Shown piece by piece: positions 1 to 64,000 of a stretch of DNA of 64,000 bases (its first letter is position 1; each line of letters starts with the position of its first letter). The notes below the pieces were generated by a model, which saw only the letters and a program-made list of their open reading frames with translations, searched no databases and had not been told where the DNA came from. The stretch comes from Paraburkholderia edwinii (GTDB lineage: Bacteria > Pseudomonadota > Gammaproteobacteria > Burkholderiales > Burkholderiaceae). The position numbers and the translations under genes were made by a program. The DNA lies in NCBI RefSeq assembly GCF_019428685.1, contig NZ_CP080095.1, positions 4,464,001 to 4,528,000 on the forward strand, in the 5' to 3' direction.

Positions 1-110
<110 letters not shown>

Positions 111-309
111 TGCTTGAGCGCTAATCTGCGAGCGCACGCTGGCGTTACCGCAGCGTGCCTCCGATGTGCCGCTTATGTTCCTCTAATGTTCCCCTTGCTC
201 GCCGCCGCCCGTCCAAAACGCGGGACATCGGCCGGTTTAGTGTCAAAATAGCGTTTTTCCGCGCACCGGGGCCGCCGGCGCGCACTAGTCTTCCAGCTAC
301 GAGTCCATC

Positions 310-1539
310 ATGAGCGATATCAAGAAAGTCGTGCTCGCCTATTCGGGCGGCCTCGACACCTCCGTCATCCTGAAGTGGTTGCAGGACAACTACGACGCAG
401 AAGTCGTCACGTTTACGGCCGACATCGGTCAGGGCGAAGAGCTGGAACCGGCGCGCAAGAAAGCGCTGCAACTCGGCATCAAGCAGGACAACATCTTTAT
501 CGACGACCTGCGCGAAGAGTTCGTGCGCGACTTCGTGTTCCCGATGTTCCGCGCCAATACGATTTACGAAGGCGAGTATCTGCTCGGCACGTCGATCGCG
601 CGTCCGCTGATCGCGAAGCGCCAGATCGAAATCGCACGTGCAACGGGCGCCGAAGCGGTGTCGCACGGCGCGACCGGCAAGGGCAACGACCAGGTCCGCT
701 TCGAACTCGGCTACTACGCGCTCGAACCGGGCATCAAGGTGATCGCGCCGTGGCGCGAATGGGATCTGCTCTCGCGCGAGAAGCTGCTCGCCTACGCGGA
801 GAAAGCCGGCATTCCGATCGATATGAAGCACAAGCAAGGCGGCGCGCCGTATTCGATGGACGCGAACCTGCTGCACATCTCGTTCGAGGGCCGTCACCTC
901 GAAGACCCGAAGGCCGAGGCCGAAGCCGACATGTGGCGCTGGACGGTGTCGCCGGAAGCGGCGCCGGATCAGCCCGAATTTCTCGATATCGAGTACGAGC
1001 ATGGCGACCCGGTAGCGCTGAACGGCAAGCGCCTGGCGCCGGCTGACATGCTGACCGAACTGAACCGCCTCGGCGGCAAGCACGGCATCGGTCGCCTTGA
1101 TCTCGTCGAAAACCGCTATGTGGGCATGAAGTCGCGCGGTTGCTATGAAACGCCGGGCGGCACGATCATGCTGAAGGCACACCGCGGCATCGAATCGATC
1201 ACGCTCGACCGTGAAGTCGCGCATCTGAAGGATGACCTGATGGCGCGCTACGCCTCGCTGATTTACAACGGCTACTGGTGGAGCCCGGAGCGCCGCGCGA
1301 TTCAGGTGCTGATCGATCATACGCAGGAAAAGGTCAACGGCTGGGTGCGCGTGAAGCTGTACAAGGGCAGCGTGTCGGTTGTCGCGCGCGACTCGAAGGA
1401 GACGCTGTTCGACAAGACCATCGCCACCTTCGACGATGATGGCGGCGCGTACAACCAGGCGGACGCCGGCGGCTTTATCAAGCTCAATGCGCTGCGGATG
1501 CGGATTGCGGAAAATGCGCGTCGTAAGCGTGGGGCCTGA
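310..1539 (+). CDS. argG: Argininosuccinate synthase
   Basis: 409-residue cytoplasmic enzyme joining citrulline and aspartate with ATP to form argininosuccinate, the penultimate step of arginine synthesis. The N-terminus carries the PP-loop AYSGGLDTS (about residues 10-18) typical of ATP-pyrophosphatases of this family. Further family segments are the [15 protein letters not shown] nucleotide/citrulline region and the [17 protein letters not shown] region in the C-terminal synthetase domain. Length is normal for the family. The start is the ATG at 310, the first in-frame ATG before the conserved [14 protein letters not shown] opening. It follows argF and is closed by a strong bidirectional hairpin at 1623-1658 shared with convergent murB. 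Confidence 0.97.
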
Positions 1540-1541
1540 TT

Positions 1542-1601
1542 CTTGGGTTTAGGTTTGGCCTTGGGTTTGGCCTTGGGTTTGGCCCGGGGTTTGGCCTTGC
1601 G
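1542..1601. repeat. Short tandem repeat after argG (unit about 12 bp, TTGGGTTTGGCC)
   Basis: Four to five imperfect copies of a G/T-rich 12-bp unit begin immediately after the argG stop codon and end before the terminator hairpin. No reading frame of interest crosses it. One of several gene-end repeats in this window, each with a different unit. Confidence 0.8.
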
Positions 1602-1622
1602 TTAAACCGGGGCTGAAATCGA

Positions 1623-1658
1623 AAAAGCGCCGATGCACGAATGTGCATCGGCGCTTTT
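1623..1658. terminator. Bidirectional intrinsic terminator between argG and murB
   Basis: Perfect 16-bp inverted repeat (AAAAGCGCCGATGCAC and its complement) around a 4-nt loop GAAT. The stem begins with A4 and ends with T4, so each strand reads GC-rich hairpin plus T-tract. It lies between convergent argG (+) and murB (-) and can serve both. Confidence 0.9.
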
Positions 1659-1728
1659 GCTTTGGGTCTCACGCAAGCTCGTCTGAGCGCGACGCAGCGC
1701 GTTTGAGCGCATTCCGCACCCGCCACCC

Positions 1729-2808
1729 TCAAAGAAAGATCGGCTCCGGCTCGAGCTCGACACCAAAGCGTGCCGCGACGTCACGCTGAATCGCCGTCGC
1801 AAGCGCAAGCACGTCGGCACCGGTCGCGCCGCCGCGGTTGACGAGCACCAGCGCCTGCCGGTCGTGAACCGCCGCCGCGCCCAGCGCGCGCCCCTTCCAC
1901 CCGCAACGGTCGATCAGCCAGCCAGCGGCCAGCTTCATGCGCCCATCGGACTGCGGATACGAGATCACGCCCGGCTCCCGCTCCAGCAGCGCATTGAACT
2001 GCGCCGCGTCCACCACGGGATTCTTGAAGAAGCTGCCGGCATTGCCGAGTGCCAGCGGGTCGGGCAGCTTCGCGCGGCGCACGCTGACGACCGCATCGAA
2101 AATCGCCTGAGCGCTGGGCGCGTCGGCAGTCGTGGCCGCGTCGGCGTTTGTATTGGCGTTGCCGCCGCCGTTCCGGCGTGCGGCCAGTTCGCGCGCGACA
2201 TCCGCATAGCCGGCACGCGGCGTCCAACCCTTCGGCAGCCTGAACGTGACCGACGTGATCACAAAGCGGTCGCGCCCTTCCCGCTTGAAAAAGCTGTCGC
2301 GATAGCCGAACCGGCACGCGCTTGCGTCCATGTCTACAATCCCGCCGGACGCGAGATCGACGGCGCGCAACGAGGCGAAGCGCTCGGACATTTCGAGCCC
2401 GTATGCGCCGATGTTCTGGATCGGCGCCGCGCCGACCGTGCCCGGAATCAGTGCGAGATTCTCAAGACCGGGCAAACCGTGCGCGAGCGTCCATGCGACG
2501 AACTCATGCCAGTTCTCGCCGGCCGCCGCCTCGACGAACCACGCGTCGGCGTCTTCACGCAGGACGCGCCGGCCGCGCAGCGCGATCAGCAGCACAAGCC
2601 CGGCGAAATCGCGCGTCAGCACGATATTGCTGCCGCCGCCCAGCACGAGCCGCGGCAGTCCGGCCGCGCGCGGGTCGCGCACCGCGGCGAGCAACTGGTC
2701 TTCGCGTTCGATCCGGCATGCCAGTTGCGCACGCACGTCGAAGCCGAAGGTGTTGTGCGCGCGCAGCGGATAGTCGGCGATAAGCGGGACGGAGGCGGTT
2801 TCAGACAT
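1729..2808 (-). CDS. murB: UDP-N-acetylenolpyruvoylglucosamine reductase
   Basis: 359-residue FAD enzyme that reduces the enolpyruvyl ether of UDP-GlcNAc to UDP-N-acetylmuramate, using NADPH, in cytoplasmic peptidoglycan precursor synthesis. The FAD-binding PCMH-type fold shows [12 protein letters not shown] (about residues 55-66), [18 protein letters not shown] and the C-terminal GSFFKNPVV and [18 protein letters not shown] segments of type I MurB. The ORF could extend 62 codons upstream, but the family starts near [15 protein letters not shown], so the ATG at 2808 is chosen. An Asn/Ala-rich insert ([18 protein letters not shown]) lies near the middle and is probably a surface loop. Convergent with argG. 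Confidence 0.95.
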
Positions 2809-3098
2809 CGGGTCGGGGATCGGCAAGGCGTCGAACTTATTTCGGTATCGGCGGGCGGGGTTCAGGTAAGTCTCAGGCGCGTCGTAGCAGGTCAGGACCG
2901 CCTCGTCGTGAACCCCGCGCCGGGGCTGGCCAGCAGGAGAAGCGATACGAAAAGCCGTACCAGCAACGTATAAACATCGAGCAAACTTGGGCAAACGAAG
3001 AGGCGTCGGTAAAATGACATCGATTCGTGATTATAGCGAGTGCATCGCGCGCGCCCGGTGGGCGGCATGGGGGCACCGCGGCACTATGGGAGAAAAAG

Positions 3099-3584
3099 AT
3101 GCCATCGTTCGACGTCGTCTGCGAAGCCAACATGGTTGAGGTGAAGAATGCGATCGAGCAGTCGAACAAGGAAATTTCGACGCGCTTCGACTTCAAGGGA
3201 TCCGATGCCCGCGTCGAGCAGAAGGAACGCGAGCTGACCGCGTATGCCGACGACGAGTTCAAGCTCGGCCAGGTCAAGGACGTGCTGCTCGGCAAAATGG
3301 CCAAGCGCAATGTCGACGTGCGTTTCCTCGATTACGGCAAGATCGAGAAGATCGGCGGGGACAAGGTCAAGCAGGTCGTCACGATCAAGAAAGGCGTATC
3401 GGGCGACCTTGCGAAGAAAATCGTGAGGCTCGTGAAAGACAGCAAGATCAAGGTCCAGGCGAGCATTCAGGGCGACGCGGTGCGCGTGACCGGCACCAAG
3501 CGCGACGATCTGCAAAGCGTGATTGCCATGCTGCGCAAGGACGTGACGGATACGCCGCTCGACTTCAACAACTTCCGGGATTGA
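3099..3584 (+). CDS. yajQ: YajQ-family nucleotide-binding protein (UPF0234)
   Basis: 161 residues starting [12 protein letters not shown], the standard N-terminus of the family; GGGAGA stands before the ATG at 3099. YajQ proteins have two ferredoxin-like domains. Homologues have been reported to bind nucleotides, including cyclic di-GMP in some species, and to influence virulence or translation; the molecular role here is not deducible from sequence. Visible family segments include [31 protein letters not shown] and the C-terminal [11 protein letters not shown]. Located between murB and plsY, apparently monocistronic. Confidence 0.93.
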
Positions 3585-3649
3585 GCGCGCGAAGCCAGGT
3601 GGGGCTCTCGCGGCTTTGATATCGCGGCTACGCGGTCACGACTCAGCGC

Positions 3650-3724
3650 CCCGGCTTCACAGCCCGGCTTCACAGCCCGGCGTCATAGCCCGGCTTCACA
3701 GCCCGGCTTCACAGCCGCGGCTTC
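3650..3724. repeat. Tandem repeat after yajQ (13-bp unit CGGCTTCACAGCC)
   Basis: Five to six near-identical 13-bp units, one diverged (CGGCGTCATAGCC), between the 3' ends of yajQ (+) and plsY (-). No hairpin with a T-tract was seen beside it. Confidence 0.85.
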
Positions 3725-3742
3725 AAAATCGCCGCTTAGTGC

Positions 3743-4393
3743 TTACGGTTTGCGCGGCCCCGTGCCGCCGGCTGCTCCGCCCGCCGCCTCCTTCTTCTTG
3801 TCGCCGATGCGGCTTTCCTTCCCAGCCACAAGCTTCGCGATGTTCCCACGGTGACGCCAGACCAGCAGCGCGCTCATCGCGACAACCGCAAGCGCAATCA
3901 CGTTCGCACCGAACAGAAAGCCGTCGAATAGCGGCGCGAAGACAGCCGCGCAAATGGCCGCGAGCGACGAGTATCGCGTGAAGAACGCGACGATGAGCCA
4001 GGTCAGAAGCGTCGCGACGCCGAGTATCGGGTTGATCGCGAGCAGCACGCCGGCCGCGGTCGCCACGCCTTTGCCGCCCTTGAAGCGGAAGAATACCGGG
4101 TAGAGGTGGCCCAGAAATACGGCAATCGCGGCAATCGCGATCGCCGTTTCGTCGAGGCCGAAGCGCGGGCCCAGATAGCCGGCAAGCCACACAGCCACCC
4201 AGCCCTTGAACGCATCGCCGATCAGCGTCAGCACCGCGGCCTTCTTGTTGCCCGTGCGCAGCACATTGGTCGCGCCGGGATTTCCCGACCCATACGAACG
4301 CGGATCGGCGAGCCCCATCGCCGCGCTCACGATCACGGCAAACGACACCGAGCCGATCAGATAGGCCACGACGGCGACAATCAGGTTTTCCAT
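3743..4393 (-). CDS. plsY: Acyl-phosphate:glycerol-3-phosphate acyltransferase
   Basis: 216-residue inner-membrane enzyme that transfers the acyl group from acyl-phosphate to glycerol 3-phosphate, making lysophosphatidate, the first committed step of phospholipid synthesis. Five or so hydrophobic segments are evident. The three PlsY motifs are visible: [14 protein letters not shown] (motif 1), [11 protein letters not shown] (motif 2) and a later loop. An ATG four codons upstream (4405) is possible; 4393 gives the usual M-x-N-L-I-V start. A Lys/Gly-rich tail follows the last membrane segment. A 240-bp stretch with nothing recognisable separates it from ybaK. Confidence 0.94.
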
Positions 4394-4636
4394 GTCGAAA
4401 CTCATATAGAAATCAAAAAGCGCGATGCAGGCGCTTCCACTATGCGCCGCTTCCTGGCAGCTACTCAGTTGCCTCGCAGTTGCTTCTCGCTGCTGCCAGG
4501 CAATTCCTCAGCAACGACGCCCGAGCATCGCGCGGACTTCCGCTGCGACGCCCCGCATTCGCGACGGCGCACATTCTACCGAAGCTGTCAGCGCCGGTCT
4601 GCGTGTGTCGGAACACCCACGCCTTGCCTGCTGCGC

Positions 4637-5128
4637 TCAGTCGACGCTCGCGCACTGCACCGGCTGCGCGCGAAGCAAGCCGGTCAGCACGGACGGCTCG
4701 ATACTGACGAGAAATCCGCGCCGTCCACCATTGATCCATATCCGCTCCAATTCCAGAATGGACGATTCCACGTAGACCGGCATCGTCTTGCGCGTGCCGA
4801 ACGGCGACGTACCGCCAATCAGGTACCCCGAATGCCGGTTCGCGACATCGGGCTTGCATGGCTCGACGCGCTTCGCGCCGATCTGCCGCGCGAGGTTTTT
4901 CGTCGATACGGTGCGGTCGCCGTGCATTAGCACGATGAGCGGCTTTGCATGCTCGTCTTCCATGACGAGCGTCTTCACGACGTGATGCTCATCGACGCCA
5001 AGCTGACGCGCCGATTCTTCGGTACCGCCATGCTCGATGTAGTCATACGGATGCTCGCCGAATTCGACGCCGTGGCGGCGCAGGAACTGCGTCGCGGGCG
5101 TCTCGGACACGTGTCTGGATTTGCTCAT
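4637..5128 (-). CDS. ybaK: Cys-tRNA(Pro)/aminoacyl-tRNA deacylase, YbaK/EbsC family
   Basis: 163 residues from MSKSRHVSETPATQFL. YbaK-type proteins hydrolyse Cys mischarged onto tRNA-Pro in trans. The family fold is supported by HGGTEESARQLGV, VVKTLVMED, the conserved Lys in STKNLARQIG and the Gly-rich GYLIGGTSPFG loop. A longer ORF begins at 5209, but the upstream 27 residues are Pro-rich and not family-like. No strong ribosome-binding site precedes 5128, so the exact start is less certain than the identity. Divergent from the acyl-CoA ligase gene. Confidence 0.88.
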   Translation of the reverse strand: MSKSRHVSETPATQFLRRHGVEFGEHPYDYIEHGGTEESARQLGVDEHHVVKTLVMEDEHAKPLIVLMHGDRTVSTKNLARQIGAKRVEPCKPDVANRHSGYLIGGTSPFGTRKTMPVYVESSILELERIWINGGRRGFLVSIEPSVLTGLLRAQPVQCASVD

Positions 5129-5465
5129 TCGGGGGATTGTAATGTCGGTCAGCGGTGGCGCGCCATCTGCCGAATGGCCAGGATTGTGCGGGCTTTGCGC
5201 CTGTGGCACGATTTTCCGCGATTCGTCGGTGGATTGATGAAGAGACGTTGTCCGGAGCGATGCATCGCGGATGCGTGTAGCTGGTGTGAGCCGCCTCGAT
5301 GCGTTGCCGGCCTTGCATGGCGGTTCGCACCGGCTCGTGCCAGCGCCTCATGTGACCGCCGCATGCCGCCGCCACATGCCACTGCCGCATGCCAGCACCG
5401 CATGTCGCCGTATTACCGCCGCACCGTCTCGCCGCTTTACCGCCTTGCCGCCATGGAGATATGCC
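5129..5465. other. Intergenic stretch between ybaK and the acyl-CoA ligase gene
   Basis: 337 bp between divergent genes. From about 5335 to 5415 it contains degenerate repeats built on CCGCATGCC. The right end holds GGAGA at 5455-5459, placed to serve the TTG at 5466. No conserved small ORF was recognised, although an open frame continues through it. Confidence 0.6.
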
Positions 5466-7073
5466 TTGAGTCATTCGCCGTACCCGCCATCCGCATCGGA
5501 ACCGAGCACCGAGCCGCAAGCTCCCGCGAACGTGGCCATCGATGCCGCGACGCTCCTCGCATCGCTGCCCGCGCGCATCGCCGACATTCCGGCGCGCGGC
5601 GCCGCGCGCGACCCTGAGCATCTCGCGCTGATCGAAGATGAGCGTTGCCTCACCTATACGCAACTGGCCGCGGCCACGAACGAAACAGCGATGCGCCTGC
5701 GCGAGCTGGGCGTACGCGGCGGCGACCGCGTGATGATCGTCGCAGAAAACTGCGTCGCGCAAATCGTGCTGCTCTTCGCCGCGGCGCAACTCGATGCCTG
5801 GGCGCTGCTTTGCAACGCACGGCTCGCGCCGGCGGAACTCGATGCGATCGTCGACCACGCGAAGCCGCGCGTCGCAGCATTTGCAACGGGAACATCACCT
5901 GATGCCGAGCGGCATGCGCAGCGCCGCGGTGCGCGGCGCGCATCGGCACTCGCAACGGATATCGGCGCGTGGTCGTTCACCGTCGACGCATCCGCATCGG
6001 CCGAACCTTTGGAAACCGCGGCCGACCGCCAGTGCGCCGCGCTGATCTACACCACCGGCACAACCGGCGCGCCAAAGGGCGTGATGCTGTCGCATCGCAA
6101 TCTGCTGTTTATCGCGGCGATGTCGAGCACGTTGCGGCGCGTCGGTCCCGACGACGTGGTCTACACGGTGCTGCCGGTGTCGCATGTGTACGGGCTCGCG
6201 TCGGTGTGCCTCGGCAGCCTGTATGCGGGCGCAAGCTTGCGGCTTGCGCCTCGTTTCGCGCCGCAAGCCGTCCACCACGCGCTTGCCGAAGAGTGCATCT
6301 CGATCTTCCAGGGCGTGCCCGCGATGCACGCAAAACTGCTCGACTACCTGCACACGCAACGTCTGCCCTGGCGTGCGCCGCGCTTGCGCTTTGCGTACTC
6401 GGGCGGCTCGCCGCTCGACGCGGCGCTAAAAGCGCGCGTCGAAAACCTGTACGGAGTCGCGCTGCACAACGGCTACGGGTTGACGGAGACAAGCCCGACC
6501 GTCGCGCAAACGTTGCTCGATGCACCACGCGCCGATTGCTCGGTCGGTCCGCCGATCCCCGGCATCGCCGTGCGCGTGATGTCGTCCGATGGCATGGACG
6601 TCGCAAACGGCGCGGTCGGCGAGCTATGGGTGCGTGGCCCAAATGTGATGCTCGGCTACTATCGCGACGCCGCCCTGACGCGCGCCGCCATCACCGACGA
6701 CGGCTGGCTCAAAACCGGCGACCTCGGGCGGCAGGATCCGGACGGCGCAATGCATATCGTCGGGCGCAGCAAGGAGTTGATCATCCGCTCGGGCTTTAAC
6801 GTGTATCCGGCGGAAGTCGAGCAGGTGCTGAACGCGCACCCGGATGTCGTTCAATCGGCAGTGATCGGCCGTCCGGCGGCCGACGGCAACGAGGAAGTGA
6901 TCGCGTTCGTCGAACTCGCGGCCGGCGCGCGCGTATGGCCGGAGCAACTGATCGAATGGTGCGGAACGCGGCTTGCGCCGTACAAGCGGCCGGCCGAAGT
7001 GAAGCTGCTCCACGCGATGCCGGCGGCGTCGACGGGCAAGATACTGAAGCACAAGCTGCGCGAGCTTGCGTAA
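5466..7073 (+). CDS. Class I adenylate-forming acyl-CoA ligase (FadD-like)
   Basis: 535 residues. Activates a carboxylic acid as acyl-AMP and then forms the CoA thioester. Motifs in order: TTGTTGAPKG phosphate-binding loop (about residues 196-205), GYGLTETSP adenylate motif, GELWVRGPNVMLGYY, DGWLKTGDLG, GRSKELIIRSGFNVYPAEVE hinge and a C-terminal STGKILKHKLRE with the catalytic Lys. The substrate cannot be read from sequence; a fatty or small organic acid is likely. The ORF is open from 5271, but that part is repeat-derived. GGAGA seven bases before a TTG at 5466 makes TTG the preferred start. No obvious pathway partner is adjacent. Confidence 0.88.
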   Translation: MSHSPYPPSASEPSTEPQAPANVAIDAATLLASLPARIADIPARGAARDPEHLALIEDERCLTYTQLAAATNETAMRLRELGVRGGDRVMIVAENCVAQIVLLFAAAQLDAWALLCNARLAPAELDAIVDHAKPRVAAFATGTSPDAERHAQRRGARRASALATDIGAWSFTVDASASAEPLETAADRQCAALIYTTGTTGAPKGVMLSHRNLLFIAAMSSTLRRVGPDDVVYTVLPVSHVYGLASVCLGSLYAGASLRLAPRFAPQAVHHALAEECISIFQGVPAMHAKLLDYLHTQRLPWRAPRLRFAYSGGSPLDAALKARVENLYGVALHNGYGLTETSPTVAQTLLDAPRADCSVGPPIPGIAVRVMSSDGMDVANGAVGELWVRGPNVMLGYYRDAALTRAAITDDGWLKTGDLGRQDPDGAMHIVGRSKELIIRSGFNVYPAEVEQVLNAHPDVVQSAVIGRPAADGNEEVIAFVELAAGARVWPEQLIEWCGTRLAPYKRPAEVKLLHAMPAASTGKILKHKLRELA

Positions 7074-7215
7074 GGACTGGCTGGAGCAAGCTCGCGCAGC
7101 AGGCATCAGTCGCCGGTTACGACAGCGCCGCGACGGGCAATCAGCCCCGCGATGCTACGAGACCGCAGCGCCAACACAGCCCTTGCCGTGCTTGCCGCGT
7201 TTGCCACACTCATCC

Positions 7216-7277
7216 GCATTCACCGCCTCACCCGCACTCACCCGCGCTCACCCGCACTCACCGCCTCACCCGCGCTT
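7216..7277. repeat. Degenerate tandem repeat (CACTCACCCG-like) between ligase and xerD
   Basis: Six to seven imperfect 10-12-bp units mixing CACTCACCCG, GCTCACCCG and CGCCTCACC, in the gap between the convergent acyl-CoA ligase and xerD genes. No terminator hairpin with a T-tract was found there. Confidence 0.7.
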
Positions 7278-7292
7278 AACGCCTCGCCCGCC

Positions 7293-8237
7293 TCACCCCC
7301 GCGGATGATGCGCCGCATGCAGCGACCTCAACCGCTCGCGCGCGACGTGCGTATAAATCTGCGTCGTCGAAATATCCGTATGCCCGAGCAGCAGCTGCAC
7401 GACGCGCAAGTCCGCACCGTGATTCAGCAGATGCGTCGCGAACGCGTGCCGCAACGTGTGCGGCGACAGCGGTGCATGCACGCCGGCCGCAGCCGCATGG
7501 CGCTTGATGATGTTCCAGAACTGCTGGCGCGTCATGCCTTCCGCGCGCGCGGTAACGAACAGCGCATCGGCGGAACGCGCGCCCAGCAGCGCAGGCCGCG
7601 CCTCGCGCAAATACCGCTCGATCCAGCCATGCGCCTCTTCGCCGAACGGAATCAGGCGCTCCTTCGCGCCCTTGCCCAGCACCCGCACGACGCCCTCGTT
7701 GAGTCCAACCTCGACCGTCTTCAACGTGACGAGTTCGGTCACACGCAAACCGCTCGCGTACATCAGCTCGAGCATCGTCCGGTCGCGAAGCCCGAGCGGC
7801 GTATCGATATCGGGCGCGCCGAGCAGCGCCTCGACCTGCGCTTCGGTCAGCGTCGACGGAAAACGCGGCGGCTGTTTGGCCGAGCGGATGCGCAGTGTCG
7901 GGTCGGCGGCCGCGCGATGTTCGCGCACGGCCCATGCGTAATAGCGCCGAAAAACCGACAGACGCCGGTTCGCGGAAGTGGATTTGTCCTTCTGGCGCAC
8001 CGCGCTATAAGCGGTGAGGTCGGGCTCGCCGGCCGTGTCGAGCGACGCATTGCGCGTCGACGCAAGCCATTCGGCAAATAACCGCAGATCGCGCCGATAA
8101 GCATCGAGCGTGTTGCGCGAGAGGCCATGTTCGAGCCACAGCGCGTCGCAGAACGCATCGATCGACGCGCTGCTCGACTGGAACAGAGGCGACGCAACGG
8201 GCGCGCCGGTGGCATCGGTGGTAACAGCGTCGCTCAT
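7293..8237 (-). CDS. xerD: Site-specific tyrosine recombinase XerD
   Basis: 314 residues; works with XerC at dif to resolve chromosome dimers at the division septum. The N-terminal SAM-like core-binding domain spans about residues 20-110. The catalytic domain shows the Arg in ASGLRVTEL, the Lys in GKGAKERLIP, HTLRHAFATHLL (H-x-x-R), the second His in LLGHTDISTTQIY, and the nucleophilic Tyr in that same segment. Its position in a housekeeping block with ogt, and its full length, favour the chromosomal XerD over an integron or phage integrase. The start ATG at 8237 overlaps the ogt stop (ATGA), implying translational coupling. Confidence 0.92.
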   Translation of the reverse strand: MSDAVTTDATGAPVASPLFQSSSASIDAFCDALWLEHGLSRNTLDAYRRDLRLFAEWLASTRNASLDTAGEPDLTAYSAVRQKDKSTSANRRLSVFRRYYAWAVREHRAAADPTLRIRSAKQPPRFPSTLTEAQVEALLGAPDIDTPLGLRDRTMLELMYASGLRVTELVTLKTVEVGLNEGVVRVLGKGAKERLIPFGEEAHGWIERYLREARPALLGARSADALFVTARAEGMTRQQFWNIIKRHAAAAGVHAPLSPHTLRHAFATHLLNHGADLRVVQLLLGHTDISTTQIYTHVARERLRSLHAAHHPRG

Positions 8238-8704
8238 GCGTAACTCGCGCCTTCGTGCGCCAGCAGCCAGCGCTTGACCGTGCGATAAAAGCCATCGCCG
8301 CCATGATGCGCAAAGCCGCCGATACCGCCCGATGCGACCACGCGATGGCATGGCACGACGATCGGCAGCGGATTCGATCCGCATGCCTGGCCGACCGCGC
8401 GCGGCACGCTGCCGATCTCTTTCGCAAGCTGTCCGTAGGTCAACACGACGCCGGGCGGAATCGCGCTGATGCCTTGCCAGACACGCCGCTGAAACGCGGT
8501 GCCGGGCGTGGCAAGCGGCAGGTCGAACGTCGCCGATGCGTGTTCGAGATAGCGTTCGATCTGCCTGACCGTTTCCTTCGCCAGCGCCGTATCAGGCGCG
8601 ACGCTTGGCACGGAATCCGGCAGGTAGACGATCTCGCACACCTTCGCGCCGTCCACGCGAATGCCGATCTTGCCGAACGGCGCCTCGATCACTGCGTTGT
8701 ACAT
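8234..8704 (-). CDS. ogt: Methylated-DNA-[protein]-cysteine S-methyltransferase
   Basis: 156-residue suicide enzyme that removes methyl groups from O6-methylguanine in DNA. The acceptor cysteine lies in PCHRV (motif PIVVPCHRVVASGG); the DNA-binding winged helix includes TYGQLAKEIGSVPRAVGQA. There is no Ada N-terminal zinc domain, so it is the constitutive Ogt/MGMT type. GGGAGGAAA stands upstream of the ATG at 8704. Its stop overlaps the xerD start by four bases, so the two are probably one operon. Confidence 0.92.
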   Translation of the reverse strand: MYNAVIEAPFGKIGIRVDGAKVCEIVYLPDSVPSVAPDTALAKETVRQIERYLEHASATFDLPLATPGTAFQRRVWQGISAIPPGVVLTYGQLAKEIGSVPRAVGQACGSNPLPIVVPCHRVVASGGIGGFAHHGGDGFYRTVKRWLLAHEGASYA

Positions 8705-8824
8705 GATGAACGTTTCCTCCCTAAAGCAGTCGCCGTTGTCTGCGTCACACGCGCACAACGGCACGCAACACGCAGCGCGCAACCCACACGCGTTCCAGCT
8801 ATTCCACCCACCGATGCCAGCACT

Positions 8825-10297
8825 CTACGCCGCCTCCAGCGCCCATTGCACATGTTCGCGCACGAGCGCCGAAGGATCGTCGGCGCGGCCGCGCAGCGCA
8901 TCGACAATTTCCAAACGCACCCGCGGCGCGAGCGTGGCCCGGTCCGCGCGCAACGCATTGCCCATGCCGACAGCGAGATTGCGCAGCCAGCATTCGTAGC
9001 CGATCCGTCGAATCGCGCTGCCTTGCATGCGCGTATCGAAGTCTTCCGCGCTCCAGCTGAACAGTTCGGTCAACGATGCACGGTCGAGCCCGTGCCGCAC
9101 ATCGAAGTCCGCGACCGGCGCGGCCTTCGCGAATTTGTTCCACGGACACACGAGCTGGCAGTCGTCGCATCCGTAGACACGATTGCCGATCAGCGGCCGC
9201 AAATCCCGGGGAATACTGCCCTTCAGTTCGATCGTCAGATACGAGATGCAGCGCCGCGCATCGACCTTGTACGGACCGACGATCGCCCCCGTCGGGCACG
9301 CATCGATGCAGCGCGTGCAGTGGCCGCAATGCGCGCCCGCGGTTTGCGGCGCACGCTCGGGCGCGCTTTGCGCGTCGGTCGGCAGCGGCAGATCGATGTA
9401 GATCTCGCCGAGGAAAAACAGCGACCCGGCGTCGCGCTGAAGCAGCAGCGTATGCTTGCCGCGCCAGCCGACACCCGCTTTCTGCGCGAGTTCGACTTCG
9501 AGCACGGGCGCCGAATCGGTAAACACACGAAACCCATACGGACCGATTTCGGCTTCGATACGTTCCGCGAGCTGCTGCAGACGATTGCGCATCACCTTGT
9601 GATAATCGCGGCCGCGCGCGTAAATCGACACGACGGCTGCGGACGGATCCGCGAGGCGTGCGACCTCGCGACTGCGCCAGTCAGGCTCGCCCGGCTCGGC
9701 TGCGCGCTGTTTGCCGCTTAGCGTCGCATGCGCTGTGCCGGCCGCTTCACTGCTCCGCTCGGCGCCCCGCGCACCGGCCGCGTCACCGGCCTGGTCGCTA
9801 CTCCGCTCGCCGCCCTTTGCACCGGCCGCCTCGCCGGGCTGTTCGCCACGCCCACGATCGTCAGCACCACGCGCGACCTCCCCGGCGTCCGCGCTTTCAT
9901 CCCCCTTTCCGGCATCTATCGAATCGGGCAAATGAGTCGGCAAATCAGCGGGCAAATAGGCCATGCGCGCGGTAATCACGCGTAGCGTGCCGGCCACAAG
10001 CTCGGCAGGCCGTGCACGTTTCATCCCATGTTTGGCCATATAATCCATCTCGCCGTGCCAGCCCGCGTGAAGCCATGCCGCGAGGCCCGCTTCGGCATCC
10101 GCGAGGTTCGTATCGCTGATACCCACCTCGCCGAAACCCAGCTCGCGTCCCCACGTCTTGATGCGCGACGCGAGCGCAGCCAGCGCGGCTTCATCGGCTG
10201 CATCGAACTGATGATGTAGCGGGCGATGTGTAGCGCGCGGGCCGCCGGTGGAGTCGGGCGTGCCGGAAACGGGATGCTGCTGGCTTCGGTCCATCAC
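8825..10297 (-). CDS. queG: Epoxyqueuosine reductase with a low-complexity insert
   Basis: 490 residues, about 110 longer than E. coli QueG. It reduces epoxyqueuosine to queuosine in tRNA using cobalamin and two [4Fe-4S] clusters. The cluster ligands are seen in CGHCTRCIDACP (Cys 324, 327, 330, 334), Cys 350 and CDDCQLVCP (Cys 377, 380, 384). Other family segments are MDYMAKHG, ARGRDYHKVMRNRL and FTDSAPVLE. The extra length is an Ala/Gly/Glu/Ser-rich insert at about residues 118-215, between YLP and ARGRDYHK; it includes a repeated AAGA-K/R-G-x-ERSS unit. Divergent from tsaE with 14 bp between starts. Confidence 0.93.
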   Translation of the reverse strand: MMDRSQQHPVSGTPDSTGGPRATHRPLHHQFDAADEAALAALASRIKTWGRELGFGEVGISDTNLADAEAGLAAWLHAGWHGEMDYMAKHGMKRARPAELVAGTLRVITARMAYLPADLPTHLPDSIDAGKGDESADAGEVARGADDRGRGEQPGEAAGAKGGERSSDQAGDAAGARGAERSSEAAGTAHATLSGKQRAAEPGEPDWRSREVARLADPSAAVVSIYARGRDYHKVMRNRLQQLAERIEAEIGPYGFRVFTDSAPVLEVELAQKAGVGWRGKHTLLLQRDAGSLFFLGEIYIDLPLPTDAQSAPERAPQTAGAHCGHCTRCIDACPTGAIVGPYKVDARRCISYLTIELKGSIPRDLRPLIGNRVYGCDDCQLVCPWNKFAKAAPVADFDVRHGLDRASLTELFSWSAEDFDTRMQGSAIRRIGYECWLRNLAVGMGNALRADRATLAPRVRLEIVDALRGRADDPSALVREHVQWALEAA

Positions 10298-10311
10298 GTC
10301 ATTTTACGAGA

Positions 10312-10875
10312 ATGCCCGTTCAACCCGATCACGCGACACCGCCTTCTGCCAGCGTCCTGCTCGAGCGCACCACGATGCTCGCGGACGAAGCCGCGACCGC
10401 GGCGTTCGGCGAACGATTCGCGCGAGCGCTCGAAGCCGTGCGCGGCGAACAGCGCACAAGCGGGCACGCGTTCAAGGGTTTGCAGGTGCAGCTGATCGGC
10501 GACCTCGGCGCCGGCAAGACCACGCTCGTGCGCGCCACGCTGCGCGCACTCGGTCACACCGGCCGTGTACGCAGCCCGACCTATACGCTCGTCGAGCCTT
10601 ATACGGTTGAGCTGCCCGGCAAGGGACCTGACCGGGAACTCGCGGTCTATCACTTCGATCTGTACCGTTTCAACGATCCGGCCGAATGGGCCGATGCGGG
10701 CTTTCGCGAATATTTCGACAGCGGCGCGGTCTGTCTCGTCGAATGGCCGCAGCGCGCGGGCACTGTGCTCGGTGTGCCGGATCTCGTCTTCTCGCTCGAA
10801 GTGGAGGGAGAGGGACGCAGGTTGACCGCCCTGGCGTATAGCGAATCAGGAAAAGCATGTCTCGAAAGATGTTGA
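10312..10875 (+). CDS. tsaE: tRNA threonylcarbamoyladenosine biosynthesis ATPase TsaE
   Basis: 187 residues; P-loop protein that works with TsaB and TsaD in forming t6A37 in ANN-decoding tRNAs. Walker A is GDLGAGKTT (about residues 63-71); the switch region VRSPTYTLVEPY and the HFDLYRF segment are typical. It is slightly longer than the 150-160 residues usual for the family because of an N-terminal extension. Its last 19 bases overlap the start of amiC, a pairing seen in many proteobacteria. Divergent from queG. Confidence 0.93.
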   Translation: MPVQPDHATPPSASVLLERTTMLADEAATAAFGERFARALEAVRGEQRTSGHAFKGLQVQLIGDLGAGKTTLVRATLRALGHTGRVRSPTYTLVEPYTVELPGKGPDRELAVYHFDLYRFNDPAEWADAGFREYFDSGAVCLVEWPQRAGTVLGVPDLVFSLEVEGEGRRLTALAYSESGKACLERC

Positions 10876-12464
10876 TCAAACCGTTCCGCTCGATCGAATC
10901 GGCCGCCACGGCTTCGCACAACTGGCGGCGCCGCCAGATTCTGCGCGCCGGCGCATCGACCCTCGTACTGGGTCTCTCGGTATCGGTGCCGCGCCTCGCG
11001 TGGGCAAGCTCGGTGCTCGGCGTGCGCGTCTGGCCCGCGCGCGACTACACGCGCGTGACGATCGAATCCGACCAGCCGTTGCAGACAAGCCAGCAGTTGC
11101 TGCAGGGCCCGGACCGGCTCGTCGTCGACCTGAACGGGCTCGACCTCGACCAAGCGCTGAAAGATCTCGTCTCGAAGATCGCGCCGAACGATCCGCAGAT
11201 TCAATCGGTGCGCGTCGGGCAATACCAGCCGCACGTGGTGCGGATGGTGTTCGACCTCAAGGGTTCGGTGAAGCCGCAAGTCTTTACGCTGACGCCAGTC
11301 GGTTCGTACAAGTACCGGCTCGTGTTCGACCTGTATCCGGCTGTCGCGCCGGACCCGCTGATGGACCTGCTCGCGCAGACCGAGCGCAAGGAACAGCGTC
11401 TGCAGGAGCAAAGCGCGGCGCCGAATGCGACGCTCAACGGTCCGTCGTCGCCGCCCGCGTCAGCGGATAACAGCGATGCGTTCTTCCAGAAGTACGCGCA
11501 GAACGACGCGACCGCGCCTTCGGGTCCGGCCGCCGCACCGGGTACACCGCTCACGCCACTCACGCCGCGCGCGCAAGCTCAAACGCAAGCGCAGGCCCGC
11601 CTCAACCCGACGCCGACTCCCGCACCGCACGCGCCCGCAAAACCGGCGCAGCCGCCATCGGCGCTCGCGCGCAACGACGACAACGGCGCGGATAGCGACA
11701 ACAACACCGACGACACCTACACGTTCACCACGCCGAAGGGCAAGAGCAACACGGTCCGTCTGCTAACGGTCGCGATCGACCCCGGCCATGGCGGCGAAGA
11801 CCCGGGCGCGATCGGCGGCGGCGGCACGTACGAGAAGCACGTCGCGCTCGATATCGCGAAGAAGCTGCGCGCAAAGATCGATGCGCAACCGAACATGCGC
11901 GCGATGATGACGCGCGACCAGGACTTCTTCGTGCCGCTCAACGTGCGCGTGCAGAAAGCGCGGCGCGTCGGCGCGGACCTCTTCGTATCGATCCACGCCG
12001 ACGCGTTTACGACGCCCGAAGCGCACGGCTCGTCGGTATTCGCGCTGTCGGAGCACGGTGCGTCAAGCGCCGCGGCACGCTGGATGGCGAACAAGGAGAA
12101 CTCGTCGGATCAGATCGGCGGCATCAATATCAAGTCGACCGACGCGGCGGTGAACCGCGCGCTGTTCGATATGTCGACCACGGCGCAGATTCGCGACTCG
12201 CTGCGCTACGGCAACTTCGTGCTGAAGGAAGTCGGCGAGGTCAACAAGCTGCACAAGGGCTCGGTCGAGCAAGCGGGGTTTGCGGTGCTGAAGGCGCCCG
12301 ATATTCCGTCGATCCTCGTCGAGACCGCGTTTATCAGCAACCCGGACGAAGAGCGGCGCCTGAACGACGACGCGTATCGCGACCGCATGGCAAGCGCGAT
12401 CATGAGCGGCATCAAGCGCTATTTCGCAGCCAACCCTCCGCTGGCGAAGAGCCGGATGACGTAA
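10857..12464 (+). CDS. amiC: N-acetylmuramoyl-L-alanine amidase, Tat-exported (AmiC type)
   Basis: 535 residues; periplasmic zinc amidase that cuts septal peptidoglycan between MurNAc and L-Ala. A twin-arginine signal (RRRQILRAG, residues 24-32) with cleavage after AWA near residue 50 precedes an AMIN domain (about 52-160). A long Pro/Gln/Thr-rich linker (about 165-300) leads to the Amidase_3 domain, which begins with DPGHGGEDPG at 308-317. Zinc ligands are expected in that motif, in the Glu of TYEKH and in SIHADAF; ETAFISNPDEE carries the catalytic Glu. AGGAAAA lies before the ATG at 10857. The linker is longer than in E. coli AmiC. Confidence 0.94.
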   Translation: MSRKMLIKPFRSIESAATASHNWRRRQILRAGASTLVLGLSVSVPRLAWASSVLGVRVWPARDYTRVTIESDQPLQTSQQLLQGPDRLVVDLNGLDLDQALKDLVSKIAPNDPQIQSVRVGQYQPHVVRMVFDLKGSVKPQVFTLTPVGSYKYRLVFDLYPAVAPDPLMDLLAQTERKEQRLQEQSAAPNATLNGPSSPPASADNSDAFFQKYAQNDATAPSGPAAAPGTPLTPLTPRAQAQTQAQARLNPTPTPAPHAPAKPAQPPSALARNDDNGADSDNNTDDTYTFTTPKGKSNTVRLLTVAIDPGHGGEDPGAIGGGGTYEKHVALDIAKKLRAKIDAQPNMRAMMTRDQDFFVPLNVRVQKARRVGADLFVSIHADAFTTPEAHGSSVFALSEHGASSAAARWMANKENSSDQIGGINIKSTDAAVNRALFDMSTTAQIRDSLRYGNFVLKEVGEVNKLHKGSVEQAGFAVLKAPDIPSILVETAFISNPDEERRLNDDAYRDRMASAIMSGIKRYFAANPPLAKSRMT

Positions 12465-12468
12465 GCAC

Positions 12469-12488
12469 AAGGCGGCACACGCCGCCTT
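12469..12488. terminator. Hairpin terminator between amiC and the EamA gene
   Basis: AAGGCGGC and GCCGCCTT form a perfect 8-bp stem around ACAC, immediately after amiC. The right arm touches the stop codon of the convergent EamA gene, so the element can act in both directions. Confidence 0.7.
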
Positions 12489-13375
12489 TACTGTGAACGA
12501 AGCGGCGCGAGTCGCCGGATCACCCACCCGCCGAACACATTCACCGCGAGCCCCACCATCACGACGGCTGCGCCGGCGATCTCCGCAGTCGACAGACGTT
12601 CGCCAAGTAGCATCGCCGCGGACGCAAGCCCGACGATCGGCACGAGCAGCGAAAACGGCACGACCTGGCTTGCCGGATGACGCGACAGCAAGCGGCTCCA
12701 CAAACCATAACCAAGCAGCGTCGCGAGATACGCGAGATAGGCAACTGCCAGCAGCGAATTCACACTGATGTTCGACAGCGCGGCGACGATCCGCTGCGGT
12801 CCTTCGAGCCAGTACGACAACAACAGAAACGGCACCGGCGGAATCAGGCTTCCCCATACGACGAGCGCGACAAGGTCGATCTTCCCCACCTTCTTCGTGA
12901 CGATATTGCCGAGCGCCCACATCACCGCGGCACACAAGGTGAGGATGAAACCGGCGAGCGTCATGGCACGACCGCCTTGCATGCCGATCACCGCGAGACC
13001 GCCTGCCGCGATCACGAGACCCGCGATGTTGTGCGCGCGAAACCGCTCATGCAGAAACAGCGCCGCGAACAGCAGCGTGAAAAACGCCTGCGCCTGCAGC
13101 ACGAGCGACGCGAGGCCGGCCGGCATGCCGACATACATCGCCGAAAACAGGAACGCGAACTGGCCCAGCGAAATCGTCGCACCGTACGCGACGAGCCAGA
13201 ACCATGGGATACGAGGGCGTCTCACGAAAAATACCGCCGGAACCGCGGCAAACGTGAAACGCAGCACGCCGAGCAGCATCGGCGGCACGCCATGCAGGCC
13301 CACCTTGATCAGCACGAAGTTGACGCCCCACACCACCACCACAACGAGCGCGAGCAACAGGTCTTTCGGCGCCAT
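12488..13375 (-). CDS. eamA: EamA/RhaT-family inner-membrane exporter (O-acetylserine/cysteine exporter-like)
   Basis: 295 residues with about ten hydrophobic segments arranged as two EamA repeats, typical of the drug/metabolite transporter superfamily. Opening MAPKDLLLALVVVVVWGVNFVLIKVGL and length are close to E. coli EamA (YdeD), which exports cysteine-pathway metabolites; the substrate here is inferred from family resemblance only. An upstream in-frame start at 13414 exists, but MAPKDLL is the family-like beginning. Convergent with amiC, divergent from the pirin gene. Confidence 0.82.
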   Translation of the reverse strand: MAPKDLLLALVVVVVWGVNFVLIKVGLHGVPPMLLGVLRFTFAAVPAVFFVRRPRIPWFWLVAYGATISLGQFAFLFSAMYVGMPAGLASLVLQAQAFFTLLFAALFLHERFRAHNIAGLVIAAGGLAVIGMQGGRAMTLAGFILTLCAAVMWALGNIVTKKVGKIDLVALVVWGSLIPPVPFLLLSYWLEGPQRIVAALSNISVNSLLAVAYLAYLATLLGYGLWSRLLSRHPASQVVPFSLLVPIVGLASAAMLLGERLSTAEIAGAAVVMVGLAVNVFGGWVIRRLAPLRSQ

Positions 13376-13535
13376 TCGCGCGTCTCCGGTTTTATCCTGC
13401 GTTGGCGAAAACATCAGAGTTTACCGAAGCGGGCGATGCGTCGCGAGCGGCCGGCCCGTGCGCAGGATGCCAGCGTGAAGCAACCTTCGGGCAGTAGAAT
13501 GGGCATCCCGCCCCACTGACTGAACTTCCGTCACC

Positions 13536-14411
13536 ATGTCCTCATCGATCAAAGCGGTTCTGAAGCCTCACTTGCGCGATATCGGCAACCTCGTTGTCCG
13601 GCGCGTGCTGCCCGCGATGGCCGCGCGCCTCGTCGGCCCGTTCATCTTCTTCGATCACATGGGCCCGGCTACGCTGGCGGCCGGCACCGGCATCGACGTG
13701 CGCCCGCATCCGCATATCGGACTCGCCACCGTCACCTATCTGTTCGACGGCGCGATCATGCATCGCGACAGCATCGGCTCAGAACAGAAGATCGTGCCAG
13801 GCGACGTCAACTGGATGACGGCCGGCGCCGGCATAGTTCATTCGGAACGCACGCCCGACGAAGACCGCGCGCGCGGCTCGCGCGTGCACGGCATCCAGAC
13901 CTGGGTCGCGCTGCCGCTCGCCGATGAAGACTGCGCGCCGTCGTTCGAGCATCACGCGGCGCATACGCTGCCGGAGTTCGAACGCAACGGCGTCACGCTG
14001 CGCGTGATCGCCGGCACCGCATTCGGCCATACCGCGCCCGCCCATACGTTTTCGGGCACGCTGTATGTCGCCGCGCGATTCGCATCGGGTAGCGCGCTTG
14101 CGCTCGAGCCCGAGCACGAAGAACGCGGCGTCTATCTGGTCGAAGGCGATCTGTCGATCGATGGCACGCCGCTCGAGCCCGAGCAGATGGCCGTGCTGAC
14201 GCCCGGCGAAACGGTGACGCTCGCGAGCCGCGACGGCGCAACGGTCATGCTGCTCGGCGGTGAAAAGCTCGAAGGCGAGCGCTTTATCGAATGGAATTTC
14301 GTCGCGAGCTCGCGCGACAAGATAGAACGCGCGAAAGAGGCGTGGACGAATCAGCAAATGGGCCAGGTGCCGGGCGAAACCGAATGGATTCCGCTACCGG
14401 AACGAAAATGA
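13536..14411 (+). CDS. Pirin family protein
   Basis: 291-residue bicupin. The N-terminal metal site is visible in RPHPHIGLATVTYLF and in WMTAGAGIVHSERTP, which provide the His and Glu ligands of pirins. Bacterial pirins include quercetin 2,3-dioxygenases and redox or regulatory proteins; the role of this one is unknown. The ATG at 13536 directly opens the conserved region. It is followed by a degenerate repeat and then the thioredoxin gene. Confidence 0.85.
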   Translation: MSSSIKAVLKPHLRDIGNLVVRRVLPAMAARLVGPFIFFDHMGPATLAAGTGIDVRPHPHIGLATVTYLFDGAIMHRDSIGSEQKIVPGDVNWMTAGAGIVHSERTPDEDRARGSRVHGIQTWVALPLADEDCAPSFEHHAAHTLPEFERNGVTLRVIAGTAFGHTAPAHTFSGTLYVAARFASGSALALEPEHEERGVYLVEGDLSIDGTPLEPEQMAVLTPGETVTLASRDGATVMLLGGEKLEGERFIEWNFVASSRDKIERAKEAWTNQQMGQVPGETEWIPLPERK

Positions 14412-14474
14412 GCGCAAATGAGTGCAAAGACGCGCACAAGTAAGCACACAGATGAGTGCACAGATAAGCGCAAG
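14408..14474. repeat. Degenerate repeat after pirin gene (ATGAGTGCAAAG-like)
   Basis: Five to six diverged 11-13-bp units of the form AnATGAGTGCA or ATAAGCGCAAG begin at the pirin stop codon. No ORF of interest lies inside. Confidence 0.6.
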
Positions 14475-14607
14475 CTGGCCGCGCTGACCGCGTCGCCGAA
14501 CCGGGCACGGCAAGCCGCTTGCTCGTCATACGATATTGAACGGGCGCTTTTTGCCCGCAATTAATGCCCTCAACCAATCCGCTGAACAGTTTGACGACGA
14601 GGATGCG

Positions 14608-15456
14608 ATGGACACCACTCTGGCCACTTTCGAAAAAGACGTAATCGCCGGCTCGACGCTCGCGCCGGTGCTGGTCGACTTCTGGGCGCCATGGTGCGGG
14701 CCTTGCAAGAGCCTGAGCCCGATGCTCGAGCGTCTCGAGGCCGAATACGACGGCAAATGGAAGCTCGTGAAGGTCAACGTCGACGAGAACCAGGAGCTCG
14801 CCGCGCACTTCCAGGTGCGCAGCATCCCGCACGTCGTGGCGTTCGCGGACGGCCAGCCGGTCGATCAGTTTATCGGCGTGCTGCCTGAAGGCCAGTTGCG
14901 CGCGTTTCTCGACCGGCTCGTGCCGAACGGCGCGGAAGCCGCGCGTGCGGCGGCCGCGGCGGCCGTCGCGGAAGGCCAGCGCGACGTAGCTTACGATTTC
15001 CTTAAAGAAGCGCTGGCGTTCGATCCGGGCTTCGAAGACGCGCGCATGGACCTGATCGAGCTGCTGCTCGCGGACAGCCGGGTCGACGAGGCGAAGCAGC
15101 AAATCGACCTGCTGTCGCCGAAAACGACGCAGGGCATCGACGCACGCTTCAACGCGATCAAGACACGCCTCGATGCGCTCGACGCCGCCGCCGACCTGCC
15201 GCCGACCGATGCGCTTGAAACGAAAGTGGCCGAGCACCCGGAAGATCTCGATGCGCGCTTCGATCTCGCCAGCGCGTTTATCGCGCGCCACAAATATGAA
15301 GGGGCGCTGGAACAGTTGCTGGAGATCGTCAAACGCGATCGAGGTTTTCGCGACGATATCGGGCGCAAGACCATGCTGTCGGTGTTCGATCTCGCGGCGC
15401 ACAATCCCGAGCTCGTCGCGAAATGGCGGCGCAAGCTGAGCGCCTCGCTGTTTTAA
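14608..15456 (+). CDS. cnoX: Thioredoxin-fold co-chaperone with TPR domain (CnoX/YbbN type)
   Basis: 282 residues. An N-terminal thioredoxin domain (about 1-110) has the redox motif WAPWCGPCKSL, unlike E. coli CnoX, which lacks an active CxxC; the C-terminal half is TPR-like, with helical segments such as GFEDARMDLIELLLADSRVDEAKQQ quoted in part. E. coli CnoX protects substrates from oxidative aggregation and hands them to GroEL and DnaK; the retained CxxC suggests thiol reductase activity here as well. GAGGA at 14599-14603 supports the ATG at 14608. Confidence 0.87.
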   Translation: MDTTLATFEKDVIAGSTLAPVLVDFWAPWCGPCKSLSPMLERLEAEYDGKWKLVKVNVDENQELAAHFQVRSIPHVVAFADGQPVDQFIGVLPEGQLRAFLDRLVPNGAEAARAAAAAAVAEGQRDVAYDFLKEALAFDPGFEDARMDLIELLLADSRVDEAKQQIDLLSPKTTQGIDARFNAIKTRLDALDAAADLPPTDALETKVAEHPEDLDARFDLASAFIARHKYEGALEQLLEIVKRDRGFRDDIGRKTMLSVFDLAAHNPELVAKWRRKLSASLF

Positions 15457-15540
15457 GCGGCGCCGCGTAAGCTCAAACTGCCTTCGAACTGCGGCGACTC
15501 TGAAGCATCGAACTGCCTCAAGCCTCAAGCCTCAAGCGTC

Positions 15541-15569
15541 GAACTGCGGCAAGCCTCAAGCCGCAGTTC
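15541..15569. terminator. Stem-loop between cnoX and tcdA
   Basis: GAACTGCGGC and GCCGCAGTTC form a perfect 10-bp stem around a 9-nt loop, between two convergent genes. There is no clear T-tract. Just upstream (15514-15537) the sequence CCTCAAG is repeated in tandem and one copy forms the loop, so the hairpin may have arisen from the repeat. Confidence 0.45.
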
Positions 15570-15581
15570 ACGCCGCGCCGG

Positions 15582-16442
15582 TCAAACCCCAACCCGCTGC
15601 GCGATCGCGCGCAGCACATACGATACGGCCGCGAGCCCAAAGCTCGCGGTCACGCAAACGCTCGAACCAAACCCCGCGCAGTTGAGCCCAACCGGCCCCG
15701 CGTGCCCCGGCGACGTCGCGACATGCTCGGCTTCTTCGTCGATATCGCAAACGGCCGCTTCCGGATAGATCAGCGGTTCATCCGAATAGACGGCGCTGAC
15801 CTTGAACTTCGCCTTCGGCCCGCGCGGGAAACCGTGATGCTTGCGCAGTTGCGCGCGCACCTTCGATAGCAGCGGGTCCTGAATGGTCTGCGCGAGATCG
15901 TCGATGCGAATGCGCGTCGGGTCGAGCTGCCCACCCGCGCCGCCGACCGTGATGAGCGGTTGCCCATGCTCGACGCACCATGCGATCAGCGCGGTTTTGG
16001 TCCGCACGCTGTCGATCGCGTCGATCACATAATCGAAGCCGCCGCCGAGCACCTTGTCGAAATTGTCGGGCTCGATAAAGTCTTCGATCACGCGCACGTC
16101 GCACTGCGGATCGATCAGTGCAATGCGCTCGGCCATCGCATCGACCTTCGGCTTACCGTAGTTGCCGTCGAGCGCATGGATCTGCCGGTTCGTATTGCTT
16201 TCGGCGACGTTGTCGAGATCGATCAGCGTCAGCGTGCCGATCGCGCTGCGCGCGAGCGCTTCGACCGCCCACGAGCCGACGCCGCCAATGCCGATCACAG
16301 CGACATGCGCACGCTCGAATGCGGCCAGCGCCGGCGCGCCGTAGAGCCGCGCAACCCCGCCGAAGCGCCGCGCGCGGTCGGCTTCAACACCGGTGTGGCT
16401 GGTAGTAACATCGATAGGCACGCTGACGTGAGGGGCTGACAT
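15582..16442 (-). CDS. tcdA: tRNA threonylcarbamoyladenosine dehydratase
   Basis: 286-residue E1-like (ThiF/MoeB fold) ATP enzyme that cyclises t6A37 to ct6A in tRNA. The Rossmann nucleotide site is IGIGGVGSWAVEALARS; DLDNVAESNTNRQ carries the Asp, Asn and Arg typical of E1-like adenylating enzymes, and DAIDSVRTKTAL follows. Homologues are often near CsdA/CsdE, which are not visible here. The longer reading starts at a TTG (16463); the ATG at 16442 is preferred. Divergent from pdxH. Confidence 0.9.
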   Translation of the reverse strand: MSAPHVSVPIDVTTSHTGVEADRARRFGGVARLYGAPALAAFERAHVAVIGIGGVGSWAVEALARSAIGTLTLIDLDNVAESNTNRQIHALDGNYGKPKVDAMAERIALIDPQCDVRVIEDFIEPDNFDKVLGGGFDYVIDAIDSVRTKTALIAWCVEHGQPLITVGGAGGQLDPTRIRIDDLAQTIQDPLLSKVRAQLRKHHGFPRGPKAKFKVSAVYSDEPLIYPEAAVCDIDEEAEHVATSPGHAGPVGLNCAGFGSSVCVTASFGLAAVSYVLRAIAQRVGV

Positions 16443-16749
16443 GATCGGCTTGATATTGGACAAACTGCTGCGTCTGATAGACGCGGAGACTGGAACACAC
16501 GAAGCCCCTATTTTGCCTGATCAGGCAAAAGGCTATTTCAGCAGTTACTTTCAGGCATGGCGTGGGTCGTCGCAAACGCCGCGGCCGAGCACCATGGCCG
16601 GTCGTATCGCATTGGCAGGACACGCGTTCGCGAACGCTCCGCTGCGCGGGCCATTTCTTCCCCACAGTAAAGAGACTTATTGACCCGGTTGAGTACAAGA
16701 AAATGCGTCCTTCGCTATACTGGCCCTACTGTAGCGCTTGCATAACAAC
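16443..16749. promoter_or_regulatory. Divergent tcdA/pdxH intergenic region
   Basis: 307 bp with the start regions of two divergent genes. It contains a perfect 20-bp palindrome at 16511-16530. TATACT at 16716-16721, about 30 bp upstream of pdxH, could be a -10 element; TTGAGT at 16689-16694 precedes it but the 21-nt spacer is too long to be convincing. Confidence 0.4.
16511..16530. promoter_or_regulatory. Perfect 20-bp palindrome upstream of tcdA
   Basis: TTTTGCCTGATCAGGCAAAA is its own reverse complement. The T-run is 5' and the A-run 3', the opposite of an intrinsic terminator, so a dimeric regulator site is more likely. It starts 69 bp upstream of the tcdA start codon and ends 219 bp before the pdxH start. 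The regulator is unknown. Confidence 0.5.
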
Positions 16750-17388
16750 ATGAGCTCACTTGCTGAACTTCGAAAAAACTATTCACTCGGCTCGCTGGAC
16801 GAAGCCGATCTGGATCGCGACCCGATCCGTCAGTTCGAAAAGTGGTTTGCTCAAGCGATCAAGGCCCAGTTGCCCGAGCCCAATGCGATGACGCTCGCCA
16901 CCGTCGACTCACGCGGCCATCCGTCGGCACGTATCGTTCTGATCAAAGGCGTCGACCCGCGCGGCTTCGTCTTCTTCACCAATTATGAAAGCCGCAAAGG
17001 CCGCGAGATCGCGGGTAACCCGCGCGCAAGCCTGCTATTTCACTGGATCGAGCTCGAGCGCCAGGTGCGCATCGAAGGCTTCGTCGAAATGACGAGCGCC
17101 GCGGAAAGCGATGCGTACTACGCATCGCGGCCGCTCGAATCGCGAATCGGCGCATGGGCATCGGCACAAAGTCAGGAAATTGAAAGCCGAGCCGCGCTCG
17201 AGGCGCGCGAGCGCGAAATCATCGCGCAATACGGCGAACATCCGCCGCGACCGCCGCACTGGGGCGGTTATCGCGTGGTACCCGACACGATCGAATTCTG
17301 GCAAGGCCGGCCTTCACGGCTGCACGACCGGATGCGCTACACGCGCGACGGCAGCGGCGCCTGGCGGATCGCCCGCTTATCGCCATGA
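16750..17388 (+). CDS. pdxH: Pyridoxamine 5'-phosphate oxidase
   Basis: 212-residue FMN enzyme that oxidises pyridoxine or pyridoxamine 5'-phosphate to pyridoxal 5'-phosphate. Family segments include [23 protein letters not shown], quoted in part as SARIVLIKG (FMN binding), [25 protein letters not shown], and the C-terminal [13 protein letters not shown] and WRIARLSP. The ORF can be read from a TTG four codons upstream; the ATG at 16750 gives the usual [11 protein letters not shown] opening. Product length is normal. Confidence 0.96.
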
Positions 17389-17588
17389 ATGCGACCCTGA
17401 TCTCAAGCTGTACATAGTAAGACCGGCAATACCGGCAAGAGGGCGCGGCTGCCCAGCGATTGCAACCGATTGCAAGCGGCCGCATACGCCAGCCATATCG
17501 CGCTCACCGCCGCGCTAAGCACGGCATCCCGCAGGCGCTAGCCGATTCGGCAGGCTTTGCTTTGATTCATAGGATACGGAGAGATCGC

Positions 17589-18803
17589 ATGTTCTGGGAA
17601 AAGAAGCTGGCGCAGTGGGTTGACGAGGTCCGGACGAAATCGAATATTCCGGCCCGTCTGGTGCTATGGGACGGTCAGAAGCACGACTTCGGCAACTTCG
17701 CCGAGCCGCAGGTCACATTGAAGGTGAATACGGCGTCGGCGATGCCGCTTCTGCTCGACCCGAGCCTCGACAATCTCGGCGAAGCCTACGTGAAGGGCAA
17801 GATCGACATCGAGGGCAAGCTTTCGGACGTGATCAATATCGGCTACTCGCTTGCGCGCAGCACGGTCACGAACACGAGCAAGCTCGCGCGCGTGACGCGC
17901 TACTTCAATCATACGAAGTCGTCAGATAAAAAGGCGATTCAGTACCACTACGACGTATCGAACGAGTTCTACAAACTGTGGCTCGACGAGAACATGGTGT
18001 ACTCGTGTGCGTACTTCGAGAACGGCGACGAAGATATCGGCACCGCCCAGCTGAAGAAGATCGATCACATTCTGCGCAAGATCCAGGTGCAGCCGGGCCA
18101 GCGCCTGCTCGATATCGGCTGTGGCTGGGGCGCGCTCGTGATGCGCGCGGCGCAGAAGTTCGGCGCGCAGTGTGTGGGCGTCACACTGTCGCAGAACCAG
18201 TTCGATCTCGCGACGGAGCGCGTGAAGGCGGCGGGCCTCTCGGACAAGATCGAGATTCGCCTGCAGGACTATCGCGACGTGACGGGCCAGTTCGATCGCA
18301 TCACGAGCGTCGGCATGTTCGAGCACGTCGGGCGCAAGAATCTGCCTGGCTACTTCAGGAAGATTCACGACCTGCTCGTCGAAGATGGTGTCGCGATGAA
18401 TCACGGCATCACGTCGAGCGATGCGGACAGCGGCGAGACGTCGCTGGGCGGCGGCGAGTTTATCGACCGTTATGTGTTCCCGGACGGCGAACTGCCGCAT
18501 ATCGGCCTCGTGCTCGAATCGATGCAGCGCGGCGGCATCGAGGCGATCGATATCGAAAGCCTGCGCCGCCACTACGCGCGCACGCTCGATATCTGGACCG
18601 AGAACTTCGAGGCGAAGGCCGCCGAGGCGAAGAAGCTCGTCGACGACGAGAAATTCCGTATCTGGCGCGTGTATCTCGCGGGCTGCTCGTATGCGTTCGA
18701 GCACGACGATGTATCGCTCTACCAGGTGGTGTGCCGGCGTGCGGGACGCAGTGCGAAGACCTTGCCGTGGTCGCGCCGGTATATGTATGACACGCCGCTT
18801 TGA
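17589..18803 (+). CDS. cfa: Cyclopropane-fatty-acyl-phospholipid synthase
   Basis: 404 residues. Transfers a methylene group from SAM to cis double bonds of membrane phospholipid acyl chains, usually on entry into stationary phase or under acid stress. The SAM site is LLDIGCGWGALVMRAAQ, followed by GVTLSQNQ. SVGMFEHVGRKN and the C-terminal WRVYLAGCSYAFEHDDVSLYQ are also typical. GGAGAG stands before the ATG at 17589. A strong hairpin at 18882-18913 lies downstream. Confidence 0.94.
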   Translation: MFWEKKLAQWVDEVRTKSNIPARLVLWDGQKHDFGNFAEPQVTLKVNTASAMPLLLDPSLDNLGEAYVKGKIDIEGKLSDVINIGYSLARSTVTNTSKLARVTRYFNHTKSSDKKAIQYHYDVSNEFYKLWLDENMVYSCAYFENGDEDIGTAQLKKIDHILRKIQVQPGQRLLDIGCGWGALVMRAAQKFGAQCVGVTLSQNQFDLATERVKAAGLSDKIEIRLQDYRDVTGQFDRITSVGMFEHVGRKNLPGYFRKIHDLLVEDGVAMNHGITSSDADSGETSLGGGEFIDRYVFPDGELPHIGLVLESMQRGGIEAIDIESLRRHYARTLDIWTENFEAKAAEAKKLVDDEKFRIWRVYLAGCSYAFEHDDVSLYQVVCRRAGRSAKTLPWSRRYMYDTPL

Positions 18804-18881
18804 GGCGGCTTTGCGAGCGTGACGCGGGTCCAGGCGACCTGATCTAACCCGCTGTGAAGCACCCGCTATGAAGCATTGCAT

Positions 18882-18913
18882 GCGCCGGACGCGTCGAAGA
18901 CGCGATCCGGCGC
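18882..18913 (+). terminator. Hairpin downstream of cfa
   Basis: GCGCCGGA/TCCGGCGC (8 bp) continues into CGCGTC/GACGCG (6 bp) around a GAA loop, with one unpaired A. It is followed by TTGCAT rather than a real T-tract, so it is a good hairpin but a weak intrinsic terminator. It lies 78 bp after cfa and 24 bp before the next start codon. Confidence 0.5.
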
Positions 18914-18937
18914 TTGCATAAGAGCAAAAAGGAATCG

Positions 18938-20332
18938 ATGGAAGAACGCGGCATACGCGACGACAACGTGCCAGCCGGACAGCTCGATATGTTCGGAGGC
19001 GCAGCAGCAGACGATGCGACTGGAAACGCTTCGGCGGTGGCAGCATCGTCATCGGCGTCGACGCGCGGCGAGTCAACTGAGGATTCGCGCTCGCGTGCCG
19101 TGACCTCCGCTCGCCCGGCCCAATCCGACGAATCAGCGGGCGGCGAGTCGGATGCGAACGCGTCGTCGCTGCGCGCAGCCGCTTCTCGTCGCGCAGTCAA
19201 ATCAAGCGAGCACTCCGTAGCGTCGTTTTGGGAAGACGAGGTCGAAGCGCCGCTCGCGGAATCCGAAACCGCGAGCCAGGCCACCCGCGCGAAGGCCTCC
19301 GGCAAATCCACTTCTGCCGAGCCCAAAAAACCCCGCTCCAAAGGCGTGCTCGCCGCCGAACCCAATACCGATGCAATCGCCATCGCCGCCGGGCTTCCGC
19401 CTCAAGTCCACCTCGGCACATCGACCTGGTCGTTTCCGGGCTGGCGCGGCATCGTCTATGGCGACGACTACAGCAACAGCAAGCTGTCGCGCGACGGCCT
19501 GACCGCGTACGGCGCGCATCCGCTGTTGCGCACGGTCAGCATCGACCGTTCGTTTTATACGCCGCTGACGCTCGCCGAATACCTGCGCTATGCACAGCAG
19601 GTACCCGAGCACTTCCGTTTTATCGTGAAAGCGCCCGCGCTCGTCACCGACGCGACCGTGCGTGCCGAACGCGGCGAGCCCGTTTCGCCGAACCCGTGTT
19701 TTCTGAATGCGCAGCTCGCCACCGATGAATTCGTGCGGCCGTGCATCGATGGTCTCGGCGCGAAGGCTGGTGCGCTCGTATTCCAGTTTTCGCCGCTGCC
19801 GGACGCCATGCTTGCGCAGCCGGCCGAATTGATCGAGCGGCTTGCCGCGTTTTTTGCCGCATTGCCCACGCTGCCCGAAGGCAGCTGCTATGCAGTCGAG
19901 ATCCGCGACGCATGCGTGCTCACACCGCGTTTTATCCGCATGCTGAAAGCGGCCGGCGTCCGCTATTGCGTCGGCCTGCACGCGCGCATGCCGGACACGC
20001 TGCGGCAGGCGGCCGCGCTCGCGCTGCTCGATGACGTGCCGGCCGGCCCGCTGATCGTGCGCTGGAGCTTGCACAGCGGCTTCAAGTACGAACAGGCGAA
20101 GGCCAAATACGATCCCTTCGACAAGCTCGTCGACGAAGATCCGGCGACGCGCACAGCGCTCGCCGAGCTCGCGGCGCGCTATGCGATTGCGGGCCAGCCG
20201 GTGCTGATTGCAGTGAACAACAAGGCGGAGGGTTCCGCGCCGCTCAGTTGCGTCGAGCTTGCGCGGGAAATTGCAGCCGCGTGTGTGAGGCTGCGCGAAG
20301 AACGCGCTACGCCGGCGGCTGCCGGCGTGTGA
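18938..20332 (+). CDS. DUF72 (YecE-like) protein with disordered N-terminal tail
   Basis: 464 residues. The C-terminal TIM-barrel DUF72 domain begins near residue 154 (PQVHLGTSTWSFPGW) and includes FIVKAPALVTD, FQFSPLP, CYAVEIRDAC and IAVNNKAEGSAPLS. The first 150 residues are Ser/Ala/Glu-rich and probably disordered. Within that tail residues 15-19 read QLDMF, which fits the bacterial beta-clamp-binding pentapeptide pattern. The biochemical function of DUF72 is unknown. AAGGAA before the ATG at 18938 supports this start over a TTG at 18914. Confidence 0.8.
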   Translation: MEERGIRDDNVPAGQLDMFGGAAADDATGNASAVAASSSASTRGESTEDSRSRAVTSARPAQSDESAGGESDANASSLRAAASRRAVKSSEHSVASFWEDEVEAPLAESETASQATRAKASGKSTSAEPKKPRSKGVLAAEPNTDAIAIAAGLPPQVHLGTSTWSFPGWRGIVYGDDYSNSKLSRDGLTAYGAHPLLRTVSIDRSFYTPLTLAEYLRYAQQVPEHFRFIVKAPALVTDATVRAERGEPVSPNPCFLNAQLATDEFVRPCIDGLGAKAGALVFQFSPLPDAMLAQPAELIERLAAFFAALPTLPEGSCYAVEIRDACVLTPRFIRMLKAAGVRYCVGLHARMPDTLRQAAALALLDDVPAGPLIVRWSLHSGFKYEQAKAKYDPFDKLVDEDPATRTALAELAARYAIAGQPVLIAVNNKAEGSAPLSCVELAREIAAACVRLREERATPAAAGV

Positions 20333-20334
20333 TC

Positions 20335-20407
20335 GAAAAACTGCGGGAAAAGCAGCAGTAAAGGCCGCGGGAAAAGCCGCAAGAAAAGCGGCCGGAAAAA
20401 CTGCGCC
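20335..20407. repeat. A-rich degenerate repeat after the DUF72 gene
   Basis: Five to six imperfect units of the type GCGGGAAAAGC/GCAAGAAAAGCGGCC start at the stop codon. Lies between the convergent DUF72 and msrA genes. Confidence 0.6.
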
Positions 20408-20501
20408 GAAGCCTCCAGCGAGACGGGCGTTGAGATACGCGCGGGTGATAACGCGGCACGCACGCACACCAATCCGGCGTGCGCCCGCTCCCTCGCTCTC
20501 T

Positions 20502-21056
20502 TTATACGCGGCTGCTCTTGATCCGATGCGCGAACTTCTGCCGGAACTTCGCGACCTTCGGCGCGACGACAAACGAGCAATAGCCCTGATTCGGATGCTG
20601 TGCGAAATAATTCTGATGATAGGCTTCGGCCGACCAGTAATTACCGTCGAGCGGCAACACCTGCGTGACGATCTGCCCGTCGTAAATACCTTCCGAGCCG
20701 ATCTGGCGAATCGCCTGCAATGCGGTGTCGCGTTGCGCATCGGAGTGCGTAAAAATCACCGACCGGTATTGCGTACCGACATCGTTACCCTGCCGGTTCA
20801 GCTGCGTCGGATCGTGAATCGCAAAGAAGATATCGAGCACTTCGCGATAGCTGATTTTCGACGGGTCGAACTCGACCTTCACGACTTCCGCGTGGCCCGT
20901 CACGCCATCGCACACCTGTTCGTATGACGGATGATCGACGTGGCCGCCCGCGTAACCGGACTCCACCGATACGACGCCGTCGACGTCGAGATACACCGCT
21001 TCGAGACACCAGAAACATCCGCCGCCTAGCGTGGCGGTTTCGACTGACTGACTCAT
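20502..21056 (-). CDS. msrA: Peptide-methionine (S)-S-oxide reductase MsrA
   Basis: 184 residues. Reduces methionine-S-sulfoxide in proteins and free methionine with thioredoxin. The catalytic motif GGGCFWCLEA is at residues 11-20; GYAGG, VCDGVTGHAEVVKVEFDP and GTQYRS are conserved MsrA segments, and YHQNYFAQHPNQGYC contains the resolving Cys. AAGGAG stands nine bases before the ATG at 21056; the upstream 19 codons of the longer ORF are not family-like. Confidence 0.96.
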   Translation of the reverse strand: MSQSVETATLGGGCFWCLEAVYLDVDGVVSVESGYAGGHVDHPSYEQVCDGVTGHAEVVKVEFDPSKISYREVLDIFFAIHDPTQLNRQGNDVGTQYRSVIFTHSDAQRDTALQAIRQIGSEGIYDGQIVTQVLPLDGNYWSAEAYHQNYFAQHPNQGYCSFVVAPKVAKFRQKFAHRIKSSRV

Positions 21057-21291
21057 GCTGCTCGCTCCTTGATCGAGTTCTGTCTTGCGACTCATGCACC
21101 AACTGTTCCACATAGGCGAATCGCCGCACGCAGCTTGCTACGCAACCGTAGGGCCTTGGCGGGATGGCCGCGCGATTCCGCTAAAATTGGGTCAATTCGC
21201 CGAAAATCTACATGACCTTCAATCCAGTTTTTGCCATTCGCGCGGTCCGCATCGCTCACAAGGCGCAAACACCGCGGGAGTTCCCGAACCG

Positions 21292-21801
21292 ATGAAACGC
21301 GCCGTGCCGCCCAATTTCGACGCCGCCGCGTTCCGCAGCGCGCTAGGCGAATTCGCCACCGGCGTCACCGTCGTCACGACGCGCGCGCCGACCGGCGAGC
21401 TCATCGGCATCACCGCCAGTTCGTTCAATTCCGTGTCGTTGTCGCCGCCGCTCGTGTTGTGGAGTCTCGCGACGCGCTCCGCGTCGATGCCGGTATTCCG
21501 GACGAATAGCCATTATGTCGTCAATGTGCTCGCCGCATCGCAACTCGATTTGTGCAAGCGCTTCGCGACGCTAAAGGGCGACCGGTTCGAGGGGGTCTCG
21601 CATGCGGCCGGCGACAGCGGCATGCCGGTGCTCGACGGCGCGCTCGCGTGGTTCGAGTGCCATAACCGCAGCCGGTATGAAGAAGGCGACCACGTGATTT
21701 TCGTCGGCGAGGTGGAGCGCTGCGGCGTGCGCGACGACGCGCAGCAGGCGGGGCCGCTCGTGTTCCAGAACGGCGAATTCCATACGCTCAAGGGGCTCTA
21801 G
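21292..21801 (+). CDS. Flavin reductase-like FMN-binding protein
   Basis: 169 residues of the flavin-reductase-like split-barrel family (HpaC/StyB/RutF relatives), which supply FADH2 or FMNH2 to partner monooxygenases or act alone. Visible family segments are GVTVVTTRAP, GITASSFNSVSLSPPLVLWSL (quoted: ITASSFNSVSLSPPLVLW), HYVVNVLAASQ and DHVIFVGEVE. GGGAG upstream of the ATG at 21292 and the family N-terminus fix the start. No oxygenase is adjacent; the nearest candidate is the StyA-like gene 8 kb downstream. Confidence 0.82.
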   Translation: MKRAVPPNFDAAAFRSALGEFATGVTVVTTRAPTGELIGITASSFNSVSLSPPLVLWSLATRSASMPVFRTNSHYVVNVLAASQLDLCKRFATLKGDRFEGVSHAAGDSGMPVLDGALAWFECHNRSRYEEGDHVIFVGEVERCGVRDDAQQAGPLVFQNGEFHTLKGL

Positions 21802-21875
21802 CCGCTGTAGCGCGCAACGGCTCGAAGTTGGCGGTTCGAGATTCGCGGGGCGCGGTTTGAGATTCGTGGTTCGCG

Positions 21876-22367
21876 CTAGGCCTTCACGCCTGGCACAAGG
21901 CTAACCGGCACGCCGGAATCTTCCTTGAGCGTCTGCAACACGATATTCGAGCGGATGTCGAGCACGCCCGGCGCCTTGTACAGGCGCGTGAGCACGAAAT
22001 CCGAATAGTGTTTGAGGTGATGCGCGAGCACGTGCAGCAGATAGTGCGTCTCGCCCGTCACGACGAAGGCGCCGATCACTTCGGGCCATTCGCGCACGGC
22101 TTCCGCGAAACGCTCGTGCCAGTTTTCCTGTTCGTTGCGCATCGATACCTGAACGAAAGCTTCGAGTTCGAAGCCCAGCACTTCGCGATTGAGACACGCG
22201 CGGTAGCGTTCGATGACACCCTGTTCTTCGAGCAGGCGCAAACGCCGCAAACAGGCAGACGGCGACAGCGATATCCGCTCCGCCAGATCGAGATTGCTGA
22301 TTCGTCCTTCGTGCTGAAGCACCGTCAAGATACGGCAATCGGTGGCGTCGAGCGAGATCGCGTTCAT
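21876..22367 (-). CDS. kynR: Lrp/AsnC-family regulator, probable KynR
   Basis: 163 residues. The N-terminal winged helix (about 1-60: DCRILTVLQHEGRISNLDLAE, part quoted) includes the recognition helix SPSACLRRLRLLEEQGVIERY; the C-terminal RAM ligand domain contains GAFVVTGETHYLLHV. In Pseudomonas, KynR is an Lrp-type activator that responds to kynurenine and is divergent from the kyn genes. The same arrangement here, 106 bp from kynB, is the basis for the name; binding has not been shown for this protein. Confidence 0.85.
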   Translation of the reverse strand: MNAISLDATDCRILTVLQHEGRISNLDLAERISLSPSACLRRLRLLEEQGVIERYRACLNREVLGFELEAFVQVSMRNEQENWHERFAEAVREWPEVIGAFVVTGETHYLLHVLAHHLKHYSDFVLTRLYKAPGVLDIRSNIVLQTLKEDSGVPVSLVPGVKA

Positions 22368-22473
22368 TTTCGGTCTCCCTTTCCCGTCCTCGCCAAATTA
22401 TGTTCCAAACAAGCGGAAATAACGAGTTTTTTTCGCAACCCTATTTCGTGCCAGCCGGCCTATCATCGAGATC
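22368..22473. promoter_or_regulatory. kynR-kynB divergent control region
   Basis: 106 bp, A/T-richer than its surroundings (an AAATTATGTTCCAAAC segment and a T7 run). It must carry both promoters and presumably the KynR site. TATCAT about 12 bp before the kynB ATG resembles a -10 but lies unusually close to the start. No perfect dyad was found. Confidence 0.5.
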
Positions 22474-23172
22474 ATGGATACGAAAGCGAAAGGCGATCGG
22501 AAGAAGCGTGCGTTGTGGGACATCACACCCGCTGTCGATGCAGCCACGCCCGTCTGGCCCGGCGACACGCCGGTGGGTATCGAACGGGTCTGGCGCATGG
22601 AGGCCGGCTCGCCCGTCAATGTCGCACGCCTGACCCTGTCGCCGCACACCGGCGCGCATACCGACGCGCCGCTCCACTACGACGCCGACGGCGCGGCGAT
22701 CGGCGAAGTGCCGCTCGATGTCTACCTCGGCCCGTGTCGCGTGATTCATTGCATCGGCGCGGCACCGCTCGTCACGCCCGACCACGTTAAGGCGGCGCTC
22801 GACGCCGTCCCGGCCCGCGTGTTGCTGCGCACTTATGCGCATGCACCGCTACGTGAATGGGATAGGGCGTTCTGCGCGGTTGCACCGGCAACGATCGACC
22901 TGCTCGCCGCGCGCGGCGTGCGATTAATCGGCATCGACACGCCCTCGCTCGATCCGCAAGACTCCAAAACGATGGACGCGCACTTGCGCGTGCGCGCACA
23001 CGGCATGGCCATTCTCGAAGGCATCGTGCTCGACGAGGTCGAAGCCGGCGACTACGAGCTGATCGCGTTGCCGCTCAAGCTGACGACGCTCGATGCGAGC
23101 CCGGTGCGCGCGGTGCTGCGTGCACTGGACGGCGCGTCGAGCCCGAGCCCTAGCCCGAGCCAGCAAGACTAA
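22474..23172 (+). CDS. kynB: Kynurenine formamidase
   Basis: 232 residues. Hydrolyses N-formylkynurenine to kynurenine and formate, the second step of tryptophan catabolism via anthranilate. The cyclase-family metal site [12 protein letters not shown] supplies the His/Asp zinc ligands; [29 protein letters not shown] and a later H-x-E element ([12 protein letters not shown]) are characteristic. It heads kynB-kynU-kynA with gaps of 48 and 58 bp. The C-terminal Ser/Pro repeat ([11 protein letters not shown]) is a low-complexity tail. Confidence 0.95.
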
Positions 23173-23220
23173 CGAACCGGTTGCCGGCGTTGCGACCGCC
23201 CCTGATTGACGGAAACCACA

Positions 23221-24471
23221 ATGAATACCCGAGACGAAGCCGTGGCCCTCGACGAAGCCGACCCGCTCGCGCCGCTGCGCGCGCAGTTCGCGCTTGCGCC
23301 CGACACGATCTATCTGAACGGCAATTCGCTCGGCGTGCCGCCCGCGGCCGCAGCGCAGCGCGCGCAGGTCGTAATCGCGGCCGAATGGGGCGAAGGCCTC
23401 GTGCGTAGCTGGAACACGGCCGGCTGGTTCGCGCTCGCGAAGCGCCTCGGCAACAAGCTCGCGCCGCTCGTCGGTGCCGCGCACAACGAAATTGTCGTCA
23501 CCGATTCGATTTCGGTGAATCTGTTCAAGCTGCTGTCGGCGGCCTTGCGTTTCCAGAGGCAGCGCGATCCGAAACGGCGCGTGATCGTCGCGGAGCGCGG
23601 CGATTTTCCGAACGATCTGTATATTGCGCAGGGCCTCGTTGCGCAGTTCGACGGCGCGTATGAACTGCGTTTCATCGACGATCCGTCGGAACTGCCGGCC
23701 GCATTGCAGCCGGACACGGCGGTCGCGATGCTGACGCAGGTCAACTACCGCAGCGGCTATATGCACGATATGGCCGCACTCACGCAGCTGATTCATCAGA
23801 AAGGCGCGCTCGCACTGTGGGACCTCGCGCATTCGGCGGGTGCGGTGCCGCTCGATCTGAATGGCGTCGGCGCCGACTGCGCAGTCGGTTGCACGTACAA
23901 GTATCTGAACGGCGGCCCCGGTTCGCCCGCGTTCGTCTGGGTGCCGCACCGCCATCAGAATGCATTCACGCAGCCGCTGTCCGGCTGGTGGGGACACCGC
24001 GCGCCGTTCGCGATGAATCCGGTCTTCGAACCCGAAGACGGCATCGGGCGCTTTCTGAGCGGCACGCAGCCGATCGTCTCGATGGCGCTCGTCGAATGCG
24101 GACTCGACGTGTTCCTGCAAACCGATATGCCCTCGATTCGCAAGAAATCGCTGGCATTGACCGATCTCTTTATCGAACTTGTCGAAGCGCGTTGCGACGC
24201 GTTTCCGTTGCGCCTCATCACGCCGCGCGAGCATGCGCGGCGCGGCTCGCAGGTGAGCTTCGCGCATCCGAACGGCTACGAAGTGATGCAGGCGCTGATT
24301 GCGCGCGGCGTGATCGGCGACTATCGCGAGCCGCACGTGCTGCGCTTCGGCTTGACGCCGCTTTACACGCGCTACGTCGATGTATGGGACGCGGTCGAGA
24401 CGCTGCGCGACGTACTCGCGAACGAAACCTGGCGAGCCGCGGAATTCGCGCAGCGCGCGGCGGTGACCTGA
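23221..24471 (+). CDS. kynU: Kynureninase
   Basis: 416-residue PLP enzyme that cleaves kynurenine to anthranilate and alanine. [12 protein letters not shown] near the N-terminus, [15 protein letters not shown] (PLP-binding Asp) and [15 protein letters not shown] (Schiff-base Lys) are diagnostic; a C-terminal segment [18 protein letters not shown] completes the fold. A TTG five codons upstream is possible but the ATG at 23221 begins the predicted protein. Middle gene of the kyn operon. Confidence 0.96.
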
Positions 24472-24529
24472 GCGGACAAGCCAACGGACGAACGAAGCAG
24501 CGGATAAAGCAGCGGACAAGGAGCGCACG

Positions 24530-25549
24530 ATGACCACCGACCCGATGAAGCTGCAGGACGACGAACGCCCGCACGGCCCGGGCGCCGCGCGCGACGGCAC
24601 GCCTGGATCGCACGGGCCGCACGCGCCGCACAGTTCACATCCGCAGCACAGTCCACACGCGCCTCACATGGCCGCGGGCGACGGCAGTGATAACGACAAC
24701 CACACCGGCAACCACAGCGCCAACCGCACCGGCCAGCACGCGGGCGAAGCCAGCGGCCCATCGAAGTCGATGACCTATGCCGACTACCTGTCGCTCGACA
24801 CGCTGCTGTCCGCGCAGCATCCGCTGTCGCCCGATCCCAACGAGATGCTGTTCATCATCCAGCATCAGACGAGCGAGCTATGGCTCAAGCTCGCGCTCTA
24901 CGAACTGCGCGGCGCGCTCGCCGCCGTGCATCGCGACGAGTTGCCGCGCGCGTTCAAGATGCTCGCGCGCGTGTCGCGGATCTTCGAGCAGCTGGTGCAG
25001 GCGTGGGACGTGCTCGCGACGCTCACTCCGTCCGAATACACGTCGATGCGGCCGTACCTCGGCAGTTCGTCGGGATTTCAGTCGTTTCAGTATCGCGAGC
25101 TCGAGTTTCTGCTCGGCAACAAGCATGCGGAAATGGTGGCGCTGCATGCGCAACGGCCCGAGGCCATGAACGCGATTCGCGGCTTGCTCGAAAAGCCATC
25201 GTTCTACGACGAAGTGGTGCGTCTGCTCGCACGGCGCGGCCTCGCAATTGCGCCGGAAAGACTGGAACGCGACTGGACGAAGCCGACCGAATACGACGCG
25301 AGCGTCGAGGCCGCGTGGCTCGAGGTCTATCGCAATCCATCGAAGCATTGGGAGCTGTACGAAATGGCCGAAGAGCTGGTCGACCTCGAAGACGAGTTTC
25401 GCCAGTGGCGCTTCCGGCATGTAACGACCGTCGAGCGGATCATCGGCTTCAAGCAGGGCACCGGCGGAACGCCGGGTGTGCCGTATCTGCGCAAGATGCT
25501 CGACGTCGTGCTGTTTCCCGAACTGTGGCACGTGCGCACGGTGCTATAG
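24530..25549 (+). CDS. kynA: Tryptophan 2,3-dioxygenase with His-rich N-terminal extension
   Basis: 339 residues. Heme enzyme that opens the indole ring of tryptophan to N-formylkynurenine, the first pathway step. The core begins near residue 80 ([13 protein letters not shown]) and includes [18 protein letters not shown] (heme-pocket His, quoted in part), [14 protein letters not shown], and [14 protein letters not shown], in which the conserved His is the expected axial heme ligand. The first 79 residues are low-complexity with 11 His between residues 15 and 70. No alternative start with a good ribosome-binding site was found inside the extension, so it appears to be translated. Confidence 0.94.
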
Positions 25550-25636
25550 CCGTCCGCGCTTTCCACGCATCTCCACGTCCCTTCCCCACCTCCGCTTTCA
25601 TGCCGCACCGCCGCACGAAAACCTCGTCGCGCCGCC

Positions 25637-25690
25637 TTGACTTTCGTCGCAGCGAATACGATCATAAGTTCACAAACTGAGCAAATGCTC
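25637..25690 (+). promoter_or_regulatory. Polyol promoter-operator module (dalD side)
   Basis: TTGACT (25637-25642), a 17-nt spacer and GATCAT (25660-25665) form a sigma70-type promoter. It is followed by TCACAAA (25670-25676) and the dyad GAGCA-AA-TGCTC (25679-25690), about 7 to 18 bases after the expected transcription start. The same arrangement stands in front of the polyol ABC operon at 57840-57893. Placement just downstream of the start suggests a repressor or ligand-responsive SorC-type site. The 289-bp gap to dalD holds no other recognised feature except TAGGAG before the ATG. Confidence 0.7.
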
Positions 25691-25838
25691 CACGTCCGCG
25701 CCCAAGCTCCACGCGCCACGTGACGCACTGCTCATCGCGCACTGACCAGCCTGACGGCACCGGCAACACCGACAGCACGAAATCGACGCGGGCCGCACTC
25801 ACCACGGCCACGCGCGGAAAAGACTTAGGAGACACATC

Positions 25839-27248
25839 ATGAACAGCGTCCCGAGCGGCAGCGGCGCGAATGCGCACGTCATCCTGCATATCGGCGCAGG
25901 CTCGTTTCATCGCGCGCATCAGGCGTGGTATCTGCACCGGCTCAACGAAGCGCGCGTCGAAGGCGAGCCGCACTGGTCGCTTTCCGTCGGCAATATCCGC
26001 AACGACATGAATGCCGTGATGGACGCGCTGGCCGCGCAAAACGGCGTCTACACGCTCGAGACCGTCACGCCGCAAGGCGAGCGCGCGTACGAGGCGGTCC
26101 ACTCGATCACCCGCGTGCTGCCGTGGTCCGCCGATCTGAAAGCGCTGATCGATGCGGGCGCCGATCCGGCCTGCAAGATCATCTCGTTCACCGTCACCGA
26201 AGGCGGCTATTACCTCGACGAGCACGACCACCTCGATACGGCGAACCCCGACCTCACGGCGGATCTGAACGGCGCGCGCACCACGATCTACGGCGCGCTC
26301 GCCGCGATTCTCGAAGCGCGCATGCAGCGCGACGCCGGCCCGGTCACGCTGCAGACCTGCGACAACCTGCGCAGCAACGGGCATCGCTTTCACGCAGGCA
26401 TGACCGCGTTTCTCGACCGGCGCAACGCGACCGCGTTGCGCGCGTGGTTCGATGCGAACACCGCGAGCCCGAGTTCGATGGTCGATCGCATCACGCCACG
26501 GCCGACGCCCGATGTGCGCGAGCGTGTGCGCGCCGCGACCGGCATCGACGACGCATGCCCGGTGATGGGCGAATCGTTTATCCAGTGGGTGATCGAAGAT
26601 CAGTTTCGCGCGGGGCGCCCCGCATGGGAAAAAGTCGGCGCGGAACTGGTCGACTCGGTAGTGCCTTATGAAGAAGCGAAAATCCGCATTCTGAACGCGA
26701 CGCATAGCTGCATCGCATGGGCCGGCACGCTGGTCGGCTTGCGCTATATCCACGAAGGCACGATCGACCGCGAGATCCAGCAGTTCGCGTACGACTACGT
26801 GACGCAAGACGTGATTCCGTGTCTCACGCCAAGCCCGATCGACCTGGGCCGCTATCGCGACGTCGTGCTCGAGCGCTTCAGCAATCCCTTTATCCAGGAC
26901 ACGAACCAGCGTGTCGCGGCCGACGGCTTTTCGAAGATCCCGGGCTTTATCGCGCCGACGCTTTCCGAAACCTTCGCGCGCGGCAAGACGCCGGCTGCGA
27001 CCGCGATGCTGCCTGCACTGTTCTTCCGCTTTCTCGACCGCTGGCAGCAGGGCAAGCTGCCGTACACCTATCAGGACGGCGTGATGGACGAAAAGGTCGC
27101 GCGCGGTTTCTTCGCGGCGGCGGATCCGGTCAAGGCGTATTGCGCGGACCGGCTGCTGTGGGGCCGCATGGCGCAGACGCCGCAGCTTGAGGATGCGGTG
27201 CGCGCGGCACTTGCGCGCGTCGACGAGTGGCTCGACAAGCGTGCTTGA
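25839..27248 (+). CDS. dalD: Mannitol/D-arabinitol dehydrogenase family protein
   Basis: 469-residue long-chain polyol dehydrogenase. NAD-dependent enzymes of this family oxidise D-mannitol to fructose or D-arabinitol to D-xylulose. The N-terminal Rossmann segment reads HIGAGSFHRAHQAWY; the catalytic K-x4-N-x2-H signature is KIRILNATH. The adjacent xylulokinase makes D-arabinitol the more probable substrate (product D-xylulose), by analogy with Klebsiella dalD-dalK, but mannitol cannot be excluded. TAGGAG stands nine bases before the ATG. First gene after the polyol promoter; xylB follows after 156 bp. Confidence 0.85.
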   Translation: MNSVPSGSGANAHVILHIGAGSFHRAHQAWYLHRLNEARVEGEPHWSLSVGNIRNDMNAVMDALAAQNGVYTLETVTPQGERAYEAVHSITRVLPWSADLKALIDAGADPACKIISFTVTEGGYYLDEHDHLDTANPDLTADLNGARTTIYGALAAILEARMQRDAGPVTLQTCDNLRSNGHRFHAGMTAFLDRRNATALRAWFDANTASPSSMVDRITPRPTPDVRERVRAATGIDDACPVMGESFIQWVIEDQFRAGRPAWEKVGAELVDSVVPYEEAKIRILNATHSCIAWAGTLVGLRYIHEGTIDREIQQFAYDYVTQDVIPCLTPSPIDLGRYRDVVLERFSNPFIQDTNQRVAADGFSKIPGFIAPTLSETFARGKTPAATAMLPALFFRFLDRWQQGKLPYTYQDGVMDEKVARGFFAAADPVKAYCADRLLWGRMAQTPQLEDAVRAALARVDEWLDKRA

Positions 27249-27404
27249 GTGCACAAGTTGGGACGCAAGTTGCACGCAAATCAGAATTCCTGCGGTCCAT
27301 GGTCCCAAGCTTCATCAAAAACGCGTTTAAGGTCTAACGCGCATGGCATCGCCCGCCGCATGCGGCTAAAGTAGCGCATCTTTATCGACGAAGGTACCGC
27401 GCAC

Positions 27405-28892
27405 ATGTATCTCGGCATCGATCTCGGCACGTCCGAAGTAAAAGTCCTGCTGCTCGCGTCCGATGGACGCGTGATCGGCACAGCGGGCTCACCGTTTACC
27501 GTATCGCGACCGCATCCGCGCTGGTCCGAGCAGAACCCGATCGACTGGTGGGAAGGTACGCGTGCCGCCTTGTTCGCATTGCGCGACAAGCACCCCGACG
27601 AATTCGCGCAGATTCGCGGCATCGGCCTGTCGGGCCAGATGCACGGCGCCGTGTTGCTCGATGCGCAGGACCGCGTGCTGCGTCCGGCGATTCTGTGGAA
27701 CGACATGCGCAGCGTCGAAGAATGCGCGGAGCTGACCGAGCGCGCGCCCGAACTGCATCGTGTGGCCGGCAATCTCGCGATGCCAGGCTTCACCGCGCCG
27801 AAGCTGCTGTGGGTCGCGCGGCACGAGCCCGACATTTTCAAACAGACCGCCTGCGTGCTGCTGCCGAAAGACTACTTGCGTCTGCAACTGACGGGCGGCA
27901 AGGTGTCCGATCCGTCGGATGCGGCCGGCACCTTGTGGCTCGATGTCGCGAAGCGCGACTGGTCCGATTCGCTGCTCGCCGCGTGCAATCTGTCGCGCGC
28001 GAACATGCCGGGTCTCGCGGAAGGCAGCGCGCCGTCGGGCATGCTGAAGCCCGAGCTGGCGCGCGAGTTCGGCTTGCGCGAACCGGTCGTCGTGGCGGCG
28101 GGCGGCGGCGACAATGCGACAAGCGCGATCGGCATCGGCGCGACGCAACCGGGCGACGGTTTCGTTTCGCTCGGCACGTCGGGCGTGCTGTGCGTGATCG
28201 GCGACAGCTTCCGGCCGAATCCCGAGTCCGCGGTGCACGCGTTCTGTCACGCGATTCCAAACCGCTGGCATCAGATGAGCGTCGTACTGTCGGCGGCAAG
28301 CTGCCTGCGCTGGGTCTGCAAGCTGACCGGCACGAACGAGACGACGCTGCTGCCCGAAATCGAAGCGCTGCCTGAAGAGGCGCTCACGCATGCGCCGATC
28401 TTCCTGCCGTATCTGTCGGGCGAGCGCACGCCGCATAACGACCCGTACGCGCAAGGCGTGTTCTTCGGCATGACGCACGCGACCGATCGCGCGCTGCTCG
28501 GTTATGCGGTGCTCGAAGGCGTGACGCTCGCGTTGACCGACGGGCTCGATGCATTGAAGGCGGCCGGCACCGAAGCGAACGCATTGTCGCTGCTCGGCGG
28601 CGGCGCGCGCAGCAATTACTGGGGGCAACTGCTCGCGGACGCGCTCAATACGAATACGCGCAAGCATGGCGGCGGCGAAACGGGCGCTGCATTGGGCGCC
28701 GCTCGCCTCGGCTGGCTCGCGGCCGGCGGCGACCCCGCGCAGGTGCTGACGAAGCCGCCCGTCGAAATCGAATTCACGCCGAATCCGCGGCGGCATGCGG
28801 TGCTGCGTCGGCGCCTCGAGCATTACCGCGCGCTGTATCGGCAACTGAAGCCGCTGTTCGCGGAAACAGCGACAAGCGATTCGAAGGCGTAA
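27405..28892 (+). CDS. xylB: Xylulokinase
   Basis: 495 residues, FGGY carbohydrate kinase. Phosphorylates D-xylulose to xylulose 5-phosphate for the pentose phosphate pathway. LGIDLGTSEVKVLLL (phosphate 1), GIGLSGQMHGAVLLD with WNDMRS (substrate recognition), GGGDNATSAIGIG and LLGGGARSNYWGQLLAD (adenosine) are family motifs. The MHG-type substrate loop is typical of xylulokinases rather than glycerol kinases. Placed between dalD and the SorC regulator; together they form a polyol-to-pentose-phosphate route. Confidence 0.93.
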   Translation: MYLGIDLGTSEVKVLLLASDGRVIGTAGSPFTVSRPHPRWSEQNPIDWWEGTRAALFALRDKHPDEFAQIRGIGLSGQMHGAVLLDAQDRVLRPAILWNDMRSVEECAELTERAPELHRVAGNLAMPGFTAPKLLWVARHEPDIFKQTACVLLPKDYLRLQLTGGKVSDPSDAAGTLWLDVAKRDWSDSLLAACNLSRANMPGLAEGSAPSGMLKPELAREFGLREPVVVAAGGGDNATSAIGIGATQPGDGFVSLGTSGVLCVIGDSFRPNPESAVHAFCHAIPNRWHQMSVVLSAASCLRWVCKLTGTNETTLLPEIEALPEEALTHAPIFLPYLSGERTPHNDPYAQGVFFGMTHATDRALLGYAVLEGVTLALTDGLDALKAAGTEANALSLLGGGARSNYWGQLLADALNTNTRKHGGGETGAALGAARLGWLAAGGDPAQVLTKPPVEIEFTPNPRRHAVLRRRLEHYRALYRQLKPLFAETATSDSKA

Positions 28893-28943
28893 CGGTCACG
28901 TCGAACCGCTTGCCAGGCAGAAGCCTCACGTCATCCAATCACC

Positions 28944-29924
28944 GTGCCCAAGTCCAGCGAAAAACTCGATCTCGCGACGCGTGCTGCCTGGCTCTACTAC
29001 GTGGCAGGCAACACGCAGAACGAGATTGCCGAGAAGTTGCAGGTGTCGCGCCCCGTCGCGCAGCGGCTCGTTGCGTTCGCGGTCGAGAAAAACCTGATTC
29101 GCGTGCGCGTCGATCATCAGCTGGCCGAGTGCCTCGCGCTCGCTGACGAGCTATCTAAACGCTACGGGCTGTCGATGTGCGAAGTCGTGCCCGTCGATAA
29201 CGATACGCAGGAAGAAATCGACCGCAAGCTCGCGGTCGCGGGCGCGCAGGTCATGGAGCGGTTCCTCGGCGAAGAAAAGCCGATGGTGGTTGCAGTGAGC
29301 AGCGGGCGCACGCTGAAGGCCGTCGTCGATCAGGTCGGGCAGCTCGAGCGACCGCAACATCGGCTTGTATCGATGGTCGGCGCGATCGCGCATGACGGAT
29401 CGTCGAACCGTTATGACGTCGCGCTTCACATCTCGGAGAAGACCGGCGGCAAGTACTTTCTGTTGCCGGCGCCGTTGATTGCCGATAGCGAGGCCGAACG
29501 CGCGCAGTGGTGCAATCACCGGCTCTATCGCATTGTCGAATCGCTTTCGGGCGAAGCTGATGTCGCGTTCGTCGGCATCGGCAATATCGGGCCGCAGTGT
29601 CCGCTGCACGAAGACGGATTTATCACGTCCGATGAAGTCGCGGAATTGATGCAGGTCGGTGCCGTCGCCGAACTGCACGGCTTGCCGATTTCGGCTGACG
29701 GCGCACGCATCGAGTCGCCGACCGAACGGCGTGTAACCAGTATTCGCCCGGTTTCCCCGCCGAAGCGGCCGACCATCGGCTTCGCCTGCGGCGAACGCAA
29801 GCGCACCGCTGTGATTGCCGCGCTCAAGGGCGGCTGGCTGTCAGGGCTCGTGACCGACGAGCTTTGCGCGCGCGCGGCGCTTGAAGAAGCCGCCGATGCC
29901 GGCGTCAAAGAGACCGCGCGTTAA
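28944..29924 (+). CDS. SorC/DeoR-type sugar-binding transcriptional regulator
   Basis: 326 residues from a GTG start. The N-terminal HTH (about residues 10-50) reads AAWLYYVAGNTQNEIAEKL (part) and VSRPVAQRLV; the rest is the SorC sugar-phosphate-binding domain (VAVSSGRTLKAVVDQ, DVAFVGIGNIG, DELCARAAL). Such regulators are effector-controlled tetramers acting on sugar or polyol operons. Last gene of the dalD-xylB group (51 bp after xylB). It is the only sugar regulator in the window and hence the best candidate to bind the shared sites at 25679-25690 and 57840-57851. Confidence 0.9.
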   Translation: MPKSSEKLDLATRAAWLYYVAGNTQNEIAEKLQVSRPVAQRLVAFAVEKNLIRVRVDHQLAECLALADELSKRYGLSMCEVVPVDNDTQEEIDRKLAVAGAQVMERFLGEEKPMVVAVSSGRTLKAVVDQVGQLERPQHRLVSMVGAIAHDGSSNRYDVALHISEKTGGKYFLLPAPLIADSEAERAQWCNHRLYRIVESLSGEADVAFVGIGNIGPQCPLHEDGFITSDEVAELMQVGAVAELHGLPISADGARIESPTERRVTSIRPVSPPKRPTIGFACGERKRTAVIAALKGGWLSGLVTDELCARAALEEAADAGVKETAR

Positions 29925-30101
29925 TTCTGCCGATTCGCCGTTTTAGTTGCGGCGAGCTGCGCTACGCGACCTCACCATCGCACAGTGTTTCTCATTACGT
30001 CGCCGCGTCTTCGCAGCGCTATCGCTTCTTTCGTATCACCTGTGTCACCGATGCCCTCTTGTTAGGTAGCTTCAAACGCTGACTAACCGAGGAGAAGTCG
30101 A

Positions 30102-31400
30102 ATGCATCGAATCGCGATTGTGGGCGCGGGCCAGGCGGGCTTGCCGCTCGCCTTCGGACTGCTCGATAAGGGCTATGAGGTCACCGTCGTATCGGATCGC
30201 ACACCGGATCAGATTCGCGGCGGCAAGGTGCTGTCCTCTCAATGCATGTTCGGCTCCGCGCTGCAGATCGAAAGCGATCTCGGCATCGACGACTGGCACG
30301 ACCTGTGTCCGCCCGTCGACGGCATTTCGTTTTCGCTGCAAAGTCCCGATCCCGGCGGAGGTCCGCTGATCGACTGGAAGGCGCGGCTCGATCGGCCGGC
30401 GCGGTCCGTCGATCAGCGCATCAAGATGGCTCAGTGGCTCGTGAAGCTCGAAGCGCGCGGCGCGCGCGTGCTGATCCAGAAGGCCGGTGTTGCGGATCTC
30501 GAAGCGCTTGCCGATACGCATGATCTGGTCATTGTGTCTGCCGGCAAGGGCGATGTCGCGCAACTGTTCGAGCGCGATGCATCGCGTTCGACGTTCGATG
30601 CGCCTCAACGCGTGCTTTCGCTGACCTATGTGCACGGACTCAAGGAGGCCGACGACTACTCGCGTATCTCGTTCAACGTGATTCCCTCGGTTGGCGAATA
30701 CTTCGTGATTCCGGCGCTGACGCTAAGCGGCCCTTGTCACATCATGTTTTTCGAGGGCATTCCGCAAGGGCCGTTCGATATATGGCGCGAGGCGCTTACG
30801 CCTGGCGACCATCTCGATGCGGCCAAACGCCTGCTGCGGACCTGGCTGCCGCGCGAAGCCGATCGCGCGAAGCGCGTGGAATTGACCGATGCGCACGGCA
30901 TTCTGGCCGGCGCGTTTGCGCCTGTCGTGCGCAAGCCGGTGCTGCAATTGCCGTCGGGGCGACCCGTGTTCGGGCTTGGCGATGCGATCGCGATCAACGA
31001 TCCGATTTCGGGCCAGGGCTCGAGCAGCGCCACGCACGCATGCAAGGTCTATCTCGATGCGATTCTCGCGCACGGCGATGCACCGTTCACGCGCGACTGG
31101 ATGGAGCAAACGTTCGAGCAATACTGGACGTACGCGGAGGCGGTCACGCAGTGGACGAATTCGTTGCTGATGCCGCCGCCGCAGTATCGTCTGAAGCTGC
31201 TCGATGCGGCCGTACGGTCGCCTGCGATCGCAAGCGCGATCGTCAACGGCTTCGATCATCCGCCGTCGTTCTTCCCGTGGTGGTCCGATGCAGAGGCATG
31301 CGAACGGTTTATCGCGGATCGGCAGGATAGCGTGTCCAACGCGCCCGCCTCACGTGACCTTCAACGCGACGGCATGAACCAGCGATTCGCGACGCCGTAA
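30102..31400 (+). CDS. StyA-like FAD-dependent styrene/indole monooxygenase family protein
   Basis: 432 residues. The FAD-binding GAGQAGLPLAFGLL opens the protein (residues 8-21); VVSDRTPDQIRGGK, a mid-protein LVIVSAGKGDVAQLFE and FGLGDAIAINDPISGQGSS follow the layout of StyA, the oxygenase of two-component styrene and indole monooxygenases. StyA uses FADH2 delivered by a separate reductase; none is adjacent, though a 169-residue flavin reductase lies at 21292. GAGGAGAAG precedes the ATG. The substrate is unknown. The 3' end overlaps the convergent amidohydrolase by 40 bp. Confidence 0.75.
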   Translation: MHRIAIVGAGQAGLPLAFGLLDKGYEVTVVSDRTPDQIRGGKVLSSQCMFGSALQIESDLGIDDWHDLCPPVDGISFSLQSPDPGGGPLIDWKARLDRPARSVDQRIKMAQWLVKLEARGARVLIQKAGVADLEALADTHDLVIVSAGKGDVAQLFERDASRSTFDAPQRVLSLTYVHGLKEADDYSRISFNVIPSVGEYFVIPALTLSGPCHIMFFEGIPQGPFDIWREALTPGDHLDAAKRLLRTWLPREADRAKRVELTDAHGILAGAFAPVVRKPVLQLPSGRPVFGLGDAIAINDPISGQGSSSATHACKVYLDAILAHGDAPFTRDWMEQTFEQYWTYAEAVTQWTNSLLMPPPQYRLKLLDAAVRSPAIASAIVNGFDHPPSFFPWWSDAEACERFIADRQDSVSNAPASRDLQRDGMNQRFATP

Positions 31401-32290
31401 AACATCTCGTCGACTTCGCTCTCCGAGAACTCGCGGAGCATCTCGCCGTAGCGCCGATAAACCTCCGCGAAGCCGACCGAAAGCCCCGCGATCGGCATAT
31501 GGCTGCCGAACATACAGCGCGATACGCCGATCGTTTCGATCGTCGTCGACACCCATCGCGCTGCGTCCTCCGTCCGCCATTGCATGCCGAACAGGCATTC
31601 GAGCGCGGAGACGTCCATGCGCACGTTGTCGCATGCGGCGAGTTCGGCAAGGTTTCGCTTCCAGCGCGAGAAACCTTCGTCTGAGAGGTCGAGCGGCCAG
31701 CCGATCAAGGCGCTCGTGAAGCCGATATCGGGATGCTTGCGCACGACTTCGATGACATCGGGCAGTTGATGCGCGAACGCATAGAGCCCGCATTTCAGGC
31801 CGTAGCGCTTTAACAGCGGGAGCTGTTTGCTCCATGCGGGGTCGCGCATCACATGCGGACGCGTCGCAAAACGCCTGAGCGGATTCGTGTCGTCCCAGAT
31901 CACATGCTCGCGAACGGCGGTCAGATTCGGCAAGCTCGCGTACCGGTCGAGCTTCGCTTCGAGTTCAGGGTCGAGAAATTCGACGAGCGCGCACAGCGCG
32001 ATGCGCAGTCCCGAGCGCTCGCTTTCGTTCGCCTGCTGTTGCGCCCACGCGGCTTCCTTGTAGGCGTCCGTCGAAAGAAACTCATGCCATACGGCGCCTT
32101 CGGCGCGATAGCCGCCGGCGTCGGCGACAGCGGCCAGATAGTCGGCCGGCAGAAAACGGCGCGGCAGCGCGTCGTAGTTGCCGACGAACGCTTCGAAGCC
32201 CGGATCGCGGCGTTCGAAGAACGGATGCGTATTTTGCGTGTGATCGAAGAAGTGGAGGTGCGAGTCGATGATTCTCTGCGGAGTGGTCAT
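31361..32290 (-). CDS. Amidohydrolase family 2 (TIM-barrel metal-dependent hydrolase)
   Basis: 309 residues. The HxH metal motif is in IDSHLHFFD (near residue 10); further His and Asp ligands are likely in AFAHQLPDVIEVV, WHEFLS and the C-terminal FGSHMPIAGL. Family 2 includes lactonases (such as fucono- and rhamnonolactonase), decarboxylases and other hydrolases of carboxylic substrates. The exact reaction is not readable. The start at MTTPQRI (32290) replaces a longer ORF. Tail-to-tail overlap of 40 bp with the StyA-like gene. Confidence 0.75.
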   Translation of the reverse strand: MTTPQRIIDSHLHFFDHTQNTHPFFERRDPGFEAFVGNYDALPRRFLPADYLAAVADAGGYRAEGAVWHEFLSTDAYKEAAWAQQQANESERSGLRIALCALVEFLDPELEAKLDRYASLPNLTAVREHVIWDDTNPLRRFATRPHVMRDPAWSKQLPLLKRYGLKCGLYAFAHQLPDVIEVVRKHPDIGFTSALIGWPLDLSDEGFSRWKRNLAELAACDNVRMDVSALECLFGMQWRTEDAARWVSTTIETIGVSRCMFGSHMPIAGLSVGFAEVYRRYGEMLREFSESEVDEMFYGVANRWFMPSR

Positions 32291-32492
32291 GGCGCGGCCT
32301 CGTCGCGATGGCGTTGTCGGTGAAGACACGGCACATCGCAAAGCTTAAGCGTTCGCGACCGGGCGTCCAAGGCAGGTGCGCACACTCTTTAATGCTCGCG
32401 GGCTGAGGCCGCGCGCCGAACGAGAGCGGTGCGCTGCGCAGGACAGAGCGCCAAGGCAAGGCGCGGCACTGCGAGGCGCGAAACAGGCGACA

Positions 32493-33278
32493 CTAAAGCG
32501 ACGACAGATACTGCTGCGGCGACGCGCCGAACAGCCGCTTGAACATCACGGTAAACGCGCTCGGCGTGCTGTAACCGAGATCGATCGCGACATTCGCGAC
32601 CGCCGCGCCCAGCGCGAGGCGGGTCGTCGCTTCCGCGGCGCGCATATGCTGACGCCAATGCCCGAAGCTCATGCCGGTCTCGTCCTTGAAATGACGCGCC
32701 AGCGTTCTTGCGCTCGTGCCGATCTCGTCGGCCCAGCGCTCGAGCGTGTAGTCGGTGGCCGGCTCGAGCATCATGCGCTCGCAAATCGCGAGCAGCCGCG
32801 GTGAGCGCGGCAACGGCAACCCGCCCTCGCCTAACGACGGCGCTTCCTCGAGCATCTTCAGCAGCAGCGGCACGGCAACCGCCGTACGGCTGTCGGGCTC
32901 GTAGTCGAGTCCGTCGCGCAGCATGCTCGTCAGCAGTTCGCGCAGCAGCGGCTCGACCGGGATCAGCCGGCCGCTCGCCCAGATCCAGTTCACCGCTTCA
33001 GGTTCGACGCTGACCGTGCACAGCGTGAGGCTGCCGATCGCGTGCAGTTCGTGATCGATATTCGGCGGCACCCACAACGCGCGCGACGGCGGCAATGTCC
33101 AGGTGCGCGTAGGCGTCAGCACGCGCACGACGCCGTCGAGCGGCACCACGAGATGCCCATGTTCATGCCGATGCCACGGCTCGCGCTGTCCGTTTTCAGA
33201 CGTGATCGCGCGCACGGTCACATCGCGCGGCAATCGGCGGCGCGAATGCGGATAACGGGTGAGCAGGAATTCCTTCAT
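32493..33278 (-). CDS. AraC-family transcriptional regulator
   Basis: 261 residues. N-terminal cupin-type sensor (WHRHEHGHLVVPLDGVVRV, residues about 35-53) and two C-terminal helix-turn-helices, the first in LERWADEIGTSARTLARHF and the second in VAIDLGYSTPSAFTVMFKRL. It is divergent from the TonB receptor with 188 bp between starts. AraC-type activators of siderophore uptake are known (PchR, AlcR), but cupin-type members such as this one also regulate efflux pumps, so a link to the receptor is positional inference. Confidence 0.88.
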   Translation of the reverse strand: MKEFLLTRYPHSRRRLPRDVTVRAITSENGQREPWHRHEHGHLVVPLDGVVRVLTPTRTWTLPPSRALWVPPNIDHELHAIGSLTLCTVSVEPEAVNWIWASGRLIPVEPLLRELLTSMLRDGLDYEPDSRTAVAVPLLLKMLEEAPSLGEGGLPLPRSPRLLAICERMMLEPATDYTLERWADEIGTSARTLARHFKDETGMSFGHWRQHMRAAEATTRLALGAAVANVAIDLGYSTPSAFTVMFKRLFGASPQQYLSSL

Positions 33279-33387
33279 GAACGTGACGCGATCGGTCTAT
33301 GCGTTTCGGCCAGGTTTTGTCCAAAACTGAACACTTGTTGTCAACCTTTGAGAAAGCGTAACCGATATTCTGACGGTCGGCAAGTAA

Positions 33388-33406
33388 ACGCGAATCGTTC
33401 TTATTC
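33388..33406 (+). promoter_or_regulatory. Fur-box-like sequence upstream of the siderophore receptor
   Basis: ACGCGAATCGTTCTTATTC resembles the GCGAATnATTCTTATT form common in front of iron-uptake genes in Burkholderia-type genomes. It lies 60 bp before the ATG at 33467. Only part of the dyad is symmetric, so the match is fair rather than strong. Iron-dependent repression of the receptor operon would be expected. Confidence 0.5.
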
Positions 33407-33466
33407 ATTAGCATGGCAGTTCGGTTCGCCACCTACTCACAAAACGACCGGGACCGTCGAGGAACA

Positions 33467-35740
33467 ATGAAAATCGGGGAACTCTCAAGCGGGCTACGAA
33501 TGACGATGATCGCCGCGGTAGTCGGCGGCACGATGTTGCGGGCGCAGGCTGCTGACGTGCAGGTAGCCGATGCACCGGCCACGCCCGCCACTGCCACCGC
33601 CGACACCAACGCCAGCACGACGACCAGCGCGGACGCCACCAGCACGAACAGCACCGGCGCAGGCAGCACAACCTCAACCGACCCCGCCCGCGTCCTGCCG
33701 ACGATCAAGGTGACATCGAACGCTGCCGCCGATCCGCAGAATCCGCAAGGCCCGGGCGTCGGCTACGTCGCGACGCGCACGAAGACTGCCACGAAAACCG
33801 ACTCCGACCTGCTGACGAATCCGCAGAGCGTGTCGGTCGTCACGCGCCAGCAGATGGATGACCTCGGCGCGCAAACGGTCGATCAGGCGCTGCGCTACAC
33901 GGTGGGCGTCAACACCCAGGACGGCACCGATGTCCGCTTCGACCAGATCTACGGCCGCGGCTTTCCGCTCGACTCTTACCTCGACGGTCTTCATCTTTAT
34001 CAGTCACCGCGCTTCGCGACGCCGCGCATCGATCCGTACTTCCTCGATCGCATGGAAGTGCTGCATGGACCGGCGTCCGTGCTGTATGGACAGGGCAGCC
34101 CCGGCGGCCTCGTCAACTATGTGAGCAAGCTACCGCTCGCCGTGCCGTATCACGAAGTCGTGATGCAGATCGGCAATCACAACAACTACCAGCTCGGCTT
34201 CGATTTCAGCGGCCCTGTCGACAAGGACGGCACCGTTCTGTATCGCGTGACGGGCCTTGGCCGCACGTCGGACACGCAGGTCGGCGACATCCAGGATCAG
34301 CGTATTGCGATCCAGCCGTCGGTCACGATCAGGCCCGACCGCAATACGACGTTCACGCTACAAGGCAGCTTCCAGCGCGACCCGAACGGCGGCCTGTTCA
34401 ACCCGGTGCCGTCGAGCGGCACGCTCTTCCACAATCCGAACGGCAAGTTCAGCCCGGACCAGTATCTCGGCGATCCGAACCGAGACGGCATGCATCGCAC
34501 GCAATACTGGTTCGGCTATCAGTTCGACCACGCATTTAATGACGTTTTCAGCGTGTCGCAGAACGTGCGCTATCTGCACATCGATGAGAACTACTACCAG
34601 ACTTCGGTCAACGGTCCCGCGTTTCTCCCCGATCAGGCGACCATGCCGATGTGGGCGAACGTCGACCACGAGCACTTCTCGCAATTCGAAGTCGATACGC
34701 ACGGGCAGGCGAAGTTCGCGACAGGTCCGGTCGAGCATACGGTGCTGCTCGGCCTCGACTATCAGCGCGACATCCTCGGCGATTCGACGGGCGGCGGCGT
34801 GGTCGGCAACGTCAACCTGTTCAATCCGGACTTTTCGGCGCTGCCGACGATTCCCGCATCGACGCGTCTCGACTACGCGTTGAGCACCGTCGGCGTCTAT
34901 GCGCAGGACCAGATGCGGCTGCTGAAGCATTGGGTACTCACGCTCGGCATGCGCGAGGACTGGGTCGGCACCAATCTCACGCAACGCTCGCCGACGCTCG
35001 CCTCGGGTTCGCACGCGAACGATCACGCGTTCACCTATCGTGCGGCCCTCGCCTACGAATTCGACAGCGGCATCGCGCCGTATGTGTCGTATGCGAAGTC
35101 GTTCCAGCCGCTCACGGGGCTCGCGTTCGGCAACGTGCCGTTCGCGCCGACGCGCGGCAAGCAGGTCGAGGTCGGCGTGCGCTATCAGCCGAAGGGCTTC
35201 GACGGCTTCTTCTCGCTGGCGGCCTACAACCTGACGCAGGAGAACGTAACGGTGCCCGACCCGGCACACCCGGGCTTCTCGGTCCAGACCGGCGAAGTGC
35301 GTTCGCGCGGCATCGAGGCCGAAGCGCATGCGAACGTGACCGAAAGCCTGAAGCTCATCGCGTCGTATGCGTATGTGGACCAGAACATCACGTCGAGCAC
35401 GATTCCGGCGACGCTCGGCAACCGCCAGCCGATCACGCCGCGCACCACCGCGTCGGCATGGGCCGACTACACGCTGCATCGCGGGCCGCTGCGCAATCTC
35501 GGCTTCGGCGCGGGCGTGCGCTATGTGAGCGAATCGGCGGGCGACGTGTTCAACTCGTTCGAAGTGCCGGCGCGCGTGCTGGTCGACGTCGGGGCGCACT
35601 ACGACATCGAGAAATGGCGTCTCGCGTTGAACGTCAACAACCTGTTCAATCGCGAATACATCTCGTATTGCACGGCGTCGGTCATCTGTTACTGGGGCGC
35701 GACGCGGACCGTGCTCGGAACGGCGCTCTACCAATGGTGA
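33467..35740 (+). CDS. TonB-dependent siderophore receptor
   Basis: 757 residues as started here. Outer-membrane ferric-siderophore transporter. A signal peptide ends near AQA; a Thr/Ser/Ala-rich stretch follows; the plug domain runs from about VLPTIKVTSN with TNPQSVSVVTRQQM and FLDRMEVLHGPASVLYGQGSPGG (quoted in two parts: FLDRMEVLHGP, SVLYGQGSPGG). The C-terminal barrel ends in aromatic Trp (ALYQW). It has no N-terminal signalling domain, so it is not a sigma-factor-linked FpvA type. GAGGAA precedes 33467; an upstream ATG at 33413 lacks such a site. It overlaps the binding-protein gene by 7 bp. Confidence 0.9.
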   Translation: MKIGELSSGLRMTMIAAVVGGTMLRAQAADVQVADAPATPATATADTNASTTTSADATSTNSTGAGSTTSTDPARVLPTIKVTSNAAADPQNPQGPGVGYVATRTKTATKTDSDLLTNPQSVSVVTRQQMDDLGAQTVDQALRYTVGVNTQDGTDVRFDQIYGRGFPLDSYLDGLHLYQSPRFATPRIDPYFLDRMEVLHGPASVLYGQGSPGGLVNYVSKLPLAVPYHEVVMQIGNHNNYQLGFDFSGPVDKDGTVLYRVTGLGRTSDTQVGDIQDQRIAIQPSVTIRPDRNTTFTLQGSFQRDPNGGLFNPVPSSGTLFHNPNGKFSPDQYLGDPNRDGMHRTQYWFGYQFDHAFNDVFSVSQNVRYLHIDENYYQTSVNGPAFLPDQATMPMWANVDHEHFSQFEVDTHGQAKFATGPVEHTVLLGLDYQRDILGDSTGGGVVGNVNLFNPDFSALPTIPASTRLDYALSTVGVYAQDQMRLLKHWVLTLGMREDWVGTNLTQRSPTLASGSHANDHAFTYRAALAYEFDSGIAPYVSYAKSFQPLTGLAFGNVPFAPTRGKQVEVGVRYQPKGFDGFFSLAAYNLTQENVTVPDPAHPGFSVQTGEVRSRGIEAEAHANVTESLKLIASYAYVDQNITSSTIPATLGNRQPITPRTTASAWADYTLHRGPLRNLGFGAGVRYVSESAGDVFNSFEVPARVLVDVGAHYDIEKWRLALNVNNLFNREYISYCTASVICYWGATRTVLGTALYQW

Positions 35741-36789
35741 ACCCGACGCGACGCCGGATGCTGACGGGCGGCACCGCTGCGGGAGTGGTGTCGTCGTGCG
35801 GTTTTGCCGGGGCTTTTGGGTTCTTTGCACGCGCGGCGGTTGCGGCGGACTCCAGCGCCGCGATGGTGAGAAAGAACGCAGGCAGCGCAGGCGAAAACTC
35901 AAGCGCAGTTGGCGCCGATGAAGCCGCTGACGCCGCTAAAGCCACAGCCGCCCGCACGTGCGCGACACAACGCATCGTCGTGCTCGACTGGCCGTTGACT
36001 GAGATCGTGCTGTCGCTCGGCGTCGTGCCGGTCGGCGTCTCGCGTCCTGTCTGGTACACGCGGCTCGATGGCGTGCCGCCGTTGCCGCCTTCCGCGGTCG
36101 ACACGGGTTTGCTGTACCAGCCGAACTTCGAAGTCATCGAGACGCTGAAGCCCGATCTGATCGTCGTCACGCCCGCGCACGCACCCATGCGCACGCTGCT
36201 CGAACGCATTGCGCCGACGTTTGCGGTGCCGCTATACGGCGGCGGCGTTCGCGGCGGCGGTGGCGGCGCACATTCCGATGTCTATGCAGCCGTACGCAGC
36301 GCCACGCAGCAACTCGCACAACGCCTGTGCCGCGAGACACAGGCGCAAACGCTGATCGCGCAAGCCGACGCGCAACTGAAGCAGGTTTCGCAACGGCTGG
36401 CGGCATTTCGTGCGAGCGGCAAGCCCGTTTATCTGCTGCGTCCGATCGACGATAGACATGTATCGGTGTTCGGTACACCGAGCCTTTTCGGCGGCATATT
36501 GAGCCGCCTCGCGCTGACCAACGCATGGCAAGGCGCGACCGACTTGCAAGGCGCTGCCGAAGCCGATTTCGCGTCGCTTGCGAAGCATCCCGACGCACAG
36601 GCCGTCCTGATCGGGGTGCCGCCCGGCGTTGCCGCGCAGCTCGCGAAAAGCCCGCTGTGGAACGCGCTGCCGTTCGTCGCACGCAATCGCGTTGCCCATA
36701 TCGACGCGAACATACCGCCGCTGGGCGGCATCGTCGCGTCGATGCGTTTTGCCGGCAGTCTCGGCGATGCATTGCAAGGAGCGGCATGA
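35734..36789 (+). CDS. fhuD: Iron-siderophore periplasmic binding protein (FhuD-like, Tat signal)
   Basis: 351 residues. The N-terminus TRRRMLTGG is a probable twin-arginine signal with cleavage near AVAAD (residue 37). The class III substrate-binding fold is supported by RIVVLDWPLTEIVLSLGVVPVG (part), VIETLKPDLIVVTP and ARNRVAHIDANIPPLGG. Delivers the ferric siderophore to FhuB. The start ATG lies inside the last codons of the receptor gene, and its stop overlaps fhuB (ATGA). A Gly-rich loop (GGGVRGGGGGAHS) is unusual. In Burkholderia an equivalent protein is OrbB of the ornibactin system. Confidence 0.87.
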   Translation: MVNPTRRRMLTGGTAAGVVSSCGFAGAFGFFARAAVAADSSAAMVRKNAGSAGENSSAVGADEAADAAKATAARTCATQRIVVLDWPLTEIVLSLGVVPVGVSRPVWYTRLDGVPPLPPSAVDTGLLYQPNFEVIETLKPDLIVVTPAHAPMRTLLERIAPTFAVPLYGGGVRGGGGGAHSDVYAAVRSATQQLAQRLCRETQAQTLIAQADAQLKQVSQRLAAFRASGKPVYLLRPIDDRHVSVFGTPSLFGGILSRLALTNAWQGATDLQGAAEADFASLAKHPDAQAVLIGVPPGVAAQLAKSPLWNALPFVARNRVAHIDANIPPLGGIVASMRFAGSLGDALQGAA

Positions 36790-38780
36790 TGAACCGCATC
36801 ATCGCAACCGGCGCTCAGCAAACTCGCCGCACCGGATGGATGCCGCTGCTGCTGGTTACCGTCACGGTATGGCTCACCGGCCACACGCTCGGCGCGCGTC
36901 TGCCCGTCGATCAATGGCAGGGCGCGCTCTTGTTATCCCGCGACGCGACGCTGCCGCAGCTCGTGATCCACTACAGCTGGTTGCCGCGGCTAGCGATGGC
37001 GCTGGCAGCGGGCGCGGCGCTATCGCTTGCGGGCGTCGTGTTCCAGCAGGTGCTACGCAATCCGCTCGCCGAGCCGCTGACGCTCGGCGTGTCGGCCGGC
37101 GCCTATCTCGCGCTAACCATCGCGGCGATCATCGCACCGGCACTCGTCCCCGATCTGCGTTTCGGCGTCGCGCTCGCGGGCGCAAGCGTCGCGATGCTCG
37201 TCACGCTGGCGCTCACCTGGCGACGCGGTTTCGCACCGGTTTCGGTCGTGCTCGCGGGCATGATCATGAATCTGTACTGCGGTGCGCTCGTCCTCGTGTT
37301 GACGATCACGTACGAGCGCTCGCTGGCTGCGATCTTTATCTGGGGCGGCGGATCGCTGAGTCAGAACGGCTGGGCCACAGTCGCGTGGTTCGTGCCGCGC
37401 GCGCTTGTCTGCACGGCCGGCATCGCGCTGCTGGCGCGGCCGCTCACGCTCTTTTCACTCGACGACGGCAGCGCCTCGCAACTGGGCCTGTCGCTGCGCT
37501 GGATGCGACCGGCCGCGCTCGCACTCGCGGTGATCCTCAGCGCATTCGTGGTCAGCGCAGTCGGCGTCATCAGTTTTATCGGACTGGCGGGTCCAGTCCT
37601 CGCCCGTCTTGCCGGCGCGCGACGGCTGCGCGATCAGTTGCTCTGGGCGCCGCTCGTCGGCGCGGGGCTGTTGACACTCGCCGATCAGGCGGTGCAAAGC
37701 CTGCCCGGCATGTTCGGCGAGTTACTGCCGACCGGCGCCGCGCTCGCGTTAGGCGGCGGTCCGCTGCTGCTGGCGATGCTGCGCAAGCTCAGAACCGACG
37801 ATCCGCGCATGCTCAGTGATCCGAATGACGCGCCGCGTCGCACGCTGCGCGGCACGACGCTCGTTCTCGTTACCGCGCTCGCCGTCGCGATGGTCGTCTC
37901 GTTAGGCGTGACGGTGACCGCGCACGGCTGGCATTGGACCCCGGCCGCGCAATGGCCCACGTTCGCGTTCTGGCGCGTGCCGCGCACGATCGCATCGCTG
38001 GGCGCGGGCGTGATGGTCGCGCTCGCCGGTGCAATGCTGCAGCGGATGACGGGCAATCCGATGGCGAGCCCCGAACTGCTCGGCGTGAGCGGCGGCGCAA
38101 TGCTCGGCATGCTCGGCGCGGCGCTCGCGGTCAGCGCACCGTCCGCGCCGTTGCTGCTTTTGAGCGCCTGCGCGGGCGCTTTGATCTGCCTTGCGGCAAT
38201 CATTGTGCTCGGACGTCGCAGCGGCTTTGCACCGCAACAGGTGCTGCTCGGCGGCATCGCACTCAGCGCGTTCGCGCAGTCGGCGGTCATGCTGGCAACC
38301 TCGAGCGGCGGCGCGTATGCCGCATTGCTGCGACCGCTCACGTACGGCTCGACGTATATCGTGCTGCCCGGCATGGCGACGGTCGTCGCGCTCTGCACGT
38401 GCGCGGGCGTGCTCGTCGCCTACCTGTGTTCGCGCTGGCTCGACATGCTGCCGCTCGGCGCCGACGTGGCCGATGCGCTTGGTGTGAGCAGCAAGCGCGC
38501 GCGGCTCGTGCTGCTCGTCGCGGCCGCATCGATGACCGCGATCGGTACGGTCGTGATCGGACCGATGTCGTTTGTCGGCCTGATGGCGCCGCATCTCGCC
38601 CGTTTGCTCGGTTTTGCCCGCGCGCGTTCATCGATGTTCGTAACGATGCTGATCGGCGCGACGCTAATGGTCGTCGCGGACTGGCTCGGACGCGTGGTGA
38701 TTTTCCCGCAGCAGATGCCGGCCGGCGTGCTCGCGGCGCTGATCGGCGCGCCGTGGCTGATGTGGCTGCTAAGGCGCTAG
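36786..38780 (+). CDS. fhuB: Double-length FecCD-type siderophore permease (FhuB-like)
   Basis: 664 residues, two fused FecCD permease halves (about 1-330 and 335-664) with roughly 20 membrane segments. Each half carries its own coupling region: LRNPLAEPLTLGVSAGA in the first and MTGNPMASPELLGVSGGA in the second, then GLAGPVLARLAGA and GLMAPHLARLLGF. Imports ferric siderophore across the inner membrane with FhuC. Start overlaps fhuD by ATGA; a second ATG follows directly. The partner ATPase is not next; a cyclic-peptide exporter intervenes. Confidence 0.92.
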   Translation: MMNRIIATGAQQTRRTGWMPLLLVTVTVWLTGHTLGARLPVDQWQGALLLSRDATLPQLVIHYSWLPRLAMALAAGAALSLAGVVFQQVLRNPLAEPLTLGVSAGAYLALTIAAIIAPALVPDLRFGVALAGASVAMLVTLALTWRRGFAPVSVVLAGMIMNLYCGALVLVLTITYERSLAAIFIWGGGSLSQNGWATVAWFVPRALVCTAGIALLARPLTLFSLDDGSASQLGLSLRWMRPAALALAVILSAFVVSAVGVISFIGLAGPVLARLAGARRLRDQLLWAPLVGAGLLTLADQAVQSLPGMFGELLPTGAALALGGGPLLLAMLRKLRTDDPRMLSDPNDAPRRTLRGTTLVLVTALAVAMVVSLGVTVTAHGWHWTPAAQWPTFAFWRVPRTIASLGAGVMVALAGAMLQRMTGNPMASPELLGVSGGAMLGMLGAALAVSAPSAPLLLLSACAGALICLAAIIVLGRRSGFAPQQVLLGGIALSAFAQSAVMLATSSGGAYAALLRPLTYGSTYIVLPGMATVVALCTCAGVLVAYLCSRWLDMLPLGADVADALGVSSKRARLVLLVAAASMTAIGTVVIGPMSFVGLMAPHLARLLGFARARSSMFVTMLIGATLMVVADWLGRVVIFPQQMPAGVLAALIGAPWLMWLLRR

Positions 38781-38903
38781 CGTGAAGCGCCAGCAGGATC
38801 GACGAAAACTGAAGACGTGAAAGACCTGAAAAACCAACGCGAGGCGATCGGGCCTTGATTTGCGGCACGCGAGTCGAGGCACCGTCCCCGAAGGAAGAAC
38901 CCC

Positions 38904-40574
38904 ATGTCCCTGCTTGTTTATCTGTTACGCAGTTCGCGCTGGATCCTGCCGGTTGCGTTCGTCGCGAGCCTGATCAGCGGCTTCGGCAACGCCGGCCTGA
39001 TCGCCCTGATCAATCAGGCGCTCGGCGCGTCGAATGATCGGCTGGCCGAACTCGGCTGGCGTTTTCTCGCGCTCGGCGTGGTCGTGCTGCTCACGCGCGC
39101 GCTGTCGCAAACGCTTTTCATGTACCTCGGACAACGCGCGAAAGCGCAATTGCGCATGCAAACCATTGAGCACATCGGCACGGCCGCCTACCCGCATCTC
39201 GAACGGCAAGGCGGTTCGAGCGCGCTCACGGTGCTGACGCAGGATCTCGATACGATCGTGGTGTTTTTTATCGGCCTGCCGACGCTTGCGATGCAAGGCG
39301 CGGTCATCGCCGGATGTCTCGTCTATCTCGCGTATCTGTCGTGGACGATTCTCCTGCTTGCGCTCGTGACGATCGGACTCGCGGCACTCGGCTTTCGCCT
39401 CGCGCATACGCGCGCGATGAAAGACCTGCGCGCGTCGCGGCGACGCGAGGACGATCTGGTCCGCCACTTTCGCGCGCTATTCGACGGCGCCAAGGAACTG
39501 AAGCTGCATCGCGCAAGAAAGCAGGCCTTTATCGACGAAACGCTTGCCCCGAATGTCGAAGCGGTACGCGTGCAGCGCACGCGCGGTTACGTGCTCTATG
39601 CGGCCGCCGCCAGCTGGGGCAATCTGATTCTGTTTGCGTTTATCGGCGTTACGCTCTTCGTGCTCGCGCGGCTCACGCATGTCGATGCGCATGTGATGTC
39701 CGGTTACGCGATGGTGTTTCTGTACATGATCATGCCGATCGAAGGGCTGCTTTCCGCGATTCCGTCGCTCGGCTCCGCGAAGGTTGCGTTTGAGCATATC
39801 GAGAAGGTCAACGCGGACATGCCGCGCGAACTCGCGCCGGACGTCGCGCCCGTGCGGTCGTTTCAAAGCATCGAGCTCGAACATGTCACGCATCAGTACT
39901 TTCGCGACAACGAAAGCGAGCCGTTTACGCTTGGCCCGCTCGACCTGACCTTCGCGCCCGGCGAGGTTGTATTTCTGATCGGCGGCAACGGCAGCGGCAA
40001 GACCACGCTGGCCAAGCTGCTGGTTGGCCTGTACACGCCGGAAAGCGGGCGCATTCTGCTGAACGGCGAGCCGATCGACGATGCGCAGCGCGACCGCTAT
40101 CGCCACCATTTCTCGGCCGTGTTCAGCGACTTCTTCCTGTTCGATAGCCTGTTCGGCATGACCGTGCACGACATCGACGCGCGCGCGCAGCAATTGCTCG
40201 ACGACTTGCAGCTCACGCACAAGGTCAGCGTGCGCGACGGCGTGTTCTCGACCTTGGGTCTATCGCAAGGTCAGCGCAAACGTGTCGCGCTGCTGGTCGC
40301 GTATCTGGAAGACCGGCCGTTTTACGTGTTCGACGAGTGGGCCGCCGACCAGGATCCGCTGTTCAAGGATGTGTTCTATCGGCGCCTGTTGCCCGATCTG
40401 AAGGCGAGAGGCAAAACCGTGCTCGTGATTTCCCACGACGATCGCTACTTCGCGCTCGCCGATCGCAGCATCAAGCTCGATGACGGGCAGATCGTCGCGA
40501 ACGCGCAGCACGAGTCCGGTCGCGCGGCGATCGCGCATTCCGTATCACCCTTGCAGCCGAAGGCATCGATATGA
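38904..40574 (+). CDS. Cyclic peptide (siderophore) ABC exporter, PvdE/SyrD family
   Basis: 556 residues with an N-terminal six-helix exporter domain (about 1-290) and a C-terminal ATPase. Walker A is GGNGSGKTTLAKLL, the signature LSQGQRKRVALL and the Walker B region FDEWAADQDP, which is typical of the PvdE/SyrD/YojI family. Homologues move peptide siderophore precursors (pyoverdine, ornibactin OrbE) or lipopeptides to the periplasm. AAGGAAG stands before the ATG. It is embedded in an uptake operon, and its stop overlaps the uptake ATPase start by ATGA. Confidence 0.9.
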   Translation: MSLLVYLLRSSRWILPVAFVASLISGFGNAGLIALINQALGASNDRLAELGWRFLALGVVVLLTRALSQTLFMYLGQRAKAQLRMQTIEHIGTAAYPHLERQGGSSALTVLTQDLDTIVVFFIGLPTLAMQGAVIAGCLVYLAYLSWTILLLALVTIGLAALGFRLAHTRAMKDLRASRRREDDLVRHFRALFDGAKELKLHRARKQAFIDETLAPNVEAVRVQRTRGYVLYAAAASWGNLILFAFIGVTLFVLARLTHVDAHVMSGYAMVFLYMIMPIEGLLSAIPSLGSAKVAFEHIEKVNADMPRELAPDVAPVRSFQSIELEHVTHQYFRDNESEPFTLGPLDLTFAPGEVVFLIGGNGSGKTTLAKLLVGLYTPESGRILLNGEPIDDAQRDRYRHHFSAVFSDFFLFDSLFGMTVHDIDARAQQLLDDLQLTHKVSVRDGVFSTLGLSQGQRKRVALLVAYLEDRPFYVFDEWAADQDPLFKDVFYRRLLPDLKARGKTVLVISHDDRYFALADRSIKLDDGQIVANAQHESGRAAIAHSVSPLQPKASI

Positions 40575-41434
40575 CCGATTCCGATACACAGGCGCAGCGC
40601 TCCGCGTTGCGTACGCCCGCAGACCCGTACCGCACGGTCGTCGCACAAGGTGACGGCGGCGAAGCGCTCTACACGCTCGACGGCGCGTCGTTCGTGATCG
40701 AGAACCGCACGGTGCTGCATCCGCTTACGCTGAATCTGTCGAAGGGCTGCTTCTACGGATTGATCGGCCACAACGGTTCGGGCAAGTCGACGCTGATCAA
40801 GCTGCTCGCGCGGCAACAGCCGCCGACGGCCGGCTCGATCCATCTGCTGGGCGAGCCGATCGACGGCTGGAGCCAGCGCGCGCTCGCGCGCAAGATCGCG
40901 TATCTGCCGCAGCAATTGCCGCCCGCGCAGGGCATGACGGTGCGAGAACTGGTCGCACTGGGCCGCTATCCATGGCATGGCGCGCTGGGGCGCTTCAGCG
41001 CGCAGGACAACGCGAAAGTGGACGAAGCGCTGGAATTGACCGATACCACGGGCTTCGCCGATCGCCGCGTCGACAGCCTGTCGGGCGGGGAGCGCCAGCG
41101 CGTGTGGATCGCGATGCTCGTCGCGCAGGACAGCGACTGCCTGCTGCTCGACGAGCCGATCTCCGCGCTCGACATCGGTCATCAGATCGAGGTGCTCGAA
41201 CTGGTGCACGAACTATGCGCGACGCGCGGGCTCGGCGTGGTCGCGGTGCTGCACGATATCAATATGGCTGCGCGCTTTTGCGACCATCTGATTGCGCTGA
41301 AGGAAGGCCGGCTGATCATGCAAGGCTCGCCCGAACAGGTGATGCGGGATCACGTGCTCGAAGCGATTTACGGCATTCCGATGGGGACCATCGAACATCC
41401 GCGCGGCGGGCGGCGCATCAGTTTCGCTTACTAG
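40571..41434 (+). CDS. fhuC: Ferric siderophore ABC transporter ATP-binding protein (FhuC-like)
   Basis: 287 residues. Walker A GHNGSGKSTLIKLLARQQ, Q-loop IAYLPQQLP, signature LSGGERQRVWIAML, Walker B DCLLLDEPISALD and the switch His in VLHDINMAARF are all present. It belongs to the FepC/FhuC importer ATPases and would energise FhuB. A 40-residue leader precedes the ATPase core. Last gene of the siderophore operon, coupled to the exporter by an ATGA overlap. Confidence 0.92.
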   Translation: MTDSDTQAQRSALRTPADPYRTVVAQGDGGEALYTLDGASFVIENRTVLHPLTLNLSKGCFYGLIGHNGSGKSTLIKLLARQQPPTAGSIHLLGEPIDGWSQRALARKIAYLPQQLPPAQGMTVRELVALGRYPWHGALGRFSAQDNAKVDEALELTDTTGFADRRVDSLSGGERQRVWIAMLVAQDSDCLLLDEPISALDIGHQIEVLELVHELCATRGLGVVAVLHDINMAARFCDHLIALKEGRLIMQGSPEQVMRDHVLEAIYGIPMGTIEHPRGGRRISFAY

Positions 41435-41452
41435 CGAAGCGCCCGACATCGT

Positions 41453-41509
41453 CACATCGCGGTTACGTCGCGCGGTCACATCGCGCGGTTACGTCGCCTT
41501 CACATCGCG
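41453..41509. repeat. Tandem repeat after fhuC (unit about 20 bp)
   Basis: CACATCGCG-GTTACGTCGCG occurs at 41453-41472 and, with two extra bases, at 41477-41497; a third partial copy (CACATCGCG) is at 41501-41509. The repeat reaches into the last codons of the small minus-strand gene at 41500. Confidence 0.7.
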
Positions 41510-41757
41510 CCGCTGGTCTCGATCTTCGCGCCCGACGCGATCGCCTGCAGCGCCGCGCTGCGCGCGCTTTCGATCGCCGCGGCCTCGCTCGCATACATCG
41601 TGTCGCTTTCCACGCGCTGATACGGCAGGAGTTCGGCGTCTTCGGCCGCCTGGGTCGACATGGTGCGTACAGCCGCGTACGCGGTCCAGCCGCCGTTCTG
41701 AATCGACTGCATCGCCGACAGTACGAGTTGATATCGTCCAAGCGTTTCGATGTGCAT
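41500..41757 (-). CDS. Small protein of unknown function
   Basis: 85 residues from MHIETLGRYQL. GGAG stands a few bases before the ATG at 41757. Composition is ordinary and mixed (QSIQNGGWTAYAAV, EAAAIESARSAALQAIASG), with a probable C-terminal amphipathic helix and no membrane segment or Cys. It follows pntB by 130 bp on the same strand. No family was recognised; the good ribosome-binding site and non-repetitive sequence are the reasons to call it. Confidence 0.6.
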   Translation of the reverse strand: MHIETLGRYQLVLSAMQSIQNGGWTAYAAVRTMSTQAAEDAELLPYQRVESDTMYASEAAAIESARSAALQAIASGAKIETSGAM

Positions 41758-41887
41758 GATCATCTCCAGTCAAAAAGGGGCTTGTTCTGCAACGCGGACA
41801 ACGCCCGGTGACCGGCGTTATCCGCTCCATTGCGCGTGTCCGGCTTCGCGTGTTTGTCCCCGCTTGTCCGTCCTCGCTTTTCCGCTT

Positions 41888-43300
41888 TTAGGCGCTCAAC
41901 TGCGCAAGCAGCGCTTCGACGCTGCGCTTCGCGTCGCCGAACAGCATCCGCGTGTTCTCCTTGTAGAAGAGCGGATTGTCGACGCCCGCATAGCCGCTCG
42001 CCATGCTGCGCTTCGACACGATCACCGTGTTCGCCTTCCACACTTCGAGCACCGGCATGCCGGCAATCGGACTGCCCGCATCTTCGAGCGCCGCGGGATT
42101 CACGATGTCATTCGCGCCGATCACGAGCACGACGTCGGTGCTCTTGAAGTCGTCGTTGATCTCGTCCATCTCGAGCACGATGTCGTACGGCACCTTGGCT
42201 TCGGCGAGCAGCACGTTCATGTGGCCAGGCAAACGGCCCGCAACCGGGTGAATGCCGAAGCGCACCTTCACGCCCTTGTCGCGCAGCTTGCGTGTGATTT
42301 CGCTGATCGTCGTTTGCGCCTGCGCGACGGCCATGCCGTAGCCGGGCACGATCACCACTTCGGTTGCGTCGCGCAGCAGCGCGCCGACCTCGTCGACCGA
42401 GACCGGCACGACTTCGCCTTCGATCGCAGCCGCCGTGGTCGACACCGTGCCGAAGCCGCCGAAAATCACCGACACGAACTTGCGGTTCATCGCGCGGCAC
42501 ATGATGTAGCTCAGAATCGCGCCGCTCGAACCGACCAGCGCGCCGGTCACGATCAGCAGATCGTTGCTGAGCATGAAGCCGGTGGCGGCCGCCGCCCAGC
42601 CCGAGTAGCTGTTGAGCATCGATACGACCACCGGCATGTCCGCGCCGCCGATTGCCATCACCAGATGGATGCCGATCAGCGCGGCGATCGCGGTCATCGT
42701 CAGCAGCGGACCGATGCCTTGTGCGGGCTCCGGCGCCGTCAGGAACAGATAACCGAGCGCGAGGCTGGCGAGCACGCCGACGATGTTGAGCAGATGCCGC
42801 ATCGGCAGAATCAGCGGCTTGCCGCCGATGGTGCCTTGCAGCTTCAGGAACGCGACGATCGATCCGGTGAACGTCACGGCGCCGATAAAGACGCCGAGAT
42901 AGATTTCGACGTCATGGATCGATTGCCCTGCGCCGCTGAACGCCGTTGCATTCTCCGCAGCCGGCGACAGATAGCTCGCGATCGCGACCAGCACCGCCGC
43001 GAGACCGACGAAGCTATGCAACGCTGCGACGAGCTGCGGCATTTGCGTCATCTCGACGCGCCGCGCGAGCACCGCGCCGCCCGCCACGCCGATCGCCATC
43101 AACGCGATGACGACAGGCAGCGCAGCGCCGTTCGAAAGCCACAACGTGGTGACGATCGCGATCGCCATGCCGGCGACGCCGTACAGATTGCCGCGCCGCG
43201 CGGACGCGGGGTGGCTCAGGCCGCGCAGGCTCAGGATAAACAACGCGCTCGCGGCCAGATAGGCCATGCTGCCGATTCCACTGCTTGTTCCGATCTGCAT
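41888..43300 (-). CDS. pntB: Proton-translocating NAD(P) transhydrogenase subunit beta
   Basis: 470 residues. The N-terminal half has eight or nine membrane segments (domain II), the C-terminal part is the NADP(H)-binding domain III with [34 protein letters not shown] (part) and [10 protein letters not shown]. Together with PntA it drives hydride transfer from NADH to NADP+ using the proton gradient. AAGGAG stands eight bases before the ATG, and pntA ends 10 bp upstream. Length matches the E. coli subunit. Confidence 0.96.
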
Positions 43301-43310
43301 GTCGGTCTCC

Positions 43311-44915
43311 TTATTCGCCGCGCTGGAACATGTTCAGCATGCGTTGGGTCACGAGGAACCCGCCCGCGATATTGATCGTGGCGATCAGCAGCGCGAGCCC
43401 CGCAAGCACGGTCACGAGCGAACTCGGCGTGCCTAACTGCAGCAGCGCGCCGATCACGATGATCCCGCTGATCGCATTGGTGACGCTCATCAGCGGCGTA
43501 TGCAGCGCAGGCGTCACGTTCCACACGACCTGATAGCCGATGAAGATCGCCAGCACGAACACCGTGAAGTGCGCGACAAACGCAGGCGGCGCGACTGCGC
43601 CCAGCGCGACGATCAGCACGGCCGCAACGATAAGGCCGACGATGCCGAGGGTCGTGGCGCGGCGGCGTTGTTCCGCAGTCACCGCCGCGGCGCCCGCGCC
43701 GTGGCCGGCCGGTTTCGCTTGCGCTGCCGCGTTTGCCGCATTCGATGCCGCGGGTGCCGGCGGCGCCGCCCGTTTCGGCGTCGGCCATTTGTTCTCGCCG
43801 TTGCGGATCACGGTCATGCCGACGATCACTTCGTCATCCATATTGACGACGATCTCGCCGTTCTTTTCCGGCGTCATATCGGTGAGCAGATGCCGCAGGT
43901 TCGTGCCGTACAGCTGGCTCGATTGCGTCGCCATGCGCGAAGGCAGATCGGTGTAGCCGACGATCGTCACGCCTTCGGCTTGCGCCGCGACGCCAGGCTG
44001 CGTGAATTCGCAATTGCCACCCTGCTCGGCGGCGAGATCGACGATCACGCTGCCGTAGCGCATGCTGCGCACCATGTCCTTCGTGATGAGCTTGGGCGCC
44101 GGCTTGCCCGGAATCAGCGCGGTCGTGACGATCACGTCGACTTCCTTCGCCTGCGCGGCAAACAGCGCCATTTCCGCTTCGATAAACGCGGCGCTCATTT
44201 CCTTGGCGTAGCCGCCGGAGCCGCTGCCGTCTTCCTGGTAGTCGAGCTCGAGGAATTCGGCGCCCATGCTCTCGACCTGCTGCCGCACTTCGGGCCGCGT
44301 ATCGAAGGCGCGCACGATGGCGCCGAGACTGCGCGCGGCGCCGATTGCCGCCAGCCCCGCGACGCCGGCGCCGATCACCATCACCTTGGCCGGCGCAATC
44401 TTGCCGGCTGCCGTGATCTGCCCCATGAAACCGCGGCCGAACTGATGCGCGGCTTCGATGATCGCGCGATAGCCGGCCATATTCGCCATCGAGCTCAGCG
44501 CGTCGATTTTCTGCGCGCGCGAGATGCGCGGCACGCAGTCCATCGCGAGCACGGTTACGTTGCGCGCGCGCAGCTGTTCGAGCAGCTCCGGATTTTGCGC
44601 GGGCCAGATGAAGCTGATCAGCGTGGTGCCTTCGCGCAACAGCGCGATTTCATCGACGCCGCCCGCGGCCTCGCGCAACGGCGCGCGCACCTTCAGGATG
44701 ATGTCGGCGGCCGCATGCAGCGCTGTCGCGCTTTCGGCGATCTGTGCGCCAGCTGCGCGATACGAATCGTCGGAAAACGCGGCGAGTTCACCCGCGCCTG
44801 TTTCGACCGTTACGTTAAAACCGAGCTTAGACAGATGCCCGATCACCTCCGGCGTCAATGCGACACGACGCTCGCCCGGATAGCGCTCCCGCGGTACTCC
44901 AATCATCATCGGCAT
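43311..44915 (-). CDS. pntA: NAD(P) transhydrogenase subunit alpha
   Basis: 534 residues. Domain I (about 1-390) binds NAD(H): [18 protein letters not shown] opens it, and [22 protein letters not shown] (part) is the Rossmann loop. An Ala/Pro-rich linker with a Lys/Pro hinge (about 400-440) leads to four membrane segments. It is the single-polypeptide E. coli-type alpha subunit, not the split PntAA/PntAB form. GGGAG precedes the ATG at 44915; a longer reading is rejected. It lies downstream of frc and the PAS gene on the same strand, with a hairpin between. Confidence 0.96.
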
Positions 44916-45125
44916 GGCAATGCTCCCAATCGACGTTTCAAATCCTGTTCTGCGGCGCGCGGGATGCCGCGCGATTGCACGCAAGGCGCGCGCAGCCGCT
45001 CGCGCCTTGCGATGGCGGCATGCCTTCGCAAGGTCCGAAATCCTGTTGTCAGATGGTCGGTCAGCCGCCGAAGTGCGGTCTTTCGGCGGTCATGCTAGCG
45101 CGGCCCATGGAGGGGGCCACGCGGT

Positions 45126-45147
45126 GGTCCATTGGCGGGAATGGACC
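45126..45147 (-). terminator. Stem-loop between the PAS gene and pntA
   Basis: GGTCCATT and AATGGACC form a perfect 8-bp stem around a 6-nt loop, 24 bp beyond the PAS stop codon in the direction of transcription. No T-tract follows, so termination would be partial or factor-dependent. It may separate the oxalate transcript from pntAB, or be an attenuating element within it. Confidence 0.4.
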
Positions 45148-45170
45148 GTCGTGCTTCAGGCGTTAGCGCA

Positions 45171-45602
45171 TCACGCGCTTACTTTTGCTTCCAGCTCGGC
45201 CACACGCTTCTTCAGCGCGCGGTCTTCGGCGAAGCGCACGCTTTCGTCGCGGATAATCGCGACGATGCCGCTCACTGCGCCATCAGGCGCATGCAATAGC
45301 GCGACCGTGAACGCGATCGACATCGCGCGTCCTGCCTTGTCGACGGCCGGCACTTTCAGCAGATCGTGGCCGTAGCGCGTCTGCCCGGTCGCCATCGTCT
45401 TGCTGTAGCCCTCCCAATGACGGCCGCGCAGCCGCTCGGGAATGATCAGGTCGAGCGACTGGCCAAGCGCCTCTTCCTGCGTGAAGCCGAACATGTGCTC
45501 GGCTGCCGGGTTCCATAGCGTAATCGCACCGTCCGGACCGGAGACGATGACGGCGTCGCCGATTGCATTGACCAGCTGTTCAAAATCGATGGTGGGGGCC
45601 AT
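45171..45602 (-). CDS. Stand-alone PAS domain protein
   Basis: 143 residues comprising one PAS fold: FEQLVNAIGDAVIVSGPDGAI (part), LWNPAAEHMFGFTQEEALGQSL, then LIIPERLRGRHW and a final beta region with ALLHAPDGAVSGIVAIIRD. A short coiled coil (EDRALKKRVAELEAKV) ends the protein. It has no kinase, cyclase or DNA-binding output, so it probably acts by protein contact. It follows frc by about 190 bp on the same strand. Confidence 0.82.
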   Translation of the reverse strand: MAPTIDFEQLVNAIGDAVIVSGPDGAITLWNPAAEHMFGFTQEEALGQSLDLIIPERLRGRHWEGYSKTMATGQTRYGHDLLKVPAVDKAGRAMSIAFTVALLHAPDGAVSGIVAIIRDESVRFAEDRALKKRVAELEAKVSA

Positions 45603-45791
45603 AGTCTATCGTCCGGGGCTGTGGGCGATGCCCGCGTTGCGTTGCGAGCAAGTGTCTCTGTGTGTCTTGATCATGGTTCTGCCGCCGCTCCGGGTTTGCT
45701 TTCCGCTTCTGCTGCTGCGAAAAAGAGGAACGGCGGCCGTTTGCTTCGAACTGCGTGCTACTTACTGCATGCTACCGCGAGAGTGCGCCGA

Positions 45792-47045
45792 TCAGACCGC
45801 GCGCGCGTCGCGCATCGACGCGATCTGGTCGTGGCTGTAGCCGAGCTCCGCCAGCACTTCGTCGGTATGCTCGCCGAGCAGCGGCGACGACGTGATCTCG
45901 GGCTTCAGGTCCGAGAACTTGATCGGGCTGCCGACCGTCAGGTACTTGCCGCGCACCGCGTGGTCCACTTCCACGATCGAGCCGCTCGCGCGCAGCGATT
46001 CGTCGTTCGCGAGTTCCTTCATCGTCAGCACCGGCGCGCACGGAATGTCGAACTTGCGCAGGATGTCGACTGCCTCGAACTTCGTCTTGTCGGCGAGCCA
46101 CCCTTCGATCGTTGCGAAGATATCGAAGATGTGCGGCTGGCGCGCTTCAGCGGTCGCGTAGTGCGGATCGGAGATCCATTCCGGCTTGCCGATGGCGCGG
46201 CAGATCGGCTCCCACGCGTGACCCTGAACCGTGAAGTAGATGTACGCGTTCGGATCGGTTTCCCAGCCCTTGCACTTCAGCACCCAGCCCGGCTGGCCGC
46301 CGCCGCCCGCGTTGCCGCCGCGCGGCACCACGTCGCTGAACGTGCCGTGCGGGTACTGCGGATACTCTTCGAGGTAGCCGAGGCGATCGAGACGCTGCTG
46401 GTCGCGCAGCTTCACGCGGCACAGGTTCAGCACGCTGTCCTGCATCGACACCGCCACCTTCTGGCCCTTGCCCGTTTGCTGGCGGCCGATGATGGCCGTC
46501 AGAATGCCGATCGCGAGGTGCATGCCGGTGTTGCTGTCGCCGAGCGCGGCTGCGCTGACCGTCGGCGGGCCGTCCCAGAAGCCGGTCGTCGAAGCCGCGC
46601 CGCCTGCGCACTGCGCGACGTTTTCATAGACCTTCAGGTCCTGGTAGTGGTGGCCGTCGCTGAAGCCCTTCACCGAAGCAACGATCATCTTCGGATTCAG
46701 TTCGTTGATGCGCTCCCACGAAAAACCCATCCGGTCGAGCGCGCCCGGGCCGAAGTTTTCGACCAGCACATCCGATTCCTTGATCAGCTTTTCCAGCACT
46801 TCCTTACCGGCGGCCGTCTTCGTGTCGAGCGTCAACGAGCGCTTGTTGCTGTTGAGCATCGTGAAGTACAGCGCGTCGGCATCCGGAATGTCGCGCAGCT
46901 GATTACGCGTGACGTCGCCCGAGCCCGGACGCTCGACCTTGATCACGTCCGCGCCGAACCATGCGAGCAATTGCGTGCACGCCGGGCCGGCCTGAACGTG
47001 GGTAAAGTCGATGATCTTGATGCCTTCAAGGGGTTTGTTGCTCAT
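45792..47045 (-). CDS. frc: Formyl-CoA:oxalate CoA-transferase
   Basis: 417 residues, class III CoA-transferase. Moves CoA from formyl-CoA to oxalate, giving oxalyl-CoA for Oxc. The catalytic Asp is D170 in [10 protein letters not shown], matching D169 of the Oxalobacter formigenes enzyme; the flexible Gly loop ([12 protein letters not shown]) that shields the intermediate is present. GGAG six bases before the ATG at 47045; oxc ends 23 bp upstream. Context with oxc and oxlT makes the oxalate assignment firm. Confidence 0.95.
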
Positions 47046-47068
47046 TCGTATCTCCAGTGGGCCGGGGC

Positions 47069-48814
47069 TTACTTCTTCACGCCGCTTTGCGGGTTGAGGT
47101 TGGTCAATCGGCCGCTTTCAGTACCGGCCGCTTCGTCGATAACTGCATTGATCAAGGTGGGCTTGCCCGACTTGATCGCTTCCTGCAGCGCCTTGGTCAA
47201 TTCTTCCGGCGTCGTCGCGTTGAAGCCGACACCGCCGAATGCTTCGATCATCTTGTCGTAACGCGCGCCCTTCACGAACACGGTCGGCGCGACGTCCTTG
47301 CCGCCGGTCGGGTTCACGTCGGTGCCCTTGTAGACGCCGTTGTTGTTGAACACGATCGTGCAGACCGGCAGGTCGTAACGGCAGATCGTTTCGAGTTCCA
47401 TACCGCTGAAGCCGAATGCGCTATCGCCTTCGATCGCGACCACTTGCGTGCCGCTCGTCACCGCGGCGCCAATCGCGAAGCCCATGCCGATGCCCATGAT
47501 CCCCCACGTGCCGGAGTCGAAGCGGCGGCGCGGTTCGTACATGTCGATCACGGCGCGCGCGTAGTCGAGCGTGTTCGCGCCTTCGTTGACGACGTTGATG
47601 TCGGGACGCGTCTTCAGCACGTCGCGGATCGCGCGCAGCGCGCTGTGGAAGCTCATCGGCGACGGGTTCTTGGCGAGCGTCGCGGCCATCTTTTCGAGGT
47701 TCGTGTTCTTCTTCTGCGTGACAGCGGCGATCCACTCCGACGGCGGCTGCGGGAAGCTCGCGCCCATGCCGGCCACGAGTTCGGACACGCACGAGCCGAT
47801 GTCGCCGATCAGCGGTGCTTCGATCGCGACGTTGCTGTCGATTTCCGTCGGTGCGATATCGATCTGCACGAAACGCTTCGGCGCGGCGCCCCAGGTCTTG
47901 CCCTTGCCATGCGCGAGCAGCCAGTTCAGACGCGCGCCGATCAGCACGACGCAGTCCGCTTCCTGCAGCACAAACGAGCGCGCGGCGGACGCCGATTGCG
48001 CGTGCGTGTCGGGCAGCAGGCCCTTGGCCATCGACATCGGCAGATACGGAATGCCGCTCTTTTCAACCAGTTCGCGAATCTGCTTGTCGGCCTGCGCGTA
48101 GGCGGCGCCCTTGCCGAGCAGAATCAGCGGGCGCTTGGCGCCCTTGATCACGTCAAGCGCGCGCTTGACCGAATCCGGAGCCGGCAACTGGCGCGGCGCC
48201 GCGTCGACGACCTTGATGAGCGACTGCTTCGCCTTCACGGCGTCGATGGTTTGGGCCAGCAGCTTGGCCGGCAGGTCCAGATAGACGCCGCCCGGACGGC
48301 CCGACACGGCTGCGCGAATCGCGCGCGCCACGCCAACGCCGATGTCTTCGGCGTGCAGCACGCGGTACGCGGCCTTCGCGTACGGCTTTGCCGCGTTGAG
48401 CTGATCCATCTCTTCGTAATCGCCCTGCTGCAGGTCGACGATCTCGCGCTCGCTCGAGCCGCTGATCAGGATCATCGGGAAGCAGTTGGTGGTCGCGTTC
48501 GCGAGCGCGGTCAGGCCGTTCAGGAAGCCCGGCGCCGACACCGTCAGGCAGATGCCCGGCTTTTGCGTCATATAGCCGTGAATCGCGGCCGCGTTGCCCG
48601 CGTTCTGCTCGTGACGGAAGCCGATAAAGCGCATTCCTTCAGCCTGCGCGAGACGTGCGAGGTCGGTGATCGGAATGCCGACGAGACCGAAAATCGTATC
48701 GATGTCGTTCAGCTTCAGTGCATCGATGACGAGGTGGAAGCCGTCGGTCGTGGCGGCTTGGTCGCTCCCCTGCGCGGTCGTAGCGTCAGGGCGCGAAATT
48801 TCAACAGTAGACAT
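47069..48814 (-). CDS. oxc: Oxalyl-CoA decarboxylase
   Basis: 581-residue thiamine diphosphate enzyme. Decarboxylates oxalyl-CoA to formyl-CoA and CO2. The catalytic Glu is in [13 protein letters not shown]; the ThDP/Mg motif begins [18 protein letters not shown] and ends at [21 protein letters not shown] and the C-terminal substrate-lid region also fit Oxc rather than acetolactate synthase. GGAGAAG stands eight bases before the ATG. Expected to be controlled by the operators at 48908-48928 and 49103-49120. Confidence 0.96.
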
Positions 48815-48907
48815 TCACTCTTCTCCAGATCGTTATGACTGTTAGGCCGTCGCGCCTCGTGTGTTGGTAACCGGTGCTGAAGACCTCGATCGGACTCTTC
48901 GCAGCAC

Positions 48908-48945
48908 TGTGATATACCATATATCACACACCAAGTTGGATTCAA
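48908..48945 (-). promoter_or_regulatory. oxc promoter with overlapping GTGATATA/TATATCAC operator
   Basis: On the minus strand TTGAAT (48945-48940), an 18-nt spacer and TATGGT (48921-48916) form a plausible promoter about 100 bp upstream of oxc. The -10 lies inside a perfect dyad GTGATATA-CCA-TATATCAC (48909-48927) extended by one T/A pair. Overlap of operator and -10 suggests repression by the nearby GntR/FCD protein. Confidence 0.65.
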
Positions 48946-49102
48946 TAGCTTTTTGCCCTTAGGGCGTCAGTTTTTGCAGCATCGAAGCGGCTAAATTGCT
49001 TCAATCGATGTCAGCTTTCCCATAGAAACTTCATTAATTTCAGTGCTCTACTCCTTTCGATAGCTTTTTGTGCAGCACAACACAACGTCTGACGATATCT
49101 GG

Positions 49103-49120
49103 AATGTGATATATCACATT
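49103..49120. promoter_or_regulatory. Second GTGATAT-type operator upstream of oxc
   Basis: AATGTGATATATCACATT is a perfect 18-bp palindrome, 175 bp upstream of the first dyad and 96 bp after the regulator's stop codon. It shares the GTGATAT/ATATCAC arms with the first site but lacks the 3-bp centre, so arm spacing differs (one is centred on the TATA overlap, the other on CCA). The rest of the 401-bp gap (48815-49215) is A/T-rich and holds no gene. Confidence 0.7.
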
Positions 49121-49215
49121 GACTCAAACAAAGGCCCGCGAGGGCCGTTTCAGCGCGCATCCAACTTCCATCTGGCGCGCGCGTCGATCCAGACTTCGAA
49201 CTTCGATCCCGCCGC

Positions 49216-49965
49216 TCACTCCAGAAAGTCGCAATGCGCGCTCACGTAGGTTGCGAGTTCGAGCGAGTGTTGCCGCGCGAACCGCTCCGCGCCTTCGGTG
49301 TCGCGCGCCTCGAGCGCCTCGATGATGTGCATGTGTTCGGTGATCGAACGCGATGCGCGGTCGCTCTGCGAGATCGTCAACCTGCGGATCGCCCGCACAT
49401 GCGCGAACACGTTGCGGATCGTGTGCGCGATCGAATGCGACTTCGACAGCTTGACGAGCGCCTCGTGAAACGTGATGTTCGCCTCCGAGTACTCGTCGAT
49501 ATGGCGCGCCGGCGCCTGCCGCTCGTCGTGGAAGCGGTCGAACAGGCGTCTTAGGTCTGCGATCTCGTCGTCGGTGGCCTTCAGCGTCGCGAGGCGCGCG
49601 GCCATGCTTTCGAGCGCCGCCCACATCTGGATCATCTCGACGATCTCGCGGCGCGTCTTGCGCCGGATAAACACGCCGCGCCGCGGCACCGCGCGCAAAA
49701 AGCCTTCCTGTTCGAGCAGCGTCATCGCCTCGCGAATCGGCGTGCGGCTCACACCGAGCGCCTCGGTGATCGTGCGTTCGTCGAGCCGGATCGGTTCGCG
49801 CGAGCCGTAAATGTCGGCCTCCGCGATCGCCTGGCGCAGCTTCGCGTACGCGAGATCGCGCAGTGACGCGCCCGGATTGAGCGGCTGCAGCGAGAGCGCA
49901 AAAGGCGCCGCACGCGCCTCCGAAGAGGCCGGCGACGCCGGTATCGTCAATGTCGCGTCGTCCAT
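49216..49965 (-). CDS. GntR-family (FadR/FCD) transcriptional regulator
   Basis: 249 residues. A winged-helix DNA-binding domain (about 35-100) contains RLDERTITEALGVSRTPIRE and EGFLRAVPRRGVFIR; the C-terminal FCD ligand domain shows ANITFHEALVKLS (metal/effector His) and SITEHMHIIEALEARD. Members of this group often bind carboxylate effectors. The start ATG at 49965 overlaps the oxlT stop (TAATG). A longer ORF start at 50127 is rejected as it runs into oxlT. Best candidate regulator of oxc-frc. Confidence 0.92.
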   Translation of the reverse strand: MDDATLTIPASPASSEARAAPFALSLQPLNPGASLRDLAYAKLRQAIAEADIYGSREPIRLDERTITEALGVSRTPIREAMTLLEQEGFLRAVPRRGVFIRRKTRREIVEMIQMWAALESMAARLATLKATDDEIADLRRLFDRFHDERQAPARHIDEYSEANITFHEALVKLSKSHSIAHTIRNVFAHVRAIRRLTISQSDRASRSITEHMHIIEALEARDTEGAERFARQHSLELATYVSAHCDFLE

Positions 49966-51326
49966 TACTCGTTGGACCCGAGCGGCGTTGGCCGATAAGC
50001 GTTGCGCGCGCCGGCCGCATTGGCATACGCGAGTTGCTCGCTCTCTTTCGCCGAATTCTCGATCCACCGTGCCCGCATCGGCGCGAGCAGGAATTTCGCC
50101 GACACGCTGCCCGCGATCGCGATGCACGCGCAGAAGATGAACACCGTGTTCCAGCCGCCATGCTCGGACAACACCGACGCGATCGGCACGAGCAACGCGG
50201 CGGTGCCCTTCGCCGTGTACAGCGTGCCCGCGTTACCGGCGGCGTATTTCGCGCCGAACGTGTCCGCGCAGGTCGCCGGGAAGTTCGAGAAGATGTCGCC
50301 GTAGAACACGAAGATCATCCCGGAGAACGCCATGAACAGATACGGGTTGTGACCGAAGTGCATGAGCCCGAGCAGCGCGAGCCCTTCACCGAGGAACGTG
50401 ATGAACATCGTGTTCTCGCGGCCGATGCGATCGGAGATCGCGCCGCAAATCGGCCGCGTGAAGCCATTGCAGACGTTGTTGATCGACAGCGTCAGCGTGA
50501 GCAGCGGCAAGGTCGCGGCGAAGAACGAGATCGGCGTCGCGGCAAAGCCGTACTCCTTGGCGATCGGGCCGATCTGCGCGGTGGCGATGATGCCGCCCGT
50601 CGCGACGCAGACGAACATCGCGTACAGCACCCAGAACACCGGCGCACGGACCATTTGGCCCGTCGTATAGTCGATCTTCGTGGCGACGATGCGTTTGACG
50701 TTGCGCGCGAACTCGGGCGGCTTCGGGCGCACGAGCATGGTCGCGAGCAGCAGGATCACACCGCCCTGCAGGCAGCCGAAGAAGATCAGCGCATGCTGAT
50801 AGCCCGAGCGCGCGATCATCGACGCGATCGGAATCACCGTCAGCGCAGCGCCCGCGCCGAAGCCCATTGCGGTCAGGCCAGCGGCGAGACCGCGCCGGTC
50901 CGGAAACCACTTGAGCGCATTGCCGACACAGGTGCCGTACACGCAACCCGCGCCGACGCCGGAAATCACTGCGGCGAGATAGAGCACGCCAAGATTCGGC
51001 GCGTACGCGTCGAGTATCCAGCCGAGTCCCGCGCAAATCCCGCCGCCGATCACGACCGGACGTGGACCGAAGCGATCGACGAGGTAGCCTTCAATCGGCA
51101 CCAGCCACGTCTCGGTAACGATAAAAATGGAGAAAGCTGTTTGAATGGATGCGAGACCCCAATGATGCGCTGCATTCATCGGCTCGACGAAGAGGGTCCA
51201 GGCGTATTGAAGATTCGCGACGAGGCCCATGCAGATAACGCCGATCGCGAGTTGCATCCATCGGCTGGGCTGGCGGCCTGATTGGCGTTTGGCATCGCCG
51301 CCTTGTGCATTGACTGGCTGTCGCAA
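49965..51326 (-). CDS. oxlT: Oxalate:formate MFS antiporter
   Basis: 453 residues, 12 membrane segments, OFA family. Exchanges oxalate in for formate out, generating a proton-motive force together with intracellular decarboxylation. R291 (GFTRPICG) and K373 (YTAKGTAALL) are 82 residues apart and correspond to the two essential charges R272 and K355 of Oxalobacter OxlT. The start is a TTG at 51326 preceded by GGAG seven bases upstream; no in-frame ATG precedes the first membrane segment except M24. It leads the oxalate gene group and overlaps the regulator gene by one base. Confidence 0.9.
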   Translation of the reverse strand: MRQPVNAQGGDAKRQSGRQPSRWMQLAIGVICMGLVANLQYAWTLFVEPMNAAHHWGLASIQTAFSIFIVTETWLVPIEGYLVDRFGPRPVVIGGGICAGLGWILDAYAPNLGVLYLAAVISGVGAGCVYGTCVGNALKWFPDRRGLAAGLTAMGFGAGAALTVIPIASMIARSGYQHALIFFGCLQGGVILLLATMLVRPKPPEFARNVKRIVATKIDYTTGQMVRAPVFWVLYAMFVCVATGGIIATAQIGPIAKEYGFAATPISFFAATLPLLTLTLSINNVCNGFTRPICGAISDRIGRENTMFITFLGEGLALLGLMHFGHNPYLFMAFSGMIFVFYGDIFSNFPATCADTFGAKYAAGNAGTLYTAKGTAALLVPIASVLSEHGGWNTVFIFCACIAIAGSVSAKFLLAPMRARWIENSAKESEQLAYANAAGARNAYRPTPLGSNE

Positions 51327-51773
51327 GAGTCGTCTCCGTTAATAGCTTCTGGTGTGACGTCGATGCTCGGGTTCCGGAGACACTTGCAATGCAGGTAGTA
51401 CCGAACGGGATGCAGCTGACGCCCGACGATGGTGGGGCGTTTTGTGCTGCAGCAAAAATCAAACTTTTTTATCGTTTGAATAAGGGGGCGTGAATAGCCG
51501 TCATGCTGGGTTATTTGTCAGAAAGGGATTGGTAATTAAACTCGCGGCGAATGCGTGAGCAAAGCGGATAGCCGGATGGGGCGCATCCGGCCTTGTTCTG
51601 TCGTTAGTGAAGGGGTTACGCAGCCTGCGCGGCGGCGCTTTGATATATGGACAGTTCGTGACTCCGACTGTCCTTTCTGACCGACGTGTTTGATCTGTGA
51701 TCCAGATCGTTCGTTTGACTATATATATAGAGCGCGCGCCGCAGCTGCGCGCTCGAGCCCATCAATCAGGCAA
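51327..51773. other. Intergenic region between oxlT and the polyol ABC ATPase gene
   Basis: 447 bp without a recognised gene. It should hold the oxlT promoter (an A/T-rich patch lies at 51445-51485) and the end of the polyol operon. No copy of the GTGATAT dyad was found here. A perfect stem GCCGGATG/CATCCGGC is at 51571-51591 and a stronger terminator-like hairpin at 51730-51754. Confidence 0.5.
51730..51754 (-). terminator. Probable terminator of the polyol ABC operon
   Basis: GAGCGCGC and GCGCGCTC form a perfect 8-bp stem with a 9-nt loop, 20 bp beyond the ATPase stop codon. On the minus strand it is followed by TATATATATAG, T-rich but not a pure T-run. Confidence 0.55.
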
Positions 51774-52883
51774 TCAGGCGGCCAGTTCCTGCGCGATCCT
51801 TCGGCGGAACGCGAGCCCATTAGCATCGAACAGGTGACAATGGTCCGGCTCCGCGCCGAGCTTGATCTTCGTGCCCTTCGCGTGCCGCTCGAGCGGCGGA
51901 ATCCGCGCGATCAGCCCTTCGGGCGCGACGCCGCACTCCGCGTACAGATAGGCGGCATCGCCGAGCGACTCGACCGTCATCACGTTCGCCGATACACCGA
52001 ACTCGGTCGAATCGACATGCGTATGCTCGGGCCGGATTCCGACCGTCACCTTGTCGCCTTCCTTCGCGCTGCCCGGTTCGACCGCGACGCGTTGGGTCTC
52101 GCCCGTTTCATAGCGCACCAGCACGCCGTCGGGCGTGACCGACTGCACGATGCCGTCCATGAAGTTCATCTTCGGCGAGCCGATAAAGCCCGCGACAAAG
52201 CGGTTCGCCGGCGCGTGATACAGCGTGTTAGGCGTGCCAACCTGTTCGAGATTGCCGGCCGACAGCACGACGATCTTGTCGGCGAGCGTCATCGCCTCGA
52301 CCTGATCGTGCGTCACGTAGATCATCGTCGTCTTCAGTTCGTCGTGCAGCCGCGCAAATTCGAGGCGCATTTTCACGCGCAGCGCCGCATCGAGGTTCGA
52401 CAGCGGCTCGTCGAACAGAAACACCTTCGGCTTGCGCGTGATCGCGCGGCCGATCGCGACGCGCTGGCGCTGCCCGCCCGACAGCTGCTTCGGCTTGCGC
52501 TCGAGCAGGTGGTCGATATGCAGGATCTTCGCCGCATTGCGCACGGCCTGATCGATTTCGGGCTTTTTCGCGCCCGCAAGCTTGAGGCCGAACGCCATGT
52601 TGTCGTAGAGCGTCATATGCGGATACAGCGCATAGGACTGGAACACCATCGCGATGCCGCGCTTCGCCGGCGGCACCTCGTTCATGCGCGTGCCGTCGAT
52701 GCTCAGATCGCCGCTGCTGATGTCCTCGAGGCCCGCGATCATCCGCATCAGCGTCGACTTCCCGCAGCCGCTCGGACCGACGAACACGACAAACTCGCCA
52801 TCCGCGATGTCGAGGTTGATGTTGCGCATCACTTCGTTGTCGTCGTAGCGCTTGCTGATATTGCGCAATGCCAGGCTAGCCAT
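51774..52883 (-). CDS. smoK: CUT1 sugar/polyol ABC transporter ATPase (UgpC/SmoK type)
   Basis: 369 residues. Walker A VGPSGCGKSTLMRMIAGLE, Q-loop VFQSYALYPHMT, signature LSGGQRQRVAIGRAI, Walker B VFLFDEPLSNLDAALR and switch His in YVTHDQVEAMTLADK; residues after 240 form the MalK-type regulatory OB fold. Energises the permeases encoded upstream. GGAGAC before the ATG at 52883 and the MASLALRNISK opening set the start. Last gene of the operon, 28 bp after the HAD gene. The symbol follows Rhodobacter polyol-transport usage. Confidence 0.9.
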   Translation of the reverse strand: MASLALRNISKRYDDNEVMRNINLDIADGEFVVFVGPSGCGKSTLMRMIAGLEDISSGDLSIDGTRMNEVPPAKRGIAMVFQSYALYPHMTLYDNMAFGLKLAGAKKPEIDQAVRNAAKILHIDHLLERKPKQLSGGQRQRVAIGRAITRKPKVFLFDEPLSNLDAALRVKMRLEFARLHDELKTTMIYVTHDQVEAMTLADKIVVLSAGNLEQVGTPNTLYHAPANRFVAGFIGSPKMNFMDGIVQSVTPDGVLVRYETGETQRVAVEPGSAKEGDKVTVGIRPEHTHVDSTEFGVSANVMTVESLGDAAYLYAECGVAPEGLIARIPPLERHAKGTKIKLGAEPDHCHLFDANGLAFRRRIAQELAA

Positions 52884-52911
52884 GATGTGTCTCCAATGTT
52901 GCTTGCGATTG

Positions 52912-53637
52912 CTACTGTTGCGTGATGGTGCGATGTTGCGTCCACTCCGCGACCAGCGCCGGCAGTAGCCGCATATCGTCGAATACGTGCTGCGCGCCGG
53001 CCGCGCGCAATGCGCCAACCTGATGTTCGCTCGCATGACCGCCGCCGACGAAGCCGATCACCGTCATGCCGGCCGCCGTCGCCGCGGTCACGCCTGTCAC
53101 GCTGTCCTCGACGACGAGGCACGCGTCGGGCGTCACGTTCAGGCCGCGCGCGGCCGCCAGATAGACATCGGGCGCCGGCTTTGGCCGCTCGACCGAATCC
53201 GCGCAGAAGAGCCGCCCACCGAAAAACTTCGCGAGCCCCGTGCGCGCCAGCGCTGCTTCGACATACGGACGAAAGCTGTTGCTCGCGCACGCCTTCGTCA
53301 ACGGAATCGCCGCGAGCGCCTCACCAATGCCGTCGACAGTCGGCGCCTGCACGGCCGCCGCTTCGACCTTCGTGCGAATCGCGCCGATATCGCCGTCGGC
53401 GAACTGCTTGCCCAGTTGCGCGGCCGTGCCTTGGAGCACGCGCTCGATACGCAGGCCGAGCAGCGGCATCACGACGGGCGCGACATCGGCATCGGGCCAG
53501 CGCGCCTCGAGTTCGCGCACGAGCATCGCGGCCGCGACGGCTTCGCTGTCGATCAGCACACCGTCGCAATCGCAGATCAGCGCGAGGCCGGGTTCCATGC
53601 GAGGTTCTGTCCGAGTCTCTGTCCGGTTTTCTGTCAC
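52912..53637 (-). CDS. HAD-superfamily phosphatase (beta-phosphoglucomutase-like subfamily)
   Basis: 241 residues. Motif I DCDGVLIDSE (about 23-32) has the nucleophile and acid Asp; the Ser/Thr motif lies in KACASNSFRP and motifs III/IV in RPKPAPDVYLAAARGL and VVEDSVTGVTAA. Likely dephosphorylates or mutates a sugar phosphate. Being inside a polyol transport operon suggests disposal of a toxic polyol or sugar phosphate. The start is a GTG overlapping the permease stop (GTGA); MEPGLAL at 53598 is an alternative, since the first 13 residues are repetitive (TENRTETRTEPR). Confidence 0.83.
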   Translation of the reverse strand: MTENRTETRTEPRMEPGLALICDCDGVLIDSEAVAAAMLVRELEARWPDADVAPVVMPLLGLRIERVLQGTAAQLGKQFADGDIGAIRTKVEAAAVQAPTVDGIGEALAAIPLTKACASNSFRPYVEAALARTGLAKFFGGRLFCADSVERPKPAPDVYLAAARGLNVTPDACLVVEDSVTGVTAATAAGMTVIGFVGGGHASEHQVGALRAAGAQHVFDDMRLLPALVAEWTQHRTITQQ

Positions 53638-54506
53638 TTGACCGCCCCGAACGTAAGGCCGCGCACGAGCTGCTTCTGCGACAGCCAGCCGACGATCAGA
53701 ATCGGCGCGACCGCAAGCAGCGACGCAGCGGACAGCTTCGCCCAGAACAACCCCTCAGGGCTCGAATACGAGGCGATGAACACCGTCAGCGGCGCCGCGT
53801 TCGAACTCGACAGGTTGATGCTCCAGAACGCTTCGTTCCACGACAGAATGACGAGCAGCAGCGCCGTCGACGCCAGCCCCGGCAACGCCATCGGCATCAG
53901 CAGATAGACGATTTCCTGCCACGTCGCGGCGCCGTCGATACGGCCGGCTTCGAGAATGTCGCGCGGAATCTCGTTGAAGTACGTGAACGCCATCCACACG
54001 GCAATCGGCAGGTTGATCAGCGTATAGACGATGATGAGCCCCGTCACGGTGTCGAGCAGGCCGCTGTTTTTACACAGCAGATAGATCGGCACGAGCACGC
54101 CGACCGACGGCATCATCTTCGTCGACAGCATCCACAGCAAGGTCTGCTGCGTGCGCTTGCTCGGGAAAAAAGCCATCGCATATGCGGCCGGCACCGCGAG
54201 GAGTAGACACACGATCGTCACGCCAACGGAAATCAGCACCGAGTTCCACGCGAAGCCGAAGTAATTGCTGCGCGCGAACACCTCGCGGAAGCTCTCCAGC
54301 GTCGGCGTGAAAAACAGCGACGACGAATACGCCTGCTGTTCGGTCTTGAACGCGGTGATCGTCATCCAGAAGATCGGGAAAAACAGCGCGATCGAGATCA
54401 GCCACGCGAGAATCCCGGGAATACTGCGCCGTACGACAGCCAGCGGCGATGCCGCCGGCGCGGTCGTCGTTGCGCTCGTAACGGGTGTAGCAGCGACTTG
54501 ACTCAT
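53634..54506 (-). CDS. smoG: Polyol ABC transporter permease 2 (MalG type)
   Basis: 290 residues with six membrane segments. The EAA coupling loop reads EAGRIDGAATWQEIVYLLMP, which contacts the ATPase. An N-terminal Ala/Thr-rich cytoplasmic leader precedes the first helix. Pairs with the upstream permease. Its ATG overlaps that gene's stop (ATGA), and its own stop overlaps the HAD start, so the genes are tightly coupled. Confidence 0.9.
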   Translation of the reverse strand: MSQVAATPVTSATTTAPAASPLAVVRRSIPGILAWLISIALFFPIFWMTITAFKTEQQAYSSSLFFTPTLESFREVFARSNYFGFAWNSVLISVGVTIVCLLLAVPAAYAMAFFPSKRTQQTLLWMLSTKMMPSVGVLVPIYLLCKNSGLLDTVTGLIIVYTLINLPIAVWMAFTYFNEIPRDILEAGRIDGAATWQEIVYLLMPMALPGLASTALLLVILSWNEAFWSINLSSSNAAPLTVFIASYSSPEGLFWAKLSAASLLAVAPILIVGWLSQKQLVRGLTFGAVK

Positions 54507-55438
54507 TTTTCGTACTCCCCTTTCAGGTTCTTCGCGAGCATCTTCACGAGGAAGAACGACACGATGTTCGCGACGACGACCGCGAGAATGCCGCCCGCCG
54601 ATGCGAGGCCGACATCGAACTGCTGCAGGCCCAGTGCGTAGATCAGGTACGACAGGTTGGTCGTGGCGTTGCCGGGACCGCCGCCGGTCGTCGTATAGAT
54701 TTCAGCGAAGATCGACAGCAGGAAAATCGTTTCCATCATCACGACCACGGCGATCGCGCGTCGCAAGTGCGGCAGCGTGATGAAGAAGAACATCGCGAAC
54801 GGTCCGGCGCCGTCGATCTTCGCCGCTTCTTTCTGCTCCTGATCGAGCGACTGGATCGCGGTGAACAGAATCAGAAACGCGAACGGCAGCCACTGCCACG
54901 CGACGATGATGATCACCGACGTCAACGGATAAGTCGCGAACCAGTCGATCGGCGTCAGGCCGACCGCGCGCATCCCATCGGCCACGAGGCCGTACACCGG
55001 GTGCAAGATCATGTTCTTCCAGATCAGCGCGCTGACCGTCGGCATCACGAAGAACGGCGCGATCGCAAGCAGGCGCGCGATGCCCTGCCCGTAGAACTTG
55101 CGGTCGAACAGCACGGCCATCAGCACGCCGCCCACCACCGTGATCACGAGCACCGCGATGATCAGCTGCAGCGTATGCACGATCGACGGCCAGAACGACG
55201 GGTCGGTGGCGAGGTAGTGGTAGTTATCGAAACCGGCGAACCCTTTTTCATCGGGGTTCAGCAGGTTGTAGCGCGTGAACGAAAACCAGATCGTCATCGC
55301 GAGCGGAATCGCCATCCACAGCAGCAACACTGCGACAGAAGGCGATACGAGCCAGCGCGCGGATGCAGCTTTGCGCGACTCGCGTTCCTGTTCGGTTTGG
55401 GGTTCGGCGTGCGACAGAGGAAGGCGCAGATGAGGCAT
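54503..55438 (-). CDS. smoF: Polyol ABC transporter permease 1 (MalF type)
   Basis: 311 residues, six main membrane segments and a soluble N-terminal leader. The EAA loop is EAAKIDGAGPFAMFFFITLP. Typical CUT1 sugar permease without the large periplasmic insert of MalF. Located after the binding-protein gene and a 26-bp stem-loop; four-base overlap with the second permease. Confidence 0.9.
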   Translation of the reverse strand: MPHLRLPLSHAEPQTEQERESRKAASARWLVSPSVAVLLLWMAIPLAMTIWFSFTRYNLLNPDEKGFAGFDNYHYLATDPSFWPSIVHTLQLIIAVLVITVVGGVLMAVLFDRKFYGQGIARLLAIAPFFVMPTVSALIWKNMILHPVYGLVADGMRAVGLTPIDWFATYPLTSVIIIVAWQWLPFAFLILFTAIQSLDQEQKEAAKIDGAGPFAMFFFITLPHLRRAIAVVVMMETIFLLSIFAEIYTTTGGGPGNATTNLSYLIYALGLQQFDVGLASAGGILAVVVANIVSFFLVKMLAKNLKGEYEK

Positions 55439-55519
55439 GATGGGCCACCTGTTCGGAATTGCGCGAGCCGCTGCGCTTCTTTCAAGCTACGCATTGCGGT
55501 GCGCGGTGCTGCCGGGGGT

Positions 55520-55545
55520 CCGGCCGGGCCTTGCCGCCCGGCCGG
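55520..55545 (-). other. Intercistronic stem-loop between binding-protein and permease genes
   Basis: CCGGCCGGG and CCCGGCCGG form a perfect 9-bp all-GC stem around an 8-nt loop, 19 bp after the binding-protein stop codon. No T-tract. Placement fits the mRNA-stabilising or attenuating hairpins that give more binding protein than permease in ABC operons (as between malE and malF). Confidence 0.6.
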
Positions 55546-55563
55546 GGTTTGCTTCAAACGACG

Positions 55564-56889
55564 TTACTTTTGCAGGCCGGCCTGACGCACCGCGCGATCC
55601 GCGGTCGCGTTGCCGGCCGTCAGGGCCTGGTCGACGCTCATCTGGCCCGCAACCGCGCCCGAGATGCTCTGACCGACCACCGTACCGAACGACTGGAACT
55701 CAGGAATCCCGACGAACTGCACACCGGTGTACGGCACGGGCTTCAACGTCGGATGGTTCGGGTCGGCCGTTTCGATCGCCTTCAGCACGAAGTCCGCAAA
55801 CGGCGCGGCCTGCTTGTACTCGGGGCGCTGATACGTCGACTGGCGCGTGCCCGGCGGCACCGACGCCCAGCCTTCGTCCTTCGCGACCATCTCGATGTAT
55901 TCCTTCGACGTCGCCCACTCGATGAACTTCTTAGCGGCATCTTGCTGCTTCGACGTCTTCGGAATCGCGAGCGCCCATGCCCAGAGCCAGTGCGAACCGT
56001 TCGGCGTGACCTGCGTCGGCGCCGCGGCAAAACCGACCTTGTCCGAAATCTGCGATTGCTGCTTGTTGTACAGGATGCCGGCCGCAACCGTCGCGTCGAT
56101 CCACATTGCGCACTTGCCCGACGACATCAGCGTCAGGTTTTCGTTGAAGCCGTTCGAGCTCGCTCCCGGCGGGCCGTATTTCTTCAGCAGATCGACGTAG
56201 AACGACACGGCCTTTTTCCACTCCGGCGTGGTCAGCTGTGCATGCCACTTCTCGTCGAACCAGCGGCCGCCGAACGTATTGACGAGCGTCGTCACGTAGG
56301 CCATGTTCTCGCCCCAGCCAGCCTTGCCGCGCAAACAGATGCCGTACATGCCAGCCGACTTGTCGGTCAGCTTGTCGGCGAATTGCGCGATCTGGTCGTA
56401 GGTCGGGTTATCGGGCATCTTCAGGCCCTTCGCCGCGAACAGGTCCTTGCGGTAGAACGTCATCGAGCTTTCAGCGTAGAACGGCAACGCATACAGCGTG
56501 TTGTTGTACGACAGCCCGTCGCGCGCGGTCTTCACGACATCGTTGAGGTCGTAGCTTGCCGGCAGATCCGTGAGCGGCGAGAGCCAGCCGCGCTTGCCCC
56601 ATTGCGGCGTTTCATACGCGCCGATCGTCATCACGTCGAACTGGCCGCTGCCGGTCGTGATGTCGGTCGTCGCGCGCTGACGCAGCACGTTTTCCTCGAG
56701 AATCACCCAGTTCAGCTTGATGTCCGGATTCGCCTTTTCGAACGCGGGCGAGAGCTTCTTCAGCTCGATCATGTCCGGATTGTTAAGGGTCGCGATCGTC
56801 ACGGTCGACGCCGCCGACGCATTGAGCGCCACGCACGCGGCCGCTGCGGCGCCGATCGCCGTCAGCGTAGGTTTCAGGGCTGGTTTCAT
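55564..56889 (-). CDS. smoE: Polyol ABC transporter substrate-binding protein
   Basis: 441 residues, type I cluster D binding protein (SBP_bac_1). A Sec signal peptide ends at NASA-AST near residue 26. The mature part shows VTIATLNNPDMIELKKL, GQFDVMTIGAYETPQWG and WLWAWALAIPKTS. Similar proteins in Rhodobacter (SmoE) and Pseudomonas bind sorbitol, mannitol or arabitol. Second gene of the operon, 103 bp after the dehydrogenase. Confidence 0.88.
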   Translation of the reverse strand: MKPALKPTLTAIGAAAAACVALNASAASTVTIATLNNPDMIELKKLSPAFEKANPDIKLNWVILEENVLRQRATTDITTGSGQFDVMTIGAYETPQWGKRGWLSPLTDLPASYDLNDVVKTARDGLSYNNTLYALPFYAESSMTFYRKDLFAAKGLKMPDNPTYDQIAQFADKLTDKSAGMYGICLRGKAGWGENMAYVTTLVNTFGGRWFDEKWHAQLTTPEWKKAVSFYVDLLKKYGPPGASSNGFNENLTLMSSGKCAMWIDATVAAGILYNKQQSQISDKVGFAAAPTQVTPNGSHWLWAWALAIPKTSKQQDAAKKFIEWATSKEYIEMVAKDEGWASVPPGTRQSTYQRPEYKQAAPFADFVLKAIETADPNHPTLKPVPYTGVQFVGIPEFQSFGTVVGQSISGAVAGQMSVDQALTAGNATADRAVRQAGLQK

Positions 56890-56992
56890 CGTTTGTCTCC
56901 TTTATCGTACGTTCGTGTTGGCTTGCGATGGGCGACTCACGGATCCTCGCAGTTCCGGCCGGCAGCCGAGTCGCTGGCGATGGTAAAAAAAG

Positions 56993-57775
56993 TCAGCTCA
57001 TCCAGTTGCCGCCGTCGACATTCAGCGTTTGCGCGGTGATGTAGTCCGCATCGGCCGAGGCGAGAAACAGCGCCGCGCCGGTCAGATCCGCCGGCAGCCC
57101 CATCCTGCCAAGCGGCACCGCTTCGCCGACGAGTCGCTTCTTCTCGCCGAGCGGCCGGTTCTCATAACGTGCGAACAGCGCATCGACCTGCTCCCACATC
57201 GGCGTATCGACGACGCCCGGTGCGATGCCGTTCACGTTGATCCTGTGCGGCGCGAGGGCAAGCGCCGCCGATTGCGTATAGCTGAGTACCGCCGCCTTCG
57301 TCGCGCAGTAGTGCGAGACGAGCGCCTCGCCGCGGCGCCCGGCCTGCGACGACATATTGATGATCTTGCCGCCGTGGCCCTGCTCGACCATGCGCTGCGC
57401 AACCGCCTGCATCAGGAAGAACATGCCCTTCACGTTGACCGCGAAAAGCTTGTCGTAGATGTCCCAGGATTCGTCGAGCAGCGGCCGCATATCGAAGAGC
57501 GCCGCGTTGTTGAACAGGATATCGATACGGCCGAAGTGCTCGACCGTTTGAGCGACGATGCGCTCGATGTCTTCACGCCACGTGACGTCCGCGCTGATCG
57601 CTAGCACGCGGTCGCTGTGCGTTTCACGCAGCGGGTGGGCGAATTCGCCGGCCGGCTTGACGTCGACCAGCACGCAGCGCGCGCCCTCGTCCAGATACCG
57701 GCGCGCGACCGCTTCGCCAATGCCGCTTGCCGCGCCGGTGAGAATGGCCACCTTGTCTTGCAGTCGCGCTGCCAC
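56993..57775 (-). CDS. smoS: Short-chain polyol dehydrogenase (sorbitol/L-iditol 2-dehydrogenase type)
   Basis: 260 residues. Nucleotide loop TGAASGIGEAVARRYLDEGA, NNAAL, catalytic Ser in INMSSQAGRRGE and Y-x3-K in HYCATKAAV. Asp in LVDVKPAG points to NAD+ preference. It resembles Rhodobacter SmoS, which oxidises sorbitol to fructose and galactitol to tagatose. First gene of the transporter operon, 65 bp after the start of the promoter-operator module, so uptake and first oxidation are co-expressed. Confidence 0.88.
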   Translation of the reverse strand: MAARLQDKVAILTGAASGIGEAVARRYLDEGARCVLVDVKPAGEFAHPLRETHSDRVLAISADVTWREDIERIVAQTVEHFGRIDILFNNAALFDMRPLLDESWDIYDKLFAVNVKGMFFLMQAVAQRMVEQGHGGKIINMSSQAGRRGEALVSHYCATKAAVLSYTQSAALALAPHRINVNGIAPGVVDTPMWEQVDALFARYENRPLGEKKRLVGEAVPLGRMGLPADLTGAALFLASADADYITAQTLNVDGGNWMS

Positions 57776-57839
57776 GCCGTGTCTCCCAATCGTTCGTCTG
57801 GTGCAAATCTTTGCGCCAGTGAGCGAACGCTCTCTGTGC

Positions 57840-57893
57840 GATCAATTGCTCTCTTTGTGATCGAATGATCGGATACGTGTCCGGCCATGTCAA
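57840..57893 (-). promoter_or_regulatory. Polyol promoter-operator module (smo side)
   Basis: On the minus strand TTGACA (57893-57888), a 17-nt spacer and GATCAT (57870-57865) form a good sigma70 promoter. TCACAAA (57860-57854) and GAGCAATTGATC (57851-57840) follow in exactly the register seen at 25660-25690. A further dyad GAGCG-AA-CGCTC lies at 57821-57832, closer to the gene. The shared layout implies a common regulator, probably the SorC-type protein at 28944. Confidence 0.7.
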
Positions 57894-58119
57894 GGCACGC
57901 CGCAAGATTTCGATGGTGCAGCGCGGCAGTTGCGTGGCGTTTGCCGGCATTGCCTGGGGTTTAGCCGGAGTTCGCTCAAGACGGAGGCGCGAAATGTTGC
58001 TTGAGCGTGTGCTGCCGCCGGTTTCAGTCGGCTTGTTCGCCGGTTCGTTGGGTTCGCCGGGTTTGAGCCGCCTCGCCCTATCAATTTACACGGCGTCAGC
58101 GTTCAATCAATGGCAAGAT

Positions 58120-58142
58120 GTTTAGATACGTTATATCATTTC
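58120..58142. promoter_or_regulatory. Zur-box-like site upstream of zur
   Basis: On the minus strand GAAATGATATAACG followed by TATCTAAAC resembles the Zur consensus GAAATGTTATAnnATAACATTTC; the core GATA-TAACG-TATC is a dyad. It is 23 bp before the zur ATG, so zur-znuACB is probably autoregulated by zinc. The remainder of the gap from smoS (57776-58164) shows no gene. Confidence 0.6.
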
Positions 58143-58164
58143 GGCCTTGCTACGGAGCGCCACC

Positions 58165-58635
58165 ATGTCCGCTTCATCCGACGACCGCCTCGCACACCGG
58201 CTCGCGCGCGCACAAGCCGTCGCCGACGCGCGCGGCCTCGCGCTCACCACCTTGCGCCGACAGGTCTACACGCTGATCGCCGCGAGCGAGCGGCCGATCG
58301 GCGCGTATGACCTGCTCGACGCGCTCGAACCGCAGCGCGGCCGCGTGCCGCCGACCACCGTCTACCGCGTGCTCGACTTCCTCGTCGAGCATGGCTTCGT
58401 ACACCGGATCGAGTCGAAGAACGCGTTTCTCGCATGCTGCGACGTCGAGCATCCGCATCAAGGCCAGTTTCTGATCTGCGAGGCATGCGGCGAAGCCGTC
58501 GAGATTCCCGGCGCGGAACTCGCCCAACAGCTTGCCGGCAGCGCGCCCGCGCATGGCTTCGAAGTTCGCCGGCAGGTCGTCGAACTGAGCGGGTTGTGCG
58601 CCAGTTGTCAACGCGATCCGCACGGCGCGCCGTAG
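58165..58635 (+). CDS. zur: Fur-family zinc uptake regulator
   Basis: 156 residues. A winged helix (about 20-85: ALTTLRRQVYTLIAASERPIG in part, PPTTVYRVLDFLVEHGFVHR) precedes the dimerisation domain, with structural Cys pairs in ICEACGE and LCASCQRD and a regulatory HPHQGQFLIC region. Zur represses zinc uptake when zinc is replete. GGAG before the ATG at 58165. First gene of the zinc operon, 58 bp before znuA. Confidence 0.9.
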   Translation: MSASSDDRLAHRLARAQAVADARGLALTTLRRQVYTLIAASERPIGAYDLLDALEPQRGRVPPTTVYRVLDFLVEHGFVHRIESKNAFLACCDVEHPHQGQFLICEACGEAVEIPGAELAQQLAGSAPAHGFEVRRQVVELSGLCASCQRDPHGAP

Positions 58636-58693
58636 CGCCAGCGTCTCCATTCAACCTTCAATCCAACCGATCACGCACAAACAGGGCTGCACG

Positions 58694-59662
58694 ATGAACA
58701 AGAAGAACCCGAGGTGGAGCGCAGTACGCGCCACGTTGAGACTGACCCACTATCTGTTCGCGGCGACGCTCGCGCTCGCCATCGGCCAGACGGCGGCATA
58801 CGCACAGACGGCGTCCGCCGCCGCGAGCGGCGGCAAGATCCCGGTGGTCGCGGCCGAGAACTTCTACGGCGATGTCGTGAAGCAGCTGGGCGGCGATCAG
58901 GTCGACGTCACGAGCATCCTCAGCAATCCGGACCAGGACCCGCATCTGTTCGAAGCGAGCCCGAAAACCGCGCGCGCCTTGCAGCATGCGAGCCTTGTCG
59001 TCTATAACGGCGCCGACTACGATCCGTGGATGGCGAAGCTGTTGACCGCGTCGAAGAATGCCAGGCGCACGGTGATCGTCGCGGCGGACCTCGTCGGCAA
59101 GAAAAGCGGCGATAATCCGCACCTCTGGTACGAGCCGTCGACGATGCCCGCCGTCGCGCGCGCCGTGAGCGCCGCGCTCGTGGCCGCTGACCCGGCGCAC
59201 AGGAGCACGTACGATGCGAATCTCGCGAAGTTTCTCGATTCATTGAAGCCGATCGATGCGAAGGTCGCCGCGCTGCATGCGCGCTACGCGGGAGTGCCGG
59301 TCACGGCGACCGAACCGGTGTTCGGCTATATGTCAGACGCAATTGGCCTCGATATGCGCAACCTGCGTTTTCAGCTGGCGACAATGAACGACACCGAAGC
59401 GAGCGCATCGGACATCGCTGCATTCGAACGCGACTTGCGCGAGAAGCGCGTGCGTGTGCTGATCTATAACAGCCAGGCCACCGAGGCGCTGACCCGACGG
59501 ATGCTGAAGCTCGCGCAGCAATCACAGGTGCCGGCGATGAGCGTCACTGAAACGGAGCCCGCGGGCAAGAACTATCAGCAATGGATGCTCGCGCAACTCG
59601 ATGCGCTTGGCGCGGCGCTCGCGGCAGGTGATCAAGCCGGCAGCAAAGGAACACATCAATGA
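58694..59662 (+). CDS. znuA: Metal ABC transporter substrate-binding protein (ZnuA-like)
   Basis: 322 residues, cluster A-I periplasmic binding protein. Signal peptide ends near AYAQT (about 38). Expected ligands are H84 (DPHLFEASP), H143 (NPHLWYEPS) and E207 (TATEPVFGYMSD), with E286 or E288 as fourth. ZnuA normally has a third His where E207 stands, and a His-rich loop; both are missing, as in the Mn-type PsaA/MntC site. The neighbouring zur and His-rich ATPase nevertheless favour zinc. Its stop overlaps znuC (ATGA). Confidence 0.85.
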   Translation: MNKKNPRWSAVRATLRLTHYLFAATLALAIGQTAAYAQTASAAASGGKIPVVAAENFYGDVVKQLGGDQVDVTSILSNPDQDPHLFEASPKTARALQHASLVVYNGADYDPWMAKLLTASKNARRTVIVAADLVGKKSGDNPHLWYEPSTMPAVARAVSAALVAADPAHRSTYDANLAKFLDSLKPIDAKVAALHARYAGVPVTATEPVFGYMSDAIGLDMRNLRFQLATMNDTEASASDIAAFERDLREKRVRVLIYNSQATEALTRRMLKLAQQSQVPAMSVTETEPAGKNYQQWMLAQLDALGAALAAGDQAGSKGTHQ

Positions 59663-60672
59663 CCGAAAGTGATCGTCCGCCGTCCGCACCTTCTGCAGAT
59701 ACGACAACGAAAGCAGCAACGGATGCGGCGCCAGTACTGGAGCTCGAGCGCGTCACGCTCGAGCTCGGCGGACGCACGATCCTGAGCGACACGAGCCTCA
59801 CGATCCGGCAAGGCGAATTTATTGGTGTGCTGGGGCCGAACGGCGCCGGCAAGACTACCTTGATGCGCGCGGTGCTCGGCCTCGTGCCCGCCGTAAGCGG
59901 CGTTGTGCGTGTGCTCGGCGAGCCGGTCGTCTGCGGCAATCCGTCGATCGGCTATATGCCGCAGACGCGCAGCGCGCTCGCCGGCCGGCGCGTGCGCGGG
60001 CGCGATTTCGTCGCGATGGCGGCGGACGGCCATCGCTGGGGCCTGCCGCACGCTGACGCAAAGACGCGCGCCGATGTCGCGCGCGTGCTCGACCTCGTCG
60101 GCGCGAGCGCATTGGCCGACCGGCCGCTGTCCGAACTGTCGGGCGGCGAGCGGCAGCGTCTGCTGCTGGCGCAATGCCTGCTCGGCAATCCGCGCCTGCT
60201 GCTGCTCGACGAACCGCTGATCAGCCTCGATCCGCATCATCAGAGAAGCGTTGTCGAACTCGTCCGGCGCGTGCAGCAGGAACTCGGCATCGCGGTGCTG
60301 TTCTCCGCGCACGAGCTGAATCCGCTGCTGCATGCGCTCGATCGCGTGCTGTATCTCGGTAATGGCGTCGCGGCGCTCGGCACCGTCGACGAAGTGATTA
60401 CAAAGCCCGTGCTGTCGCGTCTTTATGGATCGACGATCGACGTGATCCGCATGAACGGTCGCATTTTCGTGATGTCGGGCGACGTCGAAGTCGAAAAGCA
60501 CGACCACGAACACGAAGACGACGGCGGCGCACATAGCCACAGTCACGGCGGCCATGGACACGGGCACAGCCACGGACATGACCACAGCGACGGTGGCGCA
60601 CGCGAACACGGGCGCGGCCACGCACACAACGATCACCGCACGTCACGCGACGGACACACACACGATGTTTGA
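59659..60672 (+). CDS. znuC: Zinc ABC transporter ATPase with His-rich C-terminus
   Basis: 337 residues. Walker A GPNGAGKTTLMRAVLGL, Q-loop IGYMPQTRS, signature LSGGERQRLLLAQ, Walker B LLLLDEPLISLDPHH and switch His in FSAHELNPLLHAL. The last 58 residues contain 18 His alternating with Gly, Ser and Asp, a probable cytoplasmic zinc buffer or sensor. ATPases of this family usually end near residue 270, so the tail is an addition. The end overlaps the permease start by 8 bp. Confidence 0.92.
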   Translation: MTESDRPPSAPSADTTTKAATDAAPVLELERVTLELGGRTILSDTSLTIRQGEFIGVLGPNGAGKTTLMRAVLGLVPAVSGVVRVLGEPVVCGNPSIGYMPQTRSALAGRRVRGRDFVAMAADGHRWGLPHADAKTRADVARVLDLVGASALADRPLSELSGGERQRLLLAQCLLGNPRLLLLDEPLISLDPHHQRSVVELVRRVQQELGIAVLFSAHELNPLLHALDRVLYLGNGVAALGTVDEVITKPVLSRLYGSTIDVIRMNGRIFVMSGDVEVEKHDHEHEDDGGAHSHSHGGHGHGHSHGHDHSDGGAREHGRGHAHNDHRTSRDGHTHDV

Positions 60673-61447
60673 ATATGACTTCATGGTCAACGCATTCGCG
60701 GCGTCGGGGATCGTCGCGGTGCTGTCGGGGATCGTCGGATACTTCCTCGTGATGCGCGGGCAGACGTTTGCCGGCCACGCGCTATCGCACGTCGGCTTCA
60801 CCGGCGCGACCGGCGCCGTGCTGATCGGCATCTCGCCGATCTGGGGGATGATCGGTTTCACGCTGGCGGCCGGCGTCGGCATGGGCGCGCTGGGCGAGCG
60901 GCTGGCGGGCCGCGACGTCGCGATTGGCGTGACCCTCTCGCTCTCGCTTGGCTTCGGGCTGCTGTTTCTGCATTTCTTCACCGCGTACGCGACGCAGGTC
61001 ACCGCGCTGCTGTTCGGCAATGTGCTCGGCGTCAATACGTCGACAGTCGCGTTGCTCGCCGCGATCGGCGTGCTGAGTCTCGTCGCGCTCGCGGCGATCA
61101 TGCGGCCGCTGCTGTTTGCATCGCTGCAGCCGGAACTCGCGGAAGCGAAAGGCGTATCGCTGCGGCTCGTGTCGGTGCTGTTTCTCGCCATCGCGGCGCT
61201 CGCGGTGGCGGCCTGCACGCAGATCGTCGGCGTGCTGCTTGTATTCACGCTGATGGTTGGGCCCGCCGCCGCCGCACAGAACATGACGACGCGGCTGTCG
61301 ACAGGCCTCGTGCTCGCCGCCGCGTTCGCGCTCGCGCAGGCGTGGCTTGGCGTCACGCTCGCGTTTTACACCGATTGGCCGACCAGCTTCTGGATTACGT
61401 TGCTCGCGGCGCTCGTCTACGGGGTAAGTTTGTTGCGGCGTCGATAG
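60665..61447 (+). CDS. znuB: Zinc ABC transporter permease
   Basis: 260 residues with eight or more membrane segments, ABC-3 family. FAGHALSHVGFTGATGAVLIG (in part) holds the conserved metal-path His residues; GVLLVFTLMVGPAAAAQNMT is the coupling region. Starts at MFEYDFMVNAF inside the end of znuC. Last gene of zur-znuA-znuC-znuB. A GCGCG microsatellite follows 60 bp later. Confidence 0.93.
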   Translation: MFEYDFMVNAFAASGIVAVLSGIVGYFLVMRGQTFAGHALSHVGFTGATGAVLIGISPIWGMIGFTLAAGVGMGALGERLAGRDVAIGVTLSLSLGFGLLFLHFFTAYATQVTALLFGNVLGVNTSTVALLAAIGVLSLVALAAIMRPLLFASLQPELAEAKGVSLRLVSVLFLAIAALAVAACTQIVGVLLVFTLMVGPAAAAQNMTTRLSTGLVLAAAFALAQAWLGVTLAFYTDWPTSFWITLLAALVYGVSLLRRR

Positions 61448-61510
61448 CGGCGTGTGCAGGCTTCGATGACGCCGATAACGATGGCGCACGCATTAGCGCA
61501 ACGATGCAAT

Positions 61511-61542
61511 GCGCGGCGCGGCGCGGCGCGGCGCGGCGCGGC
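61511..61542. repeat. GCGCG microsatellite (5-bp unit, six copies)
   Basis: Six uninterrupted GCGCG units in the 174-bp gap between convergent znuB and fghA. Copy number is likely to vary between strains. No terminator hairpin with a T-tract was recognised in the gap. Confidence 0.85.
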
Positions 61543-61621
61543 AACGATAGAAGCACGACAGAAGCCGCCGCGCATCCTTCGCGTCGCGCGCCGGCCGCGC
61601 TCACACCGCCCTCACCCGCCC

Positions 61622-62467
61622 TCACGCAAGCAACACCTTTGCATGATGCGCGAGATGATCTTCGATAAACGTCGAAATAAAGTAATACCCGTGGTCGTAG
61701 CCCGCATGCCGCCGCAGCGTCAGCGGTTGACCGGCCGCCGCGCAGGCTGCCTCGAATGCGTCCGGATTCAGCTGCTCGTCAAGAAACTGATCGGCGAGCC
61801 CCTGATCGACCAGAATGCCCGCGGCAAACTTCTCTGACGCGCGGCCGACCAGTTCGCTTGCGTCGTAGTTGCGCCACGCGTCACGGTTTTCGCCGAGATA
61901 CCCGCTGAACGCCTTCTCGCCCCAAGGGCAGCGCATCGGCGCCGCAATCGGCGCGAACGCCGATACCGACTTGTACAGCACCGGATTGCGCAGCGCGAGC
62001 ACGAGCGCGCCGTGCCCACCCATCGAGTGGCCGAAAATGCCAAGCCGCGCCGCGTCGATCGGCAGATTCGCGCAGACCGTCTCGCGCAAATCGTCACGCA
62101 CGTACGAGTACATCCGGTAACGCGCCGCCCACGGCTCGCGCGTCGCATCGACGTAAAAACCCGCGCCGACGCCGAAATCCCACGCATCGCTTTCGCCCGG
62201 CACATTGGCGCCGCGCGGGCTCGTGTCCGGCGCGATCAGCGCGATGCCGTGTTTCGCGGCGAAGCGCTGCGCGCCCGCCTTGATCGGGAAGGTTTCTTCG
62301 GTGCACGTCAGACCGGCGAGATAGAACAGCGCCGGCACCTTGCCGTGCGCGGCCTGCGGCGGCAGGTACGCGGCAAAGCGCATCGGCAGGCCGATCGTGC
62401 GCGAATCGTGCTGATAGAACTGCTGCATGCCGCCGTGGCAGGCGTGCGACGAGCGTGTTTCTAACAT
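61622..62467 (-). CDS. fghA: S-formylglutathione hydrolase
   Basis: 281 residues, alpha/beta hydrolase of the esterase D family. Hydrolyses S-formylglutathione to formate and glutathione, the second step of formaldehyde detoxification. Nucleophile Ser is in GHSMGGHGAL (near residue 147); the Asp and His follow in the C-terminal half (HAGYDHGYYFI). FYLAGLTCTEETFP and APDTSPRGANVPGE are strongly conserved in the family. It lies 21 bp downstream of frmA. Confidence 0.95.
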   Translation of the reverse strand: MLETRSSHACHGGMQQFYQHDSRTIGLPMRFAAYLPPQAAHGKVPALFYLAGLTCTEETFPIKAGAQRFAAKHGIALIAPDTSPRGANVPGESDAWDFGVGAGFYVDATREPWAARYRMYSYVRDDLRETVCANLPIDAARLGIFGHSMGGHGALVLALRNPVLYKSVSAFAPIAAPMRCPWGEKAFSGYLGENRDAWRNYDASELVGRASEKFAAGILVDQGLADQFLDEQLNPDAFEAACAAAGQPLTLRRHAGYDHGYYFISTFIEDHLAHHAKVLLA

Positions 62468-62488
62468 CGCGGGCTCCCTGGCCTGGTC

Positions 62489-63595
62489 TCAATACATCAC
62501 AACAGAGCGGATCGATTCGCCCTTCTTCATCAGATCGAAGCCCTCGTTGATGCGCTCGAGCGGCAGATGATGCGTGATCAGGTCGTCGATATTGATCTTG
62601 CCTTCCATATACCAGTCGACGATCTTCGGCACGTCGGTGCGGCCGCGCGCGCCGCCGAACGCGGAGCCCTTCCACTGGCGCCCCGTCACGAGCTGGAACG
62701 GCCGCGTGCTGATTTCCTCGCCCGCCGCCGCGACGCCGATGATGAACGACTGGCCCCAGCCCTTGTGCGTGCATTCGAGCGCATCGCGCATCACCTTCGT
62801 ATTGCCGATGCACTCGAACGAGTAGTCGGCGCCGCCGTCGGTGAGTTGCACGATGCGGTCGACGACATTGCCGACTTCCTTCGGGTTGATGAAGTCGGTC
62901 ATGCCGAATTTCGTGGCCAGTTCGATACGGCCCGGGTTCAGGTCGACACCGATAATCTTGTTGGCGCCGACCATCTTCGCGGCCTGGATCACATTGAGGC
63001 CGATGCCGCCGAGGCCGAACACGACGACGTTCGCACCCGCTTCGACTTTCGCCGAATAGACGACCGCGCCGACACCCGTCGTTACCCCACAGCCGATATA
63101 GCAGACCTTGTCGAACGGCGCGTCCTCGCGGATCTTCGCGACGGCGATTTCGGGCACGACAATGTAATTCGAGAATGTCGACGTGCCCATGTAGTGAAAG
63201 AGCGGCTTGCCGTCGAGCGAGAAGCGCGTGGTCGCGTCAGGCATCAGGCCTTTGCCCTGCGTCGCGCGGATCGCCTGGCACAGGTTCGTCTTGCGCGACA
63301 GGCAGAATTTGCATTGGCGGCACTCGGGCGTGTAAAGCGGAATGACGTGGTCGCCCTTCTTCAGCGTGGCGACGCCGGGCCCGACGTCGACGATGACGCC
63401 CGCGCCTTCGTGACCGAGGATCGCCGGGAAGATACCTTCCGGGTCCGCGCCGGACAACGTGTAGTAGTCGGTGTGGCAAATGCCGGTCGCCTTCACCTCG
63501 ATCAGCACTTCACCGGCGCGCGGACCCTCGAGATCGACTTCTTCGATGGTGAGCGGTGCACCGGCTTTCCATGCGATGGCGGCTTTGGTCTTCAT
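62489..63595 (-). CDS. frmA: S-(hydroxymethyl)glutathione dehydrogenase (class III alcohol dehydrogenase)
   Basis: 368-residue zinc enzyme that oxidises S-hydroxymethylglutathione with NAD+ to S-formylglutathione. Catalytic zinc Cys in ATGICHTDYY, His in GHEGAG; structural zinc Cys cluster CRQCKFCLSRKTNLC; NAD loop FGLGGIGLNVIQAAKMVG. GAGGAG stands nine bases before the ATG at 63595. With fghA it forms a formaldehyde-to-formate pair. No FrmR repressor is present. Confidence 0.96.
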   Translation of the reverse strand: MKTKAAIAWKAGAPLTIEEVDLEGPRAGEVLIEVKATGICHTDYYTLSGADPEGIFPAILGHEGAGVIVDVGPGVATLKKGDHVIPLYTPECRQCKFCLSRKTNLCQAIRATQGKGLMPDATTRFSLDGKPLFHYMGTSTFSNYIVVPEIAVAKIREDAPFDKVCYIGCGVTTGVGAVVYSAKVEAGANVVVFGLGGIGLNVIQAAKMVGANKIIGVDLNPGRIELATKFGMTDFINPKEVGNVVDRIVQLTDGGADYSFECIGNTKVMRDALECTHKGWGQSFIIGVAAAGEEISTRPFQLVTGRQWKGSAFGGARGRTDVPKIVDWYMEGKINIDDLITHHLPLERINEGFDLMKKGESIRSVVMY

Positions 63596-63899
63596 CAACG
63601 GTTCTCCTCGTGTCTTGCGAAGCGGATAGCGGATAGCGAGTTGCGGATAGCAAATGGCAAATAACGGCGGGGTCTTGCATGCGCACCGTGCATGTTGGCG
63701 GTGCGCAGCCGATCTGTAAAGGTCGCGATCGATAATGGGCATGCCGGGTGCCGCGCGGCGCATTGCGCAATAGGTTTACCTTATTGACCGTTCCTTGCGC
63801 CGCGTTTTCATATATCGAACTGACTCACCTCCGGCCCATCCGCGCACCATCACGCAGCACGCTGCCGCGGCGGCGCGTCGGCTTTCGAAACGCTCACTG
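63596..63899. other. Intergenic region left of the final gene
   Basis: 304 bp between divergent frmA and the gene at the right edge. From 63622 to 63665 it holds three GCGGATAGC units and two related CAAATGGCAAATAA-type copies. No other gene or dyad was recognised. Confidence 0.5.
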
Positions 63900-64000
63900 A
63901 TGACCATGCACGACACACAGGCAAACGACATGCAGCCAAACGACCCGCAGGCATCCGACGATCCCATCCAGCTGACCATCGACGGCGGCATCGCACGCAT
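63900..64000 (+). CDS. Probable enoyl-CoA hydratase/isomerase, N-terminal fragment
   Basis: Runs off the right edge. From ATG 63900 (ATG 63906 is an alternative) it reads about 33 residues ending IQLTIDGGIARI, which resembles the first strand of the crotonase fold. The 20 residues before it are polar (Asp/Asn/Gln-rich). There is no clear ribosome-binding site, and only one short motif is visible. Confidence 0.5.
   Translation, partial: MTMHDTQANDMQPNDPQASDDPIQLTIDGGIAR

Follow-up and report, generated by a model that had tools for sequence, protein, structure and literature searches.

The 64,000-nt stretch of Paraburkholderia edwinii DNA analysed here (the window) carries two polyol operons that point towards each other. 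On the forward strand (25839-29924), dalD (25839..27248), encoding a D-arabinitol 4-dehydrogenase (NF043014, 3e-231, above cut-off), is followed by xylB (27405..28892), encoding a xylulokinase (TIGR01312, 4.9e-171, above cut-off), and, 51 nt after xylB, by sorC (28944..29924), the gene for a SorC/DeoR-type sugar-binding regulator (PF04198, 4.3e-50). On the reverse strand, from 57775 down to 51774, smoS (56993..57775; L-iditol 2-dehydrogenase/sorbitol dehydrogenase; NF005472, 2.2e-141, above cut-off) opens a run that continues with an ABC sugar-binding protein (55564..56889; PF01547, 6.6e-59), two ABC permeases (54503..55438 and 53634..54506; sugar ABC permease models, all matches below cut-offs), a HAD-family phosphatase (52912..53637; PF00702, 8.2e-20) and a smoK-type ABC ATPase (51774..53036; NF008653, 3.8e-144, above cut-off; NF008233, 2.6e-156, below cut-off). 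The true start of the ATPase is probably near 52886, since its profile match begins at residue 52. The HAD phosphatase gene, here inside a polyol transport operon, is also found in the cluster of most relatives mapped. Directly upstream of the dalD promoter (22474-25549) are genes of the kynurenine pathway, for arylformamidase, kynureninase and tryptophan 2,3-dioxygenase.

A promoter-like block precedes each operon, at 25637-25690 (+) before dalD and at 57893-57840 (-) before smoS, and the original prediction was that the two share one layout. Re-alignment verified the coordinates and strands, the ungapped match, TTGAC(T/A) at the -35, the 17-nt spacer, GATCAT in both blocks and the 24 of 31 positions identical from the -10 onward; over the whole block 36 of 54 positions agree. 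When the dalD block was searched against the window, the next-best place matched at 28 of 54 positions (mean 12.9, SD 3.2). By a naive binomial, about 1.1 matches as good as that between the two blocks would be expected when every place in the window is paired with every other, and 3e-5 between two 500-nt promoter regions. The letter match alone is good rather than decisive, and the control region is taken as real because its conservation, in a whole-genome profile search and across the genus, settles what the letters cannot. A profile of 22 rows (11 dalD and 11 smoS, with both window sites among these training rows) returned two sites in the 8.3-Mb genome, at 3.7e-14 and 2.5e-12, with the third-best at 0.3. 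A pattern search allowing up to three mismatches gave 11 places in the genome and 11 for a reversed control, and only two exact matches stood out; the best match beyond the pair (C2:640739, two mismatches) lies inside a 277-codon ORF and was rejected as a third target. No Rfam element reached gathering scores within positions 20000-64000 of the window.

The anatomy of the block was derived from 93 different sequences for dalD and 91 for smoS, sorted by the letter preceding GATCAT, a sorting that agrees with the downstream gene at 145/145 named sites. Letters conserved in 90% or more of the sequences make up TTGAC, stretches of the 17-nt spacer, a 12-bp palindrome containing the -10 (O0, mostly GATCATTCGNTC), the A that begins an otherwise variable 7-nt linker, and a second 12-bp palindrome (O1, mostly GAGCAAWTGNTC). 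O0 and O1 are imperfect palindromes 19 nt apart. At dalD, the -35 TTGACT (25637..25642, +) is followed by the -10 GATCAT (25660..25665, +), which lies inside the predicted operator O0, GATCATAAGTTC (25660..25671, +), and then by the predicted operator O1, GAGCAAATGCTC (25679..25690, +). At smoS, the corresponding features are TTGACA (57888..57893, -), GATCAT (57865..57870, -), the predicted O0, GATCATTCGATC (57859..57870, -), and the predicted O1, GAGCAATTGATC (57840..57851, -). The promoter hexamers were read directly and the palindromes were assigned by family comparison. The scheme GANC-N4-GNTC fits O0 in 89/93 dalD and 76/91 smoS sequences (4 and 15 deviate, respectively) and O1 in 91/93 and 91/91; the family matrix is ungapped, and a sequence with another O0–O1 spacing would score as a miss. 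The motif TCACAAA, originally listed as a shared unit, does not survive as one: its TC belongs to O0 and the 7 nt that follow are mostly variable linker, a variation that rules it out as a component of the site. With transcription starts predicted about 7 nt beyond GATCAT, near 25672 and 57858, O0 would span -12 to -1 and O1 +8 to +19. The predicted occupation just past the start would therefore hold for O1 but not for O0, which overlies the -10 itself.

At smoS there is also a third palindrome, O2 (57821..57832, -; in the family mostly GAGCGTTCGCTC, as in the window), again assigned by family comparison and placed 19 nt from O1. It fits the scheme exactly in 72/91 smoS sequences and retains at least five of the six fixed letters in 90/91, while at the same register of dalD there are no exact fits among 93 sequences and only two with five of the six letters. 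This difference bears on the idea that the two blocks resemble each other through recent copying of one promoter from the other, with no common regulator, which we regard as highly improbable. The shared run does span the interval from an upstream element to O1, as would be seen in a copied control region, but O2 is restricted to smoS, the palindromes are retained although linker and spacer diverge, and in the named loci GATCAT is preceded by AC at 73/73 dalD sites and by CC at 72/72 smoS sites. Recent copying would also call for conservation only in the nearest relatives of the window, whereas conservation was found throughout the genus.

Among 117 genomes of Paraburkholderia, the profile search found the block in 115, the top match in each reaching an E of about 2e-12 or lower, so the conservation in close relatives on which the original prediction depended is present. 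The other two genomes gave a best E of 0.689 (G034) and no match at E <=1 (G501; 1.06 with more candidates scored). The SorC protein, at E <=1e-60, was detected in the same 115 of 117 genomes and was absent from the same two, with a 27% match as the sole SorC likeness in G501; block and sorC are therefore present or absent together in 117/117. G034 also has no smoS at 1e-60. As SorC and the block are missing from the same genomes, one of which also lacks smoS, the co-occurrence links the block to the gene cluster rather than to the SorC protein alone. Both of these genomes, devoid of control block and SorC gene, are among the smaller ones of the genus. In a matrix scan of 80 named loci, the dalD site (72/72) and the smoS site (72/72) were found wherever 300 nt or more of upstream sequence was available; the remaining contigs or loci end before the gene or its upstream region. 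P. xenovorans LB400 (L127) is among the loci with both sites. The matrix was trained on 18 of the 22 rows and some named loci come from the same species as training rows, and the counts are thus not fully independent. By these sequence comparisons, the block is a conserved control region.

The layout also extends beyond the genus. From 399 genomes drawn from the order, 11 had the protein at 1e-60, with seven outside the family in which SorC is 55-61% identical. In the seven distant Burkholderiales loci (G041 spans two of them, L078 and L092), sorC is divergent from a single gene run that ends in dalD-xylB; smoS is first in the run in three, the smoS query had no match in the other four, and the HAD phosphatase query had none in one. 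All seven carry TTGACA-N17-O0 (GAWTATTTGCYC) in the gap facing sorC, and five have O1 at the exact 7-nt linker with at least 9 of 12 letters, the exceptions being L091, where O1 is one nt off, and L078, where it is weak. With 18 rows from the genus as its training set, a matrix ranked the promoter spot first, over both strands, in six of these seven 15-20 kb loci; in L091 its best place falls within the same gap, away from the promoter. In addition, L089, L090 and L091 have an extra pair of palindromes at 19 nt just upstream of the promoter (for example, 10084-10114 in L089 and 10122-10152 in L091), which could serve the divergent sorC itself.

The spacing of the palindromes was then counted in 27 loci outside the family, comprising these seven and 20 of the 52 phylum matches outside the order, with the control region defined as the 350 nt in front of a sorC, smoS, dalD or binding-protein gene. 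Exactly 19 nt separates 18 of the 33 palindrome pairs in control regions, while every other spacing from 12 to 40 nt accounts for three pairs at most; outside the control regions, in 478 kb of the same loci, 5 of 40 pairs are at 19 nt. A 19-nt pair is present in 15/27 loci, and 12/27 are without one at the threshold used, the spacing and thresholds having been picked after seeing the genus and then counted in the distant loci. For example, in the pSymB polyol cluster of S. meliloti Ak57, whose regulator homologue is 43.9% identical to the SorC of the window, the binding-protein gene is preceded by TTGACA, 16 nt, GAGTAATTGCTC, 7 nt and AGGCAAATGCTC. Skermanella rosea has no 19-nt pair at this threshold and instead has an 18-nt pair after sorC.

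The original prediction placed both loci in a single regulon of the SorC-type protein at 28944, and this is the best reading of the comparative evidence, favoured because block and regulator gene co-occur and because distant gaps facing sorC share the same layout. In full, the two blocks are very probably promoter-operators, each with tandem operators, of one small regulon under the SorC/SmoC-type repressor encoded at 28944. It is quite unlikely that the palindromes are instead read by another, unlinked regulator, with SorC a mere neighbour. The genome does contain four weaker SorC-type matches (five in total with that at 28944), and the block-less genomes lack SorC and one of them smoS as well. 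However, the same layout recurs among clusters linked to sorC in other families and classes despite their different gene order, and no other regulator travels with the cluster among the genes mapped, for which the genes of the window served as queries.

The protein at 28944 is a SorC/DeoR-type regulator. Its PF04198 sugar-binding domain covers residues 60-313, its nearest solved relative is DeoR of B. subtilis (8r7y, 1.5e-39), with LsrR and SorC also near, and the profile alignment to 8r7y runs from position 5 and covers an N-terminal DeoR-type helix-turn-helix. The NCBIfam equivalog models for DeoR and LsrR match below their cut-offs. Two arginines, R36 and R41, are invariant across eight aligned regulators. 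The lysine of DeoR that we take to be effector-binding, holding deoxyribose 5-phosphate, is aligned with a valine in the protein at 28944. R36 and R41 would correspond to R34 and R39 of DeoR, given an offset of 5 deduced between chain and published numbering. In the accessible text on DeoR, R39 contacts T14 and G4 and R34 contacts T12 (PMC11229326); if base numbers follow the 18-mer as printed, this G4 would be the G of the GANC arm. The PF04198 domain, the helix-turn-helix with its arginine pair and the predicted two-part operator together fit assignment to the SorC/DeoR family.

Comparison with known systems places the predicted operator close to, but distinct from, those described. DeoR and CggR are reported, in the accessible parts of the same paper, to act as tetramers on two half-operators, at distances of 22 nt (DeoR) and 20 nt (CggR) when counted from the printed operators (PMC11229326). 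In the present family, the two predicted halves would lie about two helical turns apart; pairs at 19 nt occur at each of the two promoters and also among relatives. Like DeoR, as far as that text describes it, the regulator retains, by alignment, the pair of operator-contacting arginines, the 12-bp core of the left half of the DeoR operator opens with a GANC arm, and the operator, predicted here, has two halves, which in DeoR are bound by a tetramer; unlike here, the DeoR halves are asymmetric, 22 nt apart and located from -60 to -21, rather than 19 nt apart over the -10 and the start. CggR similarly has two palindromes in direct repeat with a period of 20, 3' of the promoter and bound by a dimer of dimers (PMC11229326), but its DNA-binding domain and operator sequence are different, and the operator described there covers +32 to +77 of one operon.

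In terms of gene content, the two operons resemble SmoC-type regulons. As described in the accessible text, the smo locus of S. meliloti comprises a binding protein, two permeases, an ATPase, smoS and a mannitol/arabitol dehydrogenase together with a DeoR-type regulator, SmoC, which mutant and reporter data identify as a negative regulator of these homologous genes (PMC10433430). That system is a single locus with a separately transcribed regulator and, in that text, no operator described (PMC10433430), whereas here there are two operons with predicted operators and sorC follows xylB; the S. meliloti cluster compared above is that on pSymB of Ak57, not the chromosomal smo. In relatives, the regulator gene is linked to smoS, the ABC polyol transporter and the mannitol/arabitol dehydrogenase, a linkage that is loose (21.8 kb) in the window. 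Among the open-literature matches listed, no paper was found on the operator of SmoC or DalR, and no title or abstract describes this control region (subscription papers lay outside the scope of the search). The kind of switch is already known, while this particular control region seems to be undescribed.

Each promoter combines a good -35 with a poor -10 (GATCAT) buried in O0, with O1 19 bp further on, at about +8 to +19. A regulator tetramer, as a dimer of dimers, may bind the two palindromes next to each other, separated by some two helical turns, covering the -10 and the start and so excluding RNA polymerase. Release of the regulator would be triggered by a polyol or by a sugar phosphate derived from it, with xylulose 5-phosphate or the polyol itself as possible effectors. 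Because sorC is the third gene behind the dalD promoter, after dalD and xylB, the regulator is proposed to repress its own synthesis. The smoS promoter, with O2 in register as a third palindrome, may be held more tightly.

Both promoters also share a conserved element upstream of the -35, which a one-nt indel had masked in the ungapped comparison. At dalD it lies at 25605..25621 (+), 15 nt before the -35, and matches the genus consensus GCGCTGCGCCACGAAAA at 13 of 17 positions; at smoS it is GCGCTGCACCATCGAAAT (57907..57924, -), 13 nt before the -35. The smoS element has 0-5 mismatches in 91/91 sequences, against 6-10 in one shuffle of each upstream, and the dalD element has 0-4 mismatches in 75/92, against 5-9 in shuffles. 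Its distance from the -35 falls into two classes: at smoS, the 3' end is 13-14 nt away in 68/91 and 24-25 nt in 23/91, with none between, and at dalD, of the 89/92 elements with up to six mismatches, 84 are at 14-16 nt, three at 25-26 nt and two far off. When the near and far states are mapped onto a 98-row SorC tree, they change at least twice in each promoter, a count that excludes rows with more than five mismatches and reflects few independent events. The shift of 10-11 nt looks like one helical turn, as for an activator site, and the conserved element suggests that something besides SorC may also act on both promoters. NtrC, AraC/marbox, Cra and CRP sites were considered as its identity, and none appears to fit. 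The genome holds 74 matches to the element with up to three mismatches, against 19 for the reversed pattern; the 20 examined included no other promoter-like copy, and 19 of them, all but the smoS site, lie in ORFs, with the longest at least 203 codons, against 109 at the smoS site.

The upstream element also bears on whether SorC is mainly an activator, or both activator and repressor, at these sites, which we consider unlikely. Its distances, one helical turn apart, resemble those of activator sites, and EryD, a SmoC-like regulator, is described in the accessible text as acting both ways (PMC10433430). In contrast, O0 and O1 overlie the -10 and the start, where bound protein would block polymerase, the element is by eye unlike O0, O1 and O2, and SmoC itself is reported there to be negative (PMC10433430).

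The two loci were originally suggested to have once been adjacent, and gene order supports this within the genus. In 76 of the 80 named loci, both sorC and smoK lie within the flank, and the two are convergent in 76/76, separated by 52-7193 nt and by less than 1 kb in 54/76; of the other four, two (L178 and L181) run out of sequence beforehand, and in L102 and L103 no smoK lies in the neighbouring 10 kb. Beyond the genus, many loci of other classes have sorC beside transporter genes. The two-operon state, with the control region doubled, is likely to be derived, because other families have a single run beside a divergent sorC and other classes have sorC beside the transporter genes. The paired layout would then be older than the arrangement in the Burkholderiaceae, a single run beside a divergent sorC having become two convergent operons, each with a copy of the control region. 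Alternatively, the present state may have arisen by merger of two modules, as L182-L184 and L197 carry dalD-xylB without the transporter, divergent from sorC.

On a broader and more tentative reading, which we think possible though less than probable, SmoC-like polyol regulators across the Pseudomonadota would keep a fixed code, a pair of 12-bp palindromes at a spacing of exactly 19 bp, the first of which takes in the -10, through the splitting and reshuffling of their genes and the change from one control region to two, and in the Burkholderiaceae both copies would also keep a regulon-specific upstream site, confined to one helical face, at which a second regulator would act. If true, this would define the operator of a widespread group of polyol regulators exactly and in testable form, and palindrome pairs at a 19-nt spacing could then be used to find their targets. 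The split cluster would represent a clean case in which a doubled control region keeps the halves of a pathway under one protein, many kb apart, and the three palindromes at smoS versus two at dalD, in the same cell and under the same protein, would make it possible to test directly what use tetrameric SorC proteins make of the number of operators.

In the lineage of the window, 11-22 kb of other genes would later have come between the operons: the sorC-smoK gap is 21.85 kb in the window, 12.8 kb in G026 and 11.4 kb in G028, and the latter two have some of the window's gap genes at the edges of their gaps. In the window, this interval (29925-51773) contains genes for a styrene-monooxygenase-like flavoprotein, an amidohydrolase and an AraC-type regulator, a TonB siderophore receptor and an FhuB-type permease (ferrichrome-type uptake), pntAB, and the oxalate genes for formyl-CoA transferase, oxalyl-CoA decarboxylase and an oxalate/formate antiporter.
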